Assembly (NCBI RefSeq): GCF_025457605.1
Contig: NZ_JAMZFY010000001.1
Span: 1,922,001-1,986,000 of the forward strand
Origin: Haloarcula laminariae
GTDB taxonomy: Archaea; Halobacteriota; Halobacteria; Halobacteriales; Haloarculaceae
Direction of reading: 5' to 3'
Length of the DNA: 64,000 bases
A program made the position numbers and the translations under genes. The notes below the pieces were generated by a model. That model saw only the letters and a list, made by a program, of their open reading frames with translations. It ran no database searches and was not told the DNA's origin. This document shows positions 1 through 64,000 of the stretch, piece by piece (within the stretch, counting starts at the first letter, position 1; the number at the start of each line of letters is the position of its first letter).

Positions 1-303
1 GGCGGTCTGTGCGGCCTCCGGGAGATACTGGGGGCCCGTCGGGAGGTCGGCCGCCGCCGCGAGCCGGTGGAGTTCGTCGTGCGTGGCCGCGGAGTCGTCG
101 GCGATTCCCCACCAGGTCTCCCGGTCGAGTTCGCCGCCGTCGAGAAAGAGCATCGTGTCGAGGTCGGGACAGACGAGGTGGCCGCCGAGTTCGATATCGT
201 CGCCGGTGTTGGCGACGACCGCCGTCCGGTCGGGCGCGAACACGTCGCCGGCGCCGGCGAGCAGCTTCGGCGTCCCGGTCCCGCCGGCGAGGAACGTAAC
301 CAT
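1..303 (-). CDS. cofD: 2-phospho-L-lactate transferase CofD (5' part, runs off window)
   Basis: This is the amino-terminal part (about 100 codons) of CofD, which joins a phospholactate-type group to the deazaflavin Fo in coenzyme F420 biosynthesis, a cytoplasmic step. The start is ATG at 303; the protein opens with [17 protein letters not shown], the glycine-rich nucleotide-binding loop, then [19 protein letters not shown], the family signature for the Fo/phosphate site. A TATA-like box lies 28 bp before the ATG, so a leaderless transcript is likely. The stop codon lies outside the window, so the total length cannot be judged. The luciferase-like oxidoreductase at 55231 could be an F420 user, but that is inference. 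Identity is confident from the motifs. Confidence 0.93.
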
Positions 304-326
304 ACGCCGACGTAGGGGAGACGGGG

Positions 327-335
327 AGTATAAAC
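327..335 (-). promoter_or_regulatory. TATA-like box of cofD
   Basis: On the minus strand the sequence reads GTTTATACT, centred about 28 bp upstream of the cofD ATG. This is the spacing expected for a leaderless haloarchaeal promoter. Confidence 0.6.
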
Positions 336-446
336 ATGGCCCTGCGACCGGAGTCGTATCAGCCGTCTGAGAATCACTGCTGAGAACTGCGCGGGTAGAC
401 TCAAGACCGTCCACTCTGACCGTTGACCTGTTGGGGTCATTCCACT

Positions 447-977
447 GTGAACGCACACCGATTCGCGCCCGCGGCCCCCGACGAGACGTTCGTCTACGGG
501 GCCTGTACGCCGGGCTGGCATTCGGCCGCCGGCCGCGACGAGGCCATCGACGACTGGGTCGAGTTCATGCGAGCGGAGGGTATCGAGCGGGTCTGCTGTC
601 TCCTGACTGGCTGCCAACTGGACGACCGTGGGGCCGTCCTCGACCACTACGCGGCGACGTTCGGCGAGGCGAACGTCCTGCACGCGCCGGTTCGTGACCA
701 CCACCTGGTCCCCGAGTCCGTGCTGGTCGACGAGATACTCCCGTTCCTGGCCGACAGCCGGGCCGCCGAGGAGCCCGTGGTCGTCCACTGTCTGGCCGGT
801 ATCGGCCGGACCGGGCAGGCGCTCGCCGCGTGGCTCGTCTACAACCGGGATTACGGTCCGCGGCGGGCCATCGAGACGGTCCGGGAGCAGGGGCGCGAGC
901 CGGCCGACGCCGTCCAGGCGGGCAACGCCACCGAAGACGAACTGCTGTCGCTGTTGAGTACCGTCGCCCGCCTGTAG
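447..977 (+). CDS. Dual-specificity/tyrosine protein phosphatase family
   Basis: This 176-residue protein belongs to the cysteine-based protein phosphatase fold. The P-loop [11 protein letters not shown] carries the CX5R catalytic signature, with Cys115 as nucleophile and Arg121 as phosphate-binding residue, and an upstream acidic loop could supply the general acid. I start at GTG 447 (protein [15 protein letters not shown]); an in-frame TTG at 423 adds only eight atypical residues. It stands 48 bp before an HD-domain phosphohydrolase on the same strand, which suggests co-transcription of two phosphate-ester hydrolases. The substrate is unknown: protein phosphotyrosine, a phospholipid or a nucleotide are all possible in archaea. 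Confidence 0.85.
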
Positions 978-1025
978 CCCCAGTCCGGGAGTACTGTTTT
1001 GCCCGCCGGCGGCCAACTGGGTCGT

Positions 1026-2249
1026 ATGACCACCATCAAGGACAGCGTCCACGACCACATCGCGGTCGAGGGCGTCGCCGCCGACCTGCTGGAGACCCCG
1101 CCCGTCCAGCGGCTCCGCCGGGTCAAACAGCTGGGGACGGTGACGATGGTCTACCCTTCGGCCAACCACACCCGCTTCGAACACTCCCTTGGGGTCTATC
1201 ACCTGGCCGACCGCGCGCTCTCCCACCTCGGCATCGAAGGCCGACAGGCCGAACGGGTGCGGGCGGCCGCCCTGCTGCACGACGTGGGGCACTCGCCGTA
1301 CAGCCACAACATCGAGGAGATAGTCCACCGCAAGACAGGGAAGTACCACGACGACGTCGAGGAGTTGCTCGACAGCGGCGAGGTTGCGCGCGTACTCGCG
1401 GACCACGACCTCTCGCCGTCGAAGGTCGCGGGGCTGGTCGGGGGCGACGGCGAGCTCGGGCAGCTCGTCTCGGGCGAACTCGACGTCGACCGGATGGACT
1501 ACCTGGTCCGGGACGCCCACCACACCGGCGTCCCCTACGGCACCATCGACCACGAGCGGCTGGTCCGGGAGCTTCGCTTCGTCGATGGGAGCCTGGTGCT
1601 CGACGAGGGGAACGTCCAGACGGCCGAGTCGCTGCTGCTCGCGCGGGCGCTGATGAACCCCACCGTCTACGCCCACCACGTCGCCCGCATCGCGAAGTCG
1701 ATGCTGCGCCGCGGGACCGATCGGCTGCTGGCCGAGACCGACGTAACCGCCCGGGAACTGCGGCGGTGGGACGACTGCGACCTGCTGGTGGGGCTGCGGA
1801 ACAGCGACGCCACCAGCGCGTACGCCCGGCGACTGAGCGAGCGGGACCTGTTCAAGCGGGCGGTGTGGGCCGAACGCCAGGCCGTCCCGGACGAGCTACT
1901 GGCGGCCGACCACGAGGCGGTCCGGGAGCTCGAGCGGGAGATAGCCGACGCCGCAAACGTCGCGCCGCCGGCCGTCGTCCTCGATATCCCCGACGCGCCC
2001 TCGATGACGGAGTCGTCCAGTCGCGTCCTCGTCAACGGGGAGATACGCCGGCTGAGCGAGCAGTCGACGCTGGTCAACGCGATTCGGGCCGCACAGACCG
2101 ACCAGTGGCGCCTCGGCGTGTACGCGCCGCCGGCCGACAGCGAGCGCGTCGGCGAGGCGGCCGTCCGCGAGCTCGGGCTGGCCCTCGACGGGACCCGCAT
2201 CCGCGACGTGCGGCGGGGAATCCACGCGACCCTCGATGAGTTTAACTGA
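1026..2249 (+). CDS. HD-domain phosphohydrolase (YdhJ/SAMHD1-like)
   Basis: This 407-residue protein is an HD-superfamily metal-dependent phosphohydrolase. His53 (in RFEHSLGV), the His85-Asp86 pair in LLHDVGHSPYSH and a downstream acidic residue in VDRMDYLVRDAHHTG (about 155-158) make the H...HD...D metal site. The sequence pattern is that of dNTPase/SAMHD1-like proteins, so a nucleotide substrate is plausible but not shown. The ATG at 1026 was chosen because the extra residues from 999 are not conserved-looking. The C-terminal 150 residues are an unassigned helical region. It follows the phosphatase at 447 by 48 bp and precedes an amidohydrolase by 21 bp, so 447-3290 may be one operon. Confidence 0.88.
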   Translation: MTTIKDSVHDHIAVEGVAADLLETPPVQRLRRVKQLGTVTMVYPSANHTRFEHSLGVYHLADRALSHLGIEGRQAERVRAAALLHDVGHSPYSHNIEEIVHRKTGKYHDDVEELLDSGEVARVLADHDLSPSKVAGLVGGDGELGQLVSGELDVDRMDYLVRDAHHTGVPYGTIDHERLVRELRFVDGSLVLDEGNVQTAESLLLARALMNPTVYAHHVARIAKSMLRRGTDRLLAETDVTARELRRWDDCDLLVGLRNSDATSAYARRLSERDLFKRAVWAERQAVPDELLAADHEAVRELEREIADAANVAPPAVVLDIPDAPSMTESSSRVLVNGEIRRLSEQSTLVNAIRAAQTDQWRLGVYAPPADSERVGEAAVRELGLALDGTRIRDVRRGIHATLDEFN

Positions 2250-2270
2250 GCCACGCGGGGACGTACGGGT

Positions 2271-3290
2271 ATGATTATCGAGGGAACCGTTCTCCGTGGT
2301 CGCGAGTTCGAGCCGGTCGAGGGTCGCATCGTCGTCGAGGACGGCGAGATAACGGCCGTCGAGGAAGCCAGCGTCGACGGCGACGCCATCGTCTGTCCGG
2401 CCTTCGTCAACGCCCACACCCACATCGGCGACTCCATCGCCAAGGAGGCCGGCGAGGGGCTCACCCTGGAGGAGCTAGTCGCCCCGCCGGACGGGCTGAA
2501 ACACCGCCTCCTCAGGCAGGCCGACCGCGAGGAGCTGGTCTCCGCGATGGCCCGGTCGCTGTCGTACATGGCGAACTCGGGTACCGGCGCCTTCCTGGAG
2601 TTCCGGGAGGGCGGCGTCGACGGCGTGGAGGCCATCAGGGCGGCGCTGGAGGGGTCTGACCTGGAGAGCGTCGTCCTCGGCCGCGAGACGACCGAGGCGA
2701 TGGAGGCGGCCGACGGCTTCGGCGCCAGCGGGGCCAACGACGCGGACTTCGCCGCGGAGCGGCGGGCGACCCGCGAGGCCGGGAAGCTCTTTGGCATCCA
2801 CGCGGGCGAGGTCGACAGCGCCGACATCAACCCCGCGCTGGACCTCGACCCGGACTTCCTGGTCCACATGGTCCACGCCGAGGCGCTCCACATGGAACGA
2901 GTCGCCGACAGCGAGATACCCGTCGTCGTCTGCCCGCGGTCGAACTGCACCACCGGCGTCGGCCAGCCGCCGGTCGAGGCGCTGGCCGAGCGAACGACCG
3001 TCGCGCTGGGCACGGACAACGTCTTTCTCAACAGCCCCTCGATGTTCCGCGAGATGGCCCTGACCTCGCAGCTGTACGACCTCCCCGCCCGCGAAATCCT
3101 GCGCATGGCGACGGTCAACGGCGCCGAAATCGCCGGGTTGGACGGCGGGCTCATCGAGCCGGGCCGGCCGGCGCGCCTCTGCGTGCTGGACGGGGACTCC
3201 GACAACCTGGCCGGCGTCCGCGACCCGGTCCGAGCGGTGGTACGGCGGGCCGAGACGGCGGACGTCGAGCGGGTCGTCCTGGCGAAGTAG
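2271..3290 (+). CDS. Amidohydrolase family metal-dependent hydrolase
   Basis: This 339-residue protein is a TIM-barrel amidohydrolase of the cytosine-deaminase/chlorohydrolase type. Visible metal-site elements are NAHTHIGD (His49 and His51), a histidine in FGIHAGEVD near residue 177, VHMVHAEALH near 197, and an aspartate in ALGTDN near 245. An N-terminal beta-sandwich strand (IIEGTVLRG...GRIVVEDGEI) and its C-terminal counterpart (PARLCVLDGDSDN) frame the barrel, as usual. It is somewhat shorter than bacterial deaminases (400-plus residues). The substrate is not evident; a nucleobase-like or cyclic amidine compound is possible. The ATG at 2271 lies 21 bp after the HD gene. Confidence 0.85.
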   Translation: MIIEGTVLRGREFEPVEGRIVVEDGEITAVEEASVDGDAIVCPAFVNAHTHIGDSIAKEAGEGLTLEELVAPPDGLKHRLLRQADREELVSAMARSLSYMANSGTGAFLEFREGGVDGVEAIRAALEGSDLESVVLGRETTEAMEAADGFGASGANDADFAAERRATREAGKLFGIHAGEVDSADINPALDLDPDFLVHMVHAEALHMERVADSEIPVVVCPRSNCTTGVGQPPVEALAERTTVALGTDNVFLNSPSMFREMALTSQLYDLPAREILRMATVNGAEIAGLDGGLIEPGRPARLCVLDGDSDNLAGVRDPVRAVVRRAETADVERVVLAK

Positions 3291-3318
3291 AAACCAATGG
3301 CATGAGAAACCATACCAA

Positions 3319-3328
3319 ATACTATACT
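3319..3328 (+). promoter_or_regulatory. TATA-like box of universal stress protein gene
   Basis: The sequence ATACTATACT is centred 27 bp before the ATG at 3351, so this gene probably has its own promoter despite following the amidohydrolase on the same strand. Confidence 0.5.
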
Positions 3329-3350
3329 GTCGGCCGTCCAACAATCAACC

Positions 3351-3803
3351 ATGTACGACCGGATACTGGTACCGACGGACGGGTCACCCAGCATAGCGAC
3401 AGTCGCCGACCACGCGCGGGAACTCTCCGACGTTCACGGGGCGGAGCTGCACGCCCTCTACGTCGTCGATACCGGCAGCTTCGCGACGCTTCCGGTCGAG
3501 ACGACCTGGGAGGGCGTGTCGGGACTGATGCGGGAAGAGGGGGAGCAGGCGGTCGACGAGTTCACCGAGATGGTCAGTGACGCGCCCGTCGAAACCGCCA
3601 TCAGGGAGGGAAACCCCAGCCGCGAAATCGTCGACTACGCCGACGAGCACGACTGTGACGCCATCGCGATGGGCACCCACGGCCGGGGCGGCATCGACCG
3701 GCTGCTGCTTGGCAGCGTCGCCGAGCGCGTCATTCGGACCGCGCCGATGCCGGTCGTGACGGTGCCGGTCAGCGAGCCCGAGGGCGAGCGGGCGGAGTCA
3801 TAG
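3351..3803 (+). CDS. Universal stress protein (UspA family)
   Basis: This 150-residue single-domain Usp protein opens MYDRILVPTDGSPSI and ends its domain with GTHGRGGIDRLLLGS, an exact G-2X-G-9X-G(S/T) ATP-binding motif, so it should belong to the nucleotide-binding subclass. Such cytoplasmic dimers are linked to stress responses, but individual roles are usually unknown. A TATA-like box 27 bp upstream argues for separate transcription. The gene ends convergently with birA, with a six-base overlap of the two 3' ends. Confidence 0.95.
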   Translation: MYDRILVPTDGSPSIATVADHARELSDVHGAELHALYVVDTGSFATLPVETTWEGVSGLMREEGEQAVDEFTEMVSDAPVETAIREGNPSREIVDYADEHDCDAIAMGTHGRGGIDRLLLGSVAERVIRTAPMPVVTVPVSEPEGERAES

Positions 3804-4739
3804 CGGCCGGAGGTGGTCGCAGTCGCCGGCGGCGACGGTGACCCGCTCCTCGCCCGTATCGACGACCAGCGACCCCGGATACGCGATGTCGACGGCCTCG
3901 CCGACGACCTCCCCGTCGGGGGTGTCGATTCGGACTGTCCGCCCCAGCGTCGAGGCGTACTCGCGCCACGCGTCGAGGATGGCGTCCCTGTCCGTCCCGA
4001 GCGTGTCGAACGCCTCCAGCACCCGCTGGGTGAACCGCCGCCGGTCGACCGGCTCGCCCCGGACCGCCGAGAGGCTCGTCGCGGCGGCCCCGCTCGGGAG
4101 CGCGCCGGGGTCGACGTTCGCGTTGATGCCGATGCCGACGATGACCCACGAGACGCGGTCGGCCTCGCCCTCCATCTCGGTGAGGATGCCGACGAGTTTG
4201 CGCTCCTCCCCGCCGACCTCGACGAGCACGTCGTTGGGCCACTTGATGACCGCCTCGACGCCGGCCTCGCGGGCCGCGCGGGTGACCGCGACGGCCGCCG
4301 CGAGGGTAAAGACCGGCGCGCCCGCCATCGGGACGTCGGGCCGAAAGAGGACCGAGAGCCAGATGCCGCCGCTGGGGGAGTGCCACTCCCGGTCGAGCCG
4401 GCCGCGCCCGCCGGTCTGTTCGTCCGCCAGCACGACCACGTCGCTCGCGCCCTGGTCGGCGAGCTCCCGGGCGCGGGCGTTCGTACTCGGGATGGACTCG
4501 TGGTACTCTATCTCGTACGGCGCGTCGAGTTCGTGGGCCACGGCCGGCCCGCCGAAGTCGGGGACCCCGGTGAGCGCGTAGCCGTCGTCCTCGCTCGTGA
4601 TAGCGAAGCCCGCCTCGCGGAGCGCCTCGACGTGTTTCCAGACGGCCGCCCGGGAGACGTCGAGCCGGGCGGCGATGTCCGGCCCGGAGACCGGCCCGTC
4701 GGCGACGGCGGCGAGAACCCGCTCGCGTGTCTCTTGCAT
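3798..4739 (-). CDS. birA: Biotin--[acetyl-CoA-carboxylase] ligase BirA with HTH domain
   Basis: This 313-residue protein is a two-domain biotin protein ligase. Residues 1-60 form a winged helix (DVSRAAVWKHVEALREAGF is the recognition region), so it may also act as the biotin-operon repressor. The catalytic domain shows GGRGRLDREWHSPSGG, the biotinyl-AMP loop, and KWPNDV. The C-terminal small beta domain ends in VTVAAGDCDHL. I start at ATG 4739 because a poly-T TATA-like box lies 27 bp upstream; the longer reading adds 26 basic, non-archaeal-looking residues. Its obvious client is the biotin carrier domain of the carboxylase gene at 5591-7444. The lipoprotein gene at 4857 lies between them. 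Confidence 0.94.
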   Translation of the reverse strand: MQETRERVLAAVADGPVSGPDIAARLDVSRAAVWKHVEALREAGFAITSEDDGYALTGVPDFGGPAVAHELDAPYEIEYHESIPSTNARARELADQGASDVVVLADEQTGGRGRLDREWHSPSGGIWLSVLFRPDVPMAGAPVFTLAAAVAVTRAAREAGVEAVIKWPNDVLVEVGGEERKLVGILTEMEGEADRVSWVIVGIGINANVDPGALPSGAAATSLSAVRGEPVDRRRFTQRVLEAFDTLGTDRDAILDAWREYASTLGRTVRIDTPDGEVVGEAVDIAYPGSLVVDTGEERVTVAAGDCDHLRPL

Positions 4740-4760
4740 GGGCCCCGGTAGACCCGGTGG

Positions 4761-4770
4761 CCTAAAAAAG
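4761..4770 (-). promoter_or_regulatory. TATA-like box of birA
   Basis: Minus strand CTTTTTTAGG, centred 27 bp before the birA ATG, in an otherwise GC-rich gap. A GACGAC-AGTA-GTCGTC inverted repeat follows upstream at 4793-4808, but it is not followed by a T-run, so it is not an obvious terminator. Confidence 0.5.
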
Positions 4771-4856
4771 CGCGCGCCATCGCGGGCACCCCGACGACAG
4801 TAGTCGTCGAACTGCACACCCGACTACGCGACAGCGGTCCAGTCGGTGTGTACGTT

Positions 4857-5507
4857 TCAACTGGTACTATCGTGTTCGAGCTCGCGGACGAGGGTCTCGG
4901 TGTCACCGCTTGTCGCAGACAGGTCGGCGCCGTTCAGCCCCCGGATGCCGACCACGACGACGTAATCCCCCTCGTGCTTGACTTTCGCGACGCTGACGAC
5001 TACGTCGTGGGTCTCGCCGTCGTCGCCGTCCATGGTCGCGTTGAACACCCGCATGTCGGCCTCCGTCCCCAGCATCGTGACCTGTCGCGTCTCCCGCTCC
5101 TCGACGTCAGTCAGGTTCCCGTACTGGTTGAACTGCCCGGAGAACTCCGTCAGGAGGTCCCGCTGTGACCAGCCGGCGACCGGATTCATCTCCTGACCGG
5201 CCAGCCGAATCTGGGGCGAGCTAACGATGGCGAACGCCGCCCCGGGCGAGCCGTCCGCGTTCCGGGCGACGAACAGCTCCCCGCGGTTCGACACCGTCAC
5301 TTCCCGCTCCTGCCCGGCGGCTTCGACGGAGCGGGTGACGTTTTGCCACTCAGTCGTGTTGTGGGTGTAGGCCAGTTCGTCCGCCCCGGTCACGTTCGCT
5401 TCGCCCGCGACGAAAGCGCTCTCCTCCTCCAGAGCCAATCCAGTACACCCGGCAACTGACAGGAACAGGCAGACCGCGAGGACCGCTCCAGTCCGTCTGA
5501 GTCTCAT
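4857..5507 (-). CDS. Secreted lipoprotein, DUF6517-like
   Basis: This 216-residue protein has a Sec-type signal (MRLRRTGAVLAVCLFLSVAGC) with a lipobox ending at Cys21, so the mature protein is probably lipid-anchored to the outer face of the membrane. The rest is a soluble mixed alpha/beta domain with several N-x-S/T sequons (NVTGA, NTTEW, NVTRS, NLTDV, NATMD) open to glycosylation. It resembles the haloarchaeal DUF6517 family, whose function is unknown. A CCTATAAC box lies about 28 bp upstream. There is no sign of co-transcription with birA, which has its own promoter. Confidence 0.8.
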   Translation of the reverse strand: MRLRRTGAVLAVCLFLSVAGCTGLALEEESAFVAGEANVTGADELAYTHNTTEWQNVTRSVEAAGQEREVTVSNRGELFVARNADGSPGAAFAIVSSPQIRLAGQEMNPVAGWSQRDLLTEFSGQFNQYGNLTDVEERETRQVTMLGTEADMRVFNATMDGDDGETHDVVVSVAKVKHEGDYVVVVGIRGLNGADLSATSGDTETLVRELEHDSTS

Positions 5508-5531
5508 CCCGAGGAACTCTCCCGGTGACTG

Positions 5532-5540
5532 TTATAGGGT
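5532..5540 (-). promoter_or_regulatory. TATA-like box of the 4857-5507 lipoprotein gene
   Basis: Minus strand ACCCTATAAC, about 28 bp before the ATG at 5507, within the 83-bp gap that separates it from the carboxylase gene. Confidence 0.5.
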
Positions 5541-5590
5541 TTTTGAGATACACCTGAAACCGCAGGACGTGACAACGATAGAGAGTTTAC

Positions 5591-7444
<1,854 letters not shown>

Positions 7445-7467
7445 ACTCGCTCATACTGAGACTCGCC

Positions 7468-7477
7468 CCATAAAACT
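7468..7477 (-). promoter_or_regulatory. TATA-like box of pccA
   Basis: Minus strand CTAGTTTTATGG, centred 28 bp before the pccA ATG at 7444. It suggests that pccA can be transcribed separately from pccB. Confidence 0.55.
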
Positions 7478-7537
7478 AGGCGGATTCACACCCGACGGTG
7501 ACCCACGACGGAATCGCCCGGCGCTCGCCGGCCGTCG

Positions 7538-9088
7538 CTACAGCGGGATGTTGCCGTGTTTGCGGTCGGGCTGGTCCTTGCGCTTGTTCCGCAACAGCTC
7601 CAGGTCCGAGATGAGCCGCGGCCGTGTCTCGGCGGGCTCCAGCACGTCGTCGACGAAGCCCCGCTCGGCGGCGGTGTAGGGGTTCGCGAAGGCGTCGCGG
7701 TACTCGTCGATGAGTTGTTGGCGGCGGGCCTCGACGTCGTCGGCGTCCTCCAGTTCGTCGCTGTAGAGGACGTTGACGGCGCCCTGGGGCCCCATCACCG
7801 CGATTTCGGCCATCGGCCAGGCGTAGTTGACGTCGGCGCCGATGTGCTTCGAGGCCATCACGTCGTAGGCACCGCCGTAGGCCTTGCGGGTGATGACCGT
7901 CAGCAGCGGCACCGTCGCCTCGCTGTAGGCGTACAGCAGCTTCGCGCCGTGGGTGATGATACCGTTTTTCTCCTGGTCCTTCCCCGGCATGAAGCCGGGC
8001 ACGTCGACGAAGGTGATGATGGGGATGTTGAACGCGTCACAGAAGCGGACGAACCGGGCGGCCTTCCGCGACGCTTCGATGTCCAGCGTCCCCGCGTTGA
8101 ACCGCGGTTGGTTGCCGACGACGCCGACGCTATGCCCGTCCAGTCGGGCGAAGCCGGTGATGATGTTGCGGGCGAACCCCTCGGCGACCTCGAAAAAGGA
8201 GTCCTCGTCGAGGACGCTCCCGATGACCTCGGTCATGTCGTAGGGTTTCTGCGGGGCGTCCGGCACCGTATCGACCAGGCTCTCGTCGCGGCGCTCGGGG
8301 TCGTCCCAGGGCTCGACGCGGGGTGGGTCGGCGACGTTGTTCGGCGGGAGATAGGAGAGCAGATAGCGGATGTCGTCCAGCGCGTCCTTCTCGTCGGCGG
8401 CCGTGAAGTGTGCGACCCCCGACTCCGTGGCGTGGGTGTTCGCGCCGCCGAGCTCGTCGAACCCCACCTCCTCGCCGGTGACCGTCTCGATGACGTCCGG
8501 CCCGGTGATGAACATGTGGCTGGTCTCCTCGACCATGTAGACGAAGTCGGTGATGGCGGGGGAGTACACCGCGCCGCCGGCACACGGGCCCATGATGGCC
8601 GATATCTGCGGGACTACGCCGCTCGCTTTCTGGTTCCGGTGGAAGATGTCGGCATAGCCCGCGAGCGAGTCGATGCCCTCCTGGATGCGGGCGCCGGCCG
8701 AATCGTTCAGCCCGATGATGGGGGCGCCGTTCTCGATGGCCTTGTCCATCACCTTACAGACCTTCTGGGCGAAGGCCTCCCCCAGCGACCCGCCGAAGAC
8801 GGTGAAGTCGTGGGCGAAGACGTAGACGCGCTCGCCGTTTACCTTCCCGTAGCCGACGACGACGCCGTCGCCGGGGACGTGCTTTTCGTCCATGTCAAAG
8901 TTCGTCGAGCGGTGTTCGCGCAGGGCGTCTATCTCGACGAACGTGTCGTCGTCGAGGAAGTAGTCGATGCGCTCGCGGGCGGTGAGTTTCCCCTTCTCGT
9001 GTTGGGCCTCGATACGCTCCTCGCCGCCGCCCCGCTCCGCGGCCGCCTTGCGCTCGCGTAGCTCTTCGATGCGGTCGTCGTGGCTCAT
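7538..9088 (-). CDS. pccB: Acyl-CoA (propionyl/acetyl-CoA) carboxylase, carboxyltransferase subunit
   Basis: This 516-residue protein is the full-length carboxyltransferase partner of pccA. Both crotonase-like halves are present. The N-half has [22 protein letters not shown] and [16 protein letters not shown], which includes the oxyanion-hole glycines. The C-half has [17 protein letters not shown] and [13 protein letters not shown]. It ends in [14 protein letters not shown], typical of PccB. It moves CO2 from carboxybiotin to propionyl-CoA or acetyl-CoA in the cytoplasm. Gene order pccB-pccA with a 93-bp gap matches other haloarchaea. I saw no small PccX-type third subunit between them. Confidence 0.96.
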
Positions 9089-9322
9089 CTGCGGTCACCG
9101 GTCCGGGACCCGAACATACCGGTGCGTCGGGGCCGGATGAGAAAAGCGTTGCCCGGCGCGGGGCGCCGGAGTCGGGTTGATTTGCCCGGGAACGGCACTT
9201 CGGAACGTCGCAGGGCTCGGTCGGGCAGTCAGCGCCGACCCCGACAGAGTGGGGCGGTACGTTCCGTGGCGGCCGTTGCACAAACCGTCGAAGTTTTGAC
9301 CGCCCTGCTCCTCACACCGCTC

Positions 9323-9946
9323 GTGAAGAACGTCACGGCAACGCTGCACAACCCCTTCGGCTTCGAGGCGCCGTGTGAGCCGTTCGTCCCAGGATACGGC
9401 GATGCGAACGCCGACTTCCACGTCATCGGTGACAACCCCCGCGTCCACGGCGGGGGCGAGTCGGGGATTCCCTTTACCGGAACCGCCGCCGCCGAGCGTC
9501 TCCAGCGGGCGCTCGTCGCCGGCGGCCTGCTCGCCGAGGCCGGCACGCCGCCGACCGTCGAGAAGACGTACCTCTCCTATCTGTACATGTGTGGCGACCG
9601 CGAGCCGACCGACGACGACTACGCGGACCACGAACCGCTGTTCGACACCGAGGTCCGGGCCATCACCTCCCACGTCCTGTTCCCGGTCGGCGAACGGGCG
9701 ACGAGACACGTCTTCGAGAACATGACCGCCGAGCGGGCCGAGGACGTGGTGATGGACGAGCTCCACGCCACGGAGGTCCGGGGGAGCGGGTGGCTGGTCT
9801 ACCCGATAAAGGAGCCCGCCGACTGGACCGACGCCGACGAGGACGCGCTGGTGGCGGCCCTGACTGCGCTGCTGGCGACTGACTACCGCCAGGAAGCCGA
9901 ACTCGGCCGGTTCCTCCCCGGCGACGACGTCTGGCGGGTCCGGTAA
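9323..9946 (+). CDS. Uracil-DNA glycosylase superfamily protein (divergent)
   Basis: This 207-residue protein starts at GTG 9323 (MKNVTATLHNPFGFEAPCEP), with a TTTT-type TATA box about 28 bp upstream (9291-9298). The region FVPGYGDANADFHVIGDNP...GGGESGIPFTGTAAAERLQ fits the UDG fold: a first strand, a GDNP loop where family 4/5 enzymes have a GE/GxP water-activating motif, and a PFTG loop. The C-terminal half has YPIKEPADWT, but no clear HPSP/HPSA motif, so its catalytic ability is doubtful. It ends exactly next to the convergent regulator with no gap. The role is probably base-excision repair or DNA binding, by family only. Confidence 0.72.
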   Translation: MKNVTATLHNPFGFEAPCEPFVPGYGDANADFHVIGDNPRVHGGGESGIPFTGTAAAERLQRALVAGGLLAEAGTPPTVEKTYLSYLYMCGDREPTDDDYADHEPLFDTEVRAITSHVLFPVGERATRHVFENMTAERAEDVVMDELHATEVRGSGWLVYPIKEPADWTDADEDALVAALTALLATDYRQEAELGRFLPGDDVWRVR

Positions 9947-10735
9947 TCAGCCGTCTAAGTCCTCGGCCGTCAGCGGCTCGGAGTTCACGCGGTAGTGTTC
10001 GTAGCGGCGCTGAGCCCACTCCCTGACGGCGGGGTCGGTCGTATCGACCGACGCCTGGACCACTCCGCGGTCGTCACGGACCAGGAAATTGACCACGTCG
10101 TCGGCGACGGTGACGGCCACCGGAATGTCGCCGTCCGCCACCCGGACGCCGGCCGACGGGGCCGAGACCACGCGCCGGAGTCGTGCCCGGAGCGTCTCGT
10201 CGGCCGTCAGCGAGTCGACGGCGCCGCGGGTGAGCACCGCCTCGAACTCCTGTGCCCCGAGGCGGTCGGCCACGACCGAGAGGCTCTGGTCGTTGAGCGC
10301 GTGCGAGAACGCCGTCACCGACTCGGCGTCCCGCATGAGCGCCAGCAACCGCTGGAGCGGGGCGTTCGGCCGTGTCTGGGTCGGCGTGACGATAGTCGCG
10401 TCGGCCAGGTGCCGCAGGTCGAACTCCATGGCCTCGGTCGGGAGGTAGGCGACCACGTCGCGTAGCTCCCGCTCGACCGCCATCACGTCCAGGAGGTCGC
10501 GAAACCCCTCGGCGACGAGCCGCCCGGTCGCCGTCGCCGCGTAGCCGCCGTCTATTCGCGTCGCCCAGTCGCGGTCCTCGAAGTCCCCGAGGATACGGCC
10601 CAGCGTGGCCTGGGAGGCCCCGGTCGCCTCGGCCAGCTCCGAGCGGGTCCGCCGTCCCTCGGCGAGCGATTCGAGGACCGTGACCCGATTGGGAGAGAGC
10701 GCGAGGAACTCTATCTCCGCCAGCGTCTCCTCCAT
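9947..10735 (-). CDS. HTH transcriptional regulator with FilR1-like sensor domain
   Basis: This 262-residue protein has a winged helix at residues 5-70 (TRSELAEATGASQATLGRILGDFEDRDWATRI) and a C-terminal ligand-sensing domain of about 160 residues like that in the methanogen regulator FilR1 (pattern TPTQTRPNAPLQRLLALMRDA and ADDVVNFLVRDDRG). ATG 10735 is chosen over 10759 because the first eight residues of the longer form are GC-rich filler. A dyad at 10774-10794 lies 39-59 bp upstream of its start, suiting autoregulation. It is divergent from the EamA transporter at 10956 across 220 bp, so that transporter is the most likely other target. Confidence 0.82.
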   Translation of the reverse strand: MEETLAEIEFLALSPNRVTVLESLAEGRRTRSELAEATGASQATLGRILGDFEDRDWATRIDGGYAATATGRLVAEGFRDLLDVMAVERELRDVVAYLPTEAMEFDLRHLADATIVTPTQTRPNAPLQRLLALMRDAESVTAFSHALNDQSLSVVADRLGAQEFEAVLTRGAVDSLTADETLRARLRRVVSAPSAGVRVADGDIPVAVTVADDVVNFLVRDDRGVVQASVDTTDPAVREWAQRRYEHYRVNSEPLTAEDLDG

Positions 10736-10773
10736 ACCGGCCGGTCGCCCGCCGGACACAAAACGGTTTTCGT

Positions 10774-10794
10774 GTCGTGAAATACTTTCACGAC
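10774..10794. promoter_or_regulatory. Inverted repeat, candidate operator of the 9947 regulator
   Basis: GTCGTGAAA-TAC-TTTCACGAC is a perfect 9-bp-arm inverted repeat, and a third half site (ACGTGAAA, 10793-10800) abuts it. It lies in the divergent gap between the FilR1-like regulator (39 bp from its ATG) and the EamA transporter. The size and symmetry suit a dimeric winged-helix protein. Confidence 0.6.
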
Positions 10795-10955
10795 GTGAAA
10801 CCGGGGCGGGGGCCGCCGGTTCTCGGCCGACGTGTAAGGATTTCTGAACGGACCTATACCGGTCGCGACCCTACCGAACGTACGATGATACAGTCCCCCA
10901 ACTCGGTTTCTCGGTGCAGTGTCCCCGGCCGTCCGTTCGGTGTGGTCGCATAACT

Positions 10956-11897
10956 GTGGTCTCACGAAAGACTATCCTGCTCGGTGCGCTGGTAAGCGTC
11001 CTCTTCGGCGGGACCTTCGTCGCGACGAAGTCGGGACTGGCCCAGTTTCCCCCGCTGTTGTTCGTGGCCCTTCGCTACGACGTGGCCGCGGTCGTCCTGG
11101 GTGCCTACGTCCTGGCGACGCGCTCGGGCGCGGCGCTGGTTCCGCGGACCCGCGGCGACATTGCCGGCATCCTCGCGACCGGACTGGTCGCGCTCGGACT
11201 GACCAACGCCCTCCTGTTCGTCGGACAGGCCGACGCGACGAGCGCCGTCGGCGCCATCCTCTTCAGCCTCAACCCCATCCTGACGCCGGTGTTCGCCGCC
11301 CTGTTGCTGACCGACGAGCGCCTCTCACTGCGGGGCGGTATCGGCCTCGCCGTCGGCCTGCTGGGCGTCGCACTGGTGGTCAACCCCGACCCCGCTACGT
11401 TCACCAGCGGCGGTATCGGCAAGCTACTGCTCTTCGCCGGCGCGGTCACCGGCGCGCTGGGGAGCGTCCTCATCCGGTGGAGCGACGGCGACCTGGACAG
11501 CACCGTCCGGACGGCCTGGGGCCTCCCGGTCGGCGCGGCGCTGTGTCACGCCTTGAGCCTCGGCGCCGGCGAGTCCGTCGGCGCGGTCCAGTGGGGGCTC
11601 CCGGCGCTGCTCGCGCTGGGCTACGTCGGCGTCTTCGCCGGCGCCGTCGCGTACGTGGCGTACTTCGGCCTGCTCGACCGTACCGGCGCGACCAACGCCA
11701 ACCTCGTGTTCTACGTGGTCCCGGTCGTCTCGACGCTGGGCGGGTGGGCGCTGCTGGGCGAGAGTATCGCTCCGATAGCCGGTGTGGGCTTCCTCGTCGT
11801 CTTCGCCGGGTTCGCGATTCTGGGCAGCGAGTCCATCTCCCTCCCGTTCTCGGGCGGGCCGCCGCCTCGAAGCACCGGCCACGTCGACGCCGACTAG
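10956..11897 (+). CDS. EamA/DMT-family transporter
   Basis: This 313-residue membrane protein has ten predicted helices in two EamA halves (first half ends near ALLLTDERLSL, second near ALLGESIAPIAGVGF), the drug/metabolite transporter fold. I start at GTG 10956 (MVSRKTILLGALVSVLFGGTF) because earlier in-frame codons encode a Cys/Arg/Pro-rich stretch. A 22-codon reading frame (10884-10953) ends just before this start and could be chance. The substrate is unknown; relatives export amino acids or metabolites. The divergent regulator and the dyad between the genes suggest inducible expression. Confidence 0.85.
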   Translation: MVSRKTILLGALVSVLFGGTFVATKSGLAQFPPLLFVALRYDVAAVVLGAYVLATRSGAALVPRTRGDIAGILATGLVALGLTNALLFVGQADATSAVGAILFSLNPILTPVFAALLLTDERLSLRGGIGLAVGLLGVALVVNPDPATFTSGGIGKLLLFAGAVTGALGSVLIRWSDGDLDSTVRTAWGLPVGAALCHALSLGAGESVGAVQWGLPALLALGYVGVFAGAVAYVAYFGLLDRTGATNANLVFYVVPVVSTLGGWALLGESIAPIAGVGFLVVFAGFAILGSESISLPFSGGPPPRSTGHVDAD

Positions 11898-11914
11898 TCA
11901 ACCGGGCGAACCTT

Positions 11915-11923
11915 CTTAGTATT
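11915..11923 (+). promoter_or_regulatory. TATA-like box of the DUF555 gene
   Basis: CTTAGTATT is centred about 25 bp before the ATG at 11943, in the 45-bp gap after the EamA gene. Confidence 0.45.
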
Positions 11924-11942
11924 GGCCAGTGAACATACCTTC

Positions 11943-12380
11943 ATGGACTGCAGAGTTGTCGTCGAGGCCGCCGTCCCGGTCTACGACGTGGGTACGGCCG
12001 ACGAGGCCGTCCGCATCGCCATCTCGAAGACCGGCGAGATGCTCAACCCCGACCTGAACTACGTCGAGATAAACATGGGTGAGCGGGTGTGTCCCCACTG
12101 CCACGAGTCGCTCGACCCGGCGTTCATCGCGGCCGACGAGAGCCTAGTCGCGCTGGAACTGGAGATGACGGTGTTCAACGTCGAGCGCGACGAACACGCC
12201 TCCCGCATCGCGCGCAAGGAGATCGGGCAGCGACTGACGAACATCCCGCTCGACGTCGTGGAGATAGAGCAACTCCCCGACGACGAGGAGGACGCCGACA
12301 GCGAGAACGCCGACAGCGAAGACGCCGACCCGTCCGAGGGCGACGTGCTCCCGGAGTTCGAGGAGCTCATCGACGAGTAA
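11943..12380 (+). CDS. DUF555 / UPF0212 family protein
   Basis: This 145-residue protein matches the archaeal DUF555 (UPF0212) family from its start MDCRVVVEAAVPVYDV. It carries a CPHC pair inside ERVCPHCHESLDPAFIAADE and the well-kept RIARKEIGQRLTNIPL helix. The last 35 residues (EDADSENADSEDADPSEGD) are an acidic tail common in haloarchaea. The family is nearly universal in Euryarchaeota, but its function is unknown; the single CxxC suggests metal binding by a dimer. ATG 11943 is used rather than 11922 because the family begins at MDCR and a TATA-like box fits. Confidence 0.9.
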   Translation: MDCRVVVEAAVPVYDVGTADEAVRIAISKTGEMLNPDLNYVEINMGERVCPHCHESLDPAFIAADESLVALELEMTVFNVERDEHASRIARKEIGQRLTNIPLDVVEIEQLPDDEEDADSENADSEDADPSEGDVLPEFEELIDE

Positions 12381-12425
12381 GGCGGTGGCTACGCGAGTCA
12401 CTGACGGGAGAGGAGAAATCGAATC

Positions 12426-12668
12426 TCAGTCCGCGGCGGCAGAAACCGGCTCTTTCTCTTCGGCGGTCATCTCGGAGGTGATACCGTTCGCGATGGCGAA
12501 GACGGCGGCCTTGTGGTCCGTCTTCGACTTGTGGATAGATGTCGGCTTGACGCCGAGTTCGGCGTATTCGTCGTGTTCCACTTCGGAACCCGACTCCGCT
12601 TCGTAGTGGTTCTGTACTTGTGCAAGCAGGCCGTGAAGGTGAATAAGCTCCTGCTTCTTCATGGTCAT
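12426..12668 (-). CDS. UPF0058 family protein
   Basis: This protein of 80 residues (78 from a second ATG at 12662) is a member of UPF0058, a small all-helical archaeal family. The signature MKKQELIHLHGLLAQVQNHYE is followed by YAELGVKPTSIHKSKTDHKAAVFAIANGI. The conserved histidines and acidic residues have been proposed to bind metal; the function is unknown. The TATA-like box at 12690-12700 is 24-30 bp from 12668 and supports a leaderless start there, though many relatives begin at the MKKQ methionine. Confidence 0.88.
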   Translation of the reverse strand: MTMKKQELIHLHGLLAQVQNHYEAESGSEVEHDEYAELGVKPTSIHKSKTDHKAAVFAIANGITSEMTAEEKEPVSAAAD

Positions 12669-12689
12669 CCCTTGCTAGAAACCGAGGGG

Positions 12690-12701
12690 TTATAGTACTA
12701 T
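12690..12701 (-). promoter_or_regulatory. TATA box of UPF0058 gene, embedded in a palindrome
   Basis: The element contains ATAGTACTAT (12692-12701), a perfect 10-bp palindrome that overlaps the TATA box (minus strand ACTATAACC). It is 24-30 bp before the start at 12668. Confidence 0.5.
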
Positions 12702-12837
12702 CCTGAGTTGAGTTAACACACTCCTCCGGCATGATAGAACGTGAAGAACAGGGTCCGAGAGCCGCGAAAACAGGGGGCGGCGACGAACTACCTCCGAGGC
12801 TGAAAGGTTTTTGAGGGCGGCCCGACGACCAGCCCGT

Positions 12838-13248
12838 ATGGACTACGACGACATGCTCGACAGAGCGGCGAACGAGACGGCAGACGTTACGGGCACTGAC
12901 GAGCGCCTCTCCGTGCCCGACCCCGAGGTCCGCCAGGAGGGGTCGGTCACCGTCGTCGAGAACTTCCAGCGGCTGTGTGACAGCCTCGGCCGGGAGCCGA
13001 CACACCTGCTCGGGTTCCTCCAGCGGGAGGTCGGCACCAGCGGTCACATCGACGAGAGCGGGCGTGCCCGGGTGACCGGCTCCTTCGACGCGGCCCGTGT
13101 CGGCGACGCCGTCGACGCGTACGTCGAGGCGTACGTGCGCTGTTCGGAGTGTGGTCTCCCCGATACGCGACTGGAGACGGAGGGCGACGTGACGCTCCTG
13201 CGCTGTGAGGCCTGCGGGGCGCGCTCGGCCACCCCGAGTGACGACTAG
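12838..13248 (+). CDS. aIF2-beta-like protein (short paralogue without TRAM domain)
   Basis: This 136-residue protein has the aIF2-beta/aIF5 fold: an N-terminal helix (MDYDDMLDRAANE), the core RRFEHLLG-like region (PTHLLGFLQREVGTSGHIDESGRARVTGSFDAARV) and a C-terminal C4 zinc finger (CSECGLPDT...CEACGA). It is a close paralogue of the 203-residue protein at 61470 but lacks that protein's C-terminal TRAM extension. Canonical archaeal aIF2-beta is about this length, so either could be the working subunit of the tRNAi-delivering aIF2 complex. A TTTTTG element about 27 bp upstream may be its TATA box. Confidence 0.88.
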   Translation: MDYDDMLDRAANETADVTGTDERLSVPDPEVRQEGSVTVVENFQRLCDSLGREPTHLLGFLQREVGTSGHIDESGRARVTGSFDAARVGDAVDAYVEAYVRCSECGLPDTRLETEGDVTLLRCEACGARSATPSDD

Positions 13249-13249
13249 G

Positions 13250-13429
13250 CTACTGGAGCCCCTTCATCGTCTGCAGGTCGCGGTCCGTCCGGGCGAACTC
13301 GGCGAGCCGACGGCTCGCGTGGCAGTTCGGGCAGTGAAAGACGGTGTCGTGTGACGGCAGTTCCGACGGGGTCGATTCCCAGTCTTTGCCACACTCCGGA
13401 CAGAGCAATCGCACATAGGCTTCCTCCAT
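13250..13429 (-). CDS. Small zinc-ribbon protein
   Basis: This 59-residue protein starts at ATG 13429 (MEEAYVRLLCPECGKDWES) and carries two CxxC knuckles, CPEC and CPNC, 25 residues apart, enough for one zinc ribbon. The tail ASRRLAEFARTDRDLQTMKGLQ is a likely helix. It looks like a conserved haloarchaeal microprotein and I know no assigned function. It is convergent with the aIF2-beta-like gene and lies 53 bp downstream of the tfb gene on the same strand, so it may be read through from tfb. Confidence 0.82.
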   Translation of the reverse strand: MEEAYVRLLCPECGKDWESTPSELPSHDTVFHCPNCHASRRLAEFARTDRDLQTMKGLQ

Positions 13430-13482
13430 GTGTACCAGTGTCACACACGGGGACCTTACAAAAAGATATCGTCAACCCCGGT

Positions 13483-14454
13483 CTACGCGGGGACGCCGTC
13501 GGCTTCCAGCAGCTCCTTGTAGCGGTTCCGGATAGTGACCTCGGAGATGCTGGCCACCTCGCTGACCTCGCTCTGTGTCACCTTGTCGTTCGTCAGCAGT
13601 GCGGCCGCGTAGACGGCGGCGGCCGCGAGCCCGACCGGTGATTTGCCCGAGAGCAGGCCGGCCTGGCGAGCGCCCTCGATGAGTTCGCGGGCCCGCCGTT
13701 CGGTCTCGTCGGTCAGGTCGAGGTCGGAGACGAACCGGGGGAGGTACTGCTCGGGGTCGGCGGGCTGGACTTCGAGGTTCAGCTCGCGGACGATGTAGCG
13801 GTACGTCCTGGTAAGCTCCATCTTATCGACCCGGGAGACGACGGCCATCTCGTCGAGCGAGCGGGGGCTACCGGCCATCCGTGCGGAGGCGTACAGCGCC
13901 GCCGTCGCCACGCCCTCGATGGAGCGGCCCGGCAGGAGGTCCTCGCCCAGCGCCCGGCGGTAGATGACGCTCGCGGTCTCGCGGACGTTCTGGGGCAGGC
14001 CCAGCGCCGACGCCATGCGGTCTATCTCACCCAGCGCCTGCTTGAGGTTGCGCTCCTTGGAGTCGCGGGTGCGGAAGCGCTCGTTCCAGGTGCGAAGCCG
14101 TTGCATCTTCTGGCGCTGCTCGCTGGACAGGGAGCGCCCGTACGCGTCCTTGTTCTGCCACCCGATGTTGGTCGAGAGGCCCTTGTCGTGCATCATGTTC
14201 GTCGTCGGGGCGCCGACGCGGGACTTGCGGTCTCGCTCGGACGAGTCGAACGCGCGCCACTCGGGGCCGCGGTCGATGCTGTCCTCCTCGATGACGAGCC
14301 CACAGTCCGTACAGACCGTCTCGCCGTGTTCGGTGTCCGTCTTGACGGTGCCGCTACACTCCGGGCAGACGTCCTGCCGTTCCGTCGTCTCCTCGCTGAC
14401 TGTCTCGTTCTGTGTGCGCTCCCTCGTGTTGCTGCGTACTGGTGATTCGCTCAT
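13483..14454 (-). CDS. tfb: Transcription initiation factor IIB (TFB)
   Basis: This 323-residue protein is a full TFB. It has an N-terminal zinc ribbon (Cys30, Cys33, Cys48, Cys51: CPEC...CTDC), a B-finger/linker (GPEWRAFDSSERDRKSRVGAP, THxxHDKGLST-type region NMMHDKGLSTNIGW), and two cyclin repeats (about 125-215 and 220-315) ending in the BRE-contacting helix TQSEVSEVASISEVTIRNRYKE. It recruits RNA polymerase to TBP-bound promoters. Haloarchaea encode several TFBs; which paralogue this is cannot be told. The upstream region has a striking dyad-symmetric BRE/TATA element at 14532-14553 and a leader of about 40-60 nt, unlike the leaderless genes around it. Confidence 0.96.
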   Translation of the reverse strand: MSESPVRSNTRERTQNETVSEETTERQDVCPECSGTVKTDTEHGETVCTDCGLVIEEDSIDRGPEWRAFDSSERDRKSRVGAPTTNMMHDKGLSTNIGWQNKDAYGRSLSSEQRQKMQRLRTWNERFRTRDSKERNLKQALGEIDRMASALGLPQNVRETASVIYRRALGEDLLPGRSIEGVATAALYASARMAGSPRSLDEMAVVSRVDKMELTRTYRYIVRELNLEVQPADPEQYLPRFVSDLDLTDETERRARELIEGARQAGLLSGKSPVGLAAAAVYAAALLTNDKVTQSEVSEVASISEVTIRNRYKELLEADGVPA

Positions 14455-14531
14455 GATGATAGGGGACCGGCGTTGCCTTATTCGTAATGTTCAAACAGTG
14501 CTTACCAAGTCTCTCTTACCTATAGTTAGTC

Positions 14532-14553
14532 CGAAAAGTATATAAAGTTTTCG
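14532..14553 (-). promoter_or_regulatory. Strong BRE/TATA promoter of tfb with dyad symmetry
   Basis: Arms CGAAAA (14532-14537) and TTTTCG (14548-14553) flank a 10-bp TATATAAA/TTTATATA core (14539-14546). The purine-rich BRE is therefore present on both sides of the TATA box. In the minus direction it predicts a start about 26 bp on, near 14517, giving a leader of about 60 nt before the ATG at 14454. A second box (CTATAG, 14519-14528) is also possible. Confidence 0.65.
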
Positions 14554-14599
14554 TAGGTCGTGATACCGAGCCTCACGGCAGAGACCCGGTGTTTCCGGG

Positions 14600-16612
14600 C
14601 TACTCCTGGCTGCGGACCGCGAGCAGCGCTACGGCGAGAACCGCCAGTAGCGCGACGATACCGGTGAATCCGGGGCCCGAGCCGCCGGTCGTCTGGGCCG
14701 GCGTGTCCTCGGTCATTCCCGTCATCGTCTCGGTCATCTGGTCGGTGGGCTCGCCGCCGTCCATCGTCTGGACGGTCACCGGCGCCGAAGCCACGACGGC
14801 CCCGGGCGAGAAGCTGGTCGCGTACGGCCCGTCCGCGCTCCCGCCGCTCTGCTCGAAGGTGTAGGCCTCGTTTCCGTCGGTGTCGCGGTGGGCCATCGGG
14901 ACGAGCGTCGTGTTCGCGCTGACGGGCTCGTCAAGCGTGACAGTGACGTTCTCGTGGGTGCCCGGCGAAAGGTACGCCGAGGTGCCGCGGATGCTGTCGA
15001 AGGTCGCACCCTCCAGCAGCGTCGCGTCGTGGACCGTCACGAAGCCGCCGTCCTGCAGCGTGACCGACTCGACGGTCACGGACTCGCCGTCGGTGGACTG
15101 GGCCGCGAAGTCGATGCTGGCCTCGATAGTGACGTTCGCCGAGTCGACGACCGCGCCTCCGTCGGCCGTGTACGGACCGTCGTCCGCGCCGTCACTGGTC
15201 ACGAAGTCGTACGTCTCGTCGCCGTCCGTGTCGAAGTGAGGCATCGCGGTGAGCGCCTGGCTGCTGGTGAGTCGCTCGTCGAGCGCCACCGTGACGTCCT
15301 CGTGGACGCCCGCCCCGAGGTAGTCGGAGGAGCCGACCACGGCGCCGGTCGGCCCGTGGATGGCGACGAAGCCGCCCTCGCTCATGTCGACGCTGTCGAC
15401 CGTGACGGCGTTCCCACCGCTGAGCTGGGAGTCCATCGAGACGGTCGCCGAGACGGTGACATCCGCAGCGTCCGTCACGGCCCCGTCCGCATCCGCGTAG
15501 GGACCGTCGTTGCTGCCGTCGCTCTGGACGAAGCTGTAGTTCGCGTCGCCGTCACTGTCCATGTGGGACATCGCGACGAGCGTCGTGTCGTTGGAGACAG
15601 CGTTGTCGAGCGTGACCGTCACGTCGGTGTGGTAGCCCGCGTCGAGGTACATCGAGGTGCCGCGGACGCTGTCGAAGGTCTGGCCCTCGGTGACCGTGCT
15701 GTCGTGGATGGTGACGAAGCCGCTCTCGGGGACGAAGACGGAGTCGACCGTCACCGCGTTGCCGCCGGTGACCTGGTCGCTCATACTGACCATCGCCGTA
15801 TCGGAGAGCGTCACGGCGGCCGTGTCGACGACGGCGCCGTCGGCGTTCGCGTAGGGACCGTCGTTGCTGCCGTCGCTCTGTTCGAAGGTGTAGGTCTCGT
15901 CGCTGTCGGTGTCACGGTGGGCCATCGGGACGAGCGTGGTGTTCTCGGTGACGGGGTCGTCGAGTACGACGCGGACGTCCTCGTGGACGCCTGCGCCGAG
16001 ATACTGTGAGGTGCCGCGGATGCTCTCGAACGTCTGGCCCTCGGTGACGGTGGCGTCGTGGACCGTGACGAAACCGCCCTCGCTCAGGACGACGCGGTCG
16101 ACGACGACGCTGTCGCCGGCGGTCGGCTGGTCGGACATCGAGACGGACGCCGAGGGGGTGACCGTGGCGCTGTCGACGACGAGGTCCCCGTCAGCGGTGT
16201 AGGGACCGTCCGTCGAGGCGTTCGAGGCGACGAACTCGTAGGTCCGGTCGCCGTCGGTCTCCCGGTGTGCCATCGCCGTGTAGCTCCCCTCGCTGACGGG
16301 GTCAGTGAGCGTCACGGTGACGTTGTCGTGCGTGCCCGGGCCGAGGTACTGTGAGGTGCCCGCCACGCTGCCGAGCGTGTCGCCGTCGGCCAGCGAGGGG
16401 CCGTGGATGGTGACGTAGCCGCCGTCGGGGAGCGTCACGGAGTCGACCGTGACCGTCTCGCCGCCGGTCGTCTGGTTCTCGAACGTGACAGTCGCCGCGT
16501 CGCCCTGCTGTGCCAGTTCGGCGTCGGTTCCGGTCTCGGCCGCGGTCACGCCGGCGAGGCCGGAGGTGACGACGGTGAGCGCGATCAGTGCTGTGAGGAT
16601 GCGTTTCCGCAT
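14600..16612 (-). CDS. Secreted five-repeat DUF7282 surface protein with PGF-CTERM-like anchor
   Basis: This 670-residue exported protein has a signal peptide at residues 1-25 (TVVTSGLAGVTAAETG). Then follow five tandem domains of about 115 residues, each running from a SxSxxDQxTxGxxVTVDSV start through GGFVTVHD, GTSxYLxxGxHEDVxVxL and AMxHxDTDGDExYxF to DGPYxxxxGAVVDSA. This is the DUF7282 pattern. After a Thr/Pro/Gly-rich stalk comes GPGFTGIVALLAVLAVALLAVRSQE-type tail: a PGF motif, hydrophobic helix and basic end, the recognition signal of archaeosortase A. The mature protein is thus probably lipid-anchored on the S-layer side. Many N-x-T sequons fit glycosylation. Function unknown; adhesion or surface structure is plausible. 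Confidence 0.88.
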   Translation of the reverse strand: MRKRILTALIALTVVTSGLAGVTAAETGTDAELAQQGDAATVTFENQTTGGETVTVDSVTLPDGGYVTIHGPSLADGDTLGSVAGTSQYLGPGTHDNVTVTLTDPVSEGSYTAMAHRETDGDRTYEFVASNASTDGPYTADGDLVVDSATVTPSASVSMSDQPTAGDSVVVDRVVLSEGGFVTVHDATVTEGQTFESIRGTSQYLGAGVHEDVRVVLDDPVTENTTLVPMAHRDTDSDETYTFEQSDGSNDGPYANADGAVVDTAAVTLSDTAMVSMSDQVTGGNAVTVDSVFVPESGFVTIHDSTVTEGQTFDSVRGTSMYLDAGYHTDVTVTLDNAVSNDTTLVAMSHMDSDGDANYSFVQSDGSNDGPYADADGAVTDAADVTVSATVSMDSQLSGGNAVTVDSVDMSEGGFVAIHGPTGAVVGSSDYLGAGVHEDVTVALDERLTSSQALTAMPHFDTDGDETYDFVTSDGADDGPYTADGGAVVDSANVTIEASIDFAAQSTDGESVTVESVTLQDGGFVTVHDATLLEGATFDSIRGTSAYLSPGTHENVTVTLDEPVSANTTLVPMAHRDTDGNEAYTFEQSGGSADGPYATSFSPGAVVASAPVTVQTMDGGEPTDQMTETMTGMTEDTPAQTTGGSGPGFTGIVALLAVLAVALLAVRSQE

Positions 16613-16629
16613 ACGCTCCCTTCCGATGG

Positions 16630-16640
16630 GTATTAAAAAT
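16630..16640 (-). promoter_or_regulatory. TATA-like box of the DUF7282 gene
   Basis: Minus strand ATTTTTAATAC, centred about 24 bp before the ATG at 16612. The remaining gap to 16872 (260 bp in all) holds no convincing ORF or RNA gene. Confidence 0.5.
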
Positions 16641-16872
16641 GGATTTGCCGAACTACGGCCGGACTGTCACCCAATTTGCGCCATACTTCGGCTACGTCCG
16701 GTGGTTTCTGTCCGGATAGCCGTCACGACGCGGCAGACGCAACACCGGATAAAACAGCGGTGGGACCGGGTGCCTGCTGTCCGTCGTGGAGCGGTCGCTC
16801 CGTGCGTGCGGAGGATAGTCTCAAGAGTTCACGGTGGTACAATCGACCGAGCGGGAACTGACCCAATCCGTC

Positions 16873-17178
16873 TCAGTCCCACGTGACCCACGTCAGGACG
16901 GCGATAGCCACCGTCTCGAAGACGTGGAGCGCCAGCATCGCCTGCCAGGCGGGGTCGGGCACAGCGGTGCTGAACCATACTCGCAGTAGCGGGTTCAGGG
17001 AGTAGAAGTACAGAGCGAAGACGTTCTCGCCCAGCAACAGCAGGGCAAACAGCAACAGGCCGAGCGTGTGCTTCGACCGGATGCTGTAGTAGTTGCGCCC
17101 CCACACGTAGATGAGCGCCGCTAAGAGGAGGACGTTGAGTCCCACCGCGGCCCGTGCGAGGTCAATCCAGCCGACCAT
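16873..17178 (-). CDS. Small four-helix membrane protein
   Basis: This 101-residue protein, started at ATG 17178 (MVGWIDLARAAVGLNVLLLA), is mostly hydrophobic, with predicted helices near residues 8-25, 33-55 and 80-100 and a likely half helix between. NYYSIRSKHTLGLLLFALLLLGENVFALYFY is the most distinctive region, and similar haloarchaeal proteins exist next to HTH genes. No function is known. It follows the HTH gene at 17233 by 54 bp on the same strand and is probably co-transcribed with it, so it may be a membrane partner of that regulator. Confidence 0.75.
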   Translation of the reverse strand: MVGWIDLARAAVGLNVLLLAALIYVWGRNYYSIRSKHTLGLLLFALLLLGENVFALYFYSLNPLLRVWFSTAVPDPAWQAMLALHVFETVAIAVLTWVTWD

Positions 17179-17232
17179 TACGTGACCCTTTCCCGCTTTC
17201 CGGGATATACTCTTTCCCAATTTCAGCCATAC

Positions 17233-17544
17233 TCACGCTTCGCTCTCCATTATCTGCTCTACCGTGTCCCAGTAGTTGCGGACGCGGTCGGTCGGGAGGT
17301 ACACCGCACCGTAGTCGTCGCCGCTGTCGGTGAGGATGTCGTTCTCCGCCAGTACGTCAAGGTGATGCCGCACCGTCTTGTAGTCGAGGTCCAGTTGCTC
17401 GGCCAGTTTGTTGGCGTTTCGCGGCCGTTCGTCGACCGCCCGCAGAATCCGAATGCGGTTCGCTCCGCCCCGCGTACTCGTCAGCACGTACCACAGGACG
17501 GCCTCCATCGATGGGAGCAACTCGGGGTGGCTACGTAAGCCCAC
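17233..17544 (-). CDS. Winged-helix transcriptional regulator (ArsR-like)
   Basis: This protein of about 103 residues from GTG 17544 (or 91 from ATG 17508) is a winged helix: SMEAVLWYVLTSTRGGANRI starts it, NANKLAEQLDLDYKTVRHHLDVLAENDIL is the helix-turn-helix and DSGDDYGAVYLPT the wing. Domain completeness favours the GTG start, since the first helix (VGLRSHPELLPSMEAVL) would otherwise be cut. No sensor domain is present. The frame stays open far upstream on this strand, but that region is antisense to trxB and is not part of the gene. The membrane protein at 16873 follows it. Confidence 0.75.
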   Translation of the reverse strand: MGLRSHPELLPSMEAVLWYVLTSTRGGANRIRILRAVDERPRNANKLAEQLDLDYKTVRHHLDVLAENDILTDSGDDYGAVYLPTDRVRNYWDTVEQIMESEA

Positions 17545-17579
17545 CGCCTCGGGGCGTGGGCACCTTACCGGCCCAGTAG

Positions 17580-17864
17580 TTACTGCGTAAACAGATGTCC
17601 GTCCGTCGGCACGTCGAAGAGACCGATGCGGGCGCCCGCGTCCAGCCACGCGTGCCCGTAGGAGAACGACGCCAGGGCGTTGACCGGGTCGTCCTCCTCG
17701 CGGAAGTGGCGCCCGTCCTCCAGATACGAGGCCGCCATCTCCGCACACTCCAGGGCGGCGTCGTGCATCGGCGTCCCCTCCGGCGGTGCGATTTCGGCGG
17801 CGTCGACGGCCTCGGCGAGCAGTCCCTCGTAGCGGTCGGTCTTCTCCGCGAGGTCGGCAGGCAT
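17580..17864 (-). CDS. DUF357 family protein
   Basis: This 94-residue archaeal DUF357 protein is predicted to be fully helical: MPADLAEKTDRYEGLLAEAVDAA forms the first helix, then DAALECAEMAASYLEDGRHFREEDDPVNALASFSYGHAWLDAGARIGLF, resembling a TPR-like helical pair. Its biochemical role is unknown. It lies 35 bp upstream of the HTH gene on the same strand and is divergent from trxB with a 115-bp gap, which contains the trxB promoter. Confidence 0.88.
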   Translation of the reverse strand: MPADLAEKTDRYEGLLAEAVDAAEIAPPEGTPMHDAALECAEMAASYLEDGRHFREEDDPVNALASFSYGHAWLDAGARIGLFDVPTDGHLFTQ

Positions 17865-17946
17865 ACACGAAGCAGTCCCGGCGGCGGCCTAATTCTACCG
17901 ACTCGGCGCGTCGGTCGCGGCCGCGTGCGCCCGAGCGGACAGCGCA

Positions 17947-17956
17947 ACGTACAAAC
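17947..17956 (+). promoter_or_regulatory. TATA-like element of trxB
   Basis: ACGTACAAACC is centred about 28 bp before the trxB ATG at 17980. The match to a TATA box is weak, but the spacing is right. Confidence 0.35.
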
Positions 17957-17979
17957 CGAATCACACCCAACCCGGAACC

Positions 17980-19026
17980 ATGACCGACGACGCTATCGAA
18001 CACCGCCGACTCATCGTCGCGGGGACCGGCATCGCCGGGCTCACAGCGGCCATCTACGCGGCACGCTCCAACAACGACCCGCTCGTTCTGGAAGGGGACG
18101 AGCCCGGCGGTCAGCTCACGCTGACCAGCGAGGTCGAGAACTACCCCGGCTTCCCGGAGGGGCTGTCGGGTCCGGACCTCATCAACAAGATGAAAGAGCA
18201 GGCCGAGCAGTTCGGGTCCGAGCTCGAACACGGCATCGTCACGGACATCGAGGGCGACGAGCGCCCGTTCCGCGTCGAGCTCCGGGACGGGACCGTCTAC
18301 ACCTGCGACGCCTTCATCGCGGCGTCCGGGGCCAGCGCCCGCACCCTCGGGGTCCCGGGCGAGGACGAGCTGATGGGCTACGGCGTCTCGACGTGTGCCA
18401 CCTGCGACGGCGCCTTCTTCCGCGGCGAGGACATGCTCGTCGTCGGCGGCGGCGACGCGGCCATGGAGGAAGCGCACTTCCTCACGAAGTTCGCCGACAC
18501 CGTCTACATCGCCCACCGCCGCGAGGAGTTCCGTGCCGAGGACTACTGGATAGACAAAGTGGGGAAGAAAGTCGAGTCGGGCGACATCGAGATACTGCGA
18601 AACACCGAGCTGCTGGAGATGCACGGCTCCCCAGAGGAGGGCGTCGACCACGTGACGCTGGCGCAGAACGACGAGGGCTACCCCTCCGAGAAGCTCGACG
18701 ACCCGGCGACCGAGACCTTCGACTTCGACGTGGGCGCCGTCTTCATCGCCATCGGCCACACGCCGAACACCGACTACCTCGAAGACACCGACGTCGAACT
18801 GGACGAGACCGGCTACATCGTCGCGAAGGGCGGCAAGGGCGGCGACCAGACCGCCACCGACGTCGAGGGCATCTTCGCGGCCGGCGACGTGGTCGACTAC
18901 CACTACCAGCAGGCCGTGACGGCGGCGGGAATGGGCTGTAAGGCCGCCATCGACGCCGACGAGTACCTCGAAGACCGGCCCGAGGCCGAAGCCGAGTCCG
19001 AGGCCGCTGCGGAAGCCGACGACTGA
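17980..19026 (+). CDS. trxB: Thioredoxin reductase
   Basis: This 348-residue flavoprotein has the low-molecular-weight TrxB layout. The FAD loop is GTGIAGLTAAIYAARSN near residue 15, the redox-active disulfide is CATCDGAFF (about 139-142), the NAD(P)H loop is VVGGGDAAMEEAHFL near 155, and the second FAD motif is AIGHTPNT followed by FAAGDV. It should pass electrons from NAD(P)H to thioredoxin-like proteins in the cytoplasm. The last 25 residues are a Glu/Ala/Asp-rich tail, a haloadaptive extension. It is transcribed alone. Confidence 0.94.
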   Translation: MTDDAIEHRRLIVAGTGIAGLTAAIYAARSNNDPLVLEGDEPGGQLTLTSEVENYPGFPEGLSGPDLINKMKEQAEQFGSELEHGIVTDIEGDERPFRVELRDGTVYTCDAFIAASGASARTLGVPGEDELMGYGVSTCATCDGAFFRGEDMLVVGGGDAAMEEAHFLTKFADTVYIAHRREEFRAEDYWIDKVGKKVESGDIEILRNTELLEMHGSPEEGVDHVTLAQNDEGYPSEKLDDPATETFDFDVGAVFIAIGHTPNTDYLEDTDVELDETGYIVAKGGKGGDQTATDVEGIFAAGDVVDYHYQQAVTAAGMGCKAAIDADEYLEDRPEAEAESEAAAEADD

Positions 19027-19190
19027 GTCCGTCGGCTCCCGCTCGGCGTGTTTAGACGTCGAACACGTACGCTAGCCCGGCGTGCCTGACGGGGTCGTTG
19101 CGTTGACGTCGTCGGCGGATAGCTTGAATTGTAGACTGGTACTGGAATCGTCTCCAGTCTGGAACCAGCCGGTCAGCCAGAGTGTACGTT

Positions 19191-19658
19191 TTACAGCCCC
19201 TTCTCCATGATTGGGGCATCATAGGGCCGGTCACTGAGTCGTTCGATTCCGACCCGCTCATATCCGGCCCGGCGATACCAGTCTTCGAGAAACGGATGAC
19301 CGGAGAGTGTCCGGAGCCGAACTGACTCCCGGCCTTCTGCTCTCAGGGACTCCTCTGCGGATTCGAGAAGGAGTGTCCCTACTCCCTGCGTCTGGTGGTC
19401 CGGCGAGACAGCAAGCCGCCCGATTTCCGGCATGTTCCACTCCGGGCGCGGAATAATCTGGACAACGCCGACGATCTCTTCTGCGTCGATAGCAACTAGC
19501 ACCCTCCGATTGTGGATCCACTCAGCAACATCATCTGCACCACACTCAAGAACGCTTGACGGGAACCCTATCCGCTTGTTCCCCTCGTATGCACGGTGGT
19601 ACAGCTCAACTAGCGCCGGTACGTCCGCAGTCCTCGCGTTCTGTACTTCAGGCGCCAC
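19191..19658 (-). CDS. GNAT family N-acetyltransferase
   Basis: This 155-residue protein (GTG start at 19658) is a GNAT acetyltransferase with the acetyl-CoA loop QTQGVGTLLLESAEESLRAEG (motif A) and the motif B end EDWYRRAGYERVGIERL. The substrate is unknown; N-acetylglutamate- or small-molecule-type relatives share PEIGRLAVSPDHQ. Base composition is clearly lower in G+C than in the flanking genes (many codons end in A or T), and it lies in a patch (about 19050-20950) that looks acquired. It is convergent with trxB across a 164-bp gap in which I see nothing. Confidence 0.85.
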   Translation of the reverse strand: MAPEVQNARTADVPALVELYHRAYEGNKRIGFPSSVLECGADDVAEWIHNRRVLVAIDAEEIVGVVQIIPRPEWNMPEIGRLAVSPDHQTQGVGTLLLESAEESLRAEGRESVRLRTLSGHPFLEDWYRRAGYERVGIERLSDRPYDAPIMEKGL

Positions 19659-19842
19659 ACTCCGTATTCTCCAGCTCCCTGAATGAATATTTCGTTGTCC
19701 GATATTTCACCTGTACTGACTGATTCAAGGCTTGTATGAGAAGTCGTAACTACTGAAGTCGCTTTGTTGTAGTGTTTGCTGAGAGAATCTGTTGCTCAAT
19801 AGACCTGCTTACCGAACACTATCCAGACAACGAGACAGCGAT

Positions 19843-20772
19843 TTACGGATTCCAGTTGACTCTTTTTTCCGTCACACCGATGACTTCATCCCAGGTGACT
19901 GTGAGGTCCTGTCTTTCCGCACTGCGGTTAACATCGAAGAACTGGTACCCTTGGAGGGTCTCCCCCGGTGCCAGTTCCCGGTTGAACCCGAGTTTATCGT
20001 AGTTCGCTGCGGTGTCTCCCTTCAGAGAGTAGTCATAGCTTTCCTCCCCCGTTCTGACATGCAGATTCCTGGCGCTGGACGGATTAACTGTATCGTCTCC
20101 GGTGTTTTCTCCGCTGTATTTCACGATGACGAATTTGCCGTTGTCGGGCCGTACATCGTTCCCCTCCTCGTCCTCGTAGCTGTCCTGCACTACTATCTCG
20201 TCTATACTCATCTTGACGCCTTTCACGTTTGTGTAGTCCTCCCCGAGGGAAAGGTCCCGCGCCACGACCGAGGTGTCTGCCTCGACATCGTAGTCTTCGA
20301 TGCTCAACCTGAAACTGCCGAGGTTGTCCCCCGCAATCTCCTGTGAAAACGTCTCCGTCTCCCCCGGCTCAATCACACCGCCGATATCGAAGCCGGCATC
20401 CGCATACTTGCTGTAATCCAACGCCTCACTGGTGATTTGACCACGCTTCGTGAAGTTACCTTCAGCGTTCCCGGAGTTTCTCACTTGTAACTTCAGCGAA
20501 GCGGTTTCACCCAGCTCCATCTCGTCGGTTATCTGTAATGAAACGACCTCAAAATTCGGTTCCGAGTTCGCCGCATCTTCACCATTGGAACCGTCCTGCG
20601 GAGTATCAGTATCCCCATCAGTTACGTCATCCGTGGTGCTCTCATCAGCGGGAGTCCTTTCCTCAGAAGAGTTGTCACTGGTACATCCCGCGATAGCAGC
20701 CAGTCCTGCTGTACCGACTGCAAGGATATACTCTCTGCGCGATTCGCGTAAATTGCTTGATTGCCGGTCCAT
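19843..20772 (-). CDS. Tat-exported lipoprotein, DUF4352-like
   Basis: This 309-residue protein starts at ATG 20772 with a twin-arginine signal (ESRREYILAVGTAGLAAIAGC) whose lipobox cysteine is about residue 30. A Ser/Thr/Asp-rich linker (35-75) follows, then two immunoglobulin-like beta regions (SLKLQVRNSGNAEGNF; KFVIVKYSGENTGDDTV), the second like the DUF4352 domain of secreted lipoproteins. It would sit on the outer membrane face. G+C is near 50 percent, far below the window average, pointing to recent transfer. A CTATTATC box lies about 28 bp before the ATG. Confidence 0.82.
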   Translation of the reverse strand: MDRQSSNLRESRREYILAVGTAGLAAIAGCTSDNSSEERTPADESTTDDVTDGDTDTPQDGSNGEDAANSEPNFEVVSLQITDEMELGETASLKLQVRNSGNAEGNFTKRGQITSEALDYSKYADAGFDIGGVIEPGETETFSQEIAGDNLGSFRLSIEDYDVEADTSVVARDLSLGEDYTNVKGVKMSIDEIVVQDSYEDEEGNDVRPDNGKFVIVKYSGENTGDDTVNPSSARNLHVRTGEESYDYSLKGDTAANYDKLGFNRELAPGETLQGYQFFDVNRSAERQDLTVTWDEVIGVTEKRVNWNP

Positions 20773-20931
20773 GGGCAAAGACCGCCCCTCCTGACAGATA
20801 ATAGTTGATAACTGAATGTCAACGACACTGTCCAACGCCTGACGGAATCCTGCATAGTTCGCGGGTGTCAGACGGTCACTATGCTCACTGTACTGACCGT
20901 AACCGGGTCAGAATCTAGCATCTGCTAACGA

Positions 20932-20944
20932 CTTCAACAGAGCC
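20932..20944 (-). repeat. IS6-type terminal-repeat-like end, remnant
   Basis: On the minus strand the sequence reads GGCTCTGTTGAAG, similar to terminal inverted repeats of IS6-family elements, which commonly begin GGCNCTGTTG. No transposase gene and no second copy were found within the window. It sits at the right edge of the low-GC patch. I treat it as a possible element scar, not a proven insertion sequence. Confidence 0.3.
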
Positions 20945-20988
20945 ACTAAAGGGGAAACCGGTCCGATAGAAAAACGACCGCCTGCCCG

Positions 20989-21099
20989 TCAGTCCGACCC
21001 GCTGTGGGGCACCCAGCCACACTGCTCGCAGACCTCGACGCCGCCGTCTACCCGGAGCGGTTCACTACACTGCGGACAGACGGTGACGGCCTCAGTCAT
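20989..21099 (-). CDS. 36-residue zinc-ribbon microprotein
   Basis: Reading the minus strand from ATG 21099 gives a 36-residue protein with two knuckles, CPQC (residues 8-11) and CEQC (24-27), the minimum for a single zinc ribbon, followed by GWVPHSGSD. The ATG overlaps the stop of the aldehyde dehydrogenase gene by eight bases (21092-21099), so its translation is probably coupled to that gene. This family of very small CxxC proteins is abundant in haloarchaea, and members have been linked to growth and biofilm traits, but this one has no known role. Confidence 0.78.
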   Translation of the reverse strand: MTEAVTVCPQCSEPLRVDGGVEVCEQCGWVPHSGSD

Positions 21100-22615
21100 C
21101 GTCCTCGGTGATGATGTCGGCCGAGAGGCCCTGTGCCATCCGGATGTCCTTGGAGTTGTTCAGCGTCCAGGCGGTACGGTCGGTGACGGCCTCGATTATC
21201 TCGCGGGCCGAGGGGTAGCCGTTACCGGACTTCTTGACTCCGCCGAAGGGGAGCTGGACCTCGGCTCCGATACACGGGAGGTTCCCGTAGGCGAGCCCGA
21301 GTTCGGCGTGGTCGCGGTAGTAGTTTATCTGGCGGTAGTCCTCCGAGACGATGGCGCCGGCCAGCCCGTAGTCGGTGTCGTTCTGTATCTCGACGGCCCG
21401 CTTGATGTCGCCGTCGTAGGGAAGCAGGGCGACGTGGGGACCGAACACCTCCTCCTGCGTACAGCGCAGGTCGGCGTCGGGGTCGGCCTCGTAGACGAAC
21501 GGGCCGACCCAGTGGCCGTCCCCGTGGCCGTCGGGAATCTCGTCGGCGTCCAGCTCGGTCCGGTCGACCAGCACCTCGACGCCCTCCTCGCGGGCGAGGT
21601 CGCGGTACTCGGTCACCTTCTCCAAGTGCTCGGCCTCGATGAGCGGGCCCATGAACGTGTCCTCCTGCAGCGGGTCGCCGACGGCGACCTTGCTGGCGGC
21701 GTCGACGAACCGCTCCTTGAACTCGTCGTAGACGTCCGTGTGGACGATGAGCCGCTCCGAGGAGACACACCGCTGGCCGGTGGTCTTGAACGAGGACATC
21801 ACGGCCGAGTGGACGGCGATGTCCAGGTCGGCTTCCTCGGTGATGACGACGGCGTTCTTCCCGCCCATCTCGCAGGCCGCGCGTTTCCCGGACTCGGAAC
21901 CGACCGTGTCGGCTATCTGGTGGCCGACCTCGGCCGAGCCGGTAAAGAGGACCGTCGGGACGCGGTCGTCGTCGACGATAGCGGCACCCGCGTCCCCGAA
22001 GCCCTGGATCATGTTGAACACGCCGTCGGGGAGACCGGCGTCTTCGAACATCTCCGCGACGATCTGGGCACACCACGGGGTCTGTTCGGCGGGCTTCCAG
22101 ACGACGGTGTTGCCCTCGACTAGGGCGACGGCCATGTGCCAGTACGGGATGGCGATGGGGAAGTTCCACGGCGTGATACAGCCGGTGACGCCCCTGGGTT
22201 TGCGCCGCATGTAGGCGTCCTTTTCGGCGATTTCCGAGGGGATGATGTCGCCGCTCGGGTGGCGCGCGTCGCCGGCGGCCCACTCGACCATGTGGGCGGC
22301 CTCGACCACGTCGGCCCGCCCCTCGCTTATCTCCTTCCCGCACTCCTTCGTGACAATCTCCCCGAGTTCGTCGGTGCGGTCCCGAAGCTCGTGGTAGACG
22401 TCCCAGAGGTACTCCGCGCGGTCGATACGGGAGAGTTCGCGCCACTCCTCGTAGGCCTCGTCGGCGGCCGCGACGGCCTCGTCTACGTCCGCCGGCGTGC
22501 CGCGCTGGAACTCGGCCAGCGGTTCGCCCGTCGCCGGGTTCTCGCTCTCGAACGTCTCGGTACCGTGACCAGTGACCCACTCGCCGTCGATGTAGTGCTG
22601 GTATGTCTCTGCCAT
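21092..22615 (-). CDS. Aldehyde dehydrogenase, probably 1-pyrroline-5-carboxylate dehydrogenase
   Basis: This 507-residue NAD(P)-dependent aldehyde dehydrogenase has TPWNFPIAIP and GNTVVWKPAEQTP for the cofactor, FTGSAEVGHQI for the Rossmann turn, CEMGGKNAVV near residue 250 for the general base, and TTGQRCVSSERL with Cys283 as nucleophile. ATG 22615 is chosen because MAETYQHYIDGEWV is the usual family start. Its neighbours are proline dehydrogenase and a bat-type regulator, so oxidation of glutamate semialdehyde to glutamate is the likely reaction; succinate-semialdehyde or other aldehydes cannot be excluded. A near-palindrome lies 38-51 bp before its start. The 36-residue zinc ribbon follows in the operon. 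Confidence 0.88.
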   Translation of the reverse strand: MAETYQHYIDGEWVTGHGTETFESENPATGEPLAEFQRGTPADVDEAVAAADEAYEEWRELSRIDRAEYLWDVYHELRDRTDELGEIVTKECGKEISEGRADVVEAAHMVEWAAGDARHPSGDIIPSEIAEKDAYMRRKPRGVTGCITPWNFPIAIPYWHMAVALVEGNTVVWKPAEQTPWCAQIVAEMFEDAGLPDGVFNMIQGFGDAGAAIVDDDRVPTVLFTGSAEVGHQIADTVGSESGKRAACEMGGKNAVVITEEADLDIAVHSAVMSSFKTTGQRCVSSERLIVHTDVYDEFKERFVDAASKVAVGDPLQEDTFMGPLIEAEHLEKVTEYRDLAREEGVEVLVDRTELDADEIPDGHGDGHWVGPFVYEADPDADLRCTQEEVFGPHVALLPYDGDIKRAVEIQNDTDYGLAGAIVSEDYRQINYYRDHAELGLAYGNLPCIGAEVQLPFGGVKKSGNGYPSAREIIEAVTDRTAWTLNNSKDIRMAQGLSADIITEDDD

Positions 22616-22652
22616 TACCCCACATACGAACAGCCCAGCCCAAAACCCCCGT

Positions 22653-22666
22653 CCGACCATGGGCGG
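22653..22666. promoter_or_regulatory. Near-palindrome CCGACCATGGGCGG, candidate operator of aldehyde dehydrogenase gene
   Basis: One mismatch from the perfect palindrome CCGACCATGGTCGG. It lies 38-51 bp upstream of the aldehyde dehydrogenase ATG (22615), just above the expected TATA position. An overlapping dyad CGACCA-N7-TGGTCG (22654-22672) is also present. Confidence 0.6.
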
Positions 22667-22716
22667 TGGTCGTAATCACCCGTTTTGGGCAGTGAGGCGC
22701 ACGTCTGTGGGCCCAC

Positions 22717-22730
22717 CCGACCATGGGCGG
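22717..22730. promoter_or_regulatory. Near-palindrome CCGACCATGGGCGG, candidate operator of the bat-type regulator
   Basis: This is identical to the copy at 22653 and lies 53-66 bp before the regulator ATG at 22783. The two copies are 64 bp apart, about six helical turns, in the divergent gap. Confidence 0.6.
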
Positions 22731-22782
22731 CAGAACTTTGGTAAAGCAACACATGGATACGGGTACAACGTGTACTGTACTC

Positions 22783-23505
22783 ATGGCGGCCATTGACCAG
22801 ACCGAGACGACGTGGCTCACCCTCGACCTCTGGCACCCGAACTGCTGGGCGATAAAGGCGACCGGAAAGGCAACCGGCGGCGTTCTGGCCCACTCTATCT
22901 ACACCTCCCCGAAGACGGACGGGAACCACACCGGGAAGGTCAAGGGGCTGTTCACCGCGTTCGCGGACGACGAGGCCGAAGTGACGGCGCTGCTCGACGA
23001 GATACGCGACTCCGAACTCACCGGCGAGCTCTCCGAACTCCGGGAACGATTCGGGCGCGAGCGCGACGCCCCCGGGAACGTGGTCCGGGAGTTCTTCGTC
23101 GAGTACGACCCCGACGACATGGTGTGTCCGACGCTGCTGGAACACGGGTTCGTCCACAACGCCCCCGTCCGTATCGAGAACGGGCGCGAGGAGTGGCAGG
23201 TCTGTTTCGTCAACGAGCGCTCCGAGATAGACGACGCGCTGGACCGGGTCCGCGAGGAGGCCGGCGCGGAGGTCAGAATCGACTCCATCACGACGAGCGA
23301 GGCCGCCACGACGACCACCCGGAACCAGCGCCTCGACAAGCTCACCGCCAAACAGCGGGACGTGTTCGAACACGCGCGCCAGGCGGGCTACTACGAGTGG
23401 CCCCGGCAGTGTGACACCCGGGAGCTAGCGGCCGACCTCGACGTCTCCAAGACCACCCTGCTAGAGCATCTCAGAAAAGCCGAAGCGAAACTGCTCGACC
23501 CCTGA
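22783..23505 (+). CDS. Bat-type HTH transcriptional regulator (HTH_10)
   Basis: This 240-residue protein starts at ATG 22783 (MAAIDQTETTWLTLDLWHPNC). It has an N-terminal ACT-like/bacterio-opsin-activator-type sensor region of about 150 residues and a C-terminal HTH_10 domain: LDKLTAKQRDVFEHARQAGYYEWPR, then RELAADLDVSKTTLLEHLRKAEAKLL. It is divergent from the aldehyde dehydrogenase gene and convergent with the proline dehydrogenase gene, and a shared operator-like motif lies before all three transcription units. I infer it to be an activator of proline and amino-acid catabolism; this has not been shown. Confidence 0.88.
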   Translation: MAAIDQTETTWLTLDLWHPNCWAIKATGKATGGVLAHSIYTSPKTDGNHTGKVKGLFTAFADDEAEVTALLDEIRDSELTGELSELRERFGRERDAPGNVVREFFVEYDPDDMVCPTLLEHGFVHNAPVRIENGREEWQVCFVNERSEIDDALDRVREEAGAEVRIDSITTSEAATTTTRNQRLDKLTAKQRDVFEHARQAGYYEWPRQCDTRELAADLDVSKTTLLEHLRKAEAKLLDP

Positions 23506-23542
23506 CTCGGACGCGGTGAGAACCGGGAGAAGGGACTCGGTC

Positions 23543-24370
23543 TCAGGGACTGACGACGGCCCGGAGCGCGAACAGGGCATTTGCCTTGCGTTCGCGGATA
23601 CGGCGGTAGAAGTAGGAGAACCACTTGGTGCCGTAGGGGATGTACTGGTACACCTCGTACTCCTCGGCCAGCTCGAACTGCGCGCTCTCGCGGACGCCCG
23701 TGAGCATCTGTACCTCGAAGGGGGTCCCGTGTTCCTCGTGGAGTTCCTTCGCGAGGTCGACCATCGCCGGGTCGTGGCTCCCGACGGCGATGCCGTCGTC
23801 GAAGTGCTCGAACATGTAGGTCAGGTACTCGCGGTACATCTCGTCGACCTTCGACTTCTCCTTGTAGGCTATCTCGGCCGGCGGGTCGTAGGCCCCCTTG
23901 ACCAGCCGGACCTTCCCCGGGCAGTCGGCCAGCCGTTCGAGAATATCACCGGTCCGCTTGAGGTTCGCCTGGACGCAGACACCCACGTCACCGTCTGTCT
24001 CGCGCGCGTGGCGCTCGAAGGCGTCGAGCGTCACGTCGACCGTGTCGTGGTCCTCCATATCGACCCAGACGAAACAGTCGACGCCCTCGACGATGCGTGC
24101 GAGGTTCTCCTCGAACGCCTGGTCGCCTACCTCCAGACCTATCTGGCTCGGCTTGACGGAGATACAGCCGTCGAGACCGCGGCGTTCGAGCCCCTCGGCG
24201 AGTTCGATGTACGCGTCGGCGTCCGCGTCCGCGTCCGCGCGGTCCTCGTAGTGTTCGCCCAGTAGGTTGAGGATGCCTTTCACGCCCCGTTCGTTCAGCT
24301 CCGCCACGTGGTCCAGCGCCTCCGTCGCGGTCTCGCCGGCCACGAAGTTGTTCGCAATGGGGGGTATCAT
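23543..24370 (-). CDS. Proline dehydrogenase
   Basis: This 275-residue flavoenzyme is a monofunctional proline dehydrogenase, a (beta/alpha)8 barrel of the usual archaeal/bacterial short length (about 270-300). Features are MIPPIANNFVAGET at the start, CISVKPSQIGLEV, DMEDHDTVDVTLDAF, KVRLVKGAYDPPAE with the FAD/substrate lysine-arginine strand, and the C-terminal substrate motif YFYRRIRERKAN, whose paired arginines bind the proline carboxylate. It oxidises L-proline to 1-pyrroline-5-carboxylate and passes electrons to the quinone pool. ATG 24370 has a GGATATAGGG TATA box 29 bp upstream. The partner dehydrogenase is at 21092. Confidence 0.93.
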   Translation of the reverse strand: MIPPIANNFVAGETATEALDHVAELNERGVKGILNLLGEHYEDRADADADADAYIELAEGLERRGLDGCISVKPSQIGLEVGDQAFEENLARIVEGVDCFVWVDMEDHDTVDVTLDAFERHARETDGDVGVCVQANLKRTGDILERLADCPGKVRLVKGAYDPPAEIAYKEKSKVDEMYREYLTYMFEHFDDGIAVGSHDPAMVDLAKELHEEHGTPFEVQMLTGVRESAQFELAEEYEVYQYIPYGTKWFSYFYRRIRERKANALFALRAVVSP

Positions 24371-24394
24371 ACACGAAGTGATGCGGCAGACGGC

Positions 24395-24404
24395 CCTATA
24401 TCCG
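24395..24404 (-). promoter_or_regulatory. TATA box of proline dehydrogenase gene
   Basis: Minus strand GGATATAGGG, centred 29 bp before the ATG at 24370, giving a leaderless transcript. Confidence 0.6.
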
Positions 24405-24483
24405 GACCCTACCAAATAATTCTGACACGAAGGTTGTGAAATATACCCTGAGGAATCGGAGAGACCGGTAAAACTAATGTCGC

Positions 24484-24497
24484 CCGACCATGGTAGG
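24484..24497. promoter_or_regulatory. Near-palindrome CCGACCATGGTAGG, candidate operator of the amino-acid ABC operon
   Basis: Third copy of the motif, again one mismatch from CCGACCATGGTCGG. It lies 42-55 bp before the binding-protein ATG (24539) and about 90 bp above the proline dehydrogenase TATA box, so it could serve both divergent units. Confidence 0.6.
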
Positions 24498-24538
24498 GAC
24501 ACCATTGAGGCACATCTGTGAAAACTATTGAATCACCC

Positions 24539-25762
24539 ATGCGAAAAAGTACCACAACGTCGCTCGACCGGCGAACGATGCTGAAACTGACTGGCGGTGC
24601 CGGAGTCGTCGGTCTGGCCGGCTGTAGCTCGTTCGGGAACGGGAACGAGGCGTACAACATCGGGATGGTCGACGCCCAGACGGGCTCGCTGTCGGCCTTC
24701 GGCGAGCGGAACCAGCGCGGGAAGGACCTCGCCCTGTCGGCCGTCAACGACGTCGGCATCAACGGCAGCGACTTGCAGATAACCGTCGAGGACTCGGGGA
24801 GCGAGAACCAGGGCGGGATTTCGGCCGCCCAGAAGCTCGTCAACCAGGACGGCGTCCCATTCCTCATCGGCGCCGTCGGCTCCGGCGTCTCGCTCGCCAT
24901 CTACGAGAGCGTCATCGAGGGGACGGACGTCGTCCAGCTCTCACAGAACTCGACCGGGCTCGGGCTGACCGAGTTCCCTGGGCTGTTGCGGATGTCGCCG
25001 TCGGGCCGGACGCAGGCCGTCGCGCTCGCGGACCTCATCGCCGAGGACGGCTACGACGAGGTGGCGCTGACCTACGTGAACAACGACTACGGCCAGAGCC
25101 TGGCCGACGCGTTCGTCGACTCCTGGGAAGGGTCGGTCGCCTACAACAACTCCCACGACCAGGAACAGCAGTCCTACGCCTCCGTCATCTCCGAGATGAA
25201 CGACTCCGGCGCTGACGCCTGGCTGTTCATCACCTACCAGTCGGAGTTCAGTTCGATGGTCAACGAGATCTACTCCAACGGCTACGAGGCGATGCTCTAT
25301 GGCGCCGACTCCGTCTCGGGCGACAACGTCATCGAGAATACCCCCGAGGGCAGCATGGAGGGAATGAAGATTCTCGTCCCGTCCGCGCCCGTAGAGGAGC
25401 AGAACTACCAGGACTTCGCCTCGGCCTTCGAGGACGAGTACGACCAGTCCCCCACCTCGTGGGCGGCCTACGCCTACGACTGTGTAATCACCGCGGCCCT
25501 CTCGATTCAGGCCGCCGACGAGTTCACCGGCGCGGCGCTCGGCGAGGTCGTCCGGGACGTGACCCGCCCCGAGGGCGAGCAGGTCACCTCCTTCGAGGCC
25601 GCGAGCGAGATTCTCTCGGACGGCGGCGGTCCGAGCGACGTGGACTACCAGGGCGTCAGCGGCCCCATCGACTTCGACGAAAACGGTGATCCGGTCGGCT
25701 TCCTGCAAGTCCTGGAGGTTCAGGACCACAGCTACGAGGGCATCGACTTCATCAGCTCATAG
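24539..25762 (+). CDS. ABC transporter substrate-binding protein (LivJ-type, amino acid)
   Basis: This 407-residue Tat lipoprotein has a signal at residues 1-30 (LDRRTMLKLTGGAGVVGLAGC) with the lipobox cysteine near residue 29. The mature part is a type I periplasmic-binding fold (peripla_BP_6): YNIGMVDAQTGSLSAFGERNQRG at the start, then VALTYVNNDYGQSLADAF and ALSIQAADEFTGAAL. It would capture a branched-chain or related amino acid outside the membrane. A GTG at 24518 is an alternative start seven codons earlier. The operon 24539-29386 holds the full set of import parts, and a shared operator-like motif with proline catabolism genes suggests proline or a proline-family amino acid as substrate. 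Confidence 0.92.
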   Translation: MRKSTTTSLDRRTMLKLTGGAGVVGLAGCSSFGNGNEAYNIGMVDAQTGSLSAFGERNQRGKDLALSAVNDVGINGSDLQITVEDSGSENQGGISAAQKLVNQDGVPFLIGAVGSGVSLAIYESVIEGTDVVQLSQNSTGLGLTEFPGLLRMSPSGRTQAVALADLIAEDGYDEVALTYVNNDYGQSLADAFVDSWEGSVAYNNSHDQEQQSYASVISEMNDSGADAWLFITYQSEFSSMVNEIYSNGYEAMLYGADSVSGDNVIENTPEGSMEGMKILVPSAPVEEQNYQDFASAFEDEYDQSPTSWAAYAYDCVITAALSIQAADEFTGAALGEVVRDVTRPEGEQVTSFEAASEILSDGGGPSDVDYQGVSGPIDFDENGDPVGFLQVLEVQDHSYEGIDFISS

Positions 25763-25769
25763 GCCGAGA

Positions 25770-26678
25770 ATGGTACTCGACCAACTCGCCAGCGGGCTGG
25801 TGTACAGCAGCATCATCGTGCTCGGCAGCATCGGCCTGTCGCTGGTGTACAGCATCGCGGGCTTCGCGAACTTCGCCCACGGCGACACCATGACCATCGG
25901 CGCCTACACGGCGCTCGTCACTTTCGGTGCGGTCGGTGGAATCGGCGGGTCCGTCCTCGGGCTACCGGCCGGCTTTTTCGTGGCGCTGGTCGCCGGCATA
26001 GCGATGGCCGCACTCGTCGCAGTCGTCACCGAGAAACTCGTCTACAGCGGGATGGACCTGGACTCCATCGGGCTGCTCATCGCCTCCATCGGGCTCGCGT
26101 TCATCTACCGCGCGCTCATCCAGCTGGGCTTTAGCGCCCAGTCGACCAGGTACGGCATCCAGTCGCTCCGGCCGATAGAAGCGCTGGTGCCCTACGGGGT
26201 CCGCATCACGGAGCACGACGTGGCCATCTTCGTCTCCGCGTCGCTGTTGGTCGTCGGCCTACACGTCCTCTTGCAGTACAGCGACCTCGGCCGGAAGATG
26301 CGCGCGATGGCCGACAACCCGGACCTCGCGCGCGTCAGCGGCATCCGGACCGAGCGGGTCAAGCTGTGGACCTGGATCATCGGCGCCGGCCTCGCCGGAG
26401 CCGGCGGCGTGTTCCTGGGACTGTACAGCCAGCTCACCCCCCGGATGGGCTTCAATCTCCTCTTGCTCATCTTCGCCGCCGTCATCCTCGGCGGCATCGG
26501 CTCCGTCTACGGCGCCATGCTCGGGGGCTTTCTCATCGGGATGATAAACCAGTTGACGCCGCTGCTGTCGGACATCGGTATCCCCATCGGCATCGAGTAC
26601 GCCAACGCGATAGCCTTCGTCATCATGGTGGTCGTGTTGCTGGTCCGGCCAAACGGCATCGCCGGGGAGGCGACCTGA
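25770..26678 (+). CDS. livH: Branched-chain amino acid ABC permease LivH
   Basis: This 302-residue permease has about eight membrane helices. SIGLSLVYSIAGFANFAHGDTMTIGAY is the LivH start signature, and the cytoplasmic EAA-type loop RKMRAMADNPDLARVSGI contacts the ATPases. ATG 25770 follows the binding protein stop by 7 bp. It pairs with LivM to form the membrane channel. LivH-type permeases serve leucine/isoleucine/valine, but also urea and other amides, so the substrate is set by the binding protein. Confidence 0.94.
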   Translation: MVLDQLASGLVYSSIIVLGSIGLSLVYSIAGFANFAHGDTMTIGAYTALVTFGAVGGIGGSVLGLPAGFFVALVAGIAMAALVAVVTEKLVYSGMDLDSIGLLIASIGLAFIYRALIQLGFSAQSTRYGIQSLRPIEALVPYGVRITEHDVAIFVSASLLVVGLHVLLQYSDLGRKMRAMADNPDLARVSGIRTERVKLWTWIIGAGLAGAGGVFLGLYSQLTPRMGFNLLLLIFAAVILGGIGSVYGAMLGGFLIGMINQLTPLLSDIGIPIGIEYANAIAFVIMVVVLLVRPNGIAGEAT

Positions 26679-26679
26679 G

Positions 26680-27831
26680 ATGTCGCTCGTCGAGGACCCG
26701 AGAGGGTACTGGAGCGGCCTCACCGTCGCCGAGAAGGGAGTGACCGCGGCGATAGTGCTGTTCGCGGTCGGGCTCGTGGTGAGCCTGCTCGGGGGCCTGC
26801 TCGCGCCGACCTACTTCCTCTTTCTGGTCGGCCTCGCGGGGATGTACGCGCTGCTCTCGCTCGGGCTCAACTCCCAGTGGGGCTTCTCGGGGCTCATCAA
26901 CTTCAGCGTCGCCGCCTTCTTCGGTATCGGTGCCTACGGCACCGCGCTCGCCAGCGCGAGCAGTTCGCCGGTGGCGGGCGGTCTCCCCCCGATTGTAGGC
27001 CTGTTCGCCGCGCTGGTACTCGCGGCACTGTTGGCGCTGTTCATCGGGATTCCGACGCTCCGGCTCCGGGCGGACTACCTCGCTATCGCCTCTATCGGCC
27101 TGGCCGAAGTCGTCCGCCTCATCGTCCTCAACCAGGACTCGTGGACGAACGGCAGCGCCGGCGTCCGCGGCATCCCGGGCTTTTTCGAGGGGTGGCCGGT
27201 CCTGGCGACGTTCCCCGACACGATGCCGACTATCGTCCTCGGTTCCGGCCCCGGCGCCATGGTACTCAACGCGCCGTTCTGGCAGGCTCTCTTGAACGTG
27301 GGGCTGGTGCTCGCCTTCGTCGGCGTGAGCTACCTGGTCCTGCGCCGGGCCCACCGGTCGCCGTGGGGCCGCGTGCTCCGGACGATTCGCTCGGACGAGG
27401 ACCTGGCCAGCGCGCTGGGGAAGAACACCTACGCCTTCAAGATGCAGGCGTTCGTCCTCGGGAGCCTCATCATGGCGCTCGCGGGAGTCTTCTACGCGCA
27501 TCTGAACCTCTATGTCAGCCCCGGCGACCTGGACCCCATCACGACGTTCTACGTCTGGGTCGCCGTCATCCTGGGCGGCAGCGGCTCCAACCGCGGCGCG
27601 CTCTTTGGCGGCGTCGTCATCGTCCTCATCCGGGAAGGGACGCGGGGGCTGCCCTTCGAGGCGGCACCGATACGGCTGCTCGCTATCGGGGTCATCATCG
27701 TCCTGCTGATGCGGTTCCGTCCGCAGGGCATCCTGCCCCCACAGAAGGAGCTCATCTGGCCCGGTACCGTCGACGAAACGCCCCAGCAACCGGACTCCGG
27801 CGTGCGAGAGACGAAAGCAGGTGAAAAATGA
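26680..27831 (+). CDS. livM: Branched-chain amino acid ABC permease LivM
   Basis: This 383-residue permease has about ten helices. GMYALLSLGLNSQWGFSGLINFSVAAFFGIGAY is the LivM consensus in its N-half, and the cytoplasmic loop RRAHRSPWGRVLRTIRSDEDLASALGKNT is the ATPase contact. The ATG lies one base after the livH stop. The C-terminal tail of about 35 residues (LIWPGTVDETPQQPD...) is polar. Partner of LivH. Confidence 0.94.
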   Translation: MSLVEDPRGYWSGLTVAEKGVTAAIVLFAVGLVVSLLGGLLAPTYFLFLVGLAGMYALLSLGLNSQWGFSGLINFSVAAFFGIGAYGTALASASSSPVAGGLPPIVGLFAALVLAALLALFIGIPTLRLRADYLAIASIGLAEVVRLIVLNQDSWTNGSAGVRGIPGFFEGWPVLATFPDTMPTIVLGSGPGAMVLNAPFWQALLNVGLVLAFVGVSYLVLRRAHRSPWGRVLRTIRSDEDLASALGKNTYAFKMQAFVLGSLIMALAGVFYAHLNLYVSPGDLDPITTFYVWVAVILGGSGSNRGALFGGVVIVLIREGTRGLPFEAAPIRLLAIGVIIVLLMRFRPQGILPPQKELIWPGTVDETPQQPDSGVRETKAGEK

Positions 27832-28628
27832 GCGAACAGACCACCCAGACGGCGGCAACGATGTCCAAGGACGACGTGGTGTTGCGCGTCGACGATATGG
27901 TGAAGAAGTTCGGCGCGCTCATCGCGACCGACCACGCAACCTTCGAGGTCGAACGGGGCACCGTCACGGGGCTTATCGGCCCGAACGGGGCGGGGAAATC
28001 GACGCTGTTCAACCTCATCTCGGGCTTTTACGAGGCCGACTCGGGCACCGTCGAGGTCGACGGGACCGACGTCACCGGACTGGAGCCCTACGAGATAGCC
28101 GACCACGGCCTGATTCGGACATTCCAGACGCCGCGTAAAGTAGAGGGGATGACGGTCCGGGAAGCGATGCTCGTCGGGCCGCGGGACCAGCCCGGTGAGT
28201 CCTTCCTGAAGCTGTTCACCTCGCCGGGGGCGGTCGGGGAGGCCGAATCGAAGAACATGGACGACGTCAACCGTATCCTAGAGGAGTTCGAGATTGACCA
28301 CCTGGCGACCCAGCCGGCGAGCAAGATATCGGGCGGTCAGATGAAGCTGGTCGAGCTGGCCCGCGCGATGCTCTCGGAGCCCGAGATACTGCTGCTCGAC
28401 GAGCCGGCCGCCGGGGTGAACCCGACCCTTCGCAAGAAGCTCGCCGAGCAGATTCGCCGGCTCAACGAGGAGGGGACGACGTTCCTGCTCATCGAACACG
28501 ACATGGAGTTCGTGATGAGCCTGGCCGACCCGGTCATCGTCCTCGACCAGGGGAGCGTCCTCATGGAGGGCCGACCCGACGAAGTCCAGAGCGACGAGCG
28601 CGTCATCGACGCCTACCTCGGAGGATAA
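27828..28628 (+). CDS. livG: ABC transporter ATP-binding protein LivG
   Basis: This 266-residue ATPase has Walker A GPNGAGKST, Q-loop TFQTPRKVEGMTV, signature SGGQMKLVELARAM, Walker B ILLLDEPAAGVNP and switch histidine LLIEHDM. The LivG-type insertion after the Q-loop (about 95-140) is present. The ATG overlaps the livM stop (ATGA), a sign of coupled translation. It energises LivHM together with LivF. Confidence 0.95.
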   Translation: MSEQTTQTAATMSKDDVVLRVDDMVKKFGALIATDHATFEVERGTVTGLIGPNGAGKSTLFNLISGFYEADSGTVEVDGTDVTGLEPYEIADHGLIRTFQTPRKVEGMTVREAMLVGPRDQPGESFLKLFTSPGAVGEAESKNMDDVNRILEEFEIDHLATQPASKISGGQMKLVELARAMLSEPEILLLDEPAAGVNPTLRKKLAEQIRRLNEEGTTFLLIEHDMEFVMSLADPVIVLDQGSVLMEGRPDEVQSDERVIDAYLGG

Positions 28629-28630
28629 CT

Positions 28631-29386
28631 ATGTCAGGAGACACAACCACCACACAGGAACCCCCCGGAGACGGGGCGGCCGACCACATCGTCGAGCTGT
28701 CGGGCGTCGACAGCGGCTACGGCGAGGTACAGGTGCTCGACGACTGCTCGCTGCATCTCGACGCCGGCGAAATCGTCTGTCTCATCGGCCCGAACGGCGC
28801 CGGGAAGTCGACCGTCCTCAAGACGGTCTTTGGCATGCTCACGCCGTGGGAGGGGTCGGTCACGTACCACGGCGAGGACATCGGCGGGATGGCGCCCGAA
28901 GACATCGTCCGCGAGGGCATCGGCTACGTCCCCCAGACCGAGAACGTCTTCGGCTCGCTCACCATCGAGGAGAACCTCCGGATGGGCGGGGTCGCCCGCG
29001 AGGGCGGCCTCGAAACGGTCATTGATGACCTCTACGAGCGGTTCCCGCTGCTTGACGAGAAACAGACGGCCAAGGCCAAGACCCTCTCCGGCGGCCAGCG
29101 CCAGGTGCTCGCCTTCGCCCGCGCGCTCGTGATGGAGCCGGACGTGTTGCTCATCGACGAGCCGTCGGCCGGGCTGGCCCCCAACACCGCGAAAGACGTC
29201 TTCGGCCACGTCGAGGCGGTAAACGAGATGGACACGGCTATTCTCATGGTCGAGCAGAACGCCACGGAGGGGCTCGGTATCTCCGACCGCGGCTACGTCC
29301 TCGACCAGGGGACGGTGAGGTTCGGAGGCGAGGCGGGCTCGCTGCTCGACAACGACGAGGTCTCGAAGCTCTATCTGGGCGGATGA
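28631..29386 (+). CDS. livF: ABC transporter ATP-binding protein LivF
   Basis: This 251-residue ATPase has Walker A GPNGAGKST, the Q-loop in GIGYVPQTENVFGSL, signature LSGGQRQVLAFARAL, Walker B VLLIDEPSAGLAP and LMVEQNATEGLGISDRGYVLDQG, the LivF end. It starts two bases after livG. It completes the importer operon; the next gene (29409) is 22 bp on and might be read through. Confidence 0.95.
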   Translation: MSGDTTTTQEPPGDGAADHIVELSGVDSGYGEVQVLDDCSLHLDAGEIVCLIGPNGAGKSTVLKTVFGMLTPWEGSVTYHGEDIGGMAPEDIVREGIGYVPQTENVFGSLTIEENLRMGGVAREGGLETVIDDLYERFPLLDEKQTAKAKTLSGGQRQVLAFARALVMEPDVLLIDEPSAGLAPNTAKDVFGHVEAVNEMDTAILMVEQNATEGLGISDRGYVLDQGTVRFGGEAGSLLDNDEVSKLYLGG

Positions 29387-29408
29387 ACGGGGGCGACGCC
29401 CGCCGGCT

Positions 29409-30350
29409 ATGAGCGTCCTCCGGAAATACGTCTTCGCGCTCGGACCGCTCGCCGCGGCCGCCCTGTGGGGCGGGATGTACGTCGTCAGCAAGTGGAGCTT
29501 CGCGCTCGTCCCGCCTGTCACGCTCGGCTTTTTCCGGGTCGCGCTGGGCGCGGGCGCCCTGTGGCTGTGGCTCCGTGTCGCCGGCGGGAGCGACGCCGAC
29601 CGGCCGGGCCGCGAGGACTGGCCGGCGCTCGCGGGCCTGGGCGGCTGGGTGACACTCACCATCGTCGCGCAGTTCCTCGGCACCGAGCTCACGAACGCGA
29701 GCCAGGGGTCGCTGCTGACGGTGCTGACGCCGGTCTTCGTCGTCCTTCTCGGCGCGGCGCTGCTGGGCGAGCGCGTCACGACGCCGAAGGCGGCCGGTAT
29801 CGCGCTCGCCGCGGTCGGGACCGCCGTCGTCGTCGCGGGCCAGTACGACGTGCGGTCGGTCGCGGCCGGCAACGCCGCCGGCGTGCTGTTGCTCGTCGTC
29901 GCGAGCGTCGCGTGGGCCGGCTTCACCGTCTGGGGCCTCCCGGTCGTCCGGAAGTACTCGGCGCTGACCGCCGCCACCTACGCCACCATCGCCGCCACGC
30001 CCATGCTCGGGGTGCTGGCCGCCGCCGAGCTGTGGTATCTCGGCGGGCCGCTGGGTGCCCTCTCGCTGGGGCCGGAGTCGCTGCTCGCCATCGGCTATCT
30101 GGGACTCGCCTCGACGGCGGCGGCGTGGTACCTCTGGTACAAGGGCCTTGAGTACGTCCCCGCGGGGACCGTGGCCGTCTTCTTCTTCCTCCAGCCCGTC
30201 GTCGGGACGGCCCTGGCGACGGCGCTGCTCGGCGAACAGGTCGGCCCCGAGTTCGTGGTCGGCAGCCTCATGATAGGGACCAGCGTCTGGGTCGTCAGCC
30301 GCGAGCGAGCGGCCGACACGGCTCCGGACCAACAGCCGGGGGAGACATGA
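29409..30350 (+). CDS. EamA/DMT-family transporter
   Basis: This 313-residue membrane protein has ten helices in two EamA repeats (FALGPLAAAALWGGMYVVSKWSF; LAIGYLGLASTAAAWYLWYKGLEYVPAGTVAVFFFLQPV). It resembles RhaT/YdcZ-type metabolite exporters. It lies 22 bp after livF on the same strand, so it may share the amino-acid operon; an amino-acid or metabolite exporter paired with an importer would be a safety valve, but this is inference. A second EamA gene follows 25 bp later. Confidence 0.87.
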   Translation: MSVLRKYVFALGPLAAAALWGGMYVVSKWSFALVPPVTLGFFRVALGAGALWLWLRVAGGSDADRPGREDWPALAGLGGWVTLTIVAQFLGTELTNASQGSLLTVLTPVFVVLLGAALLGERVTTPKAAGIALAAVGTAVVVAGQYDVRSVAAGNAAGVLLLVVASVAWAGFTVWGLPVVRKYSALTAATYATIAATPMLGVLAAAELWYLGGPLGALSLGPESLLAIGYLGLASTAAAWYLWYKGLEYVPAGTVAVFFFLQPVVGTALATALLGEQVGPEFVVGSLMIGTSVWVVSRERAADTAPDQQPGET

Positions 30351-30375
30351 CCGTCTGTCGTCCCACGAGACGACG

Positions 30376-31272
30376 ATGAGCGGGCCCCTGGCCGCACTCG
30401 ACGACGGAACGCCGCCCGAGGTTGGCCTGGCGGTCGCCATCGTCGCCATCAGCACGGGGGCGATTCTCGTCCGGCTCAGCGACGCGCCGGCGACCGTCGC
30501 CGCGTTCTACCGCGTCCTCTTTACCACGCTCCCGCTCGTGCCGCTGGCGCTGTGGCGCTATCGGAGCGACTTCGCCCGTATTGGCCGCCGGGACCTGCTC
30601 TTTGCGACGCTGTCGGGCGTCGCGCTCGCGGTGCACTTCGCGTCGTGGTTCGAGAGCCTGGCCTGGACCAGCGTGGCCGCGAGCGTCACCCTCGTCCAGT
30701 CCCAGCCCCTGTTCGTGGCGCTGGGCGCCTGGCTCCTGCTCGACGAGCGCCTGTCCCGGCGCACGGTCGCCGGTATCCTCGTCGCCGTGGCCGGGATGGT
30801 GACGATGGCGCTCGGCGACCTGCTCACCGGCGTCCTCGTCGGGCGCGACCCGCTGCTTGGCAACGCGCTCGCGCTGCTGGGCGCGGTGATGGCCGCCGGC
30901 TACGTCCTCGCCGGCCGGTCGCTGCGCCAGCGCGTCTCGCTGATTCCCTACGTTGTCGTCGTCTACAGCGTCTGTAGCGTCGTGTTGCTGGGCATCGTGG
31001 TCGCGCAGGGGGCGCCGCTGACAGGGTATCCGACCCGCGAGTGGGCGCTCTTTGCCGGGCTCGCGCTGGGCCCCGGGCTGTTCGGTCACACGGTCATCAA
31101 CTGGGCGCTGGCGCACCTCCGGTCCAGCGTCGTCTCCGTCTCACTGCTCGGGGAGCCGGTGGGTTCGACACTGCTCGCCTTTCTCCTGCTGTCCGAGGCC
31201 CCGACCCTCGTCACCGTCGGTGGCGGCGCCGTCGTCCTTACAGGCATCGTGGTGACCGCCACGGACCGGTAA
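30376..31272 (+). CDS. EamA/DMT-family transporter
   Basis: This 298-residue membrane protein is a second EamA exporter with ten helices. It opens GLAVAIVAISTGAILVRLSDAPATVAAFYR and closes VSVSLLGEPVGSTLLAFLLLSEAPTLV. It is only distantly like its neighbour at 29409, so this is a pair of different subfamilies, not a recent duplicate. The GTCTGTCG region before the ATG lacks a clear TATA box, so co-transcription with 29409 is likely. Substrate unknown. Confidence 0.87.
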   Translation: MSGPLAALDDGTPPEVGLAVAIVAISTGAILVRLSDAPATVAAFYRVLFTTLPLVPLALWRYRSDFARIGRRDLLFATLSGVALAVHFASWFESLAWTSVAASVTLVQSQPLFVALGAWLLLDERLSRRTVAGILVAVAGMVTMALGDLLTGVLVGRDPLLGNALALLGAVMAAGYVLAGRSLRQRVSLIPYVVVVYSVCSVVLLGIVVAQGAPLTGYPTREWALFAGLALGPGLFGHTVINWALAHLRSSVVSVSLLGEPVGSTLLAFLLLSEAPTLVTVGGGAVVLTGIVVTATDR

Positions 31273-31330
31273 GCGGGCGCTCGGACGCGAACCCGACAGA
31301 CCCTTCTGTGCGGTCGCTGAACTGTGTCCC

Positions 31331-31615
31331 ATGGCAAGCGACACTGTCACGCTGACAATCGAAGGCGAGGACGACGCCGACGAACTGACCGTGCCCAGCG
31401 AGCTGCTGGACCTGCTACGCGAGAACGACGAGACGGACCCGGCCGTCGTCGGCGACATCGCGATGTTCGGAATGGCCCAGCGCATCCACGGCGCCGTCCA
31501 CCACGGCCAGGGCGAGGCCGACCAGGGGATTCAGGACCTAGAAGAGCTCACGCTCGACCTCTTCGAGGAGCGCTTTGGCGCCTCCTTCGCCGAGCTGACC
31601 GGCCACGACCACTAG
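31331..31615 (+). CDS. Conserved haloarchaeal protein (DUF7545-like)
   Basis: This 94-residue acidic, soluble protein reads SDTVTLTIEGEDDADELTVPSELLDLLREND, then AQRIHGAVHHGQGEADQGIQDLEELTLDLFEERFG. It has an N-terminal beta strand pair and C-terminal helices. It matches a small haloarchaeal family that I recall as DUF7545; no function is known. The gene is convergent with the riboflavin reductase gene, with a four-base overlap of the ends. Confidence 0.75.
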   Translation: MASDTVTLTIEGEDDADELTVPSELLDLLRENDETDPAVVGDIAMFGMAQRIHGAVHHGQGEADQGIQDLEELTLDLFEERFGASFAELTGHDH

Positions 31616-32277
31616 TTTTCGACTGTCCAGGTCAGCAGGACGCCGTCGTCGACCTGCTCGACCGACTCCAGGGCGAGCTCGGGGAACGACTCGACGAAGC
31701 CGTCGCCGTCGGCCAGCGTCGGGGCGTCCCGACCCCCCAGCACCGTCGCGCCGACGTAGACGCGTAGCTCGTCGACCAGCCCCGCCTCGAAGAGGCTGAA
31801 GATGAGTTCCCCGCCGCCTTCGACCATCAGCCGGTCGATACCCTCCCCCTCCAGCTTCGCCAACGCCGTCGTGAGGTCCACGCGGTCCTCGCCGGCGGCC
31901 AGCACGTAGGCGCCGGCCGCCTCCATCTGCTCGATGAAGTCGGTCGGCGCGGCCTCGCTGGTGAGCAGGTACGTCTCGGCGGCGCCGTCCAGCACGGTGG
32001 CCTCGGGCGGCGTGCGAATCCGTGAGTCGGCGACGACCCGTGCCGGGTTCTCGGGCTCGCCGCGGCTTCGCCGCGCGGCGTGTCGGTCGGCGTCCTTGAC
32101 CGTCAGCGAGGGGTCGTCCGCGAGGACGGTCCCGACGCCGACCATGACGGCGTCGCTGTCCGCCCGGAGCTGGTCCACCCGGTCGAAGTCCTCGGGACCG
32201 GAGATGTCGAGTTGCTCGCGCTGTCGCGAGGCGAGCTTCCCGTCCGCGCTCATCGCGGCGTTGACGACGACGTACAT
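31612..32277 (-). CDS. 2,5-diamino-6-ribosylamino-4(3H)-pyrimidinone 5'-phosphate reductase
   Basis: This 221-residue protein is the archaeal reductase of riboflavin (and deazaflavin) biosynthesis, homologous to the RibD C-terminal domain. It shows NAAMSADGKLASRQREQLDIS at the start, VGVGTVLADDPSLTV as NADPH/substrate loop, and LMVEGGGELIFSLFEAGLVDELRVYVGATVLGG near the end. It reduces the ribose side chain to ribityl using NAD(P)H. Flavin precursors made here also feed F420 synthesis (cofD). The ATG 32277 is the only sensible start. There is no operon partner. Confidence 0.93.
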   Translation of the reverse strand: MYVVVNAAMSADGKLASRQREQLDISGPEDFDRVDQLRADSDAVMVGVGTVLADDPSLTVKDADRHAARRSRGEPENPARVVADSRIRTPPEATVLDGAAETYLLTSEAAPTDFIEQMEAAGAYVLAAGEDRVDLTTALAKLEGEGIDRLMVEGGGELIFSLFEAGLVDELRVYVGATVLGGRDAPTLADGDGFVESFPELALESVEQVDDGVLLTWTVEN

Positions 32278-32319
32278 ACAGCGGGCACAGGCGGGTGAGC
32301 CGAAAACGGGTTTCGGTTT

Positions 32320-32778
32320 CTACGCGGGTTCCCTGTCGGGACGGCTGCCGAGACGCCGCGTATCCAGGGACTTGTGCTGGCCGTCGGCCGTGCGGAGTTT
32401 CAGCGTCGTCCCGTCGATGACCAGTTCGACCACGTCGAGGGTCGTCTTCGTCGTCCACCCCTGGAGCCGGACCATTCCCGCTTCGTCGATTTCGATGAAG
32501 GTGCGTGGCTTCGTCGCCGCGTCCATCGACCACGACTCCCCGCCCAGCGACACCTCCGTCCCGCCGGTCTCCGCCCGGGCGAACACGCAGACGTGTTGCT
32601 TTCGGGCTTGCTCCCCCCGCTCGTGGTCGACGCGCTCCCACTCCTCGTAGTCGATGCCGAAGTGGGCGGCCCACAGCTCCAGATACTCGAAGTCGAAGCG
32701 CTTCTGGCCGTCGGCGTCGCGACCGCTGCGCCAGATGACGTGTGCCTCCGAGGGTTTCGACCCGAAGAAGCTACCCAC
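32320..32778 (-). CDS. Hypothetical protein, unrecognised
   Basis: This 152-residue protein from GTG 32778 (MGSFFGSKPSEAHVIWRSG); a TTG at 32802 is a longer option. It is a soluble protein with no signal or membrane segment. The C-terminal half is beta-rich and contains PRTFIEIDEAGMVRLQGWTTKTTLDVVELVIDGTTLKLRT. Cysteines are rare (one, in VCVFARAETGG). I do not recognise the family. Codon use resembles a real haloarchaeal gene (strong third-position G/C). It faces the 359-bp AT-rich gap, which may hold its promoter. It could also be a lineage-specific gene. Confidence 0.6.
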   Translation of the reverse strand: MGSFFGSKPSEAHVIWRSGRDADGQKRFDFEYLELWAAHFGIDYEEWERVDHERGEQARKQHVCVFARAETGGTEVSLGGESWSMDAATKPRTFIEIDEAGMVRLQGWTTKTTLDVVELVIDGTTLKLRTADGQHKSLDTRRLGSRPDREPA

Positions 32779-33137
32779 GCTAGCTTCCCCCAGGAGTATC
32801 AACTGCTGTAACGGTGTCTCCCGGAACTCCCGCGGTGTCTCTCGCCGGCAGACTGGCAGTGAACGACGACCTCAGCATACCGTATGCACTCGCAGTATCA
32901 AGTATAAAAATACTGGCCGTCACGCCCGAGGTTTCGTATTGGAAGTTCCTCCGGATTATGCGCCTTACAGACAATCAATATAAGGATATTAGAACTGTTC
33001 TGGTACAAACGTTTATGTTTCCCCCGATTATCTGGCTGTGATGAGTGTTCCCGCTGTGTGGCGCCGGTACGCGACGACGGCCGCCGGCGGGGGCCACTGA
33101 CGGACCGAAGCGACTGACCGAACGCATCCAACCTACC
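32779..33137. other. AT-rich intergenic region with two 5-4-5 inverted repeats
   Basis: No convincing gene in this 359-bp gap. The centre (about 32870-33020) is markedly AT-rich, unlike the rest. It holds AGTAT-AAAA-ATACT (32901-32914) and AATAT-AAGG-ATATT (32977-32990), two inverted repeats of the same 5-4-5 build 76 bp apart, and several TATA-like stretches (AATATAAGG at 32977; CGTTTATG at 33008). Promoters for the divergent genes at 32778 and 33138 probably lie here. The sequence just before gshA is GC-rich with a hairpin-prone GGCCGCCGGCGGGGGCC run (33078-33094). Confidence 0.55.
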
Positions 33138-34250
33138 GTGTCAGAACCCGACTCACCCCAGATACGTCGGAGCATCGAGGTCGAATACTGGGTCGTCGAC
33201 GACGAAGGCCGGCTCGTCGAGCCCGGCCCGCTCGTGGCGGCCGCGCCGGGCGTCGAACGGGAGTTCGTCGAGCCGATACTGGAGATAAAGACGACACCGT
33301 GTGAGTCGACGCCGCGGCTCCGGGCCGAGCTGTTCGAACGCATCGAGCGGGTGCTCTCGGTCGCCGACGAACACGACATGGGGCTGGTTCCGCTCGCGAC
33401 CCCGATACACGCCGACGAGATAGCCGACCTGCCAAGCGACCGCACCCGGATACAGGACGAGATAATCGGCTCGGACTTCGAGTACGTCCGCCACTGTGCG
33501 GGCACGCACATCCACGTCGAGCAGATTCCCGGGCGCGCTATCGACCAGCTGAACACGCTGGTCGCACTGGACCCCGCGCTGGCGCTCGTCAACTCCGCGC
33601 GTCGGTTCCGCGGACAGCCGCTGGCCGACGGCGTTCGGTCGAAGCTCTACCGGTGGATGGCCTACGACGGGCTGTCACACCAGGGGCGGCTCTGGCGGTA
33701 CATCGAGTCCCGGGCGGACTGGGAACGGCGCCTCCAGCGCCGGTACGAGGAGTTCGAACGCGCGGCGCTGGAGGCGGGCGTCGACCGGCGGGCGTTCGCG
33801 GCCTCGTTCGATCCCGAGAGCGCGGTCTGGACGCCCGTTCAGCTCCGGGCCGAGTTCGGGACCGTCGAGTGGCGCTCGCCGGACACGGCCCTGCCCAGCA
33901 GCGTCGTCGACCTCGCCGACACCGTGGCCAGGACGGTCGAACACCTCCGGGACGCCGAGGTCCGCATCGAGGGCGAGACCGGGCGCGTCACCGACAGCCA
34001 GGTCGTCCTGCCGGAGTTCAACCACGTCCTGGAGTACGTCAACGCCGCCATCCGCGACGGTATCGCCGACGAGTCGCTGTGTGCCTACCTCGAACGCATG
34101 GGGTTCGACGTCGGCGCCTACGACCCCATCTCCCGCCAGCAGGGCGACCGGGGGATGATGACAGAGGCCCGGGCGCGGGAGCGGCGGCTCGCGTACGCCG
34201 AGCGCCTCGAACAGGACGTCACCGAGGCCCAGTCGATGCGCGCCGACTGA
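33138..34250 (+). CDS. gshA: Glutamate--cysteine ligase (GCS2/YbdK type)
   Basis: This 370-residue protein from GTG 33138 (MSEPDSPQIRRSIEVEYWVV) is a GCS2-family ligase. It shows SIEVEYWVVDDEGRL (metal/ATP glutamates), LEIKTTPCESTPRLRAELF, HCAGTHIHVEQIPGR and FGTVEWRSPDTAL, the usual active-site strands. Haloarchaea use gamma-glutamylcysteine as their main thiol, made by this enzyme from glutamate, cysteine and ATP. Most GCS2 members bear a hydrophobic segment after the HIHV motif, here ALVNSARRFRGQPLADG. The start is not preceded by a TATA box at 27 bp, so a leader of about 100 nt is likely. Confidence 0.86.
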   Translation: MSEPDSPQIRRSIEVEYWVVDDEGRLVEPGPLVAAAPGVEREFVEPILEIKTTPCESTPRLRAELFERIERVLSVADEHDMGLVPLATPIHADEIADLPSDRTRIQDEIIGSDFEYVRHCAGTHIHVEQIPGRAIDQLNTLVALDPALALVNSARRFRGQPLADGVRSKLYRWMAYDGLSHQGRLWRYIESRADWERRLQRRYEEFERAALEAGVDRRAFAASFDPESAVWTPVQLRAEFGTVEWRSPDTALPSSVVDLADTVARTVEHLRDAEVRIEGETGRVTDSQVVLPEFNHVLEYVNAAIRDGIADESLCAYLERMGFDVGAYDPISRQQGDRGMMTEARARERRLAYAERLEQDVTEAQSMRAD

Positions 34251-34251
34251 C

Positions 34252-34494
34252 TTACTTCCGCGTCAACTGGATGAGTCCCTGTTTGAGGGCCAGTTTGAAC
34301 CGCTCGTCCAGGGGCATCGCCTCCCAGCCGTCGGGCAGTTCGTCGGCGGGCAGCGAACGCAGCGACTCGACGAGCGACTCGTGGAGAAAGCGGCCGTTCT
34401 CGTCGCACTCGTCACAGGTCCGGATGACGGACCGAATCTCGAACGGGCGCGTGACGGTGGCCTCGCAGTGCGAGCAGACGTACGTCTCGGTCAC
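34252..34494 (-). CDS. Small zinc-ribbon protein, conserved haloarchaeal
   Basis: This 80-residue protein has an N-terminal zinc ribbon (YVCSHCEATV...RTCDECDENGRFLH; CSHC and CDEC knuckles) followed by a helical region LVESLRSLPADELPDGWEAMPLDERFKLALKQGLIQL. Likely nucleic-acid or protein binding by fold, but the role is unknown. It is convergent with gshA (one-base gap). Confidence 0.8.
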   Translation of the reverse strand: MTETYVCSHCEATVTRPFEIRSVIRTCDECDENGRFLHESLVESLRSLPADELPDGWEAMPLDERFKLALKQGLIQLTRK

Positions 34495-34588
34495 TGTGCC
34501 ACGTTCCGTCGCTGACTACTCCTATCTTGCGGCCCCGACCCGGTGTTCGTCGCCGAATCCGCCCCGCATGGCGACCGCAGGACCGGCG

Positions 34589-36316
34589 TCAGTCCCACTT
34601 CGCGCCGGGGTTGGTGACCGCGCCGTTGGACGCGGAGCCGAAGTCGCGGTGGTACTTCGCGAGGATGCCGGTGTCGTACTGCGGTTCGGGGTCGTAGTCC
34701 TCCAAGCGCTCGGCGATCTCCTCGTCGGTGAGGTCGACGGAGAGCTCCAGTTCGTCGATGTCGATGGTGATGGTGTCGCCGTCCTCCAGCGCGGCGATGG
34801 GGCCGCCGGCGAAGGCCTCCGGCGCGACGTGGCCGATGGAAAAGCCCCGCGTGGCGCCGGAGAACCGGCCGTCGGTGAAGAGCGCGACGTCCTCGGCGTG
34901 GCCCTGGCCGGCGACGGCCGACGTGACGCCGAGCATCTCGCGCATTCCAGGGCCGCCCTGGGGGCCTTCGTTCCGGATACCGATGACGTCGCCGGACTCG
35001 ACGTTGCCCTCCTGGACGTACTCCATTGCGCCCTCCTCGTCGTCGAAGATGCGGACGGGCCCCTCGTGGCGGAGGTGGTCCTCGCCGGTGATCTTGATGA
35101 CCGCGCCGTCGGGCGCGAGGTTGCCGGTGAGAATTCGGATGGCCCCCTGCTCGTTTTTCGGTTCCTCGACGGTGTAGAGGAAGTCCGCGTCGAGTTCCTC
35201 GATGGCCGGCGGGTCGATGCGTTCGAGCCCCTCCGCGAGGGTCTCGCCGGTGACGGTCATCGCGTCGCCGTGGAGCAGGTCGGCATCGAGCAGCGCCTTG
35301 AGGACGACCGGGATGCCGCCGACCTCGAAGAGGTCGTTCATCACGCGCTCCCCGCCCGGCTGGAGGTTCGCGATTTTTGGCGTGCGCTTGCTTATCTCGT
35401 TGAACGTCTCGATGTCGAGGTCGACGTCGGCCTCGGCGGCCATCGCCAGCAGGTGGAGGACGGCGTTGGTCGAGCCCCCGGTGGCGACCTGGAGCGCGAT
35501 GGCGTTCTCGAAGGACTCCCGCGTGAGGATGTCCGACGGCTTGCGGTCGTTCTCGATGGCGTCGAGGGCGACCTCGCCGGCCTCCTCGGCGATATCGTAG
35601 CGGTCCTCGTGTTCGGCGGGCGCACCGGAGGAGCCCAGCGGCGCGAGCCCGATGGTCTCGGAGATGGCGGCCATCGTGTTCGCGGTGAACATCCCGCCAC
35701 AGGAGCCGGCCCCCGGGCAGGCGTGGCGTTCCATCTCGTCGAGTTCCCCCTCGGTCATCTCGCCGTCGGCGACGGCGCCCACGCCCTCGAAGACGTTCTG
35801 AATCGTTATCTCGCGGCCGCCGTGCTCGCCCGGCATGATAGACCCGCCGTAGACGAAGACGCTGGGGAGGTCGGTCCGTATCGAGGCCATCATCATCCCG
35901 GGCATGTTCTTGTCACAGCCGCCGATGGTGACCAGCCCGTCCATCCGTTCGCCGAAGGAGACCAGTTCGACGGAGTCGGCGATGACCTCCCGGGAGATGA
36001 GCGACGCCTTCATCCCCTCGGTCCCCATCGAGACGGCGTCGGAGATGGTGATAGTGCCGAACTCGATGGGCATCCCGCCGGCCGCGTCGATGCCCTCGTA
36101 GGCCGACTCGGCAACGTCGTCCAAGTGGACGTTACACGGGGTGATGTCCGCGGCGGGGTTGGCGACGCCGACCATCGGCGACTGGAGGTCCTCGTCGTCG
36201 TACCCCATCGCCCGGAACATCGCCCGGGACGGGGCCTGGTCGGTCCCTTCGGTGACTTCGCTGCTTCGCAGGTTCGGGTCCTTGCCCGACTCCTCGCGCT
36301 CGGCCTGCTTGCTCAT
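34589..36316 (-). CDS. ilvD: Dihydroxy-acid dehydratase IlvD
   Basis: This 575-residue enzyme of branched-chain amino-acid and pantothenate synthesis dehydrates 2,3-dihydroxy-isovalerate and -methylvalerate. Iron-sulfur cysteines are visible in [12 protein letters not shown] and [17 protein letters not shown]. Other landmarks are [19 protein letters not shown] at the start, [13 protein letters not shown] and [20 protein letters not shown] near the end. The length is normal. The gene is monocistronic; the very long reading frame on the opposite strand is a shadow of its codon bias. Confidence 0.97.
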
Positions 36317-36388
36317 ACTGGTAGAAAGCTACGGGGCGTCTTAAACGCCGTGACTGGCCTCTGTCGGTCGCTCCGCCCGCGGCCTGCG

Positions 36389-37084
36389 CTACCCGTCTGC
36401 ATCGGTTGGGAGTTCGTCGAGTATCGCGTCGACGAACTCCCTGTCGTCGGCCCAGTACCCCGTGTAGCCGTCGTCGCTTTCGTGGCCGAAGAGGCCACAG
36501 GGATGGTCACCGCCGTCGTAGGCGAGCAGCCAGTAGCGTTCGAGTTCGCCGGCTGCCTCGTGGTACGTGATACCGGGAATCTCCGGCGGCGTCCAGTCGG
36601 GGACGCCGTAAACGTGGATGTCTACCGCCGTGTCACCGGCGAGGCGTCGGTAGCGGGGCAGCTGGGCTTCGAACGCCGAGAACCGCTGGAAACACACGTG
36701 GAGCTCCCCGGTCCCGGTGCGGTAGACGCGGTCCTCTATCTCCCGGCTGACGGTCAGGAGCTGTCGGCAGTCCAGGGCCTGATACACCGTCCTATCGAGG
36801 GCATCGAACAGCGCTCGATACCCCTCCGAGACCGCGTCCGTATCCTCCGGACGGGACAGGGGCGGCGTCAGCAGGTCGTCCACGTCTTCGAGGGGGAGCG
36901 CGCCGGCGAACTCGCCGCGCTTCTCGATGGCCAGAAACGGCTCCGGACCGCTCGGGGCGAGAGAGCGGGACTCGACCGGGACGTTGTGGGTCTCGAACCA
37001 GGACGCGAGTGACGGCTCCCCGTCGGCGTAGACGGTGACCGCCGTCTCCGCGTTCCCGAACTCGTCCAGAACTGAGTCGAACAT
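36389..37084 (-). CDS. DICT-domain sensory protein
   Basis: This 231-residue protein (ATG 37084, MFDSVLDEFGNAETAVTVYAD) matches the DICT domain, found with two-component and HTH systems and thought to sense light or redox. Features are RYRRLAGDTAVDIHVYGVPDWTPPEIPGI and the conserved CGLFGHESDDGYTGYWADDREFVDAILDEL ending. It has no membrane segment or catalytic motif. It starts eight bases after the stop of the HTH protein at 37093, so the two form a regulator-sensor operon. Confidence 0.82.
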   Translation of the reverse strand: MFDSVLDEFGNAETAVTVYADGEPSLASWFETHNVPVESRSLAPSGPEPFLAIEKRGEFAGALPLEDVDDLLTPPLSRPEDTDAVSEGYRALFDALDRTVYQALDCRQLLTVSREIEDRVYRTGTGELHVCFQRFSAFEAQLPRYRRLAGDTAVDIHVYGVPDWTPPEIPGITYHEAAGELERYWLLAYDGGDHPCGLFGHESDDGYTGYWADDREFVDAILDELPTDADG

Positions 37085-37092
37085 GTAGCTCC

Positions 37093-37461
37093 CTACTTCT
37101 CGGCCTCGACGCTCCGGTGAATCAACGCACGGGTCTCGGTCTCGAGTGTATCGAGGGTGACAGTGCCGCGGTCCCGGTCGTACGCCACGAGGTCGCTGTC
37201 GACGAGGGTCGGGAGATGTGTGTGATGGAGATCGAGCAGAATCCGCTCGCGGTCGTCCCGTGTGGCCATGCCGCCGGTCCGGGTGCTCTCCCATCCGGCC
37301 AGCATGGTCGCGAGCTCGTCACGGGAACACTCCCCTCTATCGAGCAGAACCGCGAGAACACGCCGCCGCCTTCGGGAAGAGAGCGCACGGTAGAACTCGT
37401 CGTCCGCGAGCCGCGGTGGCGGACCGCCGGAAGACTCTCCACGCGCCTGGTGGTCACTCAC
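37093..37461 (-). CDS. DUF7344-type HTH regulator
   Basis: This 122-residue protein has a winged helix (DDEFYRALSSRRRRRVLAVLLDRGECSRDELATMLAGWE; then LHHTHLPTLVDSDLVAYDRDRGTVTLD as wing), like the DUF7344 family common in haloarchaea. It is the first gene of an operon with the DICT protein. A 5-bp-arm inverted repeat lies at 37466-37480, between the TATA box and the ATG, so this gene may repress itself. Confidence 0.82.
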   Translation of the reverse strand: MSDHQARGESSGGPPPRLADDEFYRALSSRRRRRVLAVLLDRGECSRDELATMLAGWESTRTGGMATRDDRERILLDLHHTHLPTLVDSDLVAYDRDRGTVTLDTLETETRALIHRSVEAEK

Positions 37462-37465
37462 ACAC

Positions 37466-37480
37466 TGCCATTTACTGGCA
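37466..37480. promoter_or_regulatory. Inverted repeat TGCCATTTACTGGCA at the HTH-DICT operon start
   Basis: TGCCA-TTTAC-TGGCA sits 5 bp from the ATG at 37461, over the expected transcription start. A regulator bound here would block initiation. The arms are short, so chance is possible. Confidence 0.45.
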
Positions 37481-37483
37481 TTC

Positions 37484-37492
37484 GTTTAAAAT
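37484..37492 (-). promoter_or_regulatory. TATA box of the HTH-DICT operon
   Basis: Minus strand CATTTTAAACG, centred 27 bp before the ATG at 37461. Confidence 0.6.
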
Positions 37493-37712
37493 GTTTCGAG
37501 ACAGTCATGTCCTGCCGGTAAGCGGAGGGGCATTTCGGGATACGAGCGGAGTGATGCTATCGGGAGTCGTCGCTTCTCTCCGAGGATATACCACATATTT
37601 TATGTTTGTTCCCCAGTTTCCGCGGCGGAGCAACCGAGTCCGCCCAGCCCGACTGCTGGTGAATCACGCCGCTGCCAGCAGGTTCTTTCCCCCCTGTGGC
37701 GTAGGGCGAGCA

Positions 37713-38678
37713 ATGCCAACGGTCACGACGGCGGCGAGGCTCCACTTCGGCTTTCAGAACCTCTCGCTGGCCCACGAGCGCCTGTACGGCGGTGTCGGCC
37801 TCGCACTCGACGAACCACGGTTAGTGGTCGAGGCAGAGCCGGCCGACGGGCTGGACTGTGACGACGGCGCGGTCGAACCGTACGCCCGGCGCGTCCTCGA
37901 CACACTGGACGTGCCGGGCGCCGAACTGCGCGTCCGCGAGCGGTTCCCGCGACACGTCGGCCTCGGGAGCGGGACCCAGCTGGCGCTCGCGACGCTCGTG
38001 GCCGTCGCCCGCGCGTACGACCTGACCGCCGACGCCCGGACCGTGGCACCGCGGCTGGGTCGGGGCGGGCGCAGCGGCGTCGGCGTCGGCACCTTCGAGG
38101 GCGGCGGCTTCGTCGTCGACGGCGGCCACCCGACGGAGCGGTTCACCCACAACCCCCCGCCGGAGGGTGACTGGGACGTCCCGCCGGTCGTGGCGAACCA
38201 TCACGTCCCGGCGGACTGGCGGTTCCTCCTCGTCGTCCCCGACAGCGACCCGGGGCAAAGCGGCAGCGACGAGGACCGCAGTATGCGGACGGCCATAGAG
38301 CGCGCCGACCCCGGCATCGCCGACCAGATATCGACGCTGCTCACCCGGCGGCTGCTGCCCGCCATCGCCGGGCGGGACCGCCGCGAGTTCGGCGCCACGG
38401 CGGCCCGGCTCGGCCGGCTCAACGGTGCGTGGTACGCCGACGAGCAGGGCGGCGTCTACCGACCCCCGGCGGGCACCCTCGTCGAAGCCCTCTCCGACGC
38501 GCCCACCGTCACCGGTGCCGGCCAGTCCTCGTGGGGGCCGACAGTGTGGGGGTTGACCGACGTCGACGGGGCGGACGCGGCGAGAGAGGCGGGGTCCCGG
38601 GCCCTGGAGGCAGCCGGCGTCAGCGGCGACGTTCGCGTGGCCGCCCCGCGTAACACCGGGGCGTCGCTCGACGAGTGA
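37713..38678 (+). CDS. Beta-ribofuranosylaminobenzene 5'-phosphate synthase-like GHMP protein
   Basis: This 321-residue protein is a GHMP-kinase-fold member of the beta-RFAP synthase family. MPTVTTAARLHFGFQNLSL is the N-terminal signature, and RFPRHVGLGSGTQLALATLVAVARAYD is the glycine-rich GHMP loop. The ATG at 37713 begins at the conserved domain. In methanogens the enzyme joins 4-hydroxy/aminobenzoate to PRPP in methanopterin synthesis; haloarchaea have no methanogenesis, so its product here is uncertain (a modified folate-like C1 carrier is possible). The 251-bp gap before it holds the divergent HTH promoter and AT-rich sequence. Confidence 0.85.
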   Translation: MPTVTTAARLHFGFQNLSLAHERLYGGVGLALDEPRLVVEAEPADGLDCDDGAVEPYARRVLDTLDVPGAELRVRERFPRHVGLGSGTQLALATLVAVARAYDLTADARTVAPRLGRGGRSGVGVGTFEGGGFVVDGGHPTERFTHNPPPEGDWDVPPVVANHHVPADWRFLLVVPDSDPGQSGSDEDRSMRTAIERADPGIADQISTLLTRRLLPAIAGRDRREFGATAARLGRLNGAWYADEQGGVYRPPAGTLVEALSDAPTVTGAGQSSWGPTVWGLTDVDGADAAREAGSRALEAAGVSGDVRVAAPRNTGASLDE

Positions 38679-38720
38679 CAGGCCCGACCGGCCCCGAGTA
38701 TCGGCGGGCGTCGGGGCCAA

Positions 38721-38732
38721 GCGTTTAAGCGC
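38721..38732 (+). promoter_or_regulatory. TATA box of the RecA-like ATPase gene
   Basis: GCGTTTAAGCGC, centred 27 bp before the ATG at 38753. Confidence 0.55.
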
Positions 38733-38752
38733 TCGGGGAAGCGTTGGCGTGT

Positions 38753-39589
38753 ATGGACCGCATCCCCTTCGGTGTCAAGCAGCTCGACTCCATCATCAAC
38801 GGGGGCGCGCCGACGGGCAGCGTCGTGTTGCTCTCGGGGCAGGCCGGCGCCGGCTCGCGGGAGTTCATGCACACCAGCGCGATAATCAACGGGATGGCCG
38901 AGGAGGACCCCGAACTGTTCGACCTCTACTACGGCGACCCCGCCGAGAAGGCGGTACTCCCCGAGGCAGTCCACTATCTCTCTCTGACCGCGAGCGAGGG
39001 GCAACTCGCCGACGAGATGCGGCTGGCGATGGACGACGAGGTGTTAGACGCCGGGCTGGCCGGCGTGGAGTTTCACGACATGTCCGAGCGGTACTTCCAC
39101 ATGAGCCCGGTGCCCCGGGAGTGGTACGCCGCCGAGACGCCCAACATCAAGGATCTCCGGGCGCGCCACGAACGCGAGGACCTGCTTGGCGCGCTGGGGA
39201 CCCGACTCAGCAACATCGCCCCGAACAACCTCGTCGTCATCGACTCCCTGTCGGACCTCGTGGCGGCGATGGGCGAGGACATCGACTGGGCCGATATCAC
39301 CTTCCTCGTCTCGGGCATCCAGAAGGCGGCCCACCAGTGGGGCGGGCTCATCCTCATGCATCTCAACCACGAGACGGTGAGCAACACCCGGGAGGGCCAG
39401 CTGAGCGAGGCCGCCCACGGCACCATGGAGTTCTCCTGGGAGTCGGGCGGGTCGACCCGCGCGCGGACGCTCGTCGTCAAGCAGTTCCGCGGCGTCCTCT
39501 CGCAGATAGAGGACGAGAACATCGTCCAGTTCGAGACCGAACTCGGCGACGCCGGCTTCGACATCAGCGACGTCCGGAAGATACGCTAG
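38753..39589 (+). CDS. RecA-superfamily ATPase-like protein (KaiC/HTR-like)
   Basis: This 278-residue protein has the KaiC/RadA-like fold. MDRIPFGVKQLDSIINGGAPTGSVVLLSGQAGAG is the core start. The Walker A is degenerate: where GKT/S is expected it has GQAGAGSREF, with the lysine replaced by serine-arginine. Walker B-like NLVVIDSLSDLV is present. ATP hydrolysis is therefore doubtful, as in other inactive RecA paralogues. It appears in haloarchaeal genomes as an HTR-like protein. It may act with the coiled-coil protein at 39656. Confidence 0.83.
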   Translation: MDRIPFGVKQLDSIINGGAPTGSVVLLSGQAGAGSREFMHTSAIINGMAEEDPELFDLYYGDPAEKAVLPEAVHYLSLTASEGQLADEMRLAMDDEVLDAGLAGVEFHDMSERYFHMSPVPREWYAAETPNIKDLRARHEREDLLGALGTRLSNIAPNNLVVIDSLSDLVAAMGEDIDWADITFLVSGIQKAAHQWGGLILMHLNHETVSNTREGQLSEAAHGTMEFSWESGGSTRARTLVVKQFRGVLSQIEDENIVQFETELGDAGFDISDVRKIR

Positions 39590-39624
39590 CCACGAGTTTC
39601 GTCTCCTGAAATAGGCAGCAAACG

Positions 39625-39634
39625 CTTAACTATC
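39625..39634 (+). promoter_or_regulatory. TATA box of the coiled-coil protein gene
   Basis: CTTAACTATC is centred 27 bp before the ATG at 39656. Confidence 0.5.
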
Positions 39635-39655
39635 CCGTTACATGAAAGGTACATA

Positions 39656-40540
39656 ATGGCCAGTGAGTCGACCGACGAGGGGGTGGTCGCCGTCGAGCTG
39701 CCGCCGGAGCTCGACGAGTGGCTGGACGAGCGCGCTCGGGAGCTGGGCGAGCCCCGCGAGGAGCTCGTGACACGGCTGCTGGCGACCTACCGGAGCACGA
39801 CGGAGCGCGACGGCGGCGACCTGGCGGACGCGCTCGACGTCGAACGCCGCGTCGAGGACGCGATGCAGGACGAGCTCGACGCGACCGTCGCGGCGGCCGT
39901 CGACGAGCGCGTCGACTCGACGGTGCGCGACCGGCTGCCCGATATCACCGACGCCGTCGAATCGCGCGTCGAGGGGCGGCTGGACGACGTCGAAGACGAT
40001 TTCGGCGAGAAGATAACCGACGTGCGCGAGCGCGTCGTCCAGCTCAAGCGGGAACTGGACGGCAAGGCGCCCGCCGACCACGAGGCCTTCGAGAGGGTCG
40101 CGGAACTGGACGAGAGCGTCGCCGAACTGAACCGCGAGCTCGTCGAGGTCAGAGACGAGGTCGAGGACGGGCTGGCGGGCCAGGCCGACCGCGTCGACGA
40201 GCTGGAGGCGCGCTTCGAGGATATCGACGGGCGCCTCGACGACACCGAGGAGAAGCTAAAGCGGGTCGCCTGGGTCGTCAACGACCTCCGGGACGACCAG
40301 GGCGGTCGCGACGCCCATCAGAAGGCCGTCGACCGCATCAAACGCGCCGCCGCGCAGGAGGGTATCAGCTCTGCCTCCTGTCAGAGCTGCGGGGAGACCG
40401 TCGAAATCGGGTTGCTGACCGACCCACAGTGTCCCCACTGTGACACGACGGTCTCCGACGTACAGCCCGAGGGCGGTATCATCCGAAAGAAGGCGTCGCT
40501 CGTCACCGCCGCACAGCTAGAGGCGGGCCCCGACCGATGA
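39656..40540 (+). CDS. Coiled-coil protein with ribbon-helix-helix-like start and C-terminal zinc ribbon
   Basis: This 294-residue soluble protein has three parts. Residues 10-50 (VAVELPPELDEWLDERARELGEPREELVTRLLATYR) look like a ribbon-helix-helix/CopG dimer. A coiled coil of about 170 residues (heptads from VERRVEDAMQDEL to DTEEKLKRVAWVV) follows. The C-terminal ribbon is SCQSCGETVEIGLLTDPQCPHCDTTV. DNA binding at one end and a rod with a zinc head at the other suggest a structural chromatin or segregation-like role, which is inference. Its last codon overlaps the start of 40537 by ATGA. Confidence 0.78.
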   Translation: MASESTDEGVVAVELPPELDEWLDERARELGEPREELVTRLLATYRSTTERDGGDLADALDVERRVEDAMQDELDATVAAAVDERVDSTVRDRLPDITDAVESRVEGRLDDVEDDFGEKITDVRERVVQLKRELDGKAPADHEAFERVAELDESVAELNRELVEVRDEVEDGLAGQADRVDELEARFEDIDGRLDDTEEKLKRVAWVVNDLRDDQGGRDAHQKAVDRIKRAAAQEGISSASCQSCGETVEIGLLTDPQCPHCDTTVSDVQPEGGIIRKKASLVTAAQLEAGPDR

Positions 40541-41172
40541 GCGGCGACGAGGACGACCCCTTCGAGGCGTTCGAGGACGCCGACGAGCGCGAGGGCGACC
40601 CCTTCGAGCGCCTCGGGGGCGTCGAACCGACCGAGGGGAGCGACGCCGCGTCCGACGGCGATGGCGGGGCCGACGACGGTACCGAGGCGACGCCGCCGAC
40701 GGACGACACCGACGAACCGGCCTTCGAGGAGGAGTTCATCGACCAGGACGACCCCTTCCAGACCGGGCCGGGTCAGTCACCCACGGACGAAGCCACCGGC
40801 GACCGGGAGGCCGGAAGCGACGCCGACCCGCTCGGCGGGGACGACCCCTTCGGGGGGATGGCGGGCCGCGAGGGCGACCCCTTCGACGACGGGGAGAGCG
40901 TCTTCGAGTCGGTCGACGTCGAGAGCGTCGACGCCGACGAGGTCTGGGCGTCCCTGGACGAGGAGCCGTCGACGCCGTCGGTCGAGGGCAGCCGGTACGT
41001 CGAGGTGTCGAAACACCGCTTCTGCGAGCAGTGTGAACACTTCGCCAGCCCGCCCAACGCCCACTGCACCCACGAGGAGGCCGAGATTATCGAGTACCTG
41101 GACATGGAGACGGTCCGCCTGCTGAACTGCCCCGTCGTGGCCGAGCAGCGCGAACTCGAAGACGAGGGGTAA
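40537..41172 (+). CDS. Acidic disordered DPF-repeat protein with C-terminal cysteine domain
   Basis: This 211-residue protein is very acidic. Its first 130 residues look disordered and carry DPF tripeptides at least six times (DDPFEAF, GDPFERL, DDPFQT, DDPFGG, GDPFDD), with SVFESV near the end of this part. The C-terminal 70 residues contain a CxxC...C...C set (FCEQCEHF...AHCTHEE...LLNCPVV), probably a small zinc or Fe-S domain. It is translationally coupled to the coiled-coil protein (ATGA overlap), so the two likely act together. DPF repeats are short linear binding motifs elsewhere; here the partner is unknown. Confidence 0.78.
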   Translation: MSGDEDDPFEAFEDADEREGDPFERLGGVEPTEGSDAASDGDGGADDGTEATPPTDDTDEPAFEEEFIDQDDPFQTGPGQSPTDEATGDREAGSDADPLGGDDPFGGMAGREGDPFDDGESVFESVDVESVDADEVWASLDEEPSTPSVEGSRYVEVSKHRFCEQCEHFASPPNAHCTHEEAEIIEYLDMETVRLLNCPVVAEQRELEDEG

Positions 41173-41204
41173 GGCACTTTTGCGGGGGCCGACGAGTACC
41201 AGAT

Positions 41205-41522
41205 ATGCAGTTCTGTGACGAGTGCGGGTCGATGATGAAAAAGCAAGGCGGCGTGATGCAGTGTACGAGCTGTGACCACACGGCGGACCAGGACAGCGGC
41301 GGGGACTTCGTGAGCACGGAGCAACAGTCCGGCGACGAGCTCATCGAGACCGAGGAGGGCGACAACTTCGAGGGCAAACCGACCGCCGACGACGTGGTCT
41401 GTGACGACTGCGGCCACACGGAGGCCTGGTACACCATCAAACAGACCGGGGCGGCCGACGAACCGCCGACGCGGTTCTTCAAGTGCAAGGAGTGTGGCTA
41501 TCGCTGGCGGGAGTACAACTGA
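41205..41522 (+). CDS. tfs: Transcription factor S (TFS/RpoM-like)
   Basis: This 105-residue protein is archaeal TFS, which stimulates RNA cleavage in stalled RNA polymerase. Two zinc ribbons are present: N-terminal MQFCDECGSMM...CTSC, and C-terminal VCDDCGHTEAWYTIKQTGAADEPPTRFFKCKECGYRWREYN. The catalytic acidic pair usually in an RSADEP-like loop appears here as AADEPPT, so cleavage activity is likely retained. It is 32 bp after the DPF protein, with only a weak CACTTTTGC box, so co-transcription is probable. Confidence 0.95.
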   Translation: MQFCDECGSMMKKQGGVMQCTSCDHTADQDSGGDFVSTEQQSGDELIETEEGDNFEGKPTADDVVCDDCGHTEAWYTIKQTGAADEPPTRFFKCKECGYRWREYN

Positions 41523-41583
41523 CACTCCAACGCGAGTTGCGGCCACCTGAAAGCATTTACACGTCTCGACGGTAGCGACGGCC

Positions 41584-42372
41584 ATGCGCCGTCGTACCCT
41601 CCTCGCGCTCGTCGGCTCACTGGCCGCCGGGAGCGGCTGTACCGGCACCAGCGACGACCCCGCGGAGGCGACCGTCACGCCGGCCCCGGTTCCCACCCGG
41701 GCCGAGTCGCGGACCGAGCACGTCGTCGCGACGGCGGCGGCGGTCCAGCCCGGGGTGGTCACGGCCGGCGACGACTCCATCGGCGTTACCGACGACGCCG
41801 GCCAGTACCTCGTCCTCTACCTGGAGGGCGACGCGCCGGACCGCTCGGCGGTGGAGTTCCGGTTCAGCGGGGCGAGCTACACCCCCGAAGACCCCGGACG
41901 GCCGCTGTACCGCGGCGATTTCGGCAGGGAGACGTACGGCGAGGACGGCGGCCCGCTCGTGTTCGGGCTGCCCGAGACCGGCGACGGGACCGACGCCGAA
42001 CTCGCCTGGGGGAACGGGTCGGTAGCGCCGCCGGCGGCCCTGGTCAAACGGCTCGAAGACCCCTTGCCGCCATTCTCCGTGTCGATAGACGGCCCCGAGA
42101 CGGTCGCCGACGGGTCGGACCCACAGATCACCGTCAGCGTGGCGAACGAGGGGACCGGCGCCGGCCGGTACGTCCTCGCGCTGAACCGGCAGGGGCCGAG
42201 GGTCGCGTACGTGCCCGTGACCCGCCTCGCCGGGGAGTTGGACGCCGGGGCCGACGTGACACACACTGTTGACGCCGTCCCGCCCGAGGACGGGGTCTCG
42301 ACGCGGTACAGCCTCGACGTGCCCGGTCAACGGGACGACCCGAGCCACGTGATACGCCCGGCTGACTCCTGA
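41584..42372 (+). CDS. Tat-exported lipoprotein, haloarchaeal
   Basis: This 262-residue protein has a Tat signal (MRRRTLLALVGSLAAGSGC) with lipobox Cys19, and a short Thr/Pro linker (TPAPVPTRAES). The body is a beta-rich Ig-like region (FSVSIDGPETVADGSDPQITVSVANEGTGAGRYVLALNRQGP) of the CARDB type, so it may bind partners at the surface. No catalytic motif. No identified family. The gene stands alone after tfs with a 61-bp gap. Confidence 0.75.
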   Translation: MRRRTLLALVGSLAAGSGCTGTSDDPAEATVTPAPVPTRAESRTEHVVATAAAVQPGVVTAGDDSIGVTDDAGQYLVLYLEGDAPDRSAVEFRFSGASYTPEDPGRPLYRGDFGRETYGEDGGPLVFGLPETGDGTDAELAWGNGSVAPPAALVKRLEDPLPPFSVSIDGPETVADGSDPQITVSVANEGTGAGRYVLALNRQGPRVAYVPVTRLAGELDAGADVTHTVDAVPPEDGVSTRYSLDVPGQRDDPSHVIRPADS

Positions 42373-42486
42373 GCCCACGCCTTCGCGGCGACGGGCCAGC
42401 GCGCGCAACGCGGGCAAACGGTCCGTGGGGCGTCGAGCGGAAAACCTCGGCAGGGCGGCGATAAACCCAGTACGACGGGCCTAAAA

Positions 42487-42500
42487 CCGAGTGAACTCGG
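42487..42500. promoter_or_regulatory. Inverted repeat CCGAGTGAACTCGG
   Basis: A 6-bp-arm inverted repeat with a 2-bp spacer, located 72-85 bp before the small ORF at 42572 and 115 bp after the lipoprotein gene. It could be an operator or part of a terminator; there is no T-run after it, so I favour an operator. Confidence 0.35.
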
Positions 42501-42571
42501 AAACATTCGGGACCAAACCGGCCCGAACATCTCCCCGGACTTTACCGGTACAACGACGACGGTGAACCGCA

Positions 42572-42814
42572 ATGTTCGAAACAGACCCGTTCGCCGTGGT
42601 GACGGTCGTACACGAGACAGCACAGGCAGTCGCGTTGGTCGGACCGCCGTCGGGCCTCCCGTCGCAGGTCCCGGGATTCGTCGGGGACATCCTCGGCGAA
42701 ATAGGTTCGACGGCCGGCGGTGCGATGGACGGCATCGGCGAGACGATACGCGGTCTCACGCCGGGCGGCGCGGACAGCGCCGGCGAAGCCGCGGCCAACG
42801 GTCGCGGCCGATAG
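42572..42814 (+). CDS. Small hypothetical protein with membrane-binding-type helix
   Basis: This 80-residue protein (ATG 42572) begins MFETDPFAVVTVVHETAQAVALVGPPSGLPSQVPG and continues with a glycine-rich, amphipathic part (FVGDILGEIGSTAGGAMDGIGETIRGLTPGG). It has one weakly hydrophobic segment at best. Codon bias and an ACTTTACC element about 29 bp upstream support a real gene. Its family is unknown to me. Convergent with the ZIP gene. Confidence 0.55.
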   Translation: MFETDPFAVVTVVHETAQAVALVGPPSGLPSQVPGFVGDILGEIGSTAGGAMDGIGETIRGLTPGGADSAGEAAANGRGR

Positions 42815-42849
42815 GGTTCAGGCGGCCTCGCCCGCGCTCGTCAGTCCGG

Positions 42850-43722
42850 TCACGCCGAGACGACGAGCCACGCGGCCACGACGAGGGCGGCTCCGACGAC
42901 CGTCGAGCCGACGGCGTGGGTACGGAGCTCGTCCAGCAGGTCGTGGGAGTGTTCGTGCAGGGAGCAGACCTCGTCTATCTCGCTGCCGGCCTCGCAGTTG
43001 GGGAGGAAGTCCAGCGCGATGTGGAGGAAGATACCGGCGGCGAAGCCGAAGACGACGGCGTTGACCGCGGGTGACGGGGGGACCGGGAGCAGCGCCGACG
43101 GGATGGCCGTCAGTCCGACGCCGGCCGACGGGAGCAGGAGTGCGGTCGCCGGTTTGCCGTCCCGGCCGAGCCGGCGGGCCGCGGCGTAGCCGGCCGGGCC
43201 CTTGTGGGAGACGATGGCCAGGCCAAGCAGGAGCCCCAGCGTCGGCATCGAGGCGTAGACGAGGCCGATGATGAGTCCGGCCGACAGCGCGTGGGCGGTG
43301 ATGGCCGCCGTCGTCGTGTCGAACCCGGTGTCGACGTGGGTCAGCCGGTGGCCGATAGTGTGGGTGCCGTAGCCGGCGACGATGCCGGCGGCGATGCCGA
43401 TACCGCCGATACGGGGTGTGCCCGCGGCGGTTCCCAGCCCCATCGCCTGCGGGACGAGGAACATCGCGGCCGAGGTGACCATCGCACCGCTTGCGAGCCC
43501 GTAGCCCCACACCAGCCGGTGTGGGCTCGTCGACGTCGCTCGCGCGCCGAGCCACGCGCCAAGCCCCATCGCGGCGAACGCGACCCACGAGATGACGAGT
43601 ACTTTCCGGGCGCCGCCGGTGACGGCAAAGCCCGACAGCACGAGCAGTCCGACGACGCTCGCCAGACCGACAAGGGACGAGCGGCCCGGGTTATTAAAAA
43701 CTGAAGTGTTGTTAATAGGCAT
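42850..43722 (-). CDS. ZIP-family metal transporter
   Basis: This 290-residue protein has about eight helices. ZIP hallmarks include a variable loop and conserved helix IV-V polar residues: GIVAGYGTHTIGHRLTHVD, ITAHALSAGLIIGLVYAS and FAAGIFLHIALDFLPNCE (His and Asp/Glu metal ligands). A histidine/cysteine-containing tail loop (VCSLHEHSHDLL) lies near the C-terminus. It would import Zn, Mn or Fe(II). I start at ATG 43722; the longer form from GTG 43758 would bury the TATA box. The start codon lies inside a DtxR-like palindrome (43715-43730), suggesting metal-dependent repression. Confidence 0.86.
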   Translation of the reverse strand: MPINNTSVFNNPGRSSLVGLASVVGLLVLSGFAVTGGARKVLVISWVAFAAMGLGAWLGARATSTSPHRLVWGYGLASGAMVTSAAMFLVPQAMGLGTAAGTPRIGGIGIAAGIVAGYGTHTIGHRLTHVDTGFDTTTAAITAHALSAGLIIGLVYASMPTLGLLLGLAIVSHKGPAGYAAARRLGRDGKPATALLLPSAGVGLTAIPSALLPVPPSPAVNAVVFGFAAGIFLHIALDFLPNCEAGSEIDEVCSLHEHSHDLLDELRTHAVGSTVVGAALVVAAWLVVSA

Positions 43723-43730
43723 TAGCCTAT
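43715..43730. promoter_or_regulatory. DtxR/SirR-like operator overlapping the ZIP start codon
   Basis: ATAGGC-ATTA-GCCTAT is a perfect 6-bp-arm inverted repeat, close to the TTAGGCTANNCCTAA-type sites of the DtxR/MntR/SirR family. It covers the ATG at 43722, which is also the expected transcription start, so bound regulator would block transcription. GTTGT tracts also flank the arms. Confidence 0.6.
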
Positions 43731-43743
43731 ACAACCCAGTTGT

Positions 43744-43753
43744 TACTAATAAG
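43744..43753 (-). promoter_or_regulatory. TATA box of ZIP transporter gene
   Basis: Minus strand CTTATTAGTA, centred 27 bp before the ATG at 43722. Confidence 0.6.
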
Positions 43754-43850
43754 TCCATCGCTCCAAAGGGTCGCCGTTCGCTGTAGTGGCCCGTGAAAGT
43801 CGCTGCAAGCCCGACAGCGTGGTGGCGGAGCGGTCAGCTGTGGGTCAGTC

Positions 43851-43875
43851 TCCCGGGTACGAACCGTCCCCGGGA
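43851..43875. promoter_or_regulatory. GC-rich inverted repeat upstream of crtD
   Basis: TCCCGGG (43851-43857) and CCCGGGA (43869-43875) form 7-bp arms around an 11-bp spacer. Located about 140-160 bp upstream of crtD; could be a regulator site or an RNA hairpin. Confidence 0.4.
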
Positions 43876-43879
43876 AACC

Positions 43880-43896
43880 GTCGATTCTGAATCGAC
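43880..43896. promoter_or_regulatory. 17-bp palindrome upstream of crtD
   Basis: GTCGATTCTGAATCGAC is a perfect palindrome with 8-bp arms around a single T, starting 5 bp after the previous repeat and 118 bp before the crtD ATG. It is far stronger than chance repeats of this kind and suits a dimeric regulator. Confidence 0.5.
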
Positions 43897-43981
43897 CCAC
43901 CAAAGCAGGTCGCTGGAGGGGCACCGTCAGGCGTCGCCGTGTGTCCGTCTCGGTGCCGGACACCAACCTGTTTGGCGCGGC

Positions 43982-43987
43982 TTTATT
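43982..43987 (+). promoter_or_regulatory. TATA box of the crtD operon
   Basis: TTTATT is centred about 29 bp before the crtD ATG at 44014. Confidence 0.55.
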
Positions 43988-44013
43988 GTCGCTCCGGGTC
44001 CGAGAGCACAGCA

Positions 44014-45501
44014 ATGAGCGACCTGTCCGGAGACGAGGTTGTCGTGGTGGGCGGCGGTTTCGGCGGCCTCTCGGCGGCCTGCTATCTGGCCGACGCAGGG
44101 GCGGACGTGCGAGTCGTCGAGAAGAACGAACAGGTCGGGGGGCGCGCCTCCCGGCTGGAAGCGGGGGAGTTCACCTTCGACATGGGGCCCTCCTGGTATC
44201 TGATGCCCGACGTCTTCGAGCGCTTCTTCGCGTACTTCGGGAAGGAGCCGTCGGACTTCTACGACCTCGAACGGCTTGACCCCCACTACCGCATCTTCTT
44301 CAAGGACGGTGACAGTCTGGACGTGACCGGGAACAACGACGAGATGCGCGAGCTGTTCGAGTCCTACGAGCCCGGCGCCGGCGAGGCCTTCGAGGAGTAC
44401 CTAGAGACAAGCGAGCGCCACTACGAGACGGCGATGGACAAGTTCGTCTACGAGGACCGCTCGCGGCTCCGGGACTGGGTGGACCTGGACGTGATGACGG
44501 CCGCGCCCATCGGCCTGCAGCTGCTGGGCTCGATGCAGGGCCACGTCTCGGACTACTTCGACCACCCCAAGCTCCAGCAGATAATGCAGTACACGCTGGT
44601 GTTCCTCGGCGGGTCGCCCAAGAACACGCCGGCGCTGTACAACATGATGAGCCACGTCGATTTCAACCTCGGCGTCTACTACCCCGACGGGGGGCTGGGC
44701 GCGGTCGTCGACGGGCTCGTGGAACTGGGCGAGAGCATGGGCGTGACCTACGACACCGACAGCGAAGTCACGGAGATATCGCGGCGGAAGTCCGGGTTCC
44801 TCGTCGAGACTGTCAACGGCGACACGTACAACCCCGACGAGGTCGTCGTCAACGCGGACTACGGCCACGCCGAGCGGGAGCTCCTCCCCGAACACGAGCG
44901 GCAGTACGACGACGACTACTGGGAGGAGAAGACCTACGCGCCCTCCGCCTTCCTGCTGTACATGGGCGTCGAGGGCGACGTTGACCCGCTCGCCCACCAC
45001 ACGCTCGTGCTCCCGACCGACTGGGAGCCCCACTTCGACGACATCTTCGAGGAGCCCGACTGGCCGGACGAGCCGGCGTACTACATCTGTACCCCCAGCG
45101 AGACCGACCCCTCGGTCGCGCCCGAGGGCCACTCGAACTTGTTCGTGCTGGTCCCCATCGCGCCGGGCCTGCACGACGGCGACGCCGTCCGCGAGGAGTA
45201 CCGCGAGAAGATTCTGGCCGACATCGCCGAGCACACGGGCGTCGACCTGCGCGACCGCATCGTCTACGAGAAGCAGTTCGCCGTCTCCGACTTCGGCGAG
45301 CGGTACAACGCCACCGAGGGGACGGCGCTGGGCCTCGCTCACACGCTGCGACAGACCGCGCTCTTGCGCCCGAACAACAAGTCTTCGGCCGTCGACGGGC
45401 TCTACTTCACGGGTTCGTTCACGACGCCCGGCGTCGGCGTCCCGATGTGTCTCATCAGCGGCGAACACACCGCAAAGCGCCTCATCGACGACCAGCAATG
45501 A
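44014..45501 (+). CDS. crtD: Carotenoid 3,4-desaturase CrtD (CrtI family)
   Basis: This 495-residue flavoprotein has the CrtI-type FAD fold: VVVVGGGFGGLSAACYLADAGADVRVVEKN at the start, GGRASRLEAGEFTFDMGPSWYLMPD, and the C-terminal FTGSFTTPGVGVPMCLISGEHTAKRL. It desaturates the carotenoid intermediate in the C50 bacterioruberin pathway. The gene order crtD-lyeJ-cruF (45498, 46372) is that of Haloarcula, so 3,4-desaturase is preferred over phytoene desaturase CrtI. The ATG follows a TATA box by 29 bp. The lyeJ start overlaps its stop (ATGA). Confidence 0.93.
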   Translation: MSDLSGDEVVVVGGGFGGLSAACYLADAGADVRVVEKNEQVGGRASRLEAGEFTFDMGPSWYLMPDVFERFFAYFGKEPSDFYDLERLDPHYRIFFKDGDSLDVTGNNDEMRELFESYEPGAGEAFEEYLETSERHYETAMDKFVYEDRSRLRDWVDLDVMTAAPIGLQLLGSMQGHVSDYFDHPKLQQIMQYTLVFLGGSPKNTPALYNMMSHVDFNLGVYYPDGGLGAVVDGLVELGESMGVTYDTDSEVTEISRRKSGFLVETVNGDTYNPDEVVVNADYGHAERELLPEHERQYDDDYWEEKTYAPSAFLLYMGVEGDVDPLAHHTLVLPTDWEPHFDDIFEEPDWPDEPAYYICTPSETDPSVAPEGHSNLFVLVPIAPGLHDGDAVREEYREKILADIAEHTGVDLRDRIVYEKQFAVSDFGERYNATEGTALGLAHTLRQTALLRPNNKSSAVDGLYFTGSFTTPGVGVPMCLISGEHTAKRLIDDQQ

Positions 45502-46379
45502 GCGCCGTGACGGACCGCCTCACCAGTGTGCTCCCGGGCGAGGAGAGCCGCCCCGGCTACCTGTTCTGGCTCTCGCGACCCCGGTTCTGGCTCTATCAGG
45601 GCGGTCCGGTCGTCGTCGCCGCCACGTACGCCGCCGACGGCCCCGGCGAGCTGTTCTCGCCGCTCGCCGTCGCGCTCTTTCTGTACTTCACAGTCCCGGC
45701 CAACGTCTTCCTCTACGGCGTCAACGACATCTTCGACCGGGATATCGACGAGCACAACCCCAAGAAAGACGAGGGCCGCGAGGTCAGCTACCGCGGGGAC
45801 CGCGTCGTCGTCGCGGCTATCGTCGCGTCGGGGTTGCTGGCCGCGGGCTTTCTCCCGTGGCTCCCGCCGCTGGGCCTCCTCGCGCTGTTCGGGTGGGCCG
45901 CCCTCTCTATCGAGTACTCCGCCCCGCCCCTGCGGTTCAAGACGACGCCGTTCCTGGACTCGCTGTCGAACGGGCTCTACATCCTGCCGGGCGTCGTCGC
46001 CTACGCCGCCATCGAGGGGGTGGCCCCGCCCGCGAGCGCCGTCGCGGGGGCGTGGCTCTGGACGATGGGGATGCACACCTTCTCCGCGATTCCGGACATC
46101 GAGCCCGACCGCGAGGCCGGCATCGAGACGACGGCGACCTACCTGGGCGAGTCGAACACCTACTACTACTGCGTGATGTGCTGGCTCACGGCCGCGTTCG
46201 TCTTCACGTTCACCCACTGGGTGTTCGGGGCCCTGCTGCTCGTCTATCCCGGGCTCGTCTTCGGCATCCTCGCCGTCGGCGTCGACATCGACCAGGCCTA
46301 CTGGTGGTATCCGGCCATCAACACGCTCGTCGGCACAGTCTTTACCCTCGTTGGGCTGTGGGTGATGCTGTATGGCTGA
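45498..46379 (+). CDS. lyeJ: Lycopene elongase/1,2-hydratase LyeJ (UbiA family)
   Basis: This 293-residue UbiA prenyltransferase has about eight helices. The two aspartate-rich motifs are NDIFDRDIDEHNPKKDEGRE (NDxxDxxxD type) and DIEPDREAGIETTA (DxxxD type), which bind the prenyl diphosphate through Mg2+. It adds C5 units from dimethylallyl diphosphate to lycopene and hydrates it, giving the C45/C50 skeleton. Coupled to crtD by an ATGA overlap and to cruF by an eight-base overlap. Confidence 0.93.
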   Translation: MSAVTDRLTSVLPGEESRPGYLFWLSRPRFWLYQGGPVVVAATYAADGPGELFSPLAVALFLYFTVPANVFLYGVNDIFDRDIDEHNPKKDEGREVSYRGDRVVVAAIVASGLLAAGFLPWLPPLGLLALFGWAALSIEYSAPPLRFKTTPFLDSLSNGLYILPGVVAYAAIEGVAPPASAVAGAWLWTMGMHTFSAIPDIEPDREAGIETTATYLGESNTYYYCVMCWLTAAFVFTFTHWVFGALLLVYPGLVFGILAVGVDIDQAYWWYPAINTLVGTVFTLVGLWVMLYG

Positions 46380-47241
46380 CGCGAGCGGCCGGTGGACACT
46401 GCCGCGGGACCGCCAGGCGGCGACCGCCCGACTCGACGCCGCCGTCCGCGAGCACCGCTTTACCATCGCCGTCGTCTTTCCCCTCGTCGGCGCGGTGACG
46501 CTGCTCGCCAGCGCCGAGGAGCTGTTGCCGCCGCCGCTCGCGTTCAACCCGCTTTTCGTCCTCTTCGGGACCCTGGTGATGCGGCTGCCGCTCGTCGCCG
46601 GCGTCGCGCCGTTGCTGGACCGCAAGGCGACTGCCGCGCTCGCCGCGCTGACCGCCTACTCCTACGGTATCGAACTCGTCGGCGTCCGCACGGGCTGGCC
46701 CTACGGCGACTTCGCCTACGGGGTGGACCTCGGCCCGATGCTGTTCGGCGAGGTGCCCCTGGGCTTGCCCGTCTTCTTCTTTCCCCTGGTCCTGAACGCC
46801 TACCTGCTCGTCCTGTTGCTGGGCGGCGAGCGGAGCGAGTCCCCGTGGCTCCGGCTGCCGGCGACGCTGGCGACGGTCGTCCTCGTCGACCTGGTGTTAG
46901 ACCCCGGCGCCGTCGCCATCGGCTTCTGGACCTACGAGAGTCAGGCGTTCTACGGCGTCCCGTGGTCGAACTACCTCGGTTGGCTGCTGTCGGGGTCGGT
47001 CGCCGTCCTGCTGTTCGACTTCGGCTTCGACCGCGCCGGCCTGCGCCGCCGGCTCAGCGACTGCGAGTTCATGCTCGACGACCTGGTGAGCTTCGTCCTG
47101 CTGTGGGGCGGTATCAACCTCTTCTACGCCAACTGGATGCCGGTCGCGCTGGCCGCGCTGTTGGGGGCCGGGCTGCTGAAGACCGACAGGTTCGATTTCG
47201 ACCTCTCGGAGACGCGGCTTGGCCGCGCCGTCCGGCGATAA
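46372..47241 (+). CDS. cruF: C50 carotenoid 1,2-hydratase CruF-like (bisanhydrobacterioruberin hydratase)
   Basis: This 289-residue membrane protein has about seven helices, with TAYSYGIELVGVRTGWPYGDFAYG, LDPGAVAIGFWTYESQAFYGVPWSNYLGWLLSG and DFGFDRAG, the signatures of the CruF family. It hydrates bisanhydrobacterioruberin to bacterioruberin, the red C50 pigment that stiffens haloarchaeal membranes and shields against light and oxygen stress. It is the last gene of the operon; the oxidoreductase at 47295 starts 54 bp later. Confidence 0.92.
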   Translation: MADASGRWTLPRDRQAATARLDAAVREHRFTIAVVFPLVGAVTLLASAEELLPPPLAFNPLFVLFGTLVMRLPLVAGVAPLLDRKATAALAALTAYSYGIELVGVRTGWPYGDFAYGVDLGPMLFGEVPLGLPVFFFPLVLNAYLLVLLLGGERSESPWLRLPATLATVVLVDLVLDPGAVAIGFWTYESQAFYGVPWSNYLGWLLSGSVAVLLFDFGFDRAGLRRRLSDCEFMLDDLVSFVLLWGGINLFYANWMPVALAALLGAGLLKTDRFDFDLSETRLGRAVRR

Positions 47242-47294
47242 TTCCCGGTTCCGGGACCCCTGCGGTTATCCCTGTCCGTCACTAACTGCCCTCG

Positions 47295-48398
47295 ATGTCA
47301 GGTCTGTTTTCGCCGCTAGAGTTGCGCGAAACGACGATACCGAATCGAGTGATGGTCTCGCCGATGTGCCAGTACTCCTGTGAGGCACGCGACGGCATCG
47401 CCACCGACTGGCACCGCACCCACCTCACCTCCCGCGCCGTCGGTGGCGCCGGACTGGTGATGACGGAGGCCACCGCCGTCGAGGGGCGGGGTCGCATCTC
47501 CCCGCAGGACCTGGGTATCTGGGACGACGCCCAGGCGACGGCGCTCGAACCGATTACCGAGTTCATCCGCGAGCAGGGCAGCGTCCCCGGCATCCAACTG
47601 GCCCACGCCGGCCGCAAGGCCGCGACGAGTCAGCCGTGGGAGGGCCACGAGCCGCTGGGCATCGACGACGGCGGCTGGGAGGTCGTCGGCCCGAGCGGCG
47701 AGCCCTGGCCCTACGACGAGGGCGAGGCCCCGCCGACACAGAAGCTCAGCCAAGACGGCATCAAGGACGTCGTCCAGTCGTTCCGCGAGGCGGCCCAGCG
47801 CGCCGACGACGCCGGCTTCGAGGTCGCGGAGGTCCACGCCGCACACGGCTACCTGCTCCACGAGTTCCTCTCGCCGGTGACCAACCACCGCGAGGACGAG
47901 TACGGCGGGAGCTTCGAGAACAGGAGCCGCATCGTCCGGGAAGTCACCGCCGCGGTGCGGGAGGTCTGGCCCGACGACAAGCCGGTGTTCGTCCGCATCT
48001 CGGCGACCGACTGGCTCCCCGAGCGTGACGCGTGGACCGTCGACGACTCCGTTCGCCTCGCCGACGACCTGGCCGAGGTGGGCGCCGACCTCATCGACGT
48101 CAGCGGCGGCGGCATCCACCCCGACTCCCGGCCGGAGAACGCGGGTCCGAACTATCAGCTCCCCTACGCCGAACGCATCGGCTCCGAGACCGAATCGGAC
48201 GTCGGCGTCGGCGCAGTGGGCGGCATCACGACGCCCGAGCAGGCCGAGGCCGTCATCGCCAACGAGCGGGCGGACCTGGCCATCGTCGGCCGGGAACACC
48301 TGCGGGACCCCTACTTCGCGCTCCACGCGGCAGAGGCGCTGGGCGCGACCGAGGAGATAGAGGGACCGGCACAGTACCGCCGCGCGTTCGGGTTCTAA
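47295..48398 (+). CDS. NADH:flavin oxidoreductase (old yellow enzyme, YqjM-like)
   Basis: This 367-residue OYE-class FMN barrel is of the YqjM/thermostable-type. Landmarks are MVSPMCQYSCEARDGI (FMN loop), IQLAHAGRKAATSQPWEG, HAAHGYLLHEFLSPVTNHREDEYGGSFENR (active-site histidines and the dimer loop) and the phosphate-binding GGITTPEQAEAVIANERADL. It probably reduces alpha,beta-unsaturated carbonyls with NAD(P)H; the natural substrate is unknown. Start ATG 47295. It could be read from the carotenoid operon or on its own. Confidence 0.92.
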   Translation: MSGLFSPLELRETTIPNRVMVSPMCQYSCEARDGIATDWHRTHLTSRAVGGAGLVMTEATAVEGRGRISPQDLGIWDDAQATALEPITEFIREQGSVPGIQLAHAGRKAATSQPWEGHEPLGIDDGGWEVVGPSGEPWPYDEGEAPPTQKLSQDGIKDVVQSFREAAQRADDAGFEVAEVHAAHGYLLHEFLSPVTNHREDEYGGSFENRSRIVREVTAAVREVWPDDKPVFVRISATDWLPERDAWTVDDSVRLADDLAEVGADLIDVSGGGIHPDSRPENAGPNYQLPYAERIGSETESDVGVGAVGGITTPEQAEAVIANERADLAIVGREHLRDPYFALHAAEALGATEEIEGPAQYRRAFGF

Positions 48399-48416
48399 CC
48401 GCACTGCTCCGAGGGG

Positions 48417-48740
48417 TCAGGGAACGGCCACGGCGACCTCGTACGTTCGGTTCTGATAGCGCACGTATCGGTGGTCGACGAACACCTCGTAGGAGACGTT
48501 CGACGGAATGTCGACAGCACTGGAGCCGTTTCTCGCTCGCTCGAAGAGCTCCCGCTGGTCCGACGAGAGCGCTTCGAACGCGACCGTTTCGCTCGCTGTC
48601 GGGGTCCCGTCGACCGGGGCGACGGTGAGGGAGCCGGCGCTACTGGGCTCGTCCCCGCCGGCGAAGGCGACGTAGGCGCCGCCACCGACGACGAGGAGTG
48701 CCAGCGCAGTGGCGGCCAAGAGCCGAGTGCCTCGGTCCAT
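48417..48740 (-). CDS. Small exported/membrane-anchored protein
   Basis: This 107-residue protein has an N-terminal hydrophobic helix (TRLLAATALALLVVGGGAYVAFAGG) with a small-residue end but no lipobox, so it is likely a membrane anchor or signal peptide. The rest (RELFERARNGSSAVDIPSNVSYEVFVDHRYVRYQNRTYEVAVAVP) is a short alpha/beta domain, like DUF7979-type haloarchaeal proteins. No known function. Convergent with the OYE gene. Confidence 0.68.
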   Translation of the reverse strand: MDRGTRLLAATALALLVVGGGAYVAFAGGDEPSSAGSLTVAPVDGTPTASETVAFEALSSDQRELFERARNGSSAVDIPSNVSYEVFVDHRYVRYQNRTYEVAVAVP

Positions 48741-48794
48741 ACCGGGCTATCGGCAGCGGCTACGAAGTGCTTTGTGTGGCGGCCGGCGCTGCCC

Positions 48795-49790
48795 TCACAC
48801 CGAGTCCAGGTCGAGGTCGACAGCGAACCAGTCGAGCGCGAGCAGGAAGACGCTCCCGACGACGGCCGCGCCGGCGAAGGCGACCAGCACGTCCGTCGAG
48901 AGGCCGACCTTGCTCTGGGTCTCCACGACCGGTGCCCGCAACGCCCCCACGACCAGGGCGACCAGGAACGCCATCGTCGCCGGCCGGTTCCGGTCCAGCG
49001 CGCGACGGACGACCCGGGAGACGGTGAACAGCCCGACGAGCCCGCCCGCGATGAACGTGACGACGACCGTCGCGTCGGCGGTGAGCGTCGCGGCCGACCC
49101 GCCGGTCACGGGCGACAGCACTCCGTCAATGAACCGACTGAGCGTGTCTGACATCCGCTCGTACTGCCCGAGGATAATCAGGAGGAGCGACCCCGAGATG
49201 CCCGGCAGTATCATCGCGCTGACCGCGACAGCACCGGCCAGGAAGACGACGAGCAGGTTGCCGGTCTCCAGAAACCGGAACTCGCCCGCCAGCAGGAACG
49301 CGATGAGAAACCCGACGACACCAGACGCTATCTGAAACCAGGAGTCGAAGGACAGTTCGCGAAGCAGGATGACCGCCGAGACGGCGATGAGGCCGAAGAA
49401 GAACCCGAATAGGAGCGCCGGCGTCTCGTCGGCCAGGATACTGACCGCGCGGGTTATCAACACGACCGCCAGGCCCACCCCGGCGACGAGCGCCAGGCCG
49501 AACCAACCGTCTATCTCGTCGAAGACGGACAGCGCCTCGCGGAAGTCGAAACCGCCGTCGAGCGGCGTCAGCGCCGTCAACAGCGTCAGGATGCGGTCGG
49601 GCGTGATGGCGTTTATCATCGCGATGAGCCGACCGTAGATGCCGGCGATGAGCGCGATCGTGCCGCCGGAGACGCCCGGCACGGCGTCGGCACTGCCCAT
49701 GCAGAGACCGATAGCGAACGTCCGCGCCCACTCGCGTACCGGCGGGACGGAGCCACTGAGCGTCGGCAGCTTCTCCGGCGGGGTTGTCAT
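48795..49790 (-). CDS. DUF368 family membrane protein, probable polyprenyl-phosphate transporter
   Basis: This 331-residue protein has about nine to ten helices and the DUF368 pattern: FAIGLCMGSADAVPGVSGGTIALIAGIYGRLIA at the start, then AVSAMILPGISGSLLLIILGQYERM with the same Gly/Ser-rich PGxSGxT motif repeated. Bacterial DUF368 proteins (PopT) translocate the carrier lipid undecaprenyl phosphate; here a dolichyl-phosphate carrier for surface glycans is plausible, by inference only. The inverted PGVSG/PGISG repeats are clear. Start ATG 49790. Confidence 0.86.
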   Translation of the reverse strand: MTTPPEKLPTLSGSVPPVREWARTFAIGLCMGSADAVPGVSGGTIALIAGIYGRLIAMINAITPDRILTLLTALTPLDGGFDFREALSVFDEIDGWFGLALVAGVGLAVVLITRAVSILADETPALLFGFFFGLIAVSAVILLRELSFDSWFQIASGVVGFLIAFLLAGEFRFLETGNLLVVFLAGAVAVSAMILPGISGSLLLIILGQYERMSDTLSRFIDGVLSPVTGGSAATLTADATVVVTFIAGGLVGLFTVSRVVRRALDRNRPATMAFLVALVVGALRAPVVETQSKVGLSTDVLVAFAGAAVVGSVFLLALDWFAVDLDLDSV

Positions 49791-49874
49791 TGCCCTTCAC
49801 TACCGCCAAGCGGGTAAAATCTCTTGTGAAGTCAGCAGGTGCCGCTACGCGTCGACCGTCTCCCCGAACGGCTC

Positions 49875-50120
49875 TCAGTCGTCGCTTTCCACGACGAGGA
49901 CGCCGTTCCGTAGCGACGCCGTCCCGCTGTCGTCGGGCAGCTCGACGTCGATTTCGGTCCGGAGCATGGGGGTGTCGACGGCGACGACAGCCGTCTCACC
50001 GATACACTCGACTGTCACCTCGTCGTCGGCGAGCGGGTGCAGATCCGCTGCGACCGTCCACCCGTCGTCGTGTTCGGTGCGAGAGACGTACAGATCGTGT
50101 TGGTGCTGGGTCGCGTCCAT
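49875..50120 (-). CDS. Hsp20-like small protein (DUF7127-type)
   Basis: This 81-residue protein has the beta-strand order of an alpha-crystallin-like sandwich, DLYVSRTEHDDGWTVAADLHPLADDEVTVECIGETAVVAVDT, then TEIDVELPDDSGTASLRNGVLVVESD, with the A-x-L-x-N-G-V-L ending (SLRNGVLVV) typical of Hsp20. It is shorter than chaperones of the family and lacks the IXI tail. Function unknown; a chaperone-like partner is possible. The 109-bp gap to 50230 holds nothing I can identify. Confidence 0.7.
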   Translation of the reverse strand: MDATQHQHDLYVSRTEHDDGWTVAADLHPLADDEVTVECIGETAVVAVDTPMLRTEIDVELPDDSGTASLRNGVLVVESDD

Positions 50121-50229
50121 CAGTCAAACTACAGTACGGCCGCTACCGACATAGGGGGCCGGTTGGCATGCGCCGAACGTCAGCGGCGGGGGTGACCGCC
50201 CGAGCGACAGGCGGACGCGCGGGCCGCCC

Positions 50230-51585
50230 TCACCGGGGACCCTCCAGATAACCCCAGGCCTGCAGTCGGTCGCCGTCGCCCTCTATCCACCGCTCGCCGA
50301 TGTCGTCCCGGTAGTAGGAATTGGGGATGACGATGTCGTCGATGCGGTCGTAACACTGCCGCCGGGCCGCCGCCATCGTCTCCCCTTTCCCGGTCACCAC
50401 GATGGGCATCCCGCTCTCCCCGGCGACCCGCCACTGGCCGTCCGCCGCCCGGCCGGCCTCGCTCGGCGTATCGCCGCTGAATACACGCTTTGCGTCCTCC
50501 AGATGAATTCCGTCGCGGTCGGGCGTCTGGAACACGACGGCGGCGTTGCGCGAGTTCTCGTCGTACGTCCGCTCGTCGTCGAACGGGAACGGCGGGAGGA
50601 CGACCCGGACCCCGACCTGGAACCCGCGGTGGACCTGCAGGTCGGGGTCCCGCCCGTGTGCGAGGTCGTCGAAGAACCGGCCGGTCGGGGACTCGAACCC
50701 CTCCTCCTGGAGCGCGATAGTCGGGTAGCCAAAGCGGGGCGTAAACTCCAGGGGAGCGATGCCGCTATCGCTGACGATACAGTTGAGGTCGATGCTGCCG
50801 ACGTACCCCTCCGCGGAGAGCCACCCTTCGAGTTTGCCCAGCGTCGCCTCGAACAGTTCGGTGCGGCCGGTCCAGAACATCGAGGTGCCCATCTCCCCGG
50901 TCGAGGGACCGACGTTCCCCGGGAACAGCTTCTTGTGCTCGAAGTTGATGTTGACCGGCTCAACGAACCATTCGCCGTTAAAGAACCCGCAGATTGCGAC
51001 TTCGACGCCATCGACCTTCCGCTGGAGCTGGAAACCCTTCATCCGGTGACCCCAGGCCTTCCGGTAGGCTTGCAGTACGTCCACGACGTCGCTCCCGTCG
51101 TCCTCGTTGCCGACGTACAGGAGCCGCTTTACGTTCTGGACCTCGCCGAGCGGTTTGATGACGTACGCCGCCGGGTTCTCGCGGACGAACTCGATGCCAG
51201 CGTCGAAGTCGTGGAACTCGTGGTGGTCGACGGTGGCGACGCCGTGGTCCTCCAGGACCTCCATCGCGTAGCCGCGGTCCTCCTCCAGCCGGTCCGTGGC
51301 GGGAGTCCCGCCGACGACGGCTTTCCCGTCCGCACGGAGCTCCTCGGCGAGCGCCCCGGTACCGATGTCGGACCCGACCCAGATGTCGTCGAAGACGACG
51401 ACATCGGCCCACTCGACGTCCTCGCGCCAGTCGTCCGTCTTCGGGACGAAGCCGTCGCCGATGTCCCGGTCGCTCTCGGCCTCGATGTAGTAGCGCACGT
51501 CGTGGCCCTCGCGGTAGACCTGCCACGCGAGGTCGGTGATGAGCGCCGCGTCGGCCGAGACGAACAGGAAGTTGCTGGCTGCCAT
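50230..51585 (-). CDS. PurD-like ATP-grasp ligase
   Basis: This 451-residue protein from ATG 51585 (MAASNFLFVSADAALITDLA) is related to phosphoribosylamine-glycine ligase. It has a Rossmann-like N-domain, an ATP-grasp region with VIKPLGEVQNVKRLLYVG and GSIDLNCIVSDSGIAPLEFTPRFGYP (metal and Mg-ATP binding), and a C-terminal domain. The usual PurD opening MxVLVxGxGGREHA is absent, so I hesitate to call it the purine enzyme itself; it may ligate another amine to an acid. The gene stands alone. Confidence 0.78.
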   Translation of the reverse strand: MAASNFLFVSADAALITDLAWQVYREGHDVRYYIEAESDRDIGDGFVPKTDDWREDVEWADVVVFDDIWVGSDIGTGALAEELRADGKAVVGGTPATDRLEEDRGYAMEVLEDHGVATVDHHEFHDFDAGIEFVRENPAAYVIKPLGEVQNVKRLLYVGNEDDGSDVVDVLQAYRKAWGHRMKGFQLQRKVDGVEVAICGFFNGEWFVEPVNINFEHKKLFPGNVGPSTGEMGTSMFWTGRTELFEATLGKLEGWLSAEGYVGSIDLNCIVSDSGIAPLEFTPRFGYPTIALQEEGFESPTGRFFDDLAHGRDPDLQVHRGFQVGVRVVLPPFPFDDERTYDENSRNAAVVFQTPDRDGIHLEDAKRVFSGDTPSEAGRAADGQWRVAGESGMPIVVTGKGETMAAARRQCYDRIDDIVIPNSYYRDDIGERWIEGDGDRLQAWGYLEGPR

Positions 51586-51670
51586 GCCGGCATCTCGGCA
51601 CGGAGCGCCTTCAGTGTGGGCGACCGGCCGCCCCATCACAGATAGCTGCAGGAACCTCCACCAGAGGAAC

Positions 51671-51680
51671 TGTTTTATTC
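51671..51680 (+). promoter_or_regulatory. TATA box of 51702 gene
   Basis: TGTTTTATTC is centred 27 bp before the ATG at 51702. Confidence 0.6.
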
Positions 51681-51701
51681 CTCCTTCGGGAACGGTCGAA
51701 T

Positions 51702-51974
51702 ATGGCACGTAAGGAACTCGCAACAGCCAGCGACCGGCTCGAATCGGCAGCTGCAAACACCGGAAACGACGATGCGGGCGAGCGCCTCGGCGAACTGGCC
51801 AGCCAGCTCGAAGGGCTCTCGACCGCCGACCGCGGCCCGGACCACGGCCGACTGGCCCGCATCCAGTCCGCGCTGAACGACCTCCAGAGCGGTGACGGCG
51901 GCGACGTGGCCGAAACTATCGACGAGGCCGACGACGCCATCAACGAGTACCGGTCGGACCTCGAAGGGGTCTAA
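51702..51974 (+). CDS. Small helical haloarchaeal protein (DUF7553-like)
   Basis: This 90-residue all-helical acidic protein reads MARKELATASDRLESAAANTG, then ERLGELASQLEGLSTADRGPDHGRLARIQSALNDLQ and DVAETIDEADDAINEYRSDLEG. It resembles a family seen only in haloarchaea (as I recall, DUF7553). It is monocistronic with a clear TATA box, and ends in a four-base overlap with the convergent YihY gene. No function is known. Confidence 0.78.
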   Translation: MARKELATASDRLESAAANTGNDDAGERLGELASQLEGLSTADRGPDHGRLARIQSALNDLQSGDGGDVAETIDEADDAINEYRSDLEGV

Positions 51975-53095
51975 TCGTCGGCGGTCTCGCCCGTGGGGGC
52001 GGTTGCGGGGTCGCCCGCTTCTTCCCCCGCACGGGCGGCCATGTACGCGACCAGTTCGTCGTCGGAGAACTGCCAGCGCAGCGTCACCAGCCACTGGTTC
52101 TCGTCGCCCTCGGTCGACGACTGTTCGAGCAACTCGACGGGCCCGGTCGGCTTCGGCCGGCGTCCCACGAGCTCCGTGCGCCGGGGGGAGCCTCGGTCGG
52201 CCAGTAGCTCGGTCCGGAGGTCGGCGAGATACGCCACGAGCGCCGCTCGGTCGAACGACTCCGTTCGCTCCGTCTCGAAGTGGGCCTCCGTTCGACCGAC
52301 GCCACCGGGCCCGCCCAGGGAGTGGCCCCCGACCACGGCGTTGACCACCGCGCCCAGTAGCAGGACGAGCGCCGAGAAGTAGAGGTAGGTGACGACCACG
52401 ATGACGCCGCCGAAGAAGCTCCCCGAGCTCGGGTCCGCGACGGAGAGGTAGAGCTGGAACAGCCCCTGCAGGGCCCCCCAGCCGACGGCGGCAACGACGA
52501 CGCCGGGGAGTACGTCCCGGACACCCACGTCCACGTCCGGGAACACGTAGTATATCGGATAGAACGCGACGACGAGCCCCGCTATCAGCGCCACCGGCGT
52601 CAACACCTGGCTGTAGGGAACCTGTTCGACCAGCCCGCCCAGCACGACGCTGGAGGCGACCATCGCGACGAGCGCGAGGACGAGCGCGAAGAAGACGACG
52701 AGCCCGTCGCGGAACTTGTCCACCAGCGTGTTCGTATCGACGGTCTCGTAGATTTCCGAGAAGGCCGTGTCCAGCCCGCGGAATATCTTCAGCGTCCCCC
52801 ACAGGAGGACGACGAGCCCGATAATCGACGCGCCGGTCCCGTCCGCGTTGCCCCGCAACAGCTGGGTCACGACATCGGCGATCGGACCGGGCAACCACGT
52901 CCCGGCGATTGCCGCAATCCGTTCTTCCAGCCCGGTCCCGACCGTCGTCAGGACCAGAAACACCAGGAGGAGCATGGGTGCAAGCGAGATGAACGCGTGG
53001 TAGGCGAGCGCCGCCGCCATGAACGAGACGTTTTTCTCCGAGACGTCCGAGGCGATGCGCTTCCCGAGCTCGACGGCGCCGGACTGTGTGACCAT
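51971..53095 (-). CDS. YihY/BrkB family membrane protein
   Basis: This 374-residue protein from ATG 53095 has six helices in the YihY/virulence factor BrkB pattern: KNVSFMAAALAYHAFISLAPMLLLVFLV, SIIGLVVLLWGTLKIFRGLDTAFSEIYET, PGVVVAAVGWGALQGLFQLYLS and GVIVVVTYLYFSALVLLLGAVVNAVVGG. A cytoplasmic tail of about 100 residues is unusual for the family and is soluble and charged. Function uncertain in archaea. The start at 53143 would add basic residues and is less likely. Confidence 0.86.
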   Translation of the reverse strand: MVTQSGAVELGKRIASDVSEKNVSFMAAALAYHAFISLAPMLLLVFLVLTTVGTGLEERIAAIAGTWLPGPIADVVTQLLRGNADGTGASIIGLVVLLWGTLKIFRGLDTAFSEIYETVDTNTLVDKFRDGLVVFFALVLALVAMVASSVVLGGLVEQVPYSQVLTPVALIAGLVVAFYPIYYVFPDVDVGVRDVLPGVVVAAVGWGALQGLFQLYLSVADPSSGSFFGGVIVVVTYLYFSALVLLLGAVVNAVVGGHSLGGPGGVGRTEAHFETERTESFDRAALVAYLADLRTELLADRGSPRRTELVGRRPKPTGPVELLEQSSTEGDENQWLVTLRWQFSDDELVAYMAARAGEEAGDPATAPTGETADD

Positions 53096-53206
53096 ACGCC
53101 AACTAGTCAACCGATTGAAAAGAGTGTGTGATGCGAGTTCCACGCGCCGTGGACCCGACGTTGTTGTGCGGTACGTACCATCGGGACTGGCCGCCGCTCG
53201 TGGGCC

Positions 53207-54436
53207 CTACTCACCGACCAACTCCTCCGCCAGCAGCGGGACGAACGTCCCGATGTCGGTGACCATCCCCACGGCCTGTGCGCTCCCGCGGTCGAGCAGT
53301 TGGGTGACGGTGGCGGGGCTGATATCCACGCAGACGACCGGCGTCGTCGAGGGGAGGCAGTTGCCGACGGCCACGGAGTGCAGAAGCGTCGACAGCATCA
53401 GCACCATGTCGGCTTCGTGGGCCTGCTCGCGGATGGCCTCCTGGGCCTCGACGGCGTCGGTGATGGTGTCGGGCAGCGGGCCGTCGTCGCGTATCGAACC
53501 CGCGAGCACGTAGGGTCGGTCGTTGACCACGCACTCGTACATCACACCGGAGTCGATGGTGCCGGACTCGACGGCCGGCCCGATGCCGCCCTCGCGGATG
53601 ACCTCGCTGATGGCGTAGATGTGGTGTTTGTGGCCGTGGCGGGCGTGGTCCAGCGTCTCGGTGTCGACGCCCAGCGACGTGCCGTAGAGGTCCCGCTCGA
53701 TATCGTGGACGGCGAAGCCGTTGCCGGCCGAGAGCATGTCGACGTACCCCTCGCGGACGAGTCGGGCGAGCGCCTCCCGAGCCCCCGAGTGGATGAGCGC
53801 CGGCCCGCAGACCGCCAGGATATCGCCGCCCTCGGCCTTCGTCTCCCGCATCGCGGTAGCTATCTGCCGGATGGTCGACTCCGAGGGGCGTTCGGCGGAG
53901 ACGCCGCCCTGCATGAAGCCGAAAGCCCCACCGGTGTCCCGGGGCCGCTCGGGCGGTTCGACCCTGATGCCGGTGTCGCCCGTGACGATTCGGTCGCCCG
54001 CCTCGACGGCGTTCAGGACCTTGGTGTAGGCCCGGGGGCCGCTTTCCCCCTCGGAGACCACGATGGCACAGTCCATCTCCATCCGCTCGACTTCGAGCCA
54101 CTCGCCGTCGTACCGGACGAAGGTCGGGTGGTTCGTCGTGGAGTAGAAGCCCTGTGGGACGACTCTGTCGGCCGGCGCCCGCTCCAGCGTCGCGTCGGTC
54201 GGGTCGGCCGGGTTCGCGCCGTGCTGGTGGAGTTCGTGGACGATGGACTGTAGCGTCGCCTCGTCGTCGGCCTCCACGAGCAGGCGGGCGTAGGACTCCT
54301 CCTCCTTGCGCCGGCCGATGTCGAACGCCTCGACGGTGAAGGTGCCGCCCATGTCCATGACGATGCTGAACGCGGTCCCCATCGTCCCGGAGTCGATGAT
54401 GTGCCCTTCCAACTCCACCTCGCGGGAAACCGTCAT
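53207..54436 (-). CDS. LOR/SDH-type ornithine cyclodeaminase (TIGR00300 family)
   Basis: This 409-residue protein (ATG 54436, MTVSREVELEGHIIDSG; a second ATG at 54445 is possible) belongs to the archaeal LOR/SDH-like family (TIGR00300), which includes ornithine cyclodeaminases. N-domain: GHIIDSGTMGTAFSIVMDMGGTFTVEAFDIG. C-domain: ADMVLMLSTLLHSVAVGNCLPSTTPVVCVDISPATVTQLLDRG, a Rossmann-type region. It would turn ornithine into proline and ammonia, a link to the proline genes at 21-24 kb, though it lies 30 kb away and this function is by family assignment only. Transcribed alone. Confidence 0.85.
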   Translation of the reverse strand: MTVSREVELEGHIIDSGTMGTAFSIVMDMGGTFTVEAFDIGRRKEEESYARLLVEADDEATLQSIVHELHQHGANPADPTDATLERAPADRVVPQGFYSTTNHPTFVRYDGEWLEVERMEMDCAIVVSEGESGPRAYTKVLNAVEAGDRIVTGDTGIRVEPPERPRDTGGAFGFMQGGVSAERPSESTIRQIATAMRETKAEGGDILAVCGPALIHSGAREALARLVREGYVDMLSAGNGFAVHDIERDLYGTSLGVDTETLDHARHGHKHHIYAISEVIREGGIGPAVESGTIDSGVMYECVVNDRPYVLAGSIRDDGPLPDTITDAVEAQEAIREQAHEADMVLMLSTLLHSVAVGNCLPSTTPVVCVDISPATVTQLLDRGSAQAVGMVTDIGTFVPLLAEELVGE

Positions 54437-54598
54437 ACCAAGCATTGGTAACGTGAAACAAAGACGGTTGCGGTGGGCTGTCACTACTGAGTCCCCGCTG
54501 TGTGGGGCGGACGCCGTACCGCATACAGCGAATCGGTACAGCGCGGTTTTGAGCGTCGGGAAGACACTTACCGGTTCACGTGGCCAGTTCCGAGTGGC

Positions 54599-54772
54599 AT
54601 GGTACACTGCCCTGAATGCGACGGAGCGATAGAAGAGGAATCGGACGTCGAGTTCCTGGACCTGGACGCCAAAATGGCCGGTCTCTTCAGGTCGTCCAAG
54701 CGATTCTACGTCGTCGCGTGTAACGACTGCGGCGCCGCCATCGGGAGCGGTGTCGCTGGCGGGGGCGGCTGA
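54599..54772 (+). CDS. Small zinc-ribbon protein
   Basis: This 57-residue protein starts at ATG 54599 (MVHCPECDGAIEEESDVEFLDLDAKM). It has two knuckles, CPEC and CNDC, about 40 residues apart, with FRSSKRFYVVAC between and a glycine-rich tail (GSGVAGGGG). A haloarchaeal microprotein of unknown role. The 162-bp divergent gap from the ornithine cyclodeaminase gene contains its promoter region. Confidence 0.7.
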   Translation: MVHCPECDGAIEEESDVEFLDLDAKMAGLFRSSKRFYVVACNDCGAAIGSGVAGGGG

Positions 54773-54813
54773 CGGATACCGGCGTATTCCGGACTATCGA
54801 GGGGTCCGGGACG

Positions 54814-54820
54814 TTTATTT
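54814..54820 (+). promoter_or_regulatory. TATA box of the 54843 gene
   Basis: TTTATTT, centred 26 bp before the ATG at 54843. Confidence 0.6.
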
Positions 54821-54842
54821 TCCGTCAGTACGGCGGCCCCAT

Positions 54843-55088
54843 ATGGGTCAACTGGACTTGGTCGGTCTCCTGATTGTCGGCGGTTCTTTTCTCGTCGGAG
54901 TCGTCGGCTTGCTCCTGCTCGGGCCGGTCGGGTTTTTACTCGGCCTCGCCGGAGCGATATTCGTCGGGTTCTCACTCAAATCCGCCTACGAAAACCAGCT
55001 CGCGCGTATAAATACGCTGGAGGAACGGGTCGCGAAAGTCGAGTCGACAGTCGAGGGAGTAGAGGACAGCCCAGAGGGCGACGAGTGA
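54843..55088 (+). CDS. Small two-helix membrane protein with cytoplasmic coiled coil
   Basis: This 81-residue protein (ATG 54843) has two membrane helices (VGLLIVGGSFLVGVVGLLLLGPVGFLLGLAGAIFVGFSL) joined by a short turn, then a charged helix (ENQLARINTLEERVAKVESTVEGVE) with a short coiled coil. It is probably inserted with the tail in the cytoplasm. A clear TATA box stands 26 bp upstream. No family recognised; function unknown. Confidence 0.75.
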   Translation: MGQLDLVGLLIVGGSFLVGVVGLLLLGPVGFLLGLAGAIFVGFSLKSAYENQLARINTLEERVAKVESTVEGVEDSPEGDE

Positions 55089-55230
55089 ACGCGAGGCGCC
55101 GCTGAGAGATTGGTCAGCCCGAGTCGTCGGTTGACGTGTGCCCCGTTTGACGCCCACCACCTGTCATGCCCGACCTTCGACAAGACCCGCGACCCCAGCA
55201 CCGATACGTCTCCAGCGGATACGACCGGCA

Positions 55231-56154
55231 ATGACCGGACGTGGCTACGAGAACGCCGGGTACCGACGGCTGTTCGACGGGGACGGGCTCTCAGTCGGGC
55301 TGGGACTCCCGCTGACCGGGGTCCGCGAGTCGACGCCGGCCGTCGACGAGGAGGTTCGGCTGGCAAAGCGGGCGGAGTCGCTCGGCTTCGACGGGCTCTG
55401 GGCCCGGGACGTCCCGACGTTCTGGCCGCGCTTCGGGGACGCCGGCGGGGCCTTCGACACGTGGCCGCTGCTCTCGCACCTGGCCGCCCACACCGACGAC
55501 GTGGCGCTGGGAACGTCGAGCGTCGTGCTCCCGCTTCGCCACCCCATCCACCTCGCCAAGTCGGCCGCGACCGTCGACCGGCTCTCCGGCGGCCGGCTGG
55601 TCCTCGGCGTCGCCTCGGGGGACCGCGACCCGGAGTACCCGGCCTTCGATGTCGACCCCGACGAGCGGGGCGAACTCGTCCGCGAGCGCGTCGCCGCGAT
55701 GCGGGCCATCTGGCGCGGGGAGTTCCCCGAAATCGAAGGGTCGTGGGGCCGTCTCGACGGCGACCTCGACGTGCTCCCGAAACCGACGACGGAGACGCTG
55801 CCGCTCCTGCCGACGGGCAACTCCCGCCAGTCCGAGGCGTGGATCGCCGACCACGGCGACGGCTGGCTGTTCTACCATCTGCCCGAATCGACGCTGCAGT
55901 CGTATCTCGACCGCTGGCGCGACCGGACAGATGACAAGCCCTTCGCCATCGCCGTCCGGGTGGCCATCGCCGACGACCCGGCGGCCGGCCCCGACCCGCT
56001 CCACCTGGGCTACCGCGCCGGGGTAGAGTGGTTCCGTGACTACTTCGGACGGCTCGAATCCTACGGGCTCGACCACGCCATCGTCGGTCTAGAGGCCGAC
56101 GACCCGGAAGCGGCGATGGAGACCTTCGCGGCCGAGGTCCTCGGGGAGTTCTGA
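55231..56154 (+). CDS. LLM-class (luciferase-like) oxidoreductase
   Basis: This 307-residue protein (ATG 55231) has the luciferase-like monooxygenase barrel, with LAKRAESLGFDGLWARDVPTFWPRFGD, LLSHLAAHTDDVALGTSSVVLPLRHPIHLAKSAATVDRLSGGRLVLGVASGDR. This motif set binds FMN or F420. F420-dependent members are common where cofD is present, as here, so a deazaflavin cofactor is possible but not proven. Substrate unknown. The start at 55138 would add a non-typical leader. It stands alone. Confidence 0.88.
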   Translation: MTGRGYENAGYRRLFDGDGLSVGLGLPLTGVRESTPAVDEEVRLAKRAESLGFDGLWARDVPTFWPRFGDAGGAFDTWPLLSHLAAHTDDVALGTSSVVLPLRHPIHLAKSAATVDRLSGGRLVLGVASGDRDPEYPAFDVDPDERGELVRERVAAMRAIWRGEFPEIEGSWGRLDGDLDVLPKPTTETLPLLPTGNSRQSEAWIADHGDGWLFYHLPESTLQSYLDRWRDRTDDKPFAIAVRVAIADDPAAGPDPLHLGYRAGVEWFRDYFGRLESYGLDHAIVGLEADDPEAAMETFAAEVLGEF

Positions 56155-56233
56155 GACGGGACGAACCGGCGGTACGAGCGCCGACAGCCGTCGCCCCCGC
56201 GTATATCAGGCTCCGGCGCCAACTGACCCTATC

Positions 56234-56980
56234 ATGGCTCAGTCGGAATCACTGTACAAAGCCCCCAGAACGACCGTCTCACAAGACCAGGGCAAGTTCC
56301 GGACCCACTTCAACTTCCCCGGCCGGAACCTCCCCGACCATGGTGACCACGGCTACGGCCCGCTGGCGACGGTCGTCGAGTCGTTCATGGACCCCGGCAC
56401 GCTCATCGGGATGCACCCCCACCGCAACGAGGAGATAATCTCGTGGGTCCCCGAGGGCGTCATGCGCCACGACGACCGACAGGGGAACGAACTGGTCACC
56501 GACCCCGAGAACCTGCTGGTGATGAACGCCGGCCGGGAGTTCTGGCACGAGGAGCGAACGCTGGACGACGACCCGCCGCTTCGAATGCTACAGATATTCG
56601 TCCGGCCCCACAGCCTCGGGCTGGAGCCGGGGATACAGCACGAGCCGATTCCGGCCCCGGTCGCGGGCGAGTGGCGGCACCTGTTCGGCCCGGACGGGGC
56701 GGGCGCGCCCGCGTCCGTCCGGAACCGGGTCCACTGCCACGACGTCAGAGTCGACGCGGGCACCAGCGTCGACCTCCCGGCGGTCGACGACTGGGACACC
56801 TACTTCTACGTCTTCGAGGGCGAGGTGACGGTCGACGGGACGCGGTTCGGTCGGACCGAGAGCGGCCTGCTGGTCGAGGACACCGACGCGGCGATGACCG
56901 CGGCGACCGACGCCGTGGTGGTCGCGTTCAACATCGACCCGACGGCCCGTGTCACACGCCAGGGCACCATCGGCCGCTGA
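56234..56980 (+). CDS. Pirin family protein
   Basis: This 248-residue bicupin has an N-terminal pirin cupin with TLIGMHPHRNEEIISWVPEGVMRHDDRQGN, where HxH, E and a later H form the metal site, and a second, less conserved cupin. FWHEERT follows. Pirins act as metal-dependent quercetinases or redox-sensing co-regulators; the role here is unknown. The 79-bp gap before it contains no clear TATA box. Confidence 0.92.
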   Translation: MAQSESLYKAPRTTVSQDQGKFRTHFNFPGRNLPDHGDHGYGPLATVVESFMDPGTLIGMHPHRNEEIISWVPEGVMRHDDRQGNELVTDPENLLVMNAGREFWHEERTLDDDPPLRMLQIFVRPHSLGLEPGIQHEPIPAPVAGEWRHLFGPDGAGAPASVRNRVHCHDVRVDAGTSVDLPAVDDWDTYFYVFEGEVTVDGTRFGRTESGLLVEDTDAAMTAATDAVVVAFNIDPTARVTRQGTIGR

Positions 56981-57041
56981 GACGGCCGGCTGTCGTGACG
57001 ACGTTCGCCACGGTAATCGTACAGCTGGCGGTCCGAGACCG

Positions 57042-57425
57042 CTACGCGTCGACCCGGCGGTCGACGGCCCACGATATCGACGCCTCGTCCTCGCACAGCC
57101 TGCGGTAGAACCGCTGCAGTCCGGCGGACTCGGTCTCGGGCAGTACGTGCAATCGGACGGTGCCGTCCCGGACCGCCACGCGGAACACGTCGGCCGTGTC
57201 CTCGTCCCGAACCAGCCACAGCGGCATCGGGAGGTCGTGGAAGTCCCCGTACCGATAGGGGCCGTCGGCCAGGATGTCGGTGACGACGGCCGCCAGCTCC
57301 GGCTCCGTGTAGTCGCTGTCGGGCGTCAGTTCGAACTCCGTGCCGCCCTCGTACTCGACGCCGCTCCCGTGGGGGTATCGGCGCGTCGGCCGGGCCGGAA
57401 TCGAGAACGAGGGGTCGCCCGTCAT
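57042..57425 (-). CDS. Conserved haloarchaeal protein, unknown function
   Basis: This 127-residue soluble protein reads RRYPHGSGVEYEGGTEFELTPDSDYTEPELAAVVTDILADGPYRYGDFHDLPMPLWLVRDEDTADVFRVAVRDGTVRLHVLPETESAGLQRFYRRL, with mixed alpha/beta elements and no cysteine cluster or signal. I recognise no family. It has a TATA box (57451-57460) and diverges from the LOV sensor gene at 57538, so the two may share regulation. Confidence 0.68.
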   Translation of the reverse strand: MTGDPSFSIPARPTRRYPHGSGVEYEGGTEFELTPDSDYTEPELAAVVTDILADGPYRYGDFHDLPMPLWLVRDEDTADVFRVAVRDGTVRLHVLPETESAGLQRFYRRLCEDEASISWAVDRRVDA

Positions 57426-57450
57426 CTACGTAGCCGTAGGTCGCGGTAGC

Positions 57451-57460
57451 GTTTAAAATC
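57451..57460 (-). promoter_or_regulatory. TATA box of the 57042-57425 gene
   Basis: Minus strand GATTTTAAAC, about 30 bp before the ATG at 57425. Confidence 0.6.
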
Positions 57461-57504
57461 GCGCCCCGGCCGCGGCCGGTATCCGTCCTGATAACGCGGC
57501 GAGT

Positions 57505-57514
57505 ACATTTAAAC
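57505..57514 (+). promoter_or_regulatory. TATA box of the LOV sensor gene
   Basis: ACATTTAAAC, centred about 28 bp before the ATG at 57538, giving a leaderless transcript. Confidence 0.6.
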
Positions 57515-57537
57515 GAGAGAATATCATCAGTTCGGCT

Positions 57538-59445
57538 ATGTACTCCGGAGGTGCGAGCGCCTCGCTCGTGGCGCACGTCGGCGAGGACCGCGACGCTGTC
57601 GTCAGAGCGGTCGAGTCGGCCGAAATCGGGGTTTCGTCGGTGCGCTCCGTCGGCAGTATCGCCTCGGCTCTCGACGCGATAGCCGAGGGAGACGTGGCCT
57701 GTCTGGTCTGTGAGTACGACCTCGAAGACGGGACCGGGCTCGAACTGCTCGATGAGCTCGCGGCCCGCGGGACCGCGCCGCCGACGCTGTTCCGCACCGA
57801 TGACCCCGAGATGGGGTCCGAGGCGCTCGCGGCCGGCGCGACCGACATCCTCGTCGAGCGCGACGGGGTGGACTTGGTCCCGCTACTGGCCCGGCGGCTC
57901 CGCAACGTCCTCGCGACCCGGACGAGCGAACGGGACGACGCCAACGAGTCGGCCCTCGGGCTCCTCCAGAGCATGTACGACGTGACGACAGACCAGTCGG
58001 CGAGCTACGAGCGGACGGTCGACCGGCTGTTGCGACTGGGCTGTGAGGCGTTCGGGCTCTCCGACGGGTTCCTGACGCGGATAGAGCGCGAGGGCGACGA
58101 CGGCACCCAGACCATCGTCCAGGCCCAGGGCGCCCACGAGCGGCTGGAGCCCGGCGCCTCCTGTCCGCTCTCGGAGGCGTACTGCCGGAAGACGATACGG
58201 ACCGACGGGCTGCTGGCGGTCTCGAACGCCGTCGAGGCCGGCTGGGCGGACGACCCCGCCTACGAGGCCTTCGAGCTGGGGTGTTACATCGGCGGGAAGG
58301 TAGTCGTCGGCGGCGAGCTCTACGGGACGCTCTGTTTCGCGTCGACGGAGCCACGCGCGGCGCCGTTTACCGACCTCGAACGCACGGCGGTGCGCCTGAT
58401 GAGCGAGTGGCTCGGCTACGAACTCGACCGGAACCGGTCCCGGACCGAGCTGGAGCTGAAGAACCGCGCGATGGACGAGGCCCCGGTCGGTATCCTCATC
58501 AGCGACCCGGACCAGCCGGACAACCCGGCAGTGTACGTCAACGACCGGTTCACGGAGATGACCGGCTACCCGCCGGCGGCGGTCCTGGGACGCAACTGCC
58601 GGTTCCTGCAGGGCGAGGCGACCCGGGCCGAGCCGGTGGACCGACTCCGCGAGGCCGTCGCCAAGGCGGAGCCGGCCGCCGTCGAACTGCGCAACTACCG
58701 GCGCGACGGCACCGAGTTCTGGAACCGGGTGACGGTCGCCCCCATCGAGAACGACGAGGGCGAGGTGACCAACTACGTCGGCTTCCAGGAGGACGTCACC
58801 GAGCGCAAGGAACACGAACTCGACCTCAAACTGCGCGACCGGGCGATTTCGGCGGCCCCCATCGGCATCACCCTCCACGACGTGACGGCGTCCGAGTGGC
58901 CCATCACGTACGCCAACGCGGGATTCGAGAACATCACGGGCTACGAGCGGGCGTCGGTCGAGGGCGAGGGGGCCTCGGTCCTGGTCGGGGCGGAGACGGA
59001 CGAGAGACAGCTGGCGGCGCTCGAACGCGCGTTCGAGGACGGCCAGGCGGCCTCCGAGACGCTGTTGCTCTACCGGGCGGACGGCGACCCCTTCTGGGGG
59101 CGCGTGAGCATCGCCCCGGTCAGCGAGGCGGACGGGCCGGTGACACACGCGGTGGGCTTCCTGGAGGACGTGACCGAGACGAGAGAGCACGCCGAAGAGA
59201 TAGAGCGCCGGCTCGACGAGTTCGGGGACGTGCTCGCCGCCGAGCTACAGACGCCGTTACAGGAGGCACGGTCCCGGCTCTCGGCCGACGCGGACGAACT
59301 CTCCGCGGACGACCTCGCGGCCGCGCTGAGCGCGCTCGAACGGACCGACAGCCTCATCGACGACCTCACGACCGTCCACTCCTTCTCGGTGAAATCCCGC
59401 GACGTGTTCGACACCGGCGGGGCTGCCCCGGGAACGGACCTATGA
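57538..59445 (+). CDS. Receiver-GAF-LOV-PAS sensor lacking kinase domain
   Basis: This 635-residue soluble sensor has four parts. Residues 1-120: receiver-like (CEYDLEDGTGLELLDEL carries an aspartate at the usual phosphorylation strand). 140-300: GAF domain. 310-430: LOV-type PAS, with GRNCRFLQG and the photoactive Cys354 that would form a flavin adduct under blue light, plus GTEFWNRVTVAPI...YVGFQEDVTERK. 430-560: second PAS without the cysteine (GEGASVLVG). The C-terminal 65 residues resemble a dimerisation helix pair (AAELQTPLQEARSRL), but the phosphoacceptor His is replaced by Ala/Glu and no ATPase domain follows. It is thus likely a light-responsive adapter, acting with the next gene. Confidence 0.88.
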   Translation: MYSGGASASLVAHVGEDRDAVVRAVESAEIGVSSVRSVGSIASALDAIAEGDVACLVCEYDLEDGTGLELLDELAARGTAPPTLFRTDDPEMGSEALAAGATDILVERDGVDLVPLLARRLRNVLATRTSERDDANESALGLLQSMYDVTTDQSASYERTVDRLLRLGCEAFGLSDGFLTRIEREGDDGTQTIVQAQGAHERLEPGASCPLSEAYCRKTIRTDGLLAVSNAVEAGWADDPAYEAFELGCYIGGKVVVGGELYGTLCFASTEPRAAPFTDLERTAVRLMSEWLGYELDRNRSRTELELKNRAMDEAPVGILISDPDQPDNPAVYVNDRFTEMTGYPPAAVLGRNCRFLQGEATRAEPVDRLREAVAKAEPAAVELRNYRRDGTEFWNRVTVAPIENDEGEVTNYVGFQEDVTERKEHELDLKLRDRAISAAPIGITLHDVTASEWPITYANAGFENITGYERASVEGEGASVLVGAETDERQLAALERAFEDGQAASETLLLYRADGDPFWGRVSIAPVSEADGPVTHAVGFLEDVTETREHAEEIERRLDEFGDVLAAELQTPLQEARSRLSADADELSADDLAAALSALERTDSLIDDLTTVHSFSVKSRDVFDTGGAAPGTDL

Positions 59446-59483
59446 GTGGACGCCGGCCGGTGTCGGACACACCTTGACCAGCA

Positions 59484-60245
59484 ATGGACCACCTCATCAC
59501 CCACGTCGTCATCTGTGAGGAAAACCGCACCCGCGCGGAGCTGTACGCGCTCTGGCTCGACCCGGCCGACGTGGAGATAGCGGTGACGGCGCGGGAGGCG
59601 ACCGAGGCCGTCCACGAGGCGACGGCCGTTGTCGTCCTCGACCAGGGGTTCGCCGGCGAGAAGACCCGCCGGTTGCTGTCGGTTCTGCGGTCGAAGTCGC
59701 CGCTCTGTCGGGTCCTCGAGACCCGGGAGCGGTCGGCGCCGTTCCCGGCGCTGGGGCTCGACCACCGGCTTGGCAAGCCGGTCTTCGAGGCGGAGCTGAC
59801 CGAGCTCGTCGACACGCTGCTCCTGCGGGCCAACTACCATCTCGTCCTCCGGCTCTACTACCAGACGACCGCGCCCCTGCTGTCGCTACAGCACCTGGCC
59901 GAACCCAGCGAGGGCGAACGGGAGCGACGGGCGACGCTCGAACGGCGAGCCGACCGGCTCAAGGAGATTATCCGCGCGTATCAGACGGAGATGTCGGAGG
60001 GGGACATCGCGGCCGTCAAGGACGCCGTCAACTACACCCCCGTCCGCGAGGCCCGGGACAGCGATACGGAACTGAGCAGCAAGTACCGCCCCGAGAAGTG
60101 TTCGCGCTGCCGGGAGCCGTGGGAGGGCGACGGCGGGACGAAGGTGACGAAACTGGGCGCCTACGTCTGGCGCTGTGGGAACTGCGGCCACGTCCAGATG
60201 CGGGCGGATCCGAGCCACCAGGACGTCGGCAAGTTCCGGCGGTAA
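59484..60245 (+). CDS. Receiver-HalX-like protein with C-terminal zinc ribbon
   Basis: This 253-residue protein starts with a receiver-like domain (HVVICEENRTRAELYALWL; VVVLDQGF with Asp53 at the phosphorylation site; KPVFEAEL lysine). A helical region (RANYHLVLRLYYQTTAPLL...RRATLERRADRLKEIIRAYQTEM) resembles the HalX domain that follows haloarchaeal receivers. A zinc ribbon (EKCSRCREPW...WRCGNCGHVQM) ends it. No DNA-binding domain is obvious other than the ribbon. It lies 38 bp after the LOV sensor, so it is a plausible output partner. Confidence 0.8.
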   Translation: MDHLITHVVICEENRTRAELYALWLDPADVEIAVTAREATEAVHEATAVVVLDQGFAGEKTRRLLSVLRSKSPLCRVLETRERSAPFPALGLDHRLGKPVFEAELTELVDTLLLRANYHLVLRLYYQTTAPLLSLQHLAEPSEGERERRATLERRADRLKEIIRAYQTEMSEGDIAAVKDAVNYTPVREARDSDTELSSKYRPEKCSRCREPWEGDGGTKVTKLGAYVWRCGNCGHVQMRADPSHQDVGKFRR

Positions 60246-60293
60246 GGGCCCGCAAGGACGCGACTTATCCGGACGGAAGCCTATCGGAACCGT

Positions 60294-60989
60294 ATGTGTG
60301 GCCGCTACAGCCTCTTCGCCCCGCCAGCCGACATAGAGGCGCGTTTCGACGCCGCCTTCGACTTCGACTTCGAGGCCCGCTACAACGCCGCGCCGAGCCA
60401 GTCGCTCCCGGTCATCACCGGCGAGGACCCCGACACCATCCAGCGCATGGAGTGGGGGCTGGTCCCGTCGTTCGCCGACGACCGGAGCGACCACGGCTAC
60501 ATCAACGCCCGCGCCGAAACGCTCGCCGAGAAGCGGTCCTTCGCTGACGCCTACGAGTCCCGCCGCTGTCTCGTGCCCGCCGACGGGATGTACGAGTGGG
60601 TCGAAGAGAGCGGGGGGAAACAGCCCTACCGCGTGGCCCTGCCCGACGACGCGCTGTTCGCGATGGCCGGCCTCTACGAGCGGTGGGAACCGCCACAGCG
60701 CCAGACCGGGCTGGGTGAGTTCGGCAGCAGCGGGGAGAGCGGCGGGCAGGACGAAGTCATCGAGACGTTCACCATCGTCACCACGGAGCCAAACGACACC
60801 GTCGGCGAACTCCACCACCGGATGGCCGTCATCCTGGACCGCGAGGAGGAGTCGCAGTGGTTGACCGCGGACACCGGCGCCGCGGCCGACCTGCTGGACC
60901 CCTACGACGGCCCGATGCGGACCTATCCGATTTCGACGGCGGTCAACAGCCCCAGCAACGACTCGCCGGCGCTTATCGAGGAGGTCTAG
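60294..60989 (+). CDS. SRAP/HMCES-like abasic-site crosslinking protein (YedK)
   Basis: This 231-residue SRAP domain protein has the full catalytic set: Cys2 after the start Met (MCGRYSLF), which bonds to abasic sites, Asn in RYNAAPSQSLPV, the glutamate in GMYEWVEE and histidine in LHHRMAVIL. It would shield abasic sites in single-stranded DNA through a thiazolidine link. It is convergent with the membrane gene at 60986, with a four-base overlap, and follows the LOV-linked pair by 48 bp, so it may be light- or damage-coupled, an inference. Confidence 0.93.
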   Translation: MCGRYSLFAPPADIEARFDAAFDFDFEARYNAAPSQSLPVITGEDPDTIQRMEWGLVPSFADDRSDHGYINARAETLAEKRSFADAYESRRCLVPADGMYEWVEESGGKQPYRVALPDDALFAMAGLYERWEPPQRQTGLGEFGSSGESGGQDEVIETFTIVTTEPNDTVGELHHRMAVILDREEESQWLTADTGAAADLLDPYDGPMRTYPISTAVNSPSNDSPALIEEV

Positions 60990-61390
60990 AAGTACTCGTG
61001 GGGGTTCGTCTCTTCGGAGACGTCCCGCCCCCGACTGCCGGCGTCGAAGGCGTCCTCGTGTAACAGCAGGTAGAGCGACGACAGCAGTGAGAGCAGCGCG
61101 GTCCCCACCGGGACGGGCCCCGTCCGGCCGGAAAGCAGGGGGGCGAGGTAGACAGCTACCAGCCCCCCGAGCCCGACCACGGAGAGCCACAGTCCCCGCT
61201 TGCGGAGCAGAGCGACGCCCAGGCTCGACCGCAGGACGACCAGTCCGACCACCACCTTGCCGATAGCGAGCGCGTACCCAGCGGCGTCCGGCCCGGTCAA
61301 CAACGTCGACAGACCGTCAGCCGTCCCCAGCCCGCCGAGACCGACGAGCAAGAGGCCGACGATGTAGCGCCCGCTGCCCTCGAATCCCAT
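60986..61390 (-). CDS. Small membrane protein with four helices
   Basis: This 134-residue protein starts at ATG 61390 (MGFEGSGRYIVGLLLVGLGG); an ATG at 61411 is a longer option. Four helices are predicted (IVGLLLVGLGGLGTA; ALAIGKVVVGLVVLRSS; LWLSVVGLGGLVAVYLAPLL; VPVGTALLSLLSSLYLLL). The tail (RGRDVSEETNPHEYF) is polar. The TATA box at 61411-61420 is 26 bp from 61390. No function known. Confidence 0.72.
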   Translation of the reverse strand: MGFEGSGRYIVGLLLVGLGGLGTADGLSTLLTGPDAAGYALAIGKVVVGLVVLRSSLGVALLRKRGLWLSVVGLGGLVAVYLAPLLSGRTGPVPVGTALLSLLSSLYLLLHEDAFDAGSRGRDVSEETNPHEYF

Positions 61391-61410
61391 GGATAGGGCT
61401 TGACAGTTCA

Positions 61411-61420
61411 TGCCTTATAC
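61411..61420 (-). promoter_or_regulatory. TATA box of the 60986 membrane gene
   Basis: Minus strand GTATAAGGCA, 26 bp before ATG 61390. An alternative box (GATAATTTT, about 61432-61440) would suit the start at 61411. Confidence 0.5.
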
Positions 61421-61469
61421 CTGCCGCCAAAATTATCAGCGCGAAGAATCGGCCGCGCTGTGACCGGCG

Positions 61470-62081
61470 CTACTGGACGCGGCCGAAGGCCAGCGTCCCG
61501 CTGATGGACTCGATGTAGGCGTTGACGACCTGGCCCTCGCGGGCGCCGGAGACGAATATCGTGTACTTGCCCTTCTCGGCGACGCCGTCGCCCTCGCGGC
61601 CGGTGCCGGTGATTTTGACCTCGTAGGTCTCGCCCTCTTCGAGGGTGGGCGTGTTCTGCTGGGTCGTGTTGCTCGACCCCTTCGAGACCGGGCGGAAGGC
61701 ACCGCAGGCCTGACAGCGCAGCATGTCGACGCCGTCCTCGGTCTTGAGGACGGTGTCGGGGAGGCCACACTCGGAGCAGGTGACGTACTCGGCAGTGTAG
61801 GCGTCGATAGCCGCCTGGAAGTCGGCGATGTCGAACGAGCCGTTGTATCGGGCCTCGCCGCCGTCGAACTGCCCGTTGGTCCCGAACTCGCGCTGGATGG
61901 CGCTGTGGAGGTGCTGGGCGTCCCGCGAGAGGGCGTCGGCGATGGCTTCGAGGTTCGTCAGCCGTGTGAACGCACCGTCAGTCTGGCCCTCGGGCTCCGG
62001 GATGGAGAGACGCTCGCCGGCCTCTCGGGGCTGGTCCGGTAGCACGTCGTAGGCTCTGTCGAGTGCGGATTCGTAGTTCAT
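61470..62081 (-). CDS. Translation initiation factor aIF2-beta with TRAM domain
   Basis: This 203-residue protein has the aIF2-beta core (residues 1-135: MNYESALDRAYDVLPDQPREAGERLSIPEPEG...HLHSAIQREFGTNGQFDGGEARYNGSFDIADFQAAIDAY), a C4 zinc finger (TCSECGLPDTVLKTEDGVDMLRCQACGAF), and a C-terminal TRAM domain (EGETYEVKITGTGREGDGVAEKGKYTIFVSGAREGQVVNAYIESISGTLAFG), an RNA-binding beta barrel. This extra TRAM part is known in haloarchaeal aIF2-beta. It belongs to the aIF2 complex delivering initiator tRNA. A second, shorter paralogue is at 12838. Confidence 0.93.
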   Translation of the reverse strand: MNYESALDRAYDVLPDQPREAGERLSIPEPEGQTDGAFTRLTNLEAIADALSRDAQHLHSAIQREFGTNGQFDGGEARYNGSFDIADFQAAIDAYTAEYVTCSECGLPDTVLKTEDGVDMLRCQACGAFRPVSKGSSNTTQQNTPTLEEGETYEVKITGTGREGDGVAEKGKYTIFVSGAREGQVVNAYIESISGTLAFGRVQ

Positions 62082-62100
62082 AGTTGAGAGAGTCGGTTCG

Positions 62101-62110
62101 GACGTTTAAT
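62101..62110 (-). promoter_or_regulatory. TATA box of the aIF2-beta (TRAM) gene
   Basis: Minus strand ATTAAACGTC, centred 26 bp before the ATG at 62081. Confidence 0.55.
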
Positions 62111-62219
62111 CGTTCCGTGATAGTCGCTGCCAGCGTCCCGGCACGGGCCCGGTCCTCCGTCCGTGACGCCGGGGTCGACCGCCTTCCGGGACGGCTCGTA
62201 AACGCGGACGCTATCCACA

Positions 62220-62228
62220 CACATATGG
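62220..62228 (+). promoter_or_regulatory. TATA-like box of 62251 gene
   Basis: CACATATGG is centred 27 bp before the ATG at 62251. Confidence 0.5.
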
Positions 62229-62250
62229 GTCCGCTCTCGCTACCTGAGGT

Positions 62251-62778
62251 ATGGTCCAGATCGACCTGACCACGAGTCAGAAACAGACCCTGACTGCGCT
62301 GGTCAATCAACACCGCCCGGGCGAGGGGCCGGTCAAGGCACAGGACATCGCGGATTCGGTCGACCGCAGCCTCGGCACCATCCAGAACCAGATGCAGCGG
62401 CTGGCACAGCTCGGCGTCGTAGAGGGCGTCTCCGGGCCGGCCGGGGGGTACGAACCGACCGACATGGCCTTCGAGGCACTCGGTCGGGAACCGCTCTCCG
62501 ACTCGGCGGCCGTCACCGTCGCCCACGACTACGAGCGCCTCGACGTGACCGTCGACCGGATAACCTTCCCGAGCGTCCACCACCCCGAGAACTGCCGCGC
62601 GGAGCTGCACCTCCAGCAGTCCATCGCCGACTTCAGCGTCGGGCAGGCCGTCGCCGCGGGACCGACGCCGCTGTCCGGGCTGGTCGTCGCGGGCACTATC
62701 GAGGCCATCGACGACACCTCGAACACGCTGATTATCGACGTGGCACAGCTGGAAGCCCCGGTCGAGGAGCCGGAGTAA
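62251..62778 (+). CDS. Winged-helix regulator (Rrf2/TrmB-like)
   Basis: This 175-residue protein has a winged helix at residues 1-70 (TTSQKQTLTALVNQHRPGEGPVKAQDIADSVDRSLGTIQNQMQRLAQLGVVEGVSGPAGGYEPT) and a C-terminal beta-rich domain of about 90 residues (DVTVDRITFPSVHHPENCRAELHLQQSIADFSVGQAVAAGPTPLSGLVVAGTIEAIDD). The second domain looks like a small-molecule or PilZ-like barrel, unassigned. The VSGPAGGYEPT wing is reminiscent of Rrf2 proteins, without their cluster-binding cysteines. Targets unknown. Confidence 0.75.
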   Translation: MVQIDLTTSQKQTLTALVNQHRPGEGPVKAQDIADSVDRSLGTIQNQMQRLAQLGVVEGVSGPAGGYEPTDMAFEALGREPLSDSAAVTVAHDYERLDVTVDRITFPSVHHPENCRAELHLQQSIADFSVGQAVAAGPTPLSGLVVAGTIEAIDDTSNTLIIDVAQLEAPVEEPE

Positions 62779-62934
62779 CTACCGGCCCCACTCGTAGAAC
62801 CACCAGGCGCTACCGAGCAGGAGGAGTCCGGAGCCGAGAGCGGAGGTCGCCGGTTCGGGGAACACGAACAGGAGGAAACCGACGAGCAGCATGGTCGCCG
62901 GTTCGACCTCGTCGAGATGGTCACTGAGTGCCAT
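62779..62934 (-). CDS. 51-residue membrane microprotein
   Basis: Reading the minus strand from ATG 62934 gives a 51-residue protein: a charged start (MALSDHLDEVEP) then two hydrophobic segments (ATMLLVGFLLFVFPEPAT and LGSGLLLLGSAWWFYEW) joined by a proline turn. It is convergent with the regulator at 62251 (adjacent stop codons) and 48 bp downstream of the channel gene on the same strand, so it may share its transcript. Small size lowers certainty, but the reading frame and bias are good. Confidence 0.65.
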   Translation of the reverse strand: MALSDHLDEVEPATMLLVGFLLFVFPEPATSALGSGLLLLGSAWWFYEWGR

Positions 62935-62982
62935 ATCGGAGCCTCGCCCGGCACCGTGAAAAGCCGTTCGCCGGGGGAACCC

Positions 62983-63816
62983 CTACTGCCGGGAGTCGTA
63001 CTCCTGATAGATGACGTGTCCACAGGCCTTGCAGTGGGAGGCGTCGGGGTCGTGATAGGAGAGCCCGCAGTTCGGGCAGGTGACGGAGATTTTCTCCCGC
63101 GAGCGCCACTCACGGACTATCTTCCCGGCCTGCCACGGAATCAGGATGATGCCGGCGATGATGCCCCCGACCGTCACCCACCGACCGGCGGCCGTGACGG
63201 GGACGATGTCGCCGAACCCGACGGTCGTTATCGTCACCACGGTGTAGTAGAACGCGTCGCCGAACGTGGCCACGCCGGGGTTGTGACGGTGCTCGACGCT
63301 GTAGAACAGGCCGGCGGTGATAAAGAAGATGACCAGCACCGTCAGGAGTAGCTTCGTCGCACGCAGGGTGTTGTCGTCGATTGTCCCGAAGAAAAACTCC
63401 GCGTCGTCGGTGAAGCGGTAGAACCGCAACACGCGAATCACGCGAAGCACGCGCAGGAATCCGATGTTCACCCCGACCGCCGAGACCGGAAACGCGACGA
63501 TAACGACCGTCGGGAGGACCGCCAGCAGGTCCACCATCGTGTAGGCGTTGAGGAACTCCGCGGCCCGGTTGCGGGCGCCGTAGAGCCGGAGCCCGTACTC
63601 GACGAGGAAGACGGCCGCGATGGCGACTTCGGCCCGCCAGAGCAGCGCCGCGGTCCCGTCAGCGACCGGGTAGGTCTCGGCGACGAACACCGCGATGAAC
63701 ACGAGATTCAACACCAGCAGGGCGACGTCTATCGCCTTGCCCAGCGGGGTCTCGTGGTCCAGCAGGTAGAACCGCACCTGCTCGCGCGTGTCGCTCGGAG
63801 CGGGCGAACCAGCCAT
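62983..63816 (-). CDS. Voltage-gated potassium channel with C-terminal zinc ribbon
   Basis: This 277-residue protein has the six-helix Kv plan. S1 (LLVLNLVFIAVFVAETY), S2-S3 (AAVFLVEYGLRLYGA; MVDLLAVLPTVVIVAF), a basic S4 (RVLRVIRVLRFYRF, with arginines every third residue), S5, pore helix and filter TITTVGFGD. The S6 is followed by a short tail carrying a ribbon (VTCPNCGLSYHDPDASHCKACGHVIYQE). K+ conductance follows from the TVGFGD filter. A zinc-ribbon tail is not usual for such channels and may sense metals or redox state in the cytoplasm. Start ATG 63816. Confidence 0.9.
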   Translation of the reverse strand: MAGSPAPSDTREQVRFYLLDHETPLGKAIDVALLVLNLVFIAVFVAETYPVADGTAALLWRAEVAIAAVFLVEYGLRLYGARNRAAEFLNAYTMVDLLAVLPTVVIVAFPVSAVGVNIGFLRVLRVIRVLRFYRFTDDAEFFFGTIDDNTLRATKLLLTVLVIFFITAGLFYSVEHRHNPGVATFGDAFYYTVVTITTVGFGDIVPVTAAGRWVTVGGIIAGIILIPWQAGKIVREWRSREKISVTCPNCGLSYHDPDASHCKACGHVIYQEYDSRQ

Positions 63817-63888
63817 CGTACACGGTTTTCGGACGGACGGCTACGTAGTTGCTCGGGTTCGAAACGACGCCGCGATACCGGACAGCGA

Positions 63889-64000
63889 CTACTCGTCTTC
63901 GGACGCCGTCGCCTGTGCCAGCGCGTCCTCCGGTTCCACCCAGATGACGAACTGGTCGTACTCCTCGCGGTCGACGACGCCGTTGATGTACTCGGCGTCG
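63889..64000 (-). CDS. Hypothetical protein, 3' part only (runs off window)
   Basis: Minus strand frame ending at TAG 63889-63891. Only the last 36 residues are visible (EYINGVVDREEYDQFVIW, then an acidic tail VEPEDALAQATASEDE). A haloarchaeal acidic C-terminus fits, but the family cannot be judged. It lies 72 bp upstream of the channel gene on the same strand. Confidence 0.6.
   Translation of the reverse strand, partial: DAEYINGVVDREEYDQFVIWVEPEDALAQATASEDE

Follow-up and report, generated by a model that had tools for sequence, protein, structure and literature searches.

Gene content of the locus

The 64,000-nucleotide stretch of Haloarcula laminariae DNA analysed here (the window) carries, close to its end, three genes on the same strand (Table 1), separated by gaps of 38 bp between sensor and partner and 48 bp between partner and SRAP gene. 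This layout, including the 635-residue length of the sensor and the short gaps, was located as the first-pass annotation had it, and so was Cys354 in the motif GRNCRFLQG, to the residue. Pfam matches of the sensor are PAS_9 (145 bits) and GAF (28 bits), with a Response_reg match at its N-terminus (29.6 bits) that falls slightly below the cut-off of 30.2. The product of the third gene, expected to be an SRAP protein, indeed matches Pfam SRAP with 221.9 bits, and has the Cys2 and the conserved Asn, Glu and His motifs of SRAP/HMCES proteins (MCGRY, NARAE, YEW and HHRM). All three ORFs are real genes, since dN/dS values relative to the orthologues of genome G359 are 0.31 for the sensor, 0.16 for the partner and 0.11 for SRAP. 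Within the sensor, the same comparison gives 0.19 for the tail, 0.21 for the LOV domain and 0.43 for the N-terminal REC domain.

Table 1. Features of the sensor, partner and SRAP genes, in positions of the window; domain boundaries are in residues.
Feature	Position	Strand	Remarks
TGATAAC element and TATA-like TTTAAA box	57489..57513	+	lie 49 and 30 bp ahead of the sensor start codon; probably the pair's promoter/operator
Sensor ORF, 635 aa	57538-59445	+	ORF call, Pfam
Sensor domains			degenerate REC ~1-125, GAF 155-294, LOV 309-425, PAS2 ~430-552, pseudo-DHp tail 555-627
LOV motif GRNCRFLQG	58588..58614	+	Cys354 codon 58597-58599; LOV motif and photoactive Cys present
PAS2 counterpart EGEGASVLVG	58960..58989	+	photoactive Cys and flavin contacts lost
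Pseudo-DHp tail	59200..59418	+	family-defining; Ala568 codon 59239-59241 at the phosphoacceptor His column; HSFSVKSR 59377-59400
Partner ORF (HalOD2 protein), 253 aa	59484-60245	+	ORF call, Pfam
Partner domains			pseudo-receiver 7-100, HalX-like helices 102-183, HalOD2 zinc ribbon C206 C209 C231 C234
Helix alpha1 NRTRAELYALWL	59523..59558	+	putative docking surface; mean entropy 0.46 bits vs 1.03 in active REC-HalX
Beta5-alpha5 PVFE	59778..59789	+	putative docking surface; 3 residues after Pro99: 0.09 bits vs 2.03 in active REC-HalX
SRAP promoter box ACTTATCC	60263		conserved among 12 same-genus genomes
SRAP/HMCES-type ORF, 231 aa	60294-60989	+	ORF call, Pfam; neighbour outside the two-gene module

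A two-gene unit in haloarchaea

A HalOD2 protein was found in 15 genomes of a family survey covering 116, and in all nine further survey genomes with a close homologue of the partner the sensor gene lies directly upstream on the same strand. Two profiles were applied to a class-wide sample of 391 haloarchaeal genomes. The full-length partner profile retrieved 18 of them, at 266 bits or more, and the profile of the 73-residue sensor tail retrieved the same 18 (113-124 bits, with the next match at 51). Tail and partner are adjacent in 18/18 and occur nowhere else among the 391 genomes, counts that are not phylogenetically independent. The family survey contributed 4 pairs beyond these 18, and three contigs from another collection, held out from the building of the tail profile, carry an adjacent tail devoid of the histidine and with HSFS in 3/3 cases. 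In total, 25 pairs are found in Haloarcula, Halomicrobium, Halorientalis, Salinibaculum, Halorubrum and uncultured lineages, and this conserved pairing bears out the suggestion that a sensor without phosphorelay is coupled to a receiver/zinc-ribbon protein. Solo HalOD2 proteins (L042-L046), which are divergent and have no adjoining sensor, were excluded from the family counts. No relatives of the partner were found in plasmid and viral collections, and no third gene is common to all 13 neighbourhoods searched for one.

A kinase-derived tail without histidine or ATPase

Both losses attributed to the sensor, that of the phosphoacceptor histidine and that of the ATPase domain, were confirmed. The sequence VVSHDLRxPL of active haloarchaeal kinases aligns with VLAAELQTPL in the window, with Ala568 in place of the histidine. 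Pfam found no HATPase domain in the sensor, which ends shortly after the tail; the next gene begins only 38 bp further on, and this leaves the sensor without an ATPase. The histidine column is occupied by A, E or K, and by His in 0/22 sensors; His is also missing from the full set of 25, including the three held-out contigs. The kinase origin of the tail can still be recognised, as a search with its profile brings up genuine kinases of haloarchaea, matched over positions 4-59. Beyond approximately position 59 the kinases stop matching and the sensors run on into HSFSV, which is kept in 22/22 tails. The HisKA match of the last 80 residues is weak (E 0.42 in the window, 1.5e-5 in the best family member). 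Structure models, which are of monomers and of moderate confidence (pLDDT about 79), with zinc ribbon and HSFSV tail poorly modelled, predict that PAS2 and tail form a LOV-like PAS with two long helices behind it, with the LOV kinase YF1 (4gcz) as best structural match and the RNA-binding LOV receptor PAL among the matches.

A receiver with eroded chemistry and conserved putative docking faces

The second gene, annotated as a receiver-HalX-zinc-ribbon protein, encodes just such an arrangement, with HalOD2 (PF18547) as the zinc ribbon (65.7 bits against a gathering cut-off of 27, with two CXXC motifs present). Its model features a receiver, then long helices, then a zinc ribbon of low model confidence, and the receiver fold is recovered by Foldseek with TM scores of 0.73-0.78 (by target length) to solved receivers. 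A comparison of this zinc ribbon with GATA factors was rejected for lack of support.

A set of 20 active REC-HalX proteins from the same class served as the reference for the 22 partners; in this set the phosphorylation-site Asp, the Lys and the second acid (D) are each present in 20/20. In the partners, the Asp site is occupied by D (9), N (6), E (3), A (2), S (1) or G (1) and the Lys site by R (11), K (9), E (1) or T (1), the catalytic Thr position is mostly Arg, and the second acid varies freely. The Asp, acidic pair, Thr/Ser and Lys of a phosphorylatable receiver are not maintained across the partner family. The window partner has Arg81 at the Thr position and retains Asp53, Lys98 and two Glu before alpha1; because Asp53 and Lys98 are kept, residual phosphorylation may occur in this species. 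Receivers sit on the DHp helices of kinases via their alpha1 and beta5-alpha5 faces, as in HK853-RR468. The corresponding segments, alpha1 with the consensus N.TR..LY.LWL and the PVFE stretch, are the best-conserved receiver segments of the partners (Table 1).

The partner might still be phosphorylated by another kinase, with the sensor as a kinase-less modulator that acts like a phosphatase, by sequestration or by forming hetero-dimers with a real kinase. Many real kinases are encoded in the genome, and Asp53 is kept in the window and in 8 other partners, as is Lys98 in the window; yet Asp has given way to N, E, A, S or G in 13/22 partners while the pair stays together, Thr to Arg in most and Lys to Arg in 11/22, and many lack the second acid. 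A phosphatase role has been proposed for archaeal HisKA proteins without ATPase (PMC5847659), but the DHp histidine, which contributes to HisKA phosphatase activity (PMC12632262), is gone in all sensors. We consider this explanation unlikely.

Light as a probable, replaceable input

The best-scoring solved relative of the sensor LOV domain is YtvA (2mwg, E 1e-33), and the Asn, Cys, Arg, Gln, Asn, Asn and Gln that we take to be YtvA-type flavin contacts are all kept in the alignment with it. PAS2 (~430-552) is also LOV-derived, without the Cys and the flavin contacts. A Cys-bearing LOV domain occurs in only 3/22 sensors, those of the window, G359 and G027, and in most members its place is taken by another, non-LOV PAS domain. 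Light would therefore be an interchangeable, lineage-specific input, and the light sensing put forward in the first-pass annotation is plausible for these three members and not for the family as a whole.

As far as can be judged from the sequence, blue light perceived through Cys354 is the likely sensor input in the window species. A precedent exists in ALovD-1 of Halonotius, a haloarchaeal LOV domain whose photoreceptor properties were characterised after its expression (PMC12202551). The LOV domain could instead be a flavin redox sensor, or silent, with the pair answering another cue: the input is evidently replaceable, because most members have a non-LOV PAS at this place and PAS2, itself of LOV type, has already lost its Cys and flavin contacts. 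This appears rather improbable for the window species in view of the seven intact contacts including the Cys, the purifying selection on the LOV domain (dN/dS 0.21) and the Halonotius precedent.

Co-inheritance and decay of the pair

Distances for sensor PAS2 plus tail and for the partner are correlated in a mirror-tree comparison with r 0.93, a value reached by 0/2000 permutations, and the two trees agree in their well-supported groups. Haloarcula mannanilytica (G393) holds a Halorubrum-type pair in both trees, which suggests joint transfer of the two genes. Loss affects both genes as well. Genome G345 retains side-by-side remnants of the two, and in MAG QH_8_67_36 a single deletion joins sensor residues 1-92 to the partner from residue 104 on. 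Frame-broken sensor ORFs in three further genomes (G318, G351 and G149) represent either errors or decay. These, along with the missing catalytic residues, could be taken as signs of ordinary decay, that is, of a degraded kinase that lies beside an unrelated regulator and has no joint function with it. Such a history is very improbable, as HSFSV persists in 22/22 sensors, the tail is the part under the strongest purifying selection (0.19), and sensor and partner occur in the same 18/391 genomes and are transferred and decay together.

The SRAP gene is a chance neighbour

The first-pass annotation had proposed that all three genes form a light-to-DNA-protection module working without phosphorelay, and had named separate promoters and a lack of linkage in related genomes as observations that would speak against it. 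Both were found. SRAP is present in 110/116 family genomes, and in the survey of these genomes by coordinates it lies beside the HalOD2 protein in the window genome only; beyond the nearest relatives of the window species, no genome has it linked to the pair. The order W127-sensor-partner-SRAP is shared by the window and G359, and a decayed sensor-partner-SRAP remnant is present in MAG QH_8_67_36. Most genomes of the genus lack the pair, and their SRAP gene lies beside others, e.g. one for a TPP enzyme. Because the order is confined to a few relatives and the pair is absent in most, the pair was probably acquired beside SRAP in one Haloarcula sublineage. SRAP also has a promoter box of its own, TTTATCC (CTTATCC in the window), found approximately 24-31 bp before the ATG in 12/12 same-genus genomes and kept whatever lies upstream, be it the pair, the TPP enzyme gene or another gene. 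The SRAP gene is a chance neighbour of the pair; of the proposed module, the coupling of sensor and partner without phosphorelay stands and the SRAP arm does not. Despite the common strand, the 48 bp gap and an order kept in G359 and traceable in the MAG, it is extremely improbable that blue light acts through the LOV sensor on SRAP-mediated DNA protection, with SRAP near-universal where the pair is rare, unlinked elsewhere and preceded by its own conserved box, and the adjacency limited to one sublineage.

Proposed signalling by contact

Gene content, residue losses, linkage, co-inheritance and selection are established at the level of sequence comparison. Mainly because the chemistry is lost while the docking faces are retained, we think it moderately probable that this fixed pseudo-kinase/pseudo-receiver pair signals via direct contact, tuned by light in the window species. 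Whether, in full, both members of this two-component pair have given up phosphorylation and work by regulated contact only, with swappable inputs and a zinc-ribbon output, here controlled by light, strikes us as an even call. Linkage, co-evolution and conserved docking faces suggest that sensor and partner interact physically. The pseudo-DHp tail would bind the pseudo-receiver at its alpha1 and beta5-alpha5 faces, in the manner of a kinase receiving its response regulator. Once a signal shifts the PAS/DHp coiled coil, this contact would become stronger, weaker or differently oriented. The HalX/HalOD2 part of the partner might be freed or oriented as a result, and DNA, RNA or the transcription machinery are the probable targets of its zinc ribbon. 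In the window species, blue light would lead to a flavin adduct at Cys354, with the change passed on to PAS2 and the helices.

Relation to known systems

HalOD2 was described as a predicted Zn finger in 14 proteins, with its function left open, by Galperin et al. 2018 (PMC5847659), the one paper in the literature search that names the domain. The REC-HalOD2 regulators described there have the same architecture as the partner (REC, HalX-like helices and two CXXC motifs), and HalOD2 is treated as a normal output module; the passages concerned report neither a fixed adjacent sensor nor an eroded receiver. The same paper also describes HK-like HisKA proteins without HATPase, which resemble the sensor in combining archaeal PAS/GAF domains with a HisKA-like helix pair and no ATPase. 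In those, mainly from Archaeoglobi and Methanomicrobia, the His is kept, whereas here it is gone and HSFSV is fixed.

Like the partner, pseudo-receivers and aspartate-less receivers have a receiver fold with the phosphorylation chemistry lost (PMC12632262, PMC4395418). Nearly all characterised bacterial pseudo-receivers are orphans (18/20; PMC12632262), whereas the present one has a fixed partner that is a pseudo-kinase. In DivL, too, the kinase-type domains of a degenerate kinase bind a regulator, DivK, but what DivL reads is whether an active regulator is phosphorylated (PMC4211667), and here phospho-chemistry is conserved on neither side. PAL (6hmj), EL222 and YtvA, all among the sequence or structure matches, are LOV photoreceptors with non-kinase output; their output resides in the same protein, whereas here a separate partner would be addressed via the pseudo-DHp. 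A literature search that covered few subscription journals found no description of the sensor and HalOD2 pair.

A 2025 review calls pseudo-receiver switching a mystery, and its authors were not aware of any functional work on an archaeal one (PMC12632262). The fixed pair supplies the pseudo-receiver with a defined partner and points to a likely docking surface and, for Haloarcula, to a probable light input, which makes the switching question directly testable. HalOD2, a domain of unknown function, gains a signalling context through the pair, which could also provide a halophilic, ATP-free optogenetic switch.

Upstream elements

The heptamer TGATAAY lies approximately 49 bp 5' of the start codon in at least 13/22 sensor genes, compared with 5/549 other upstream regions. 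Its interpretation as an operator specific to the pair was rejected, as the element also stands 5' of other genes in the same genome; those named by sequence inspection are for an MCP-like protein, a ParA-like protein, another GAF/PAS sensor and a REC-HalX regulator. Because it precedes these other genes, TGATAAY is best regarded as a broader promoter element and is no proof of autoregulation. In three Halorientalis-type genomes (L039-L041) the gap between sensor and partner extends to 112-113 bp and contains a palindrome of its own (TTATCACCCGTGATA), so that co-transcription of the pair is not universal.

Promoter-like elements at the sensor gene and elsewhere

The TGATAAY element preceding the sensor gene, followed by a TATA-like box (see table), is repeated upstream of sensor genes in loci L084–L094, L040 and L041 from other genomes and also occurs at own-genome sites L123, L127, L130, L131 and L133, mostly about 49 bp 5′ of the start codon. 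Other signalling genes preceded by this arrangement encode MCP-like, ParA-like, GAF/PAS sensor and REC-HalX proteins. A haloarchaeal regulator as yet unknown may act at this site.

TGATAAT followed by a TATA-like box is also found upstream of the small membrane protein gene adjoining the SRAP gene, and this placement suggests that the gene starts, leaderless, from an internal ATG at about 61390. In the Halorientalis-type loci L039, L040 and L041, the 112–113 bp sensor-partner gap contains the palindrome TTATCACCCGTGATA and a TATA-like stretch, so in this genus a separate regulated promoter may serve the partner gene.

Features in the window and in loci L037 and L038 from other genomes
Feature	Location	Coordinates	Strand
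TGATAAY, 12–14 bp, TATA-like box; upstream of sensor gene	window	57489–57513	
Small membrane protein, adjoins SRAP	window	60986–61411	-
Aldehyde dehydrogenase-like gene (by sequence inspection)	window	21092–22660	
~325-aa protein, upstream of pair	L037	4925–5896	
~325-aa protein, upstream of pair	L038	10216–11196	

Disrupted and divergent loci

In MAG QH_8_67_36 (L164, 3731–4446), a single deletion joins sensor residues 1–92 to the partner from residue 104; the fusion has additional frame breaks, and the adjoining SRAP match covers all 231 residues. Three genomes of the Halorubrum group (L087, L089, L094) have interrupted sensor frames, through either error or decay, with the partner frame open.

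The L037 and L038 proteins look alike and come from two different genera; one has a weak terpene-synthase match. Divergent HalOD2 proteins without a sensor occur in another genus (L042–L046), adjoining a gene that shares about 80% identity with the window's aldehyde dehydrogenase-like gene.
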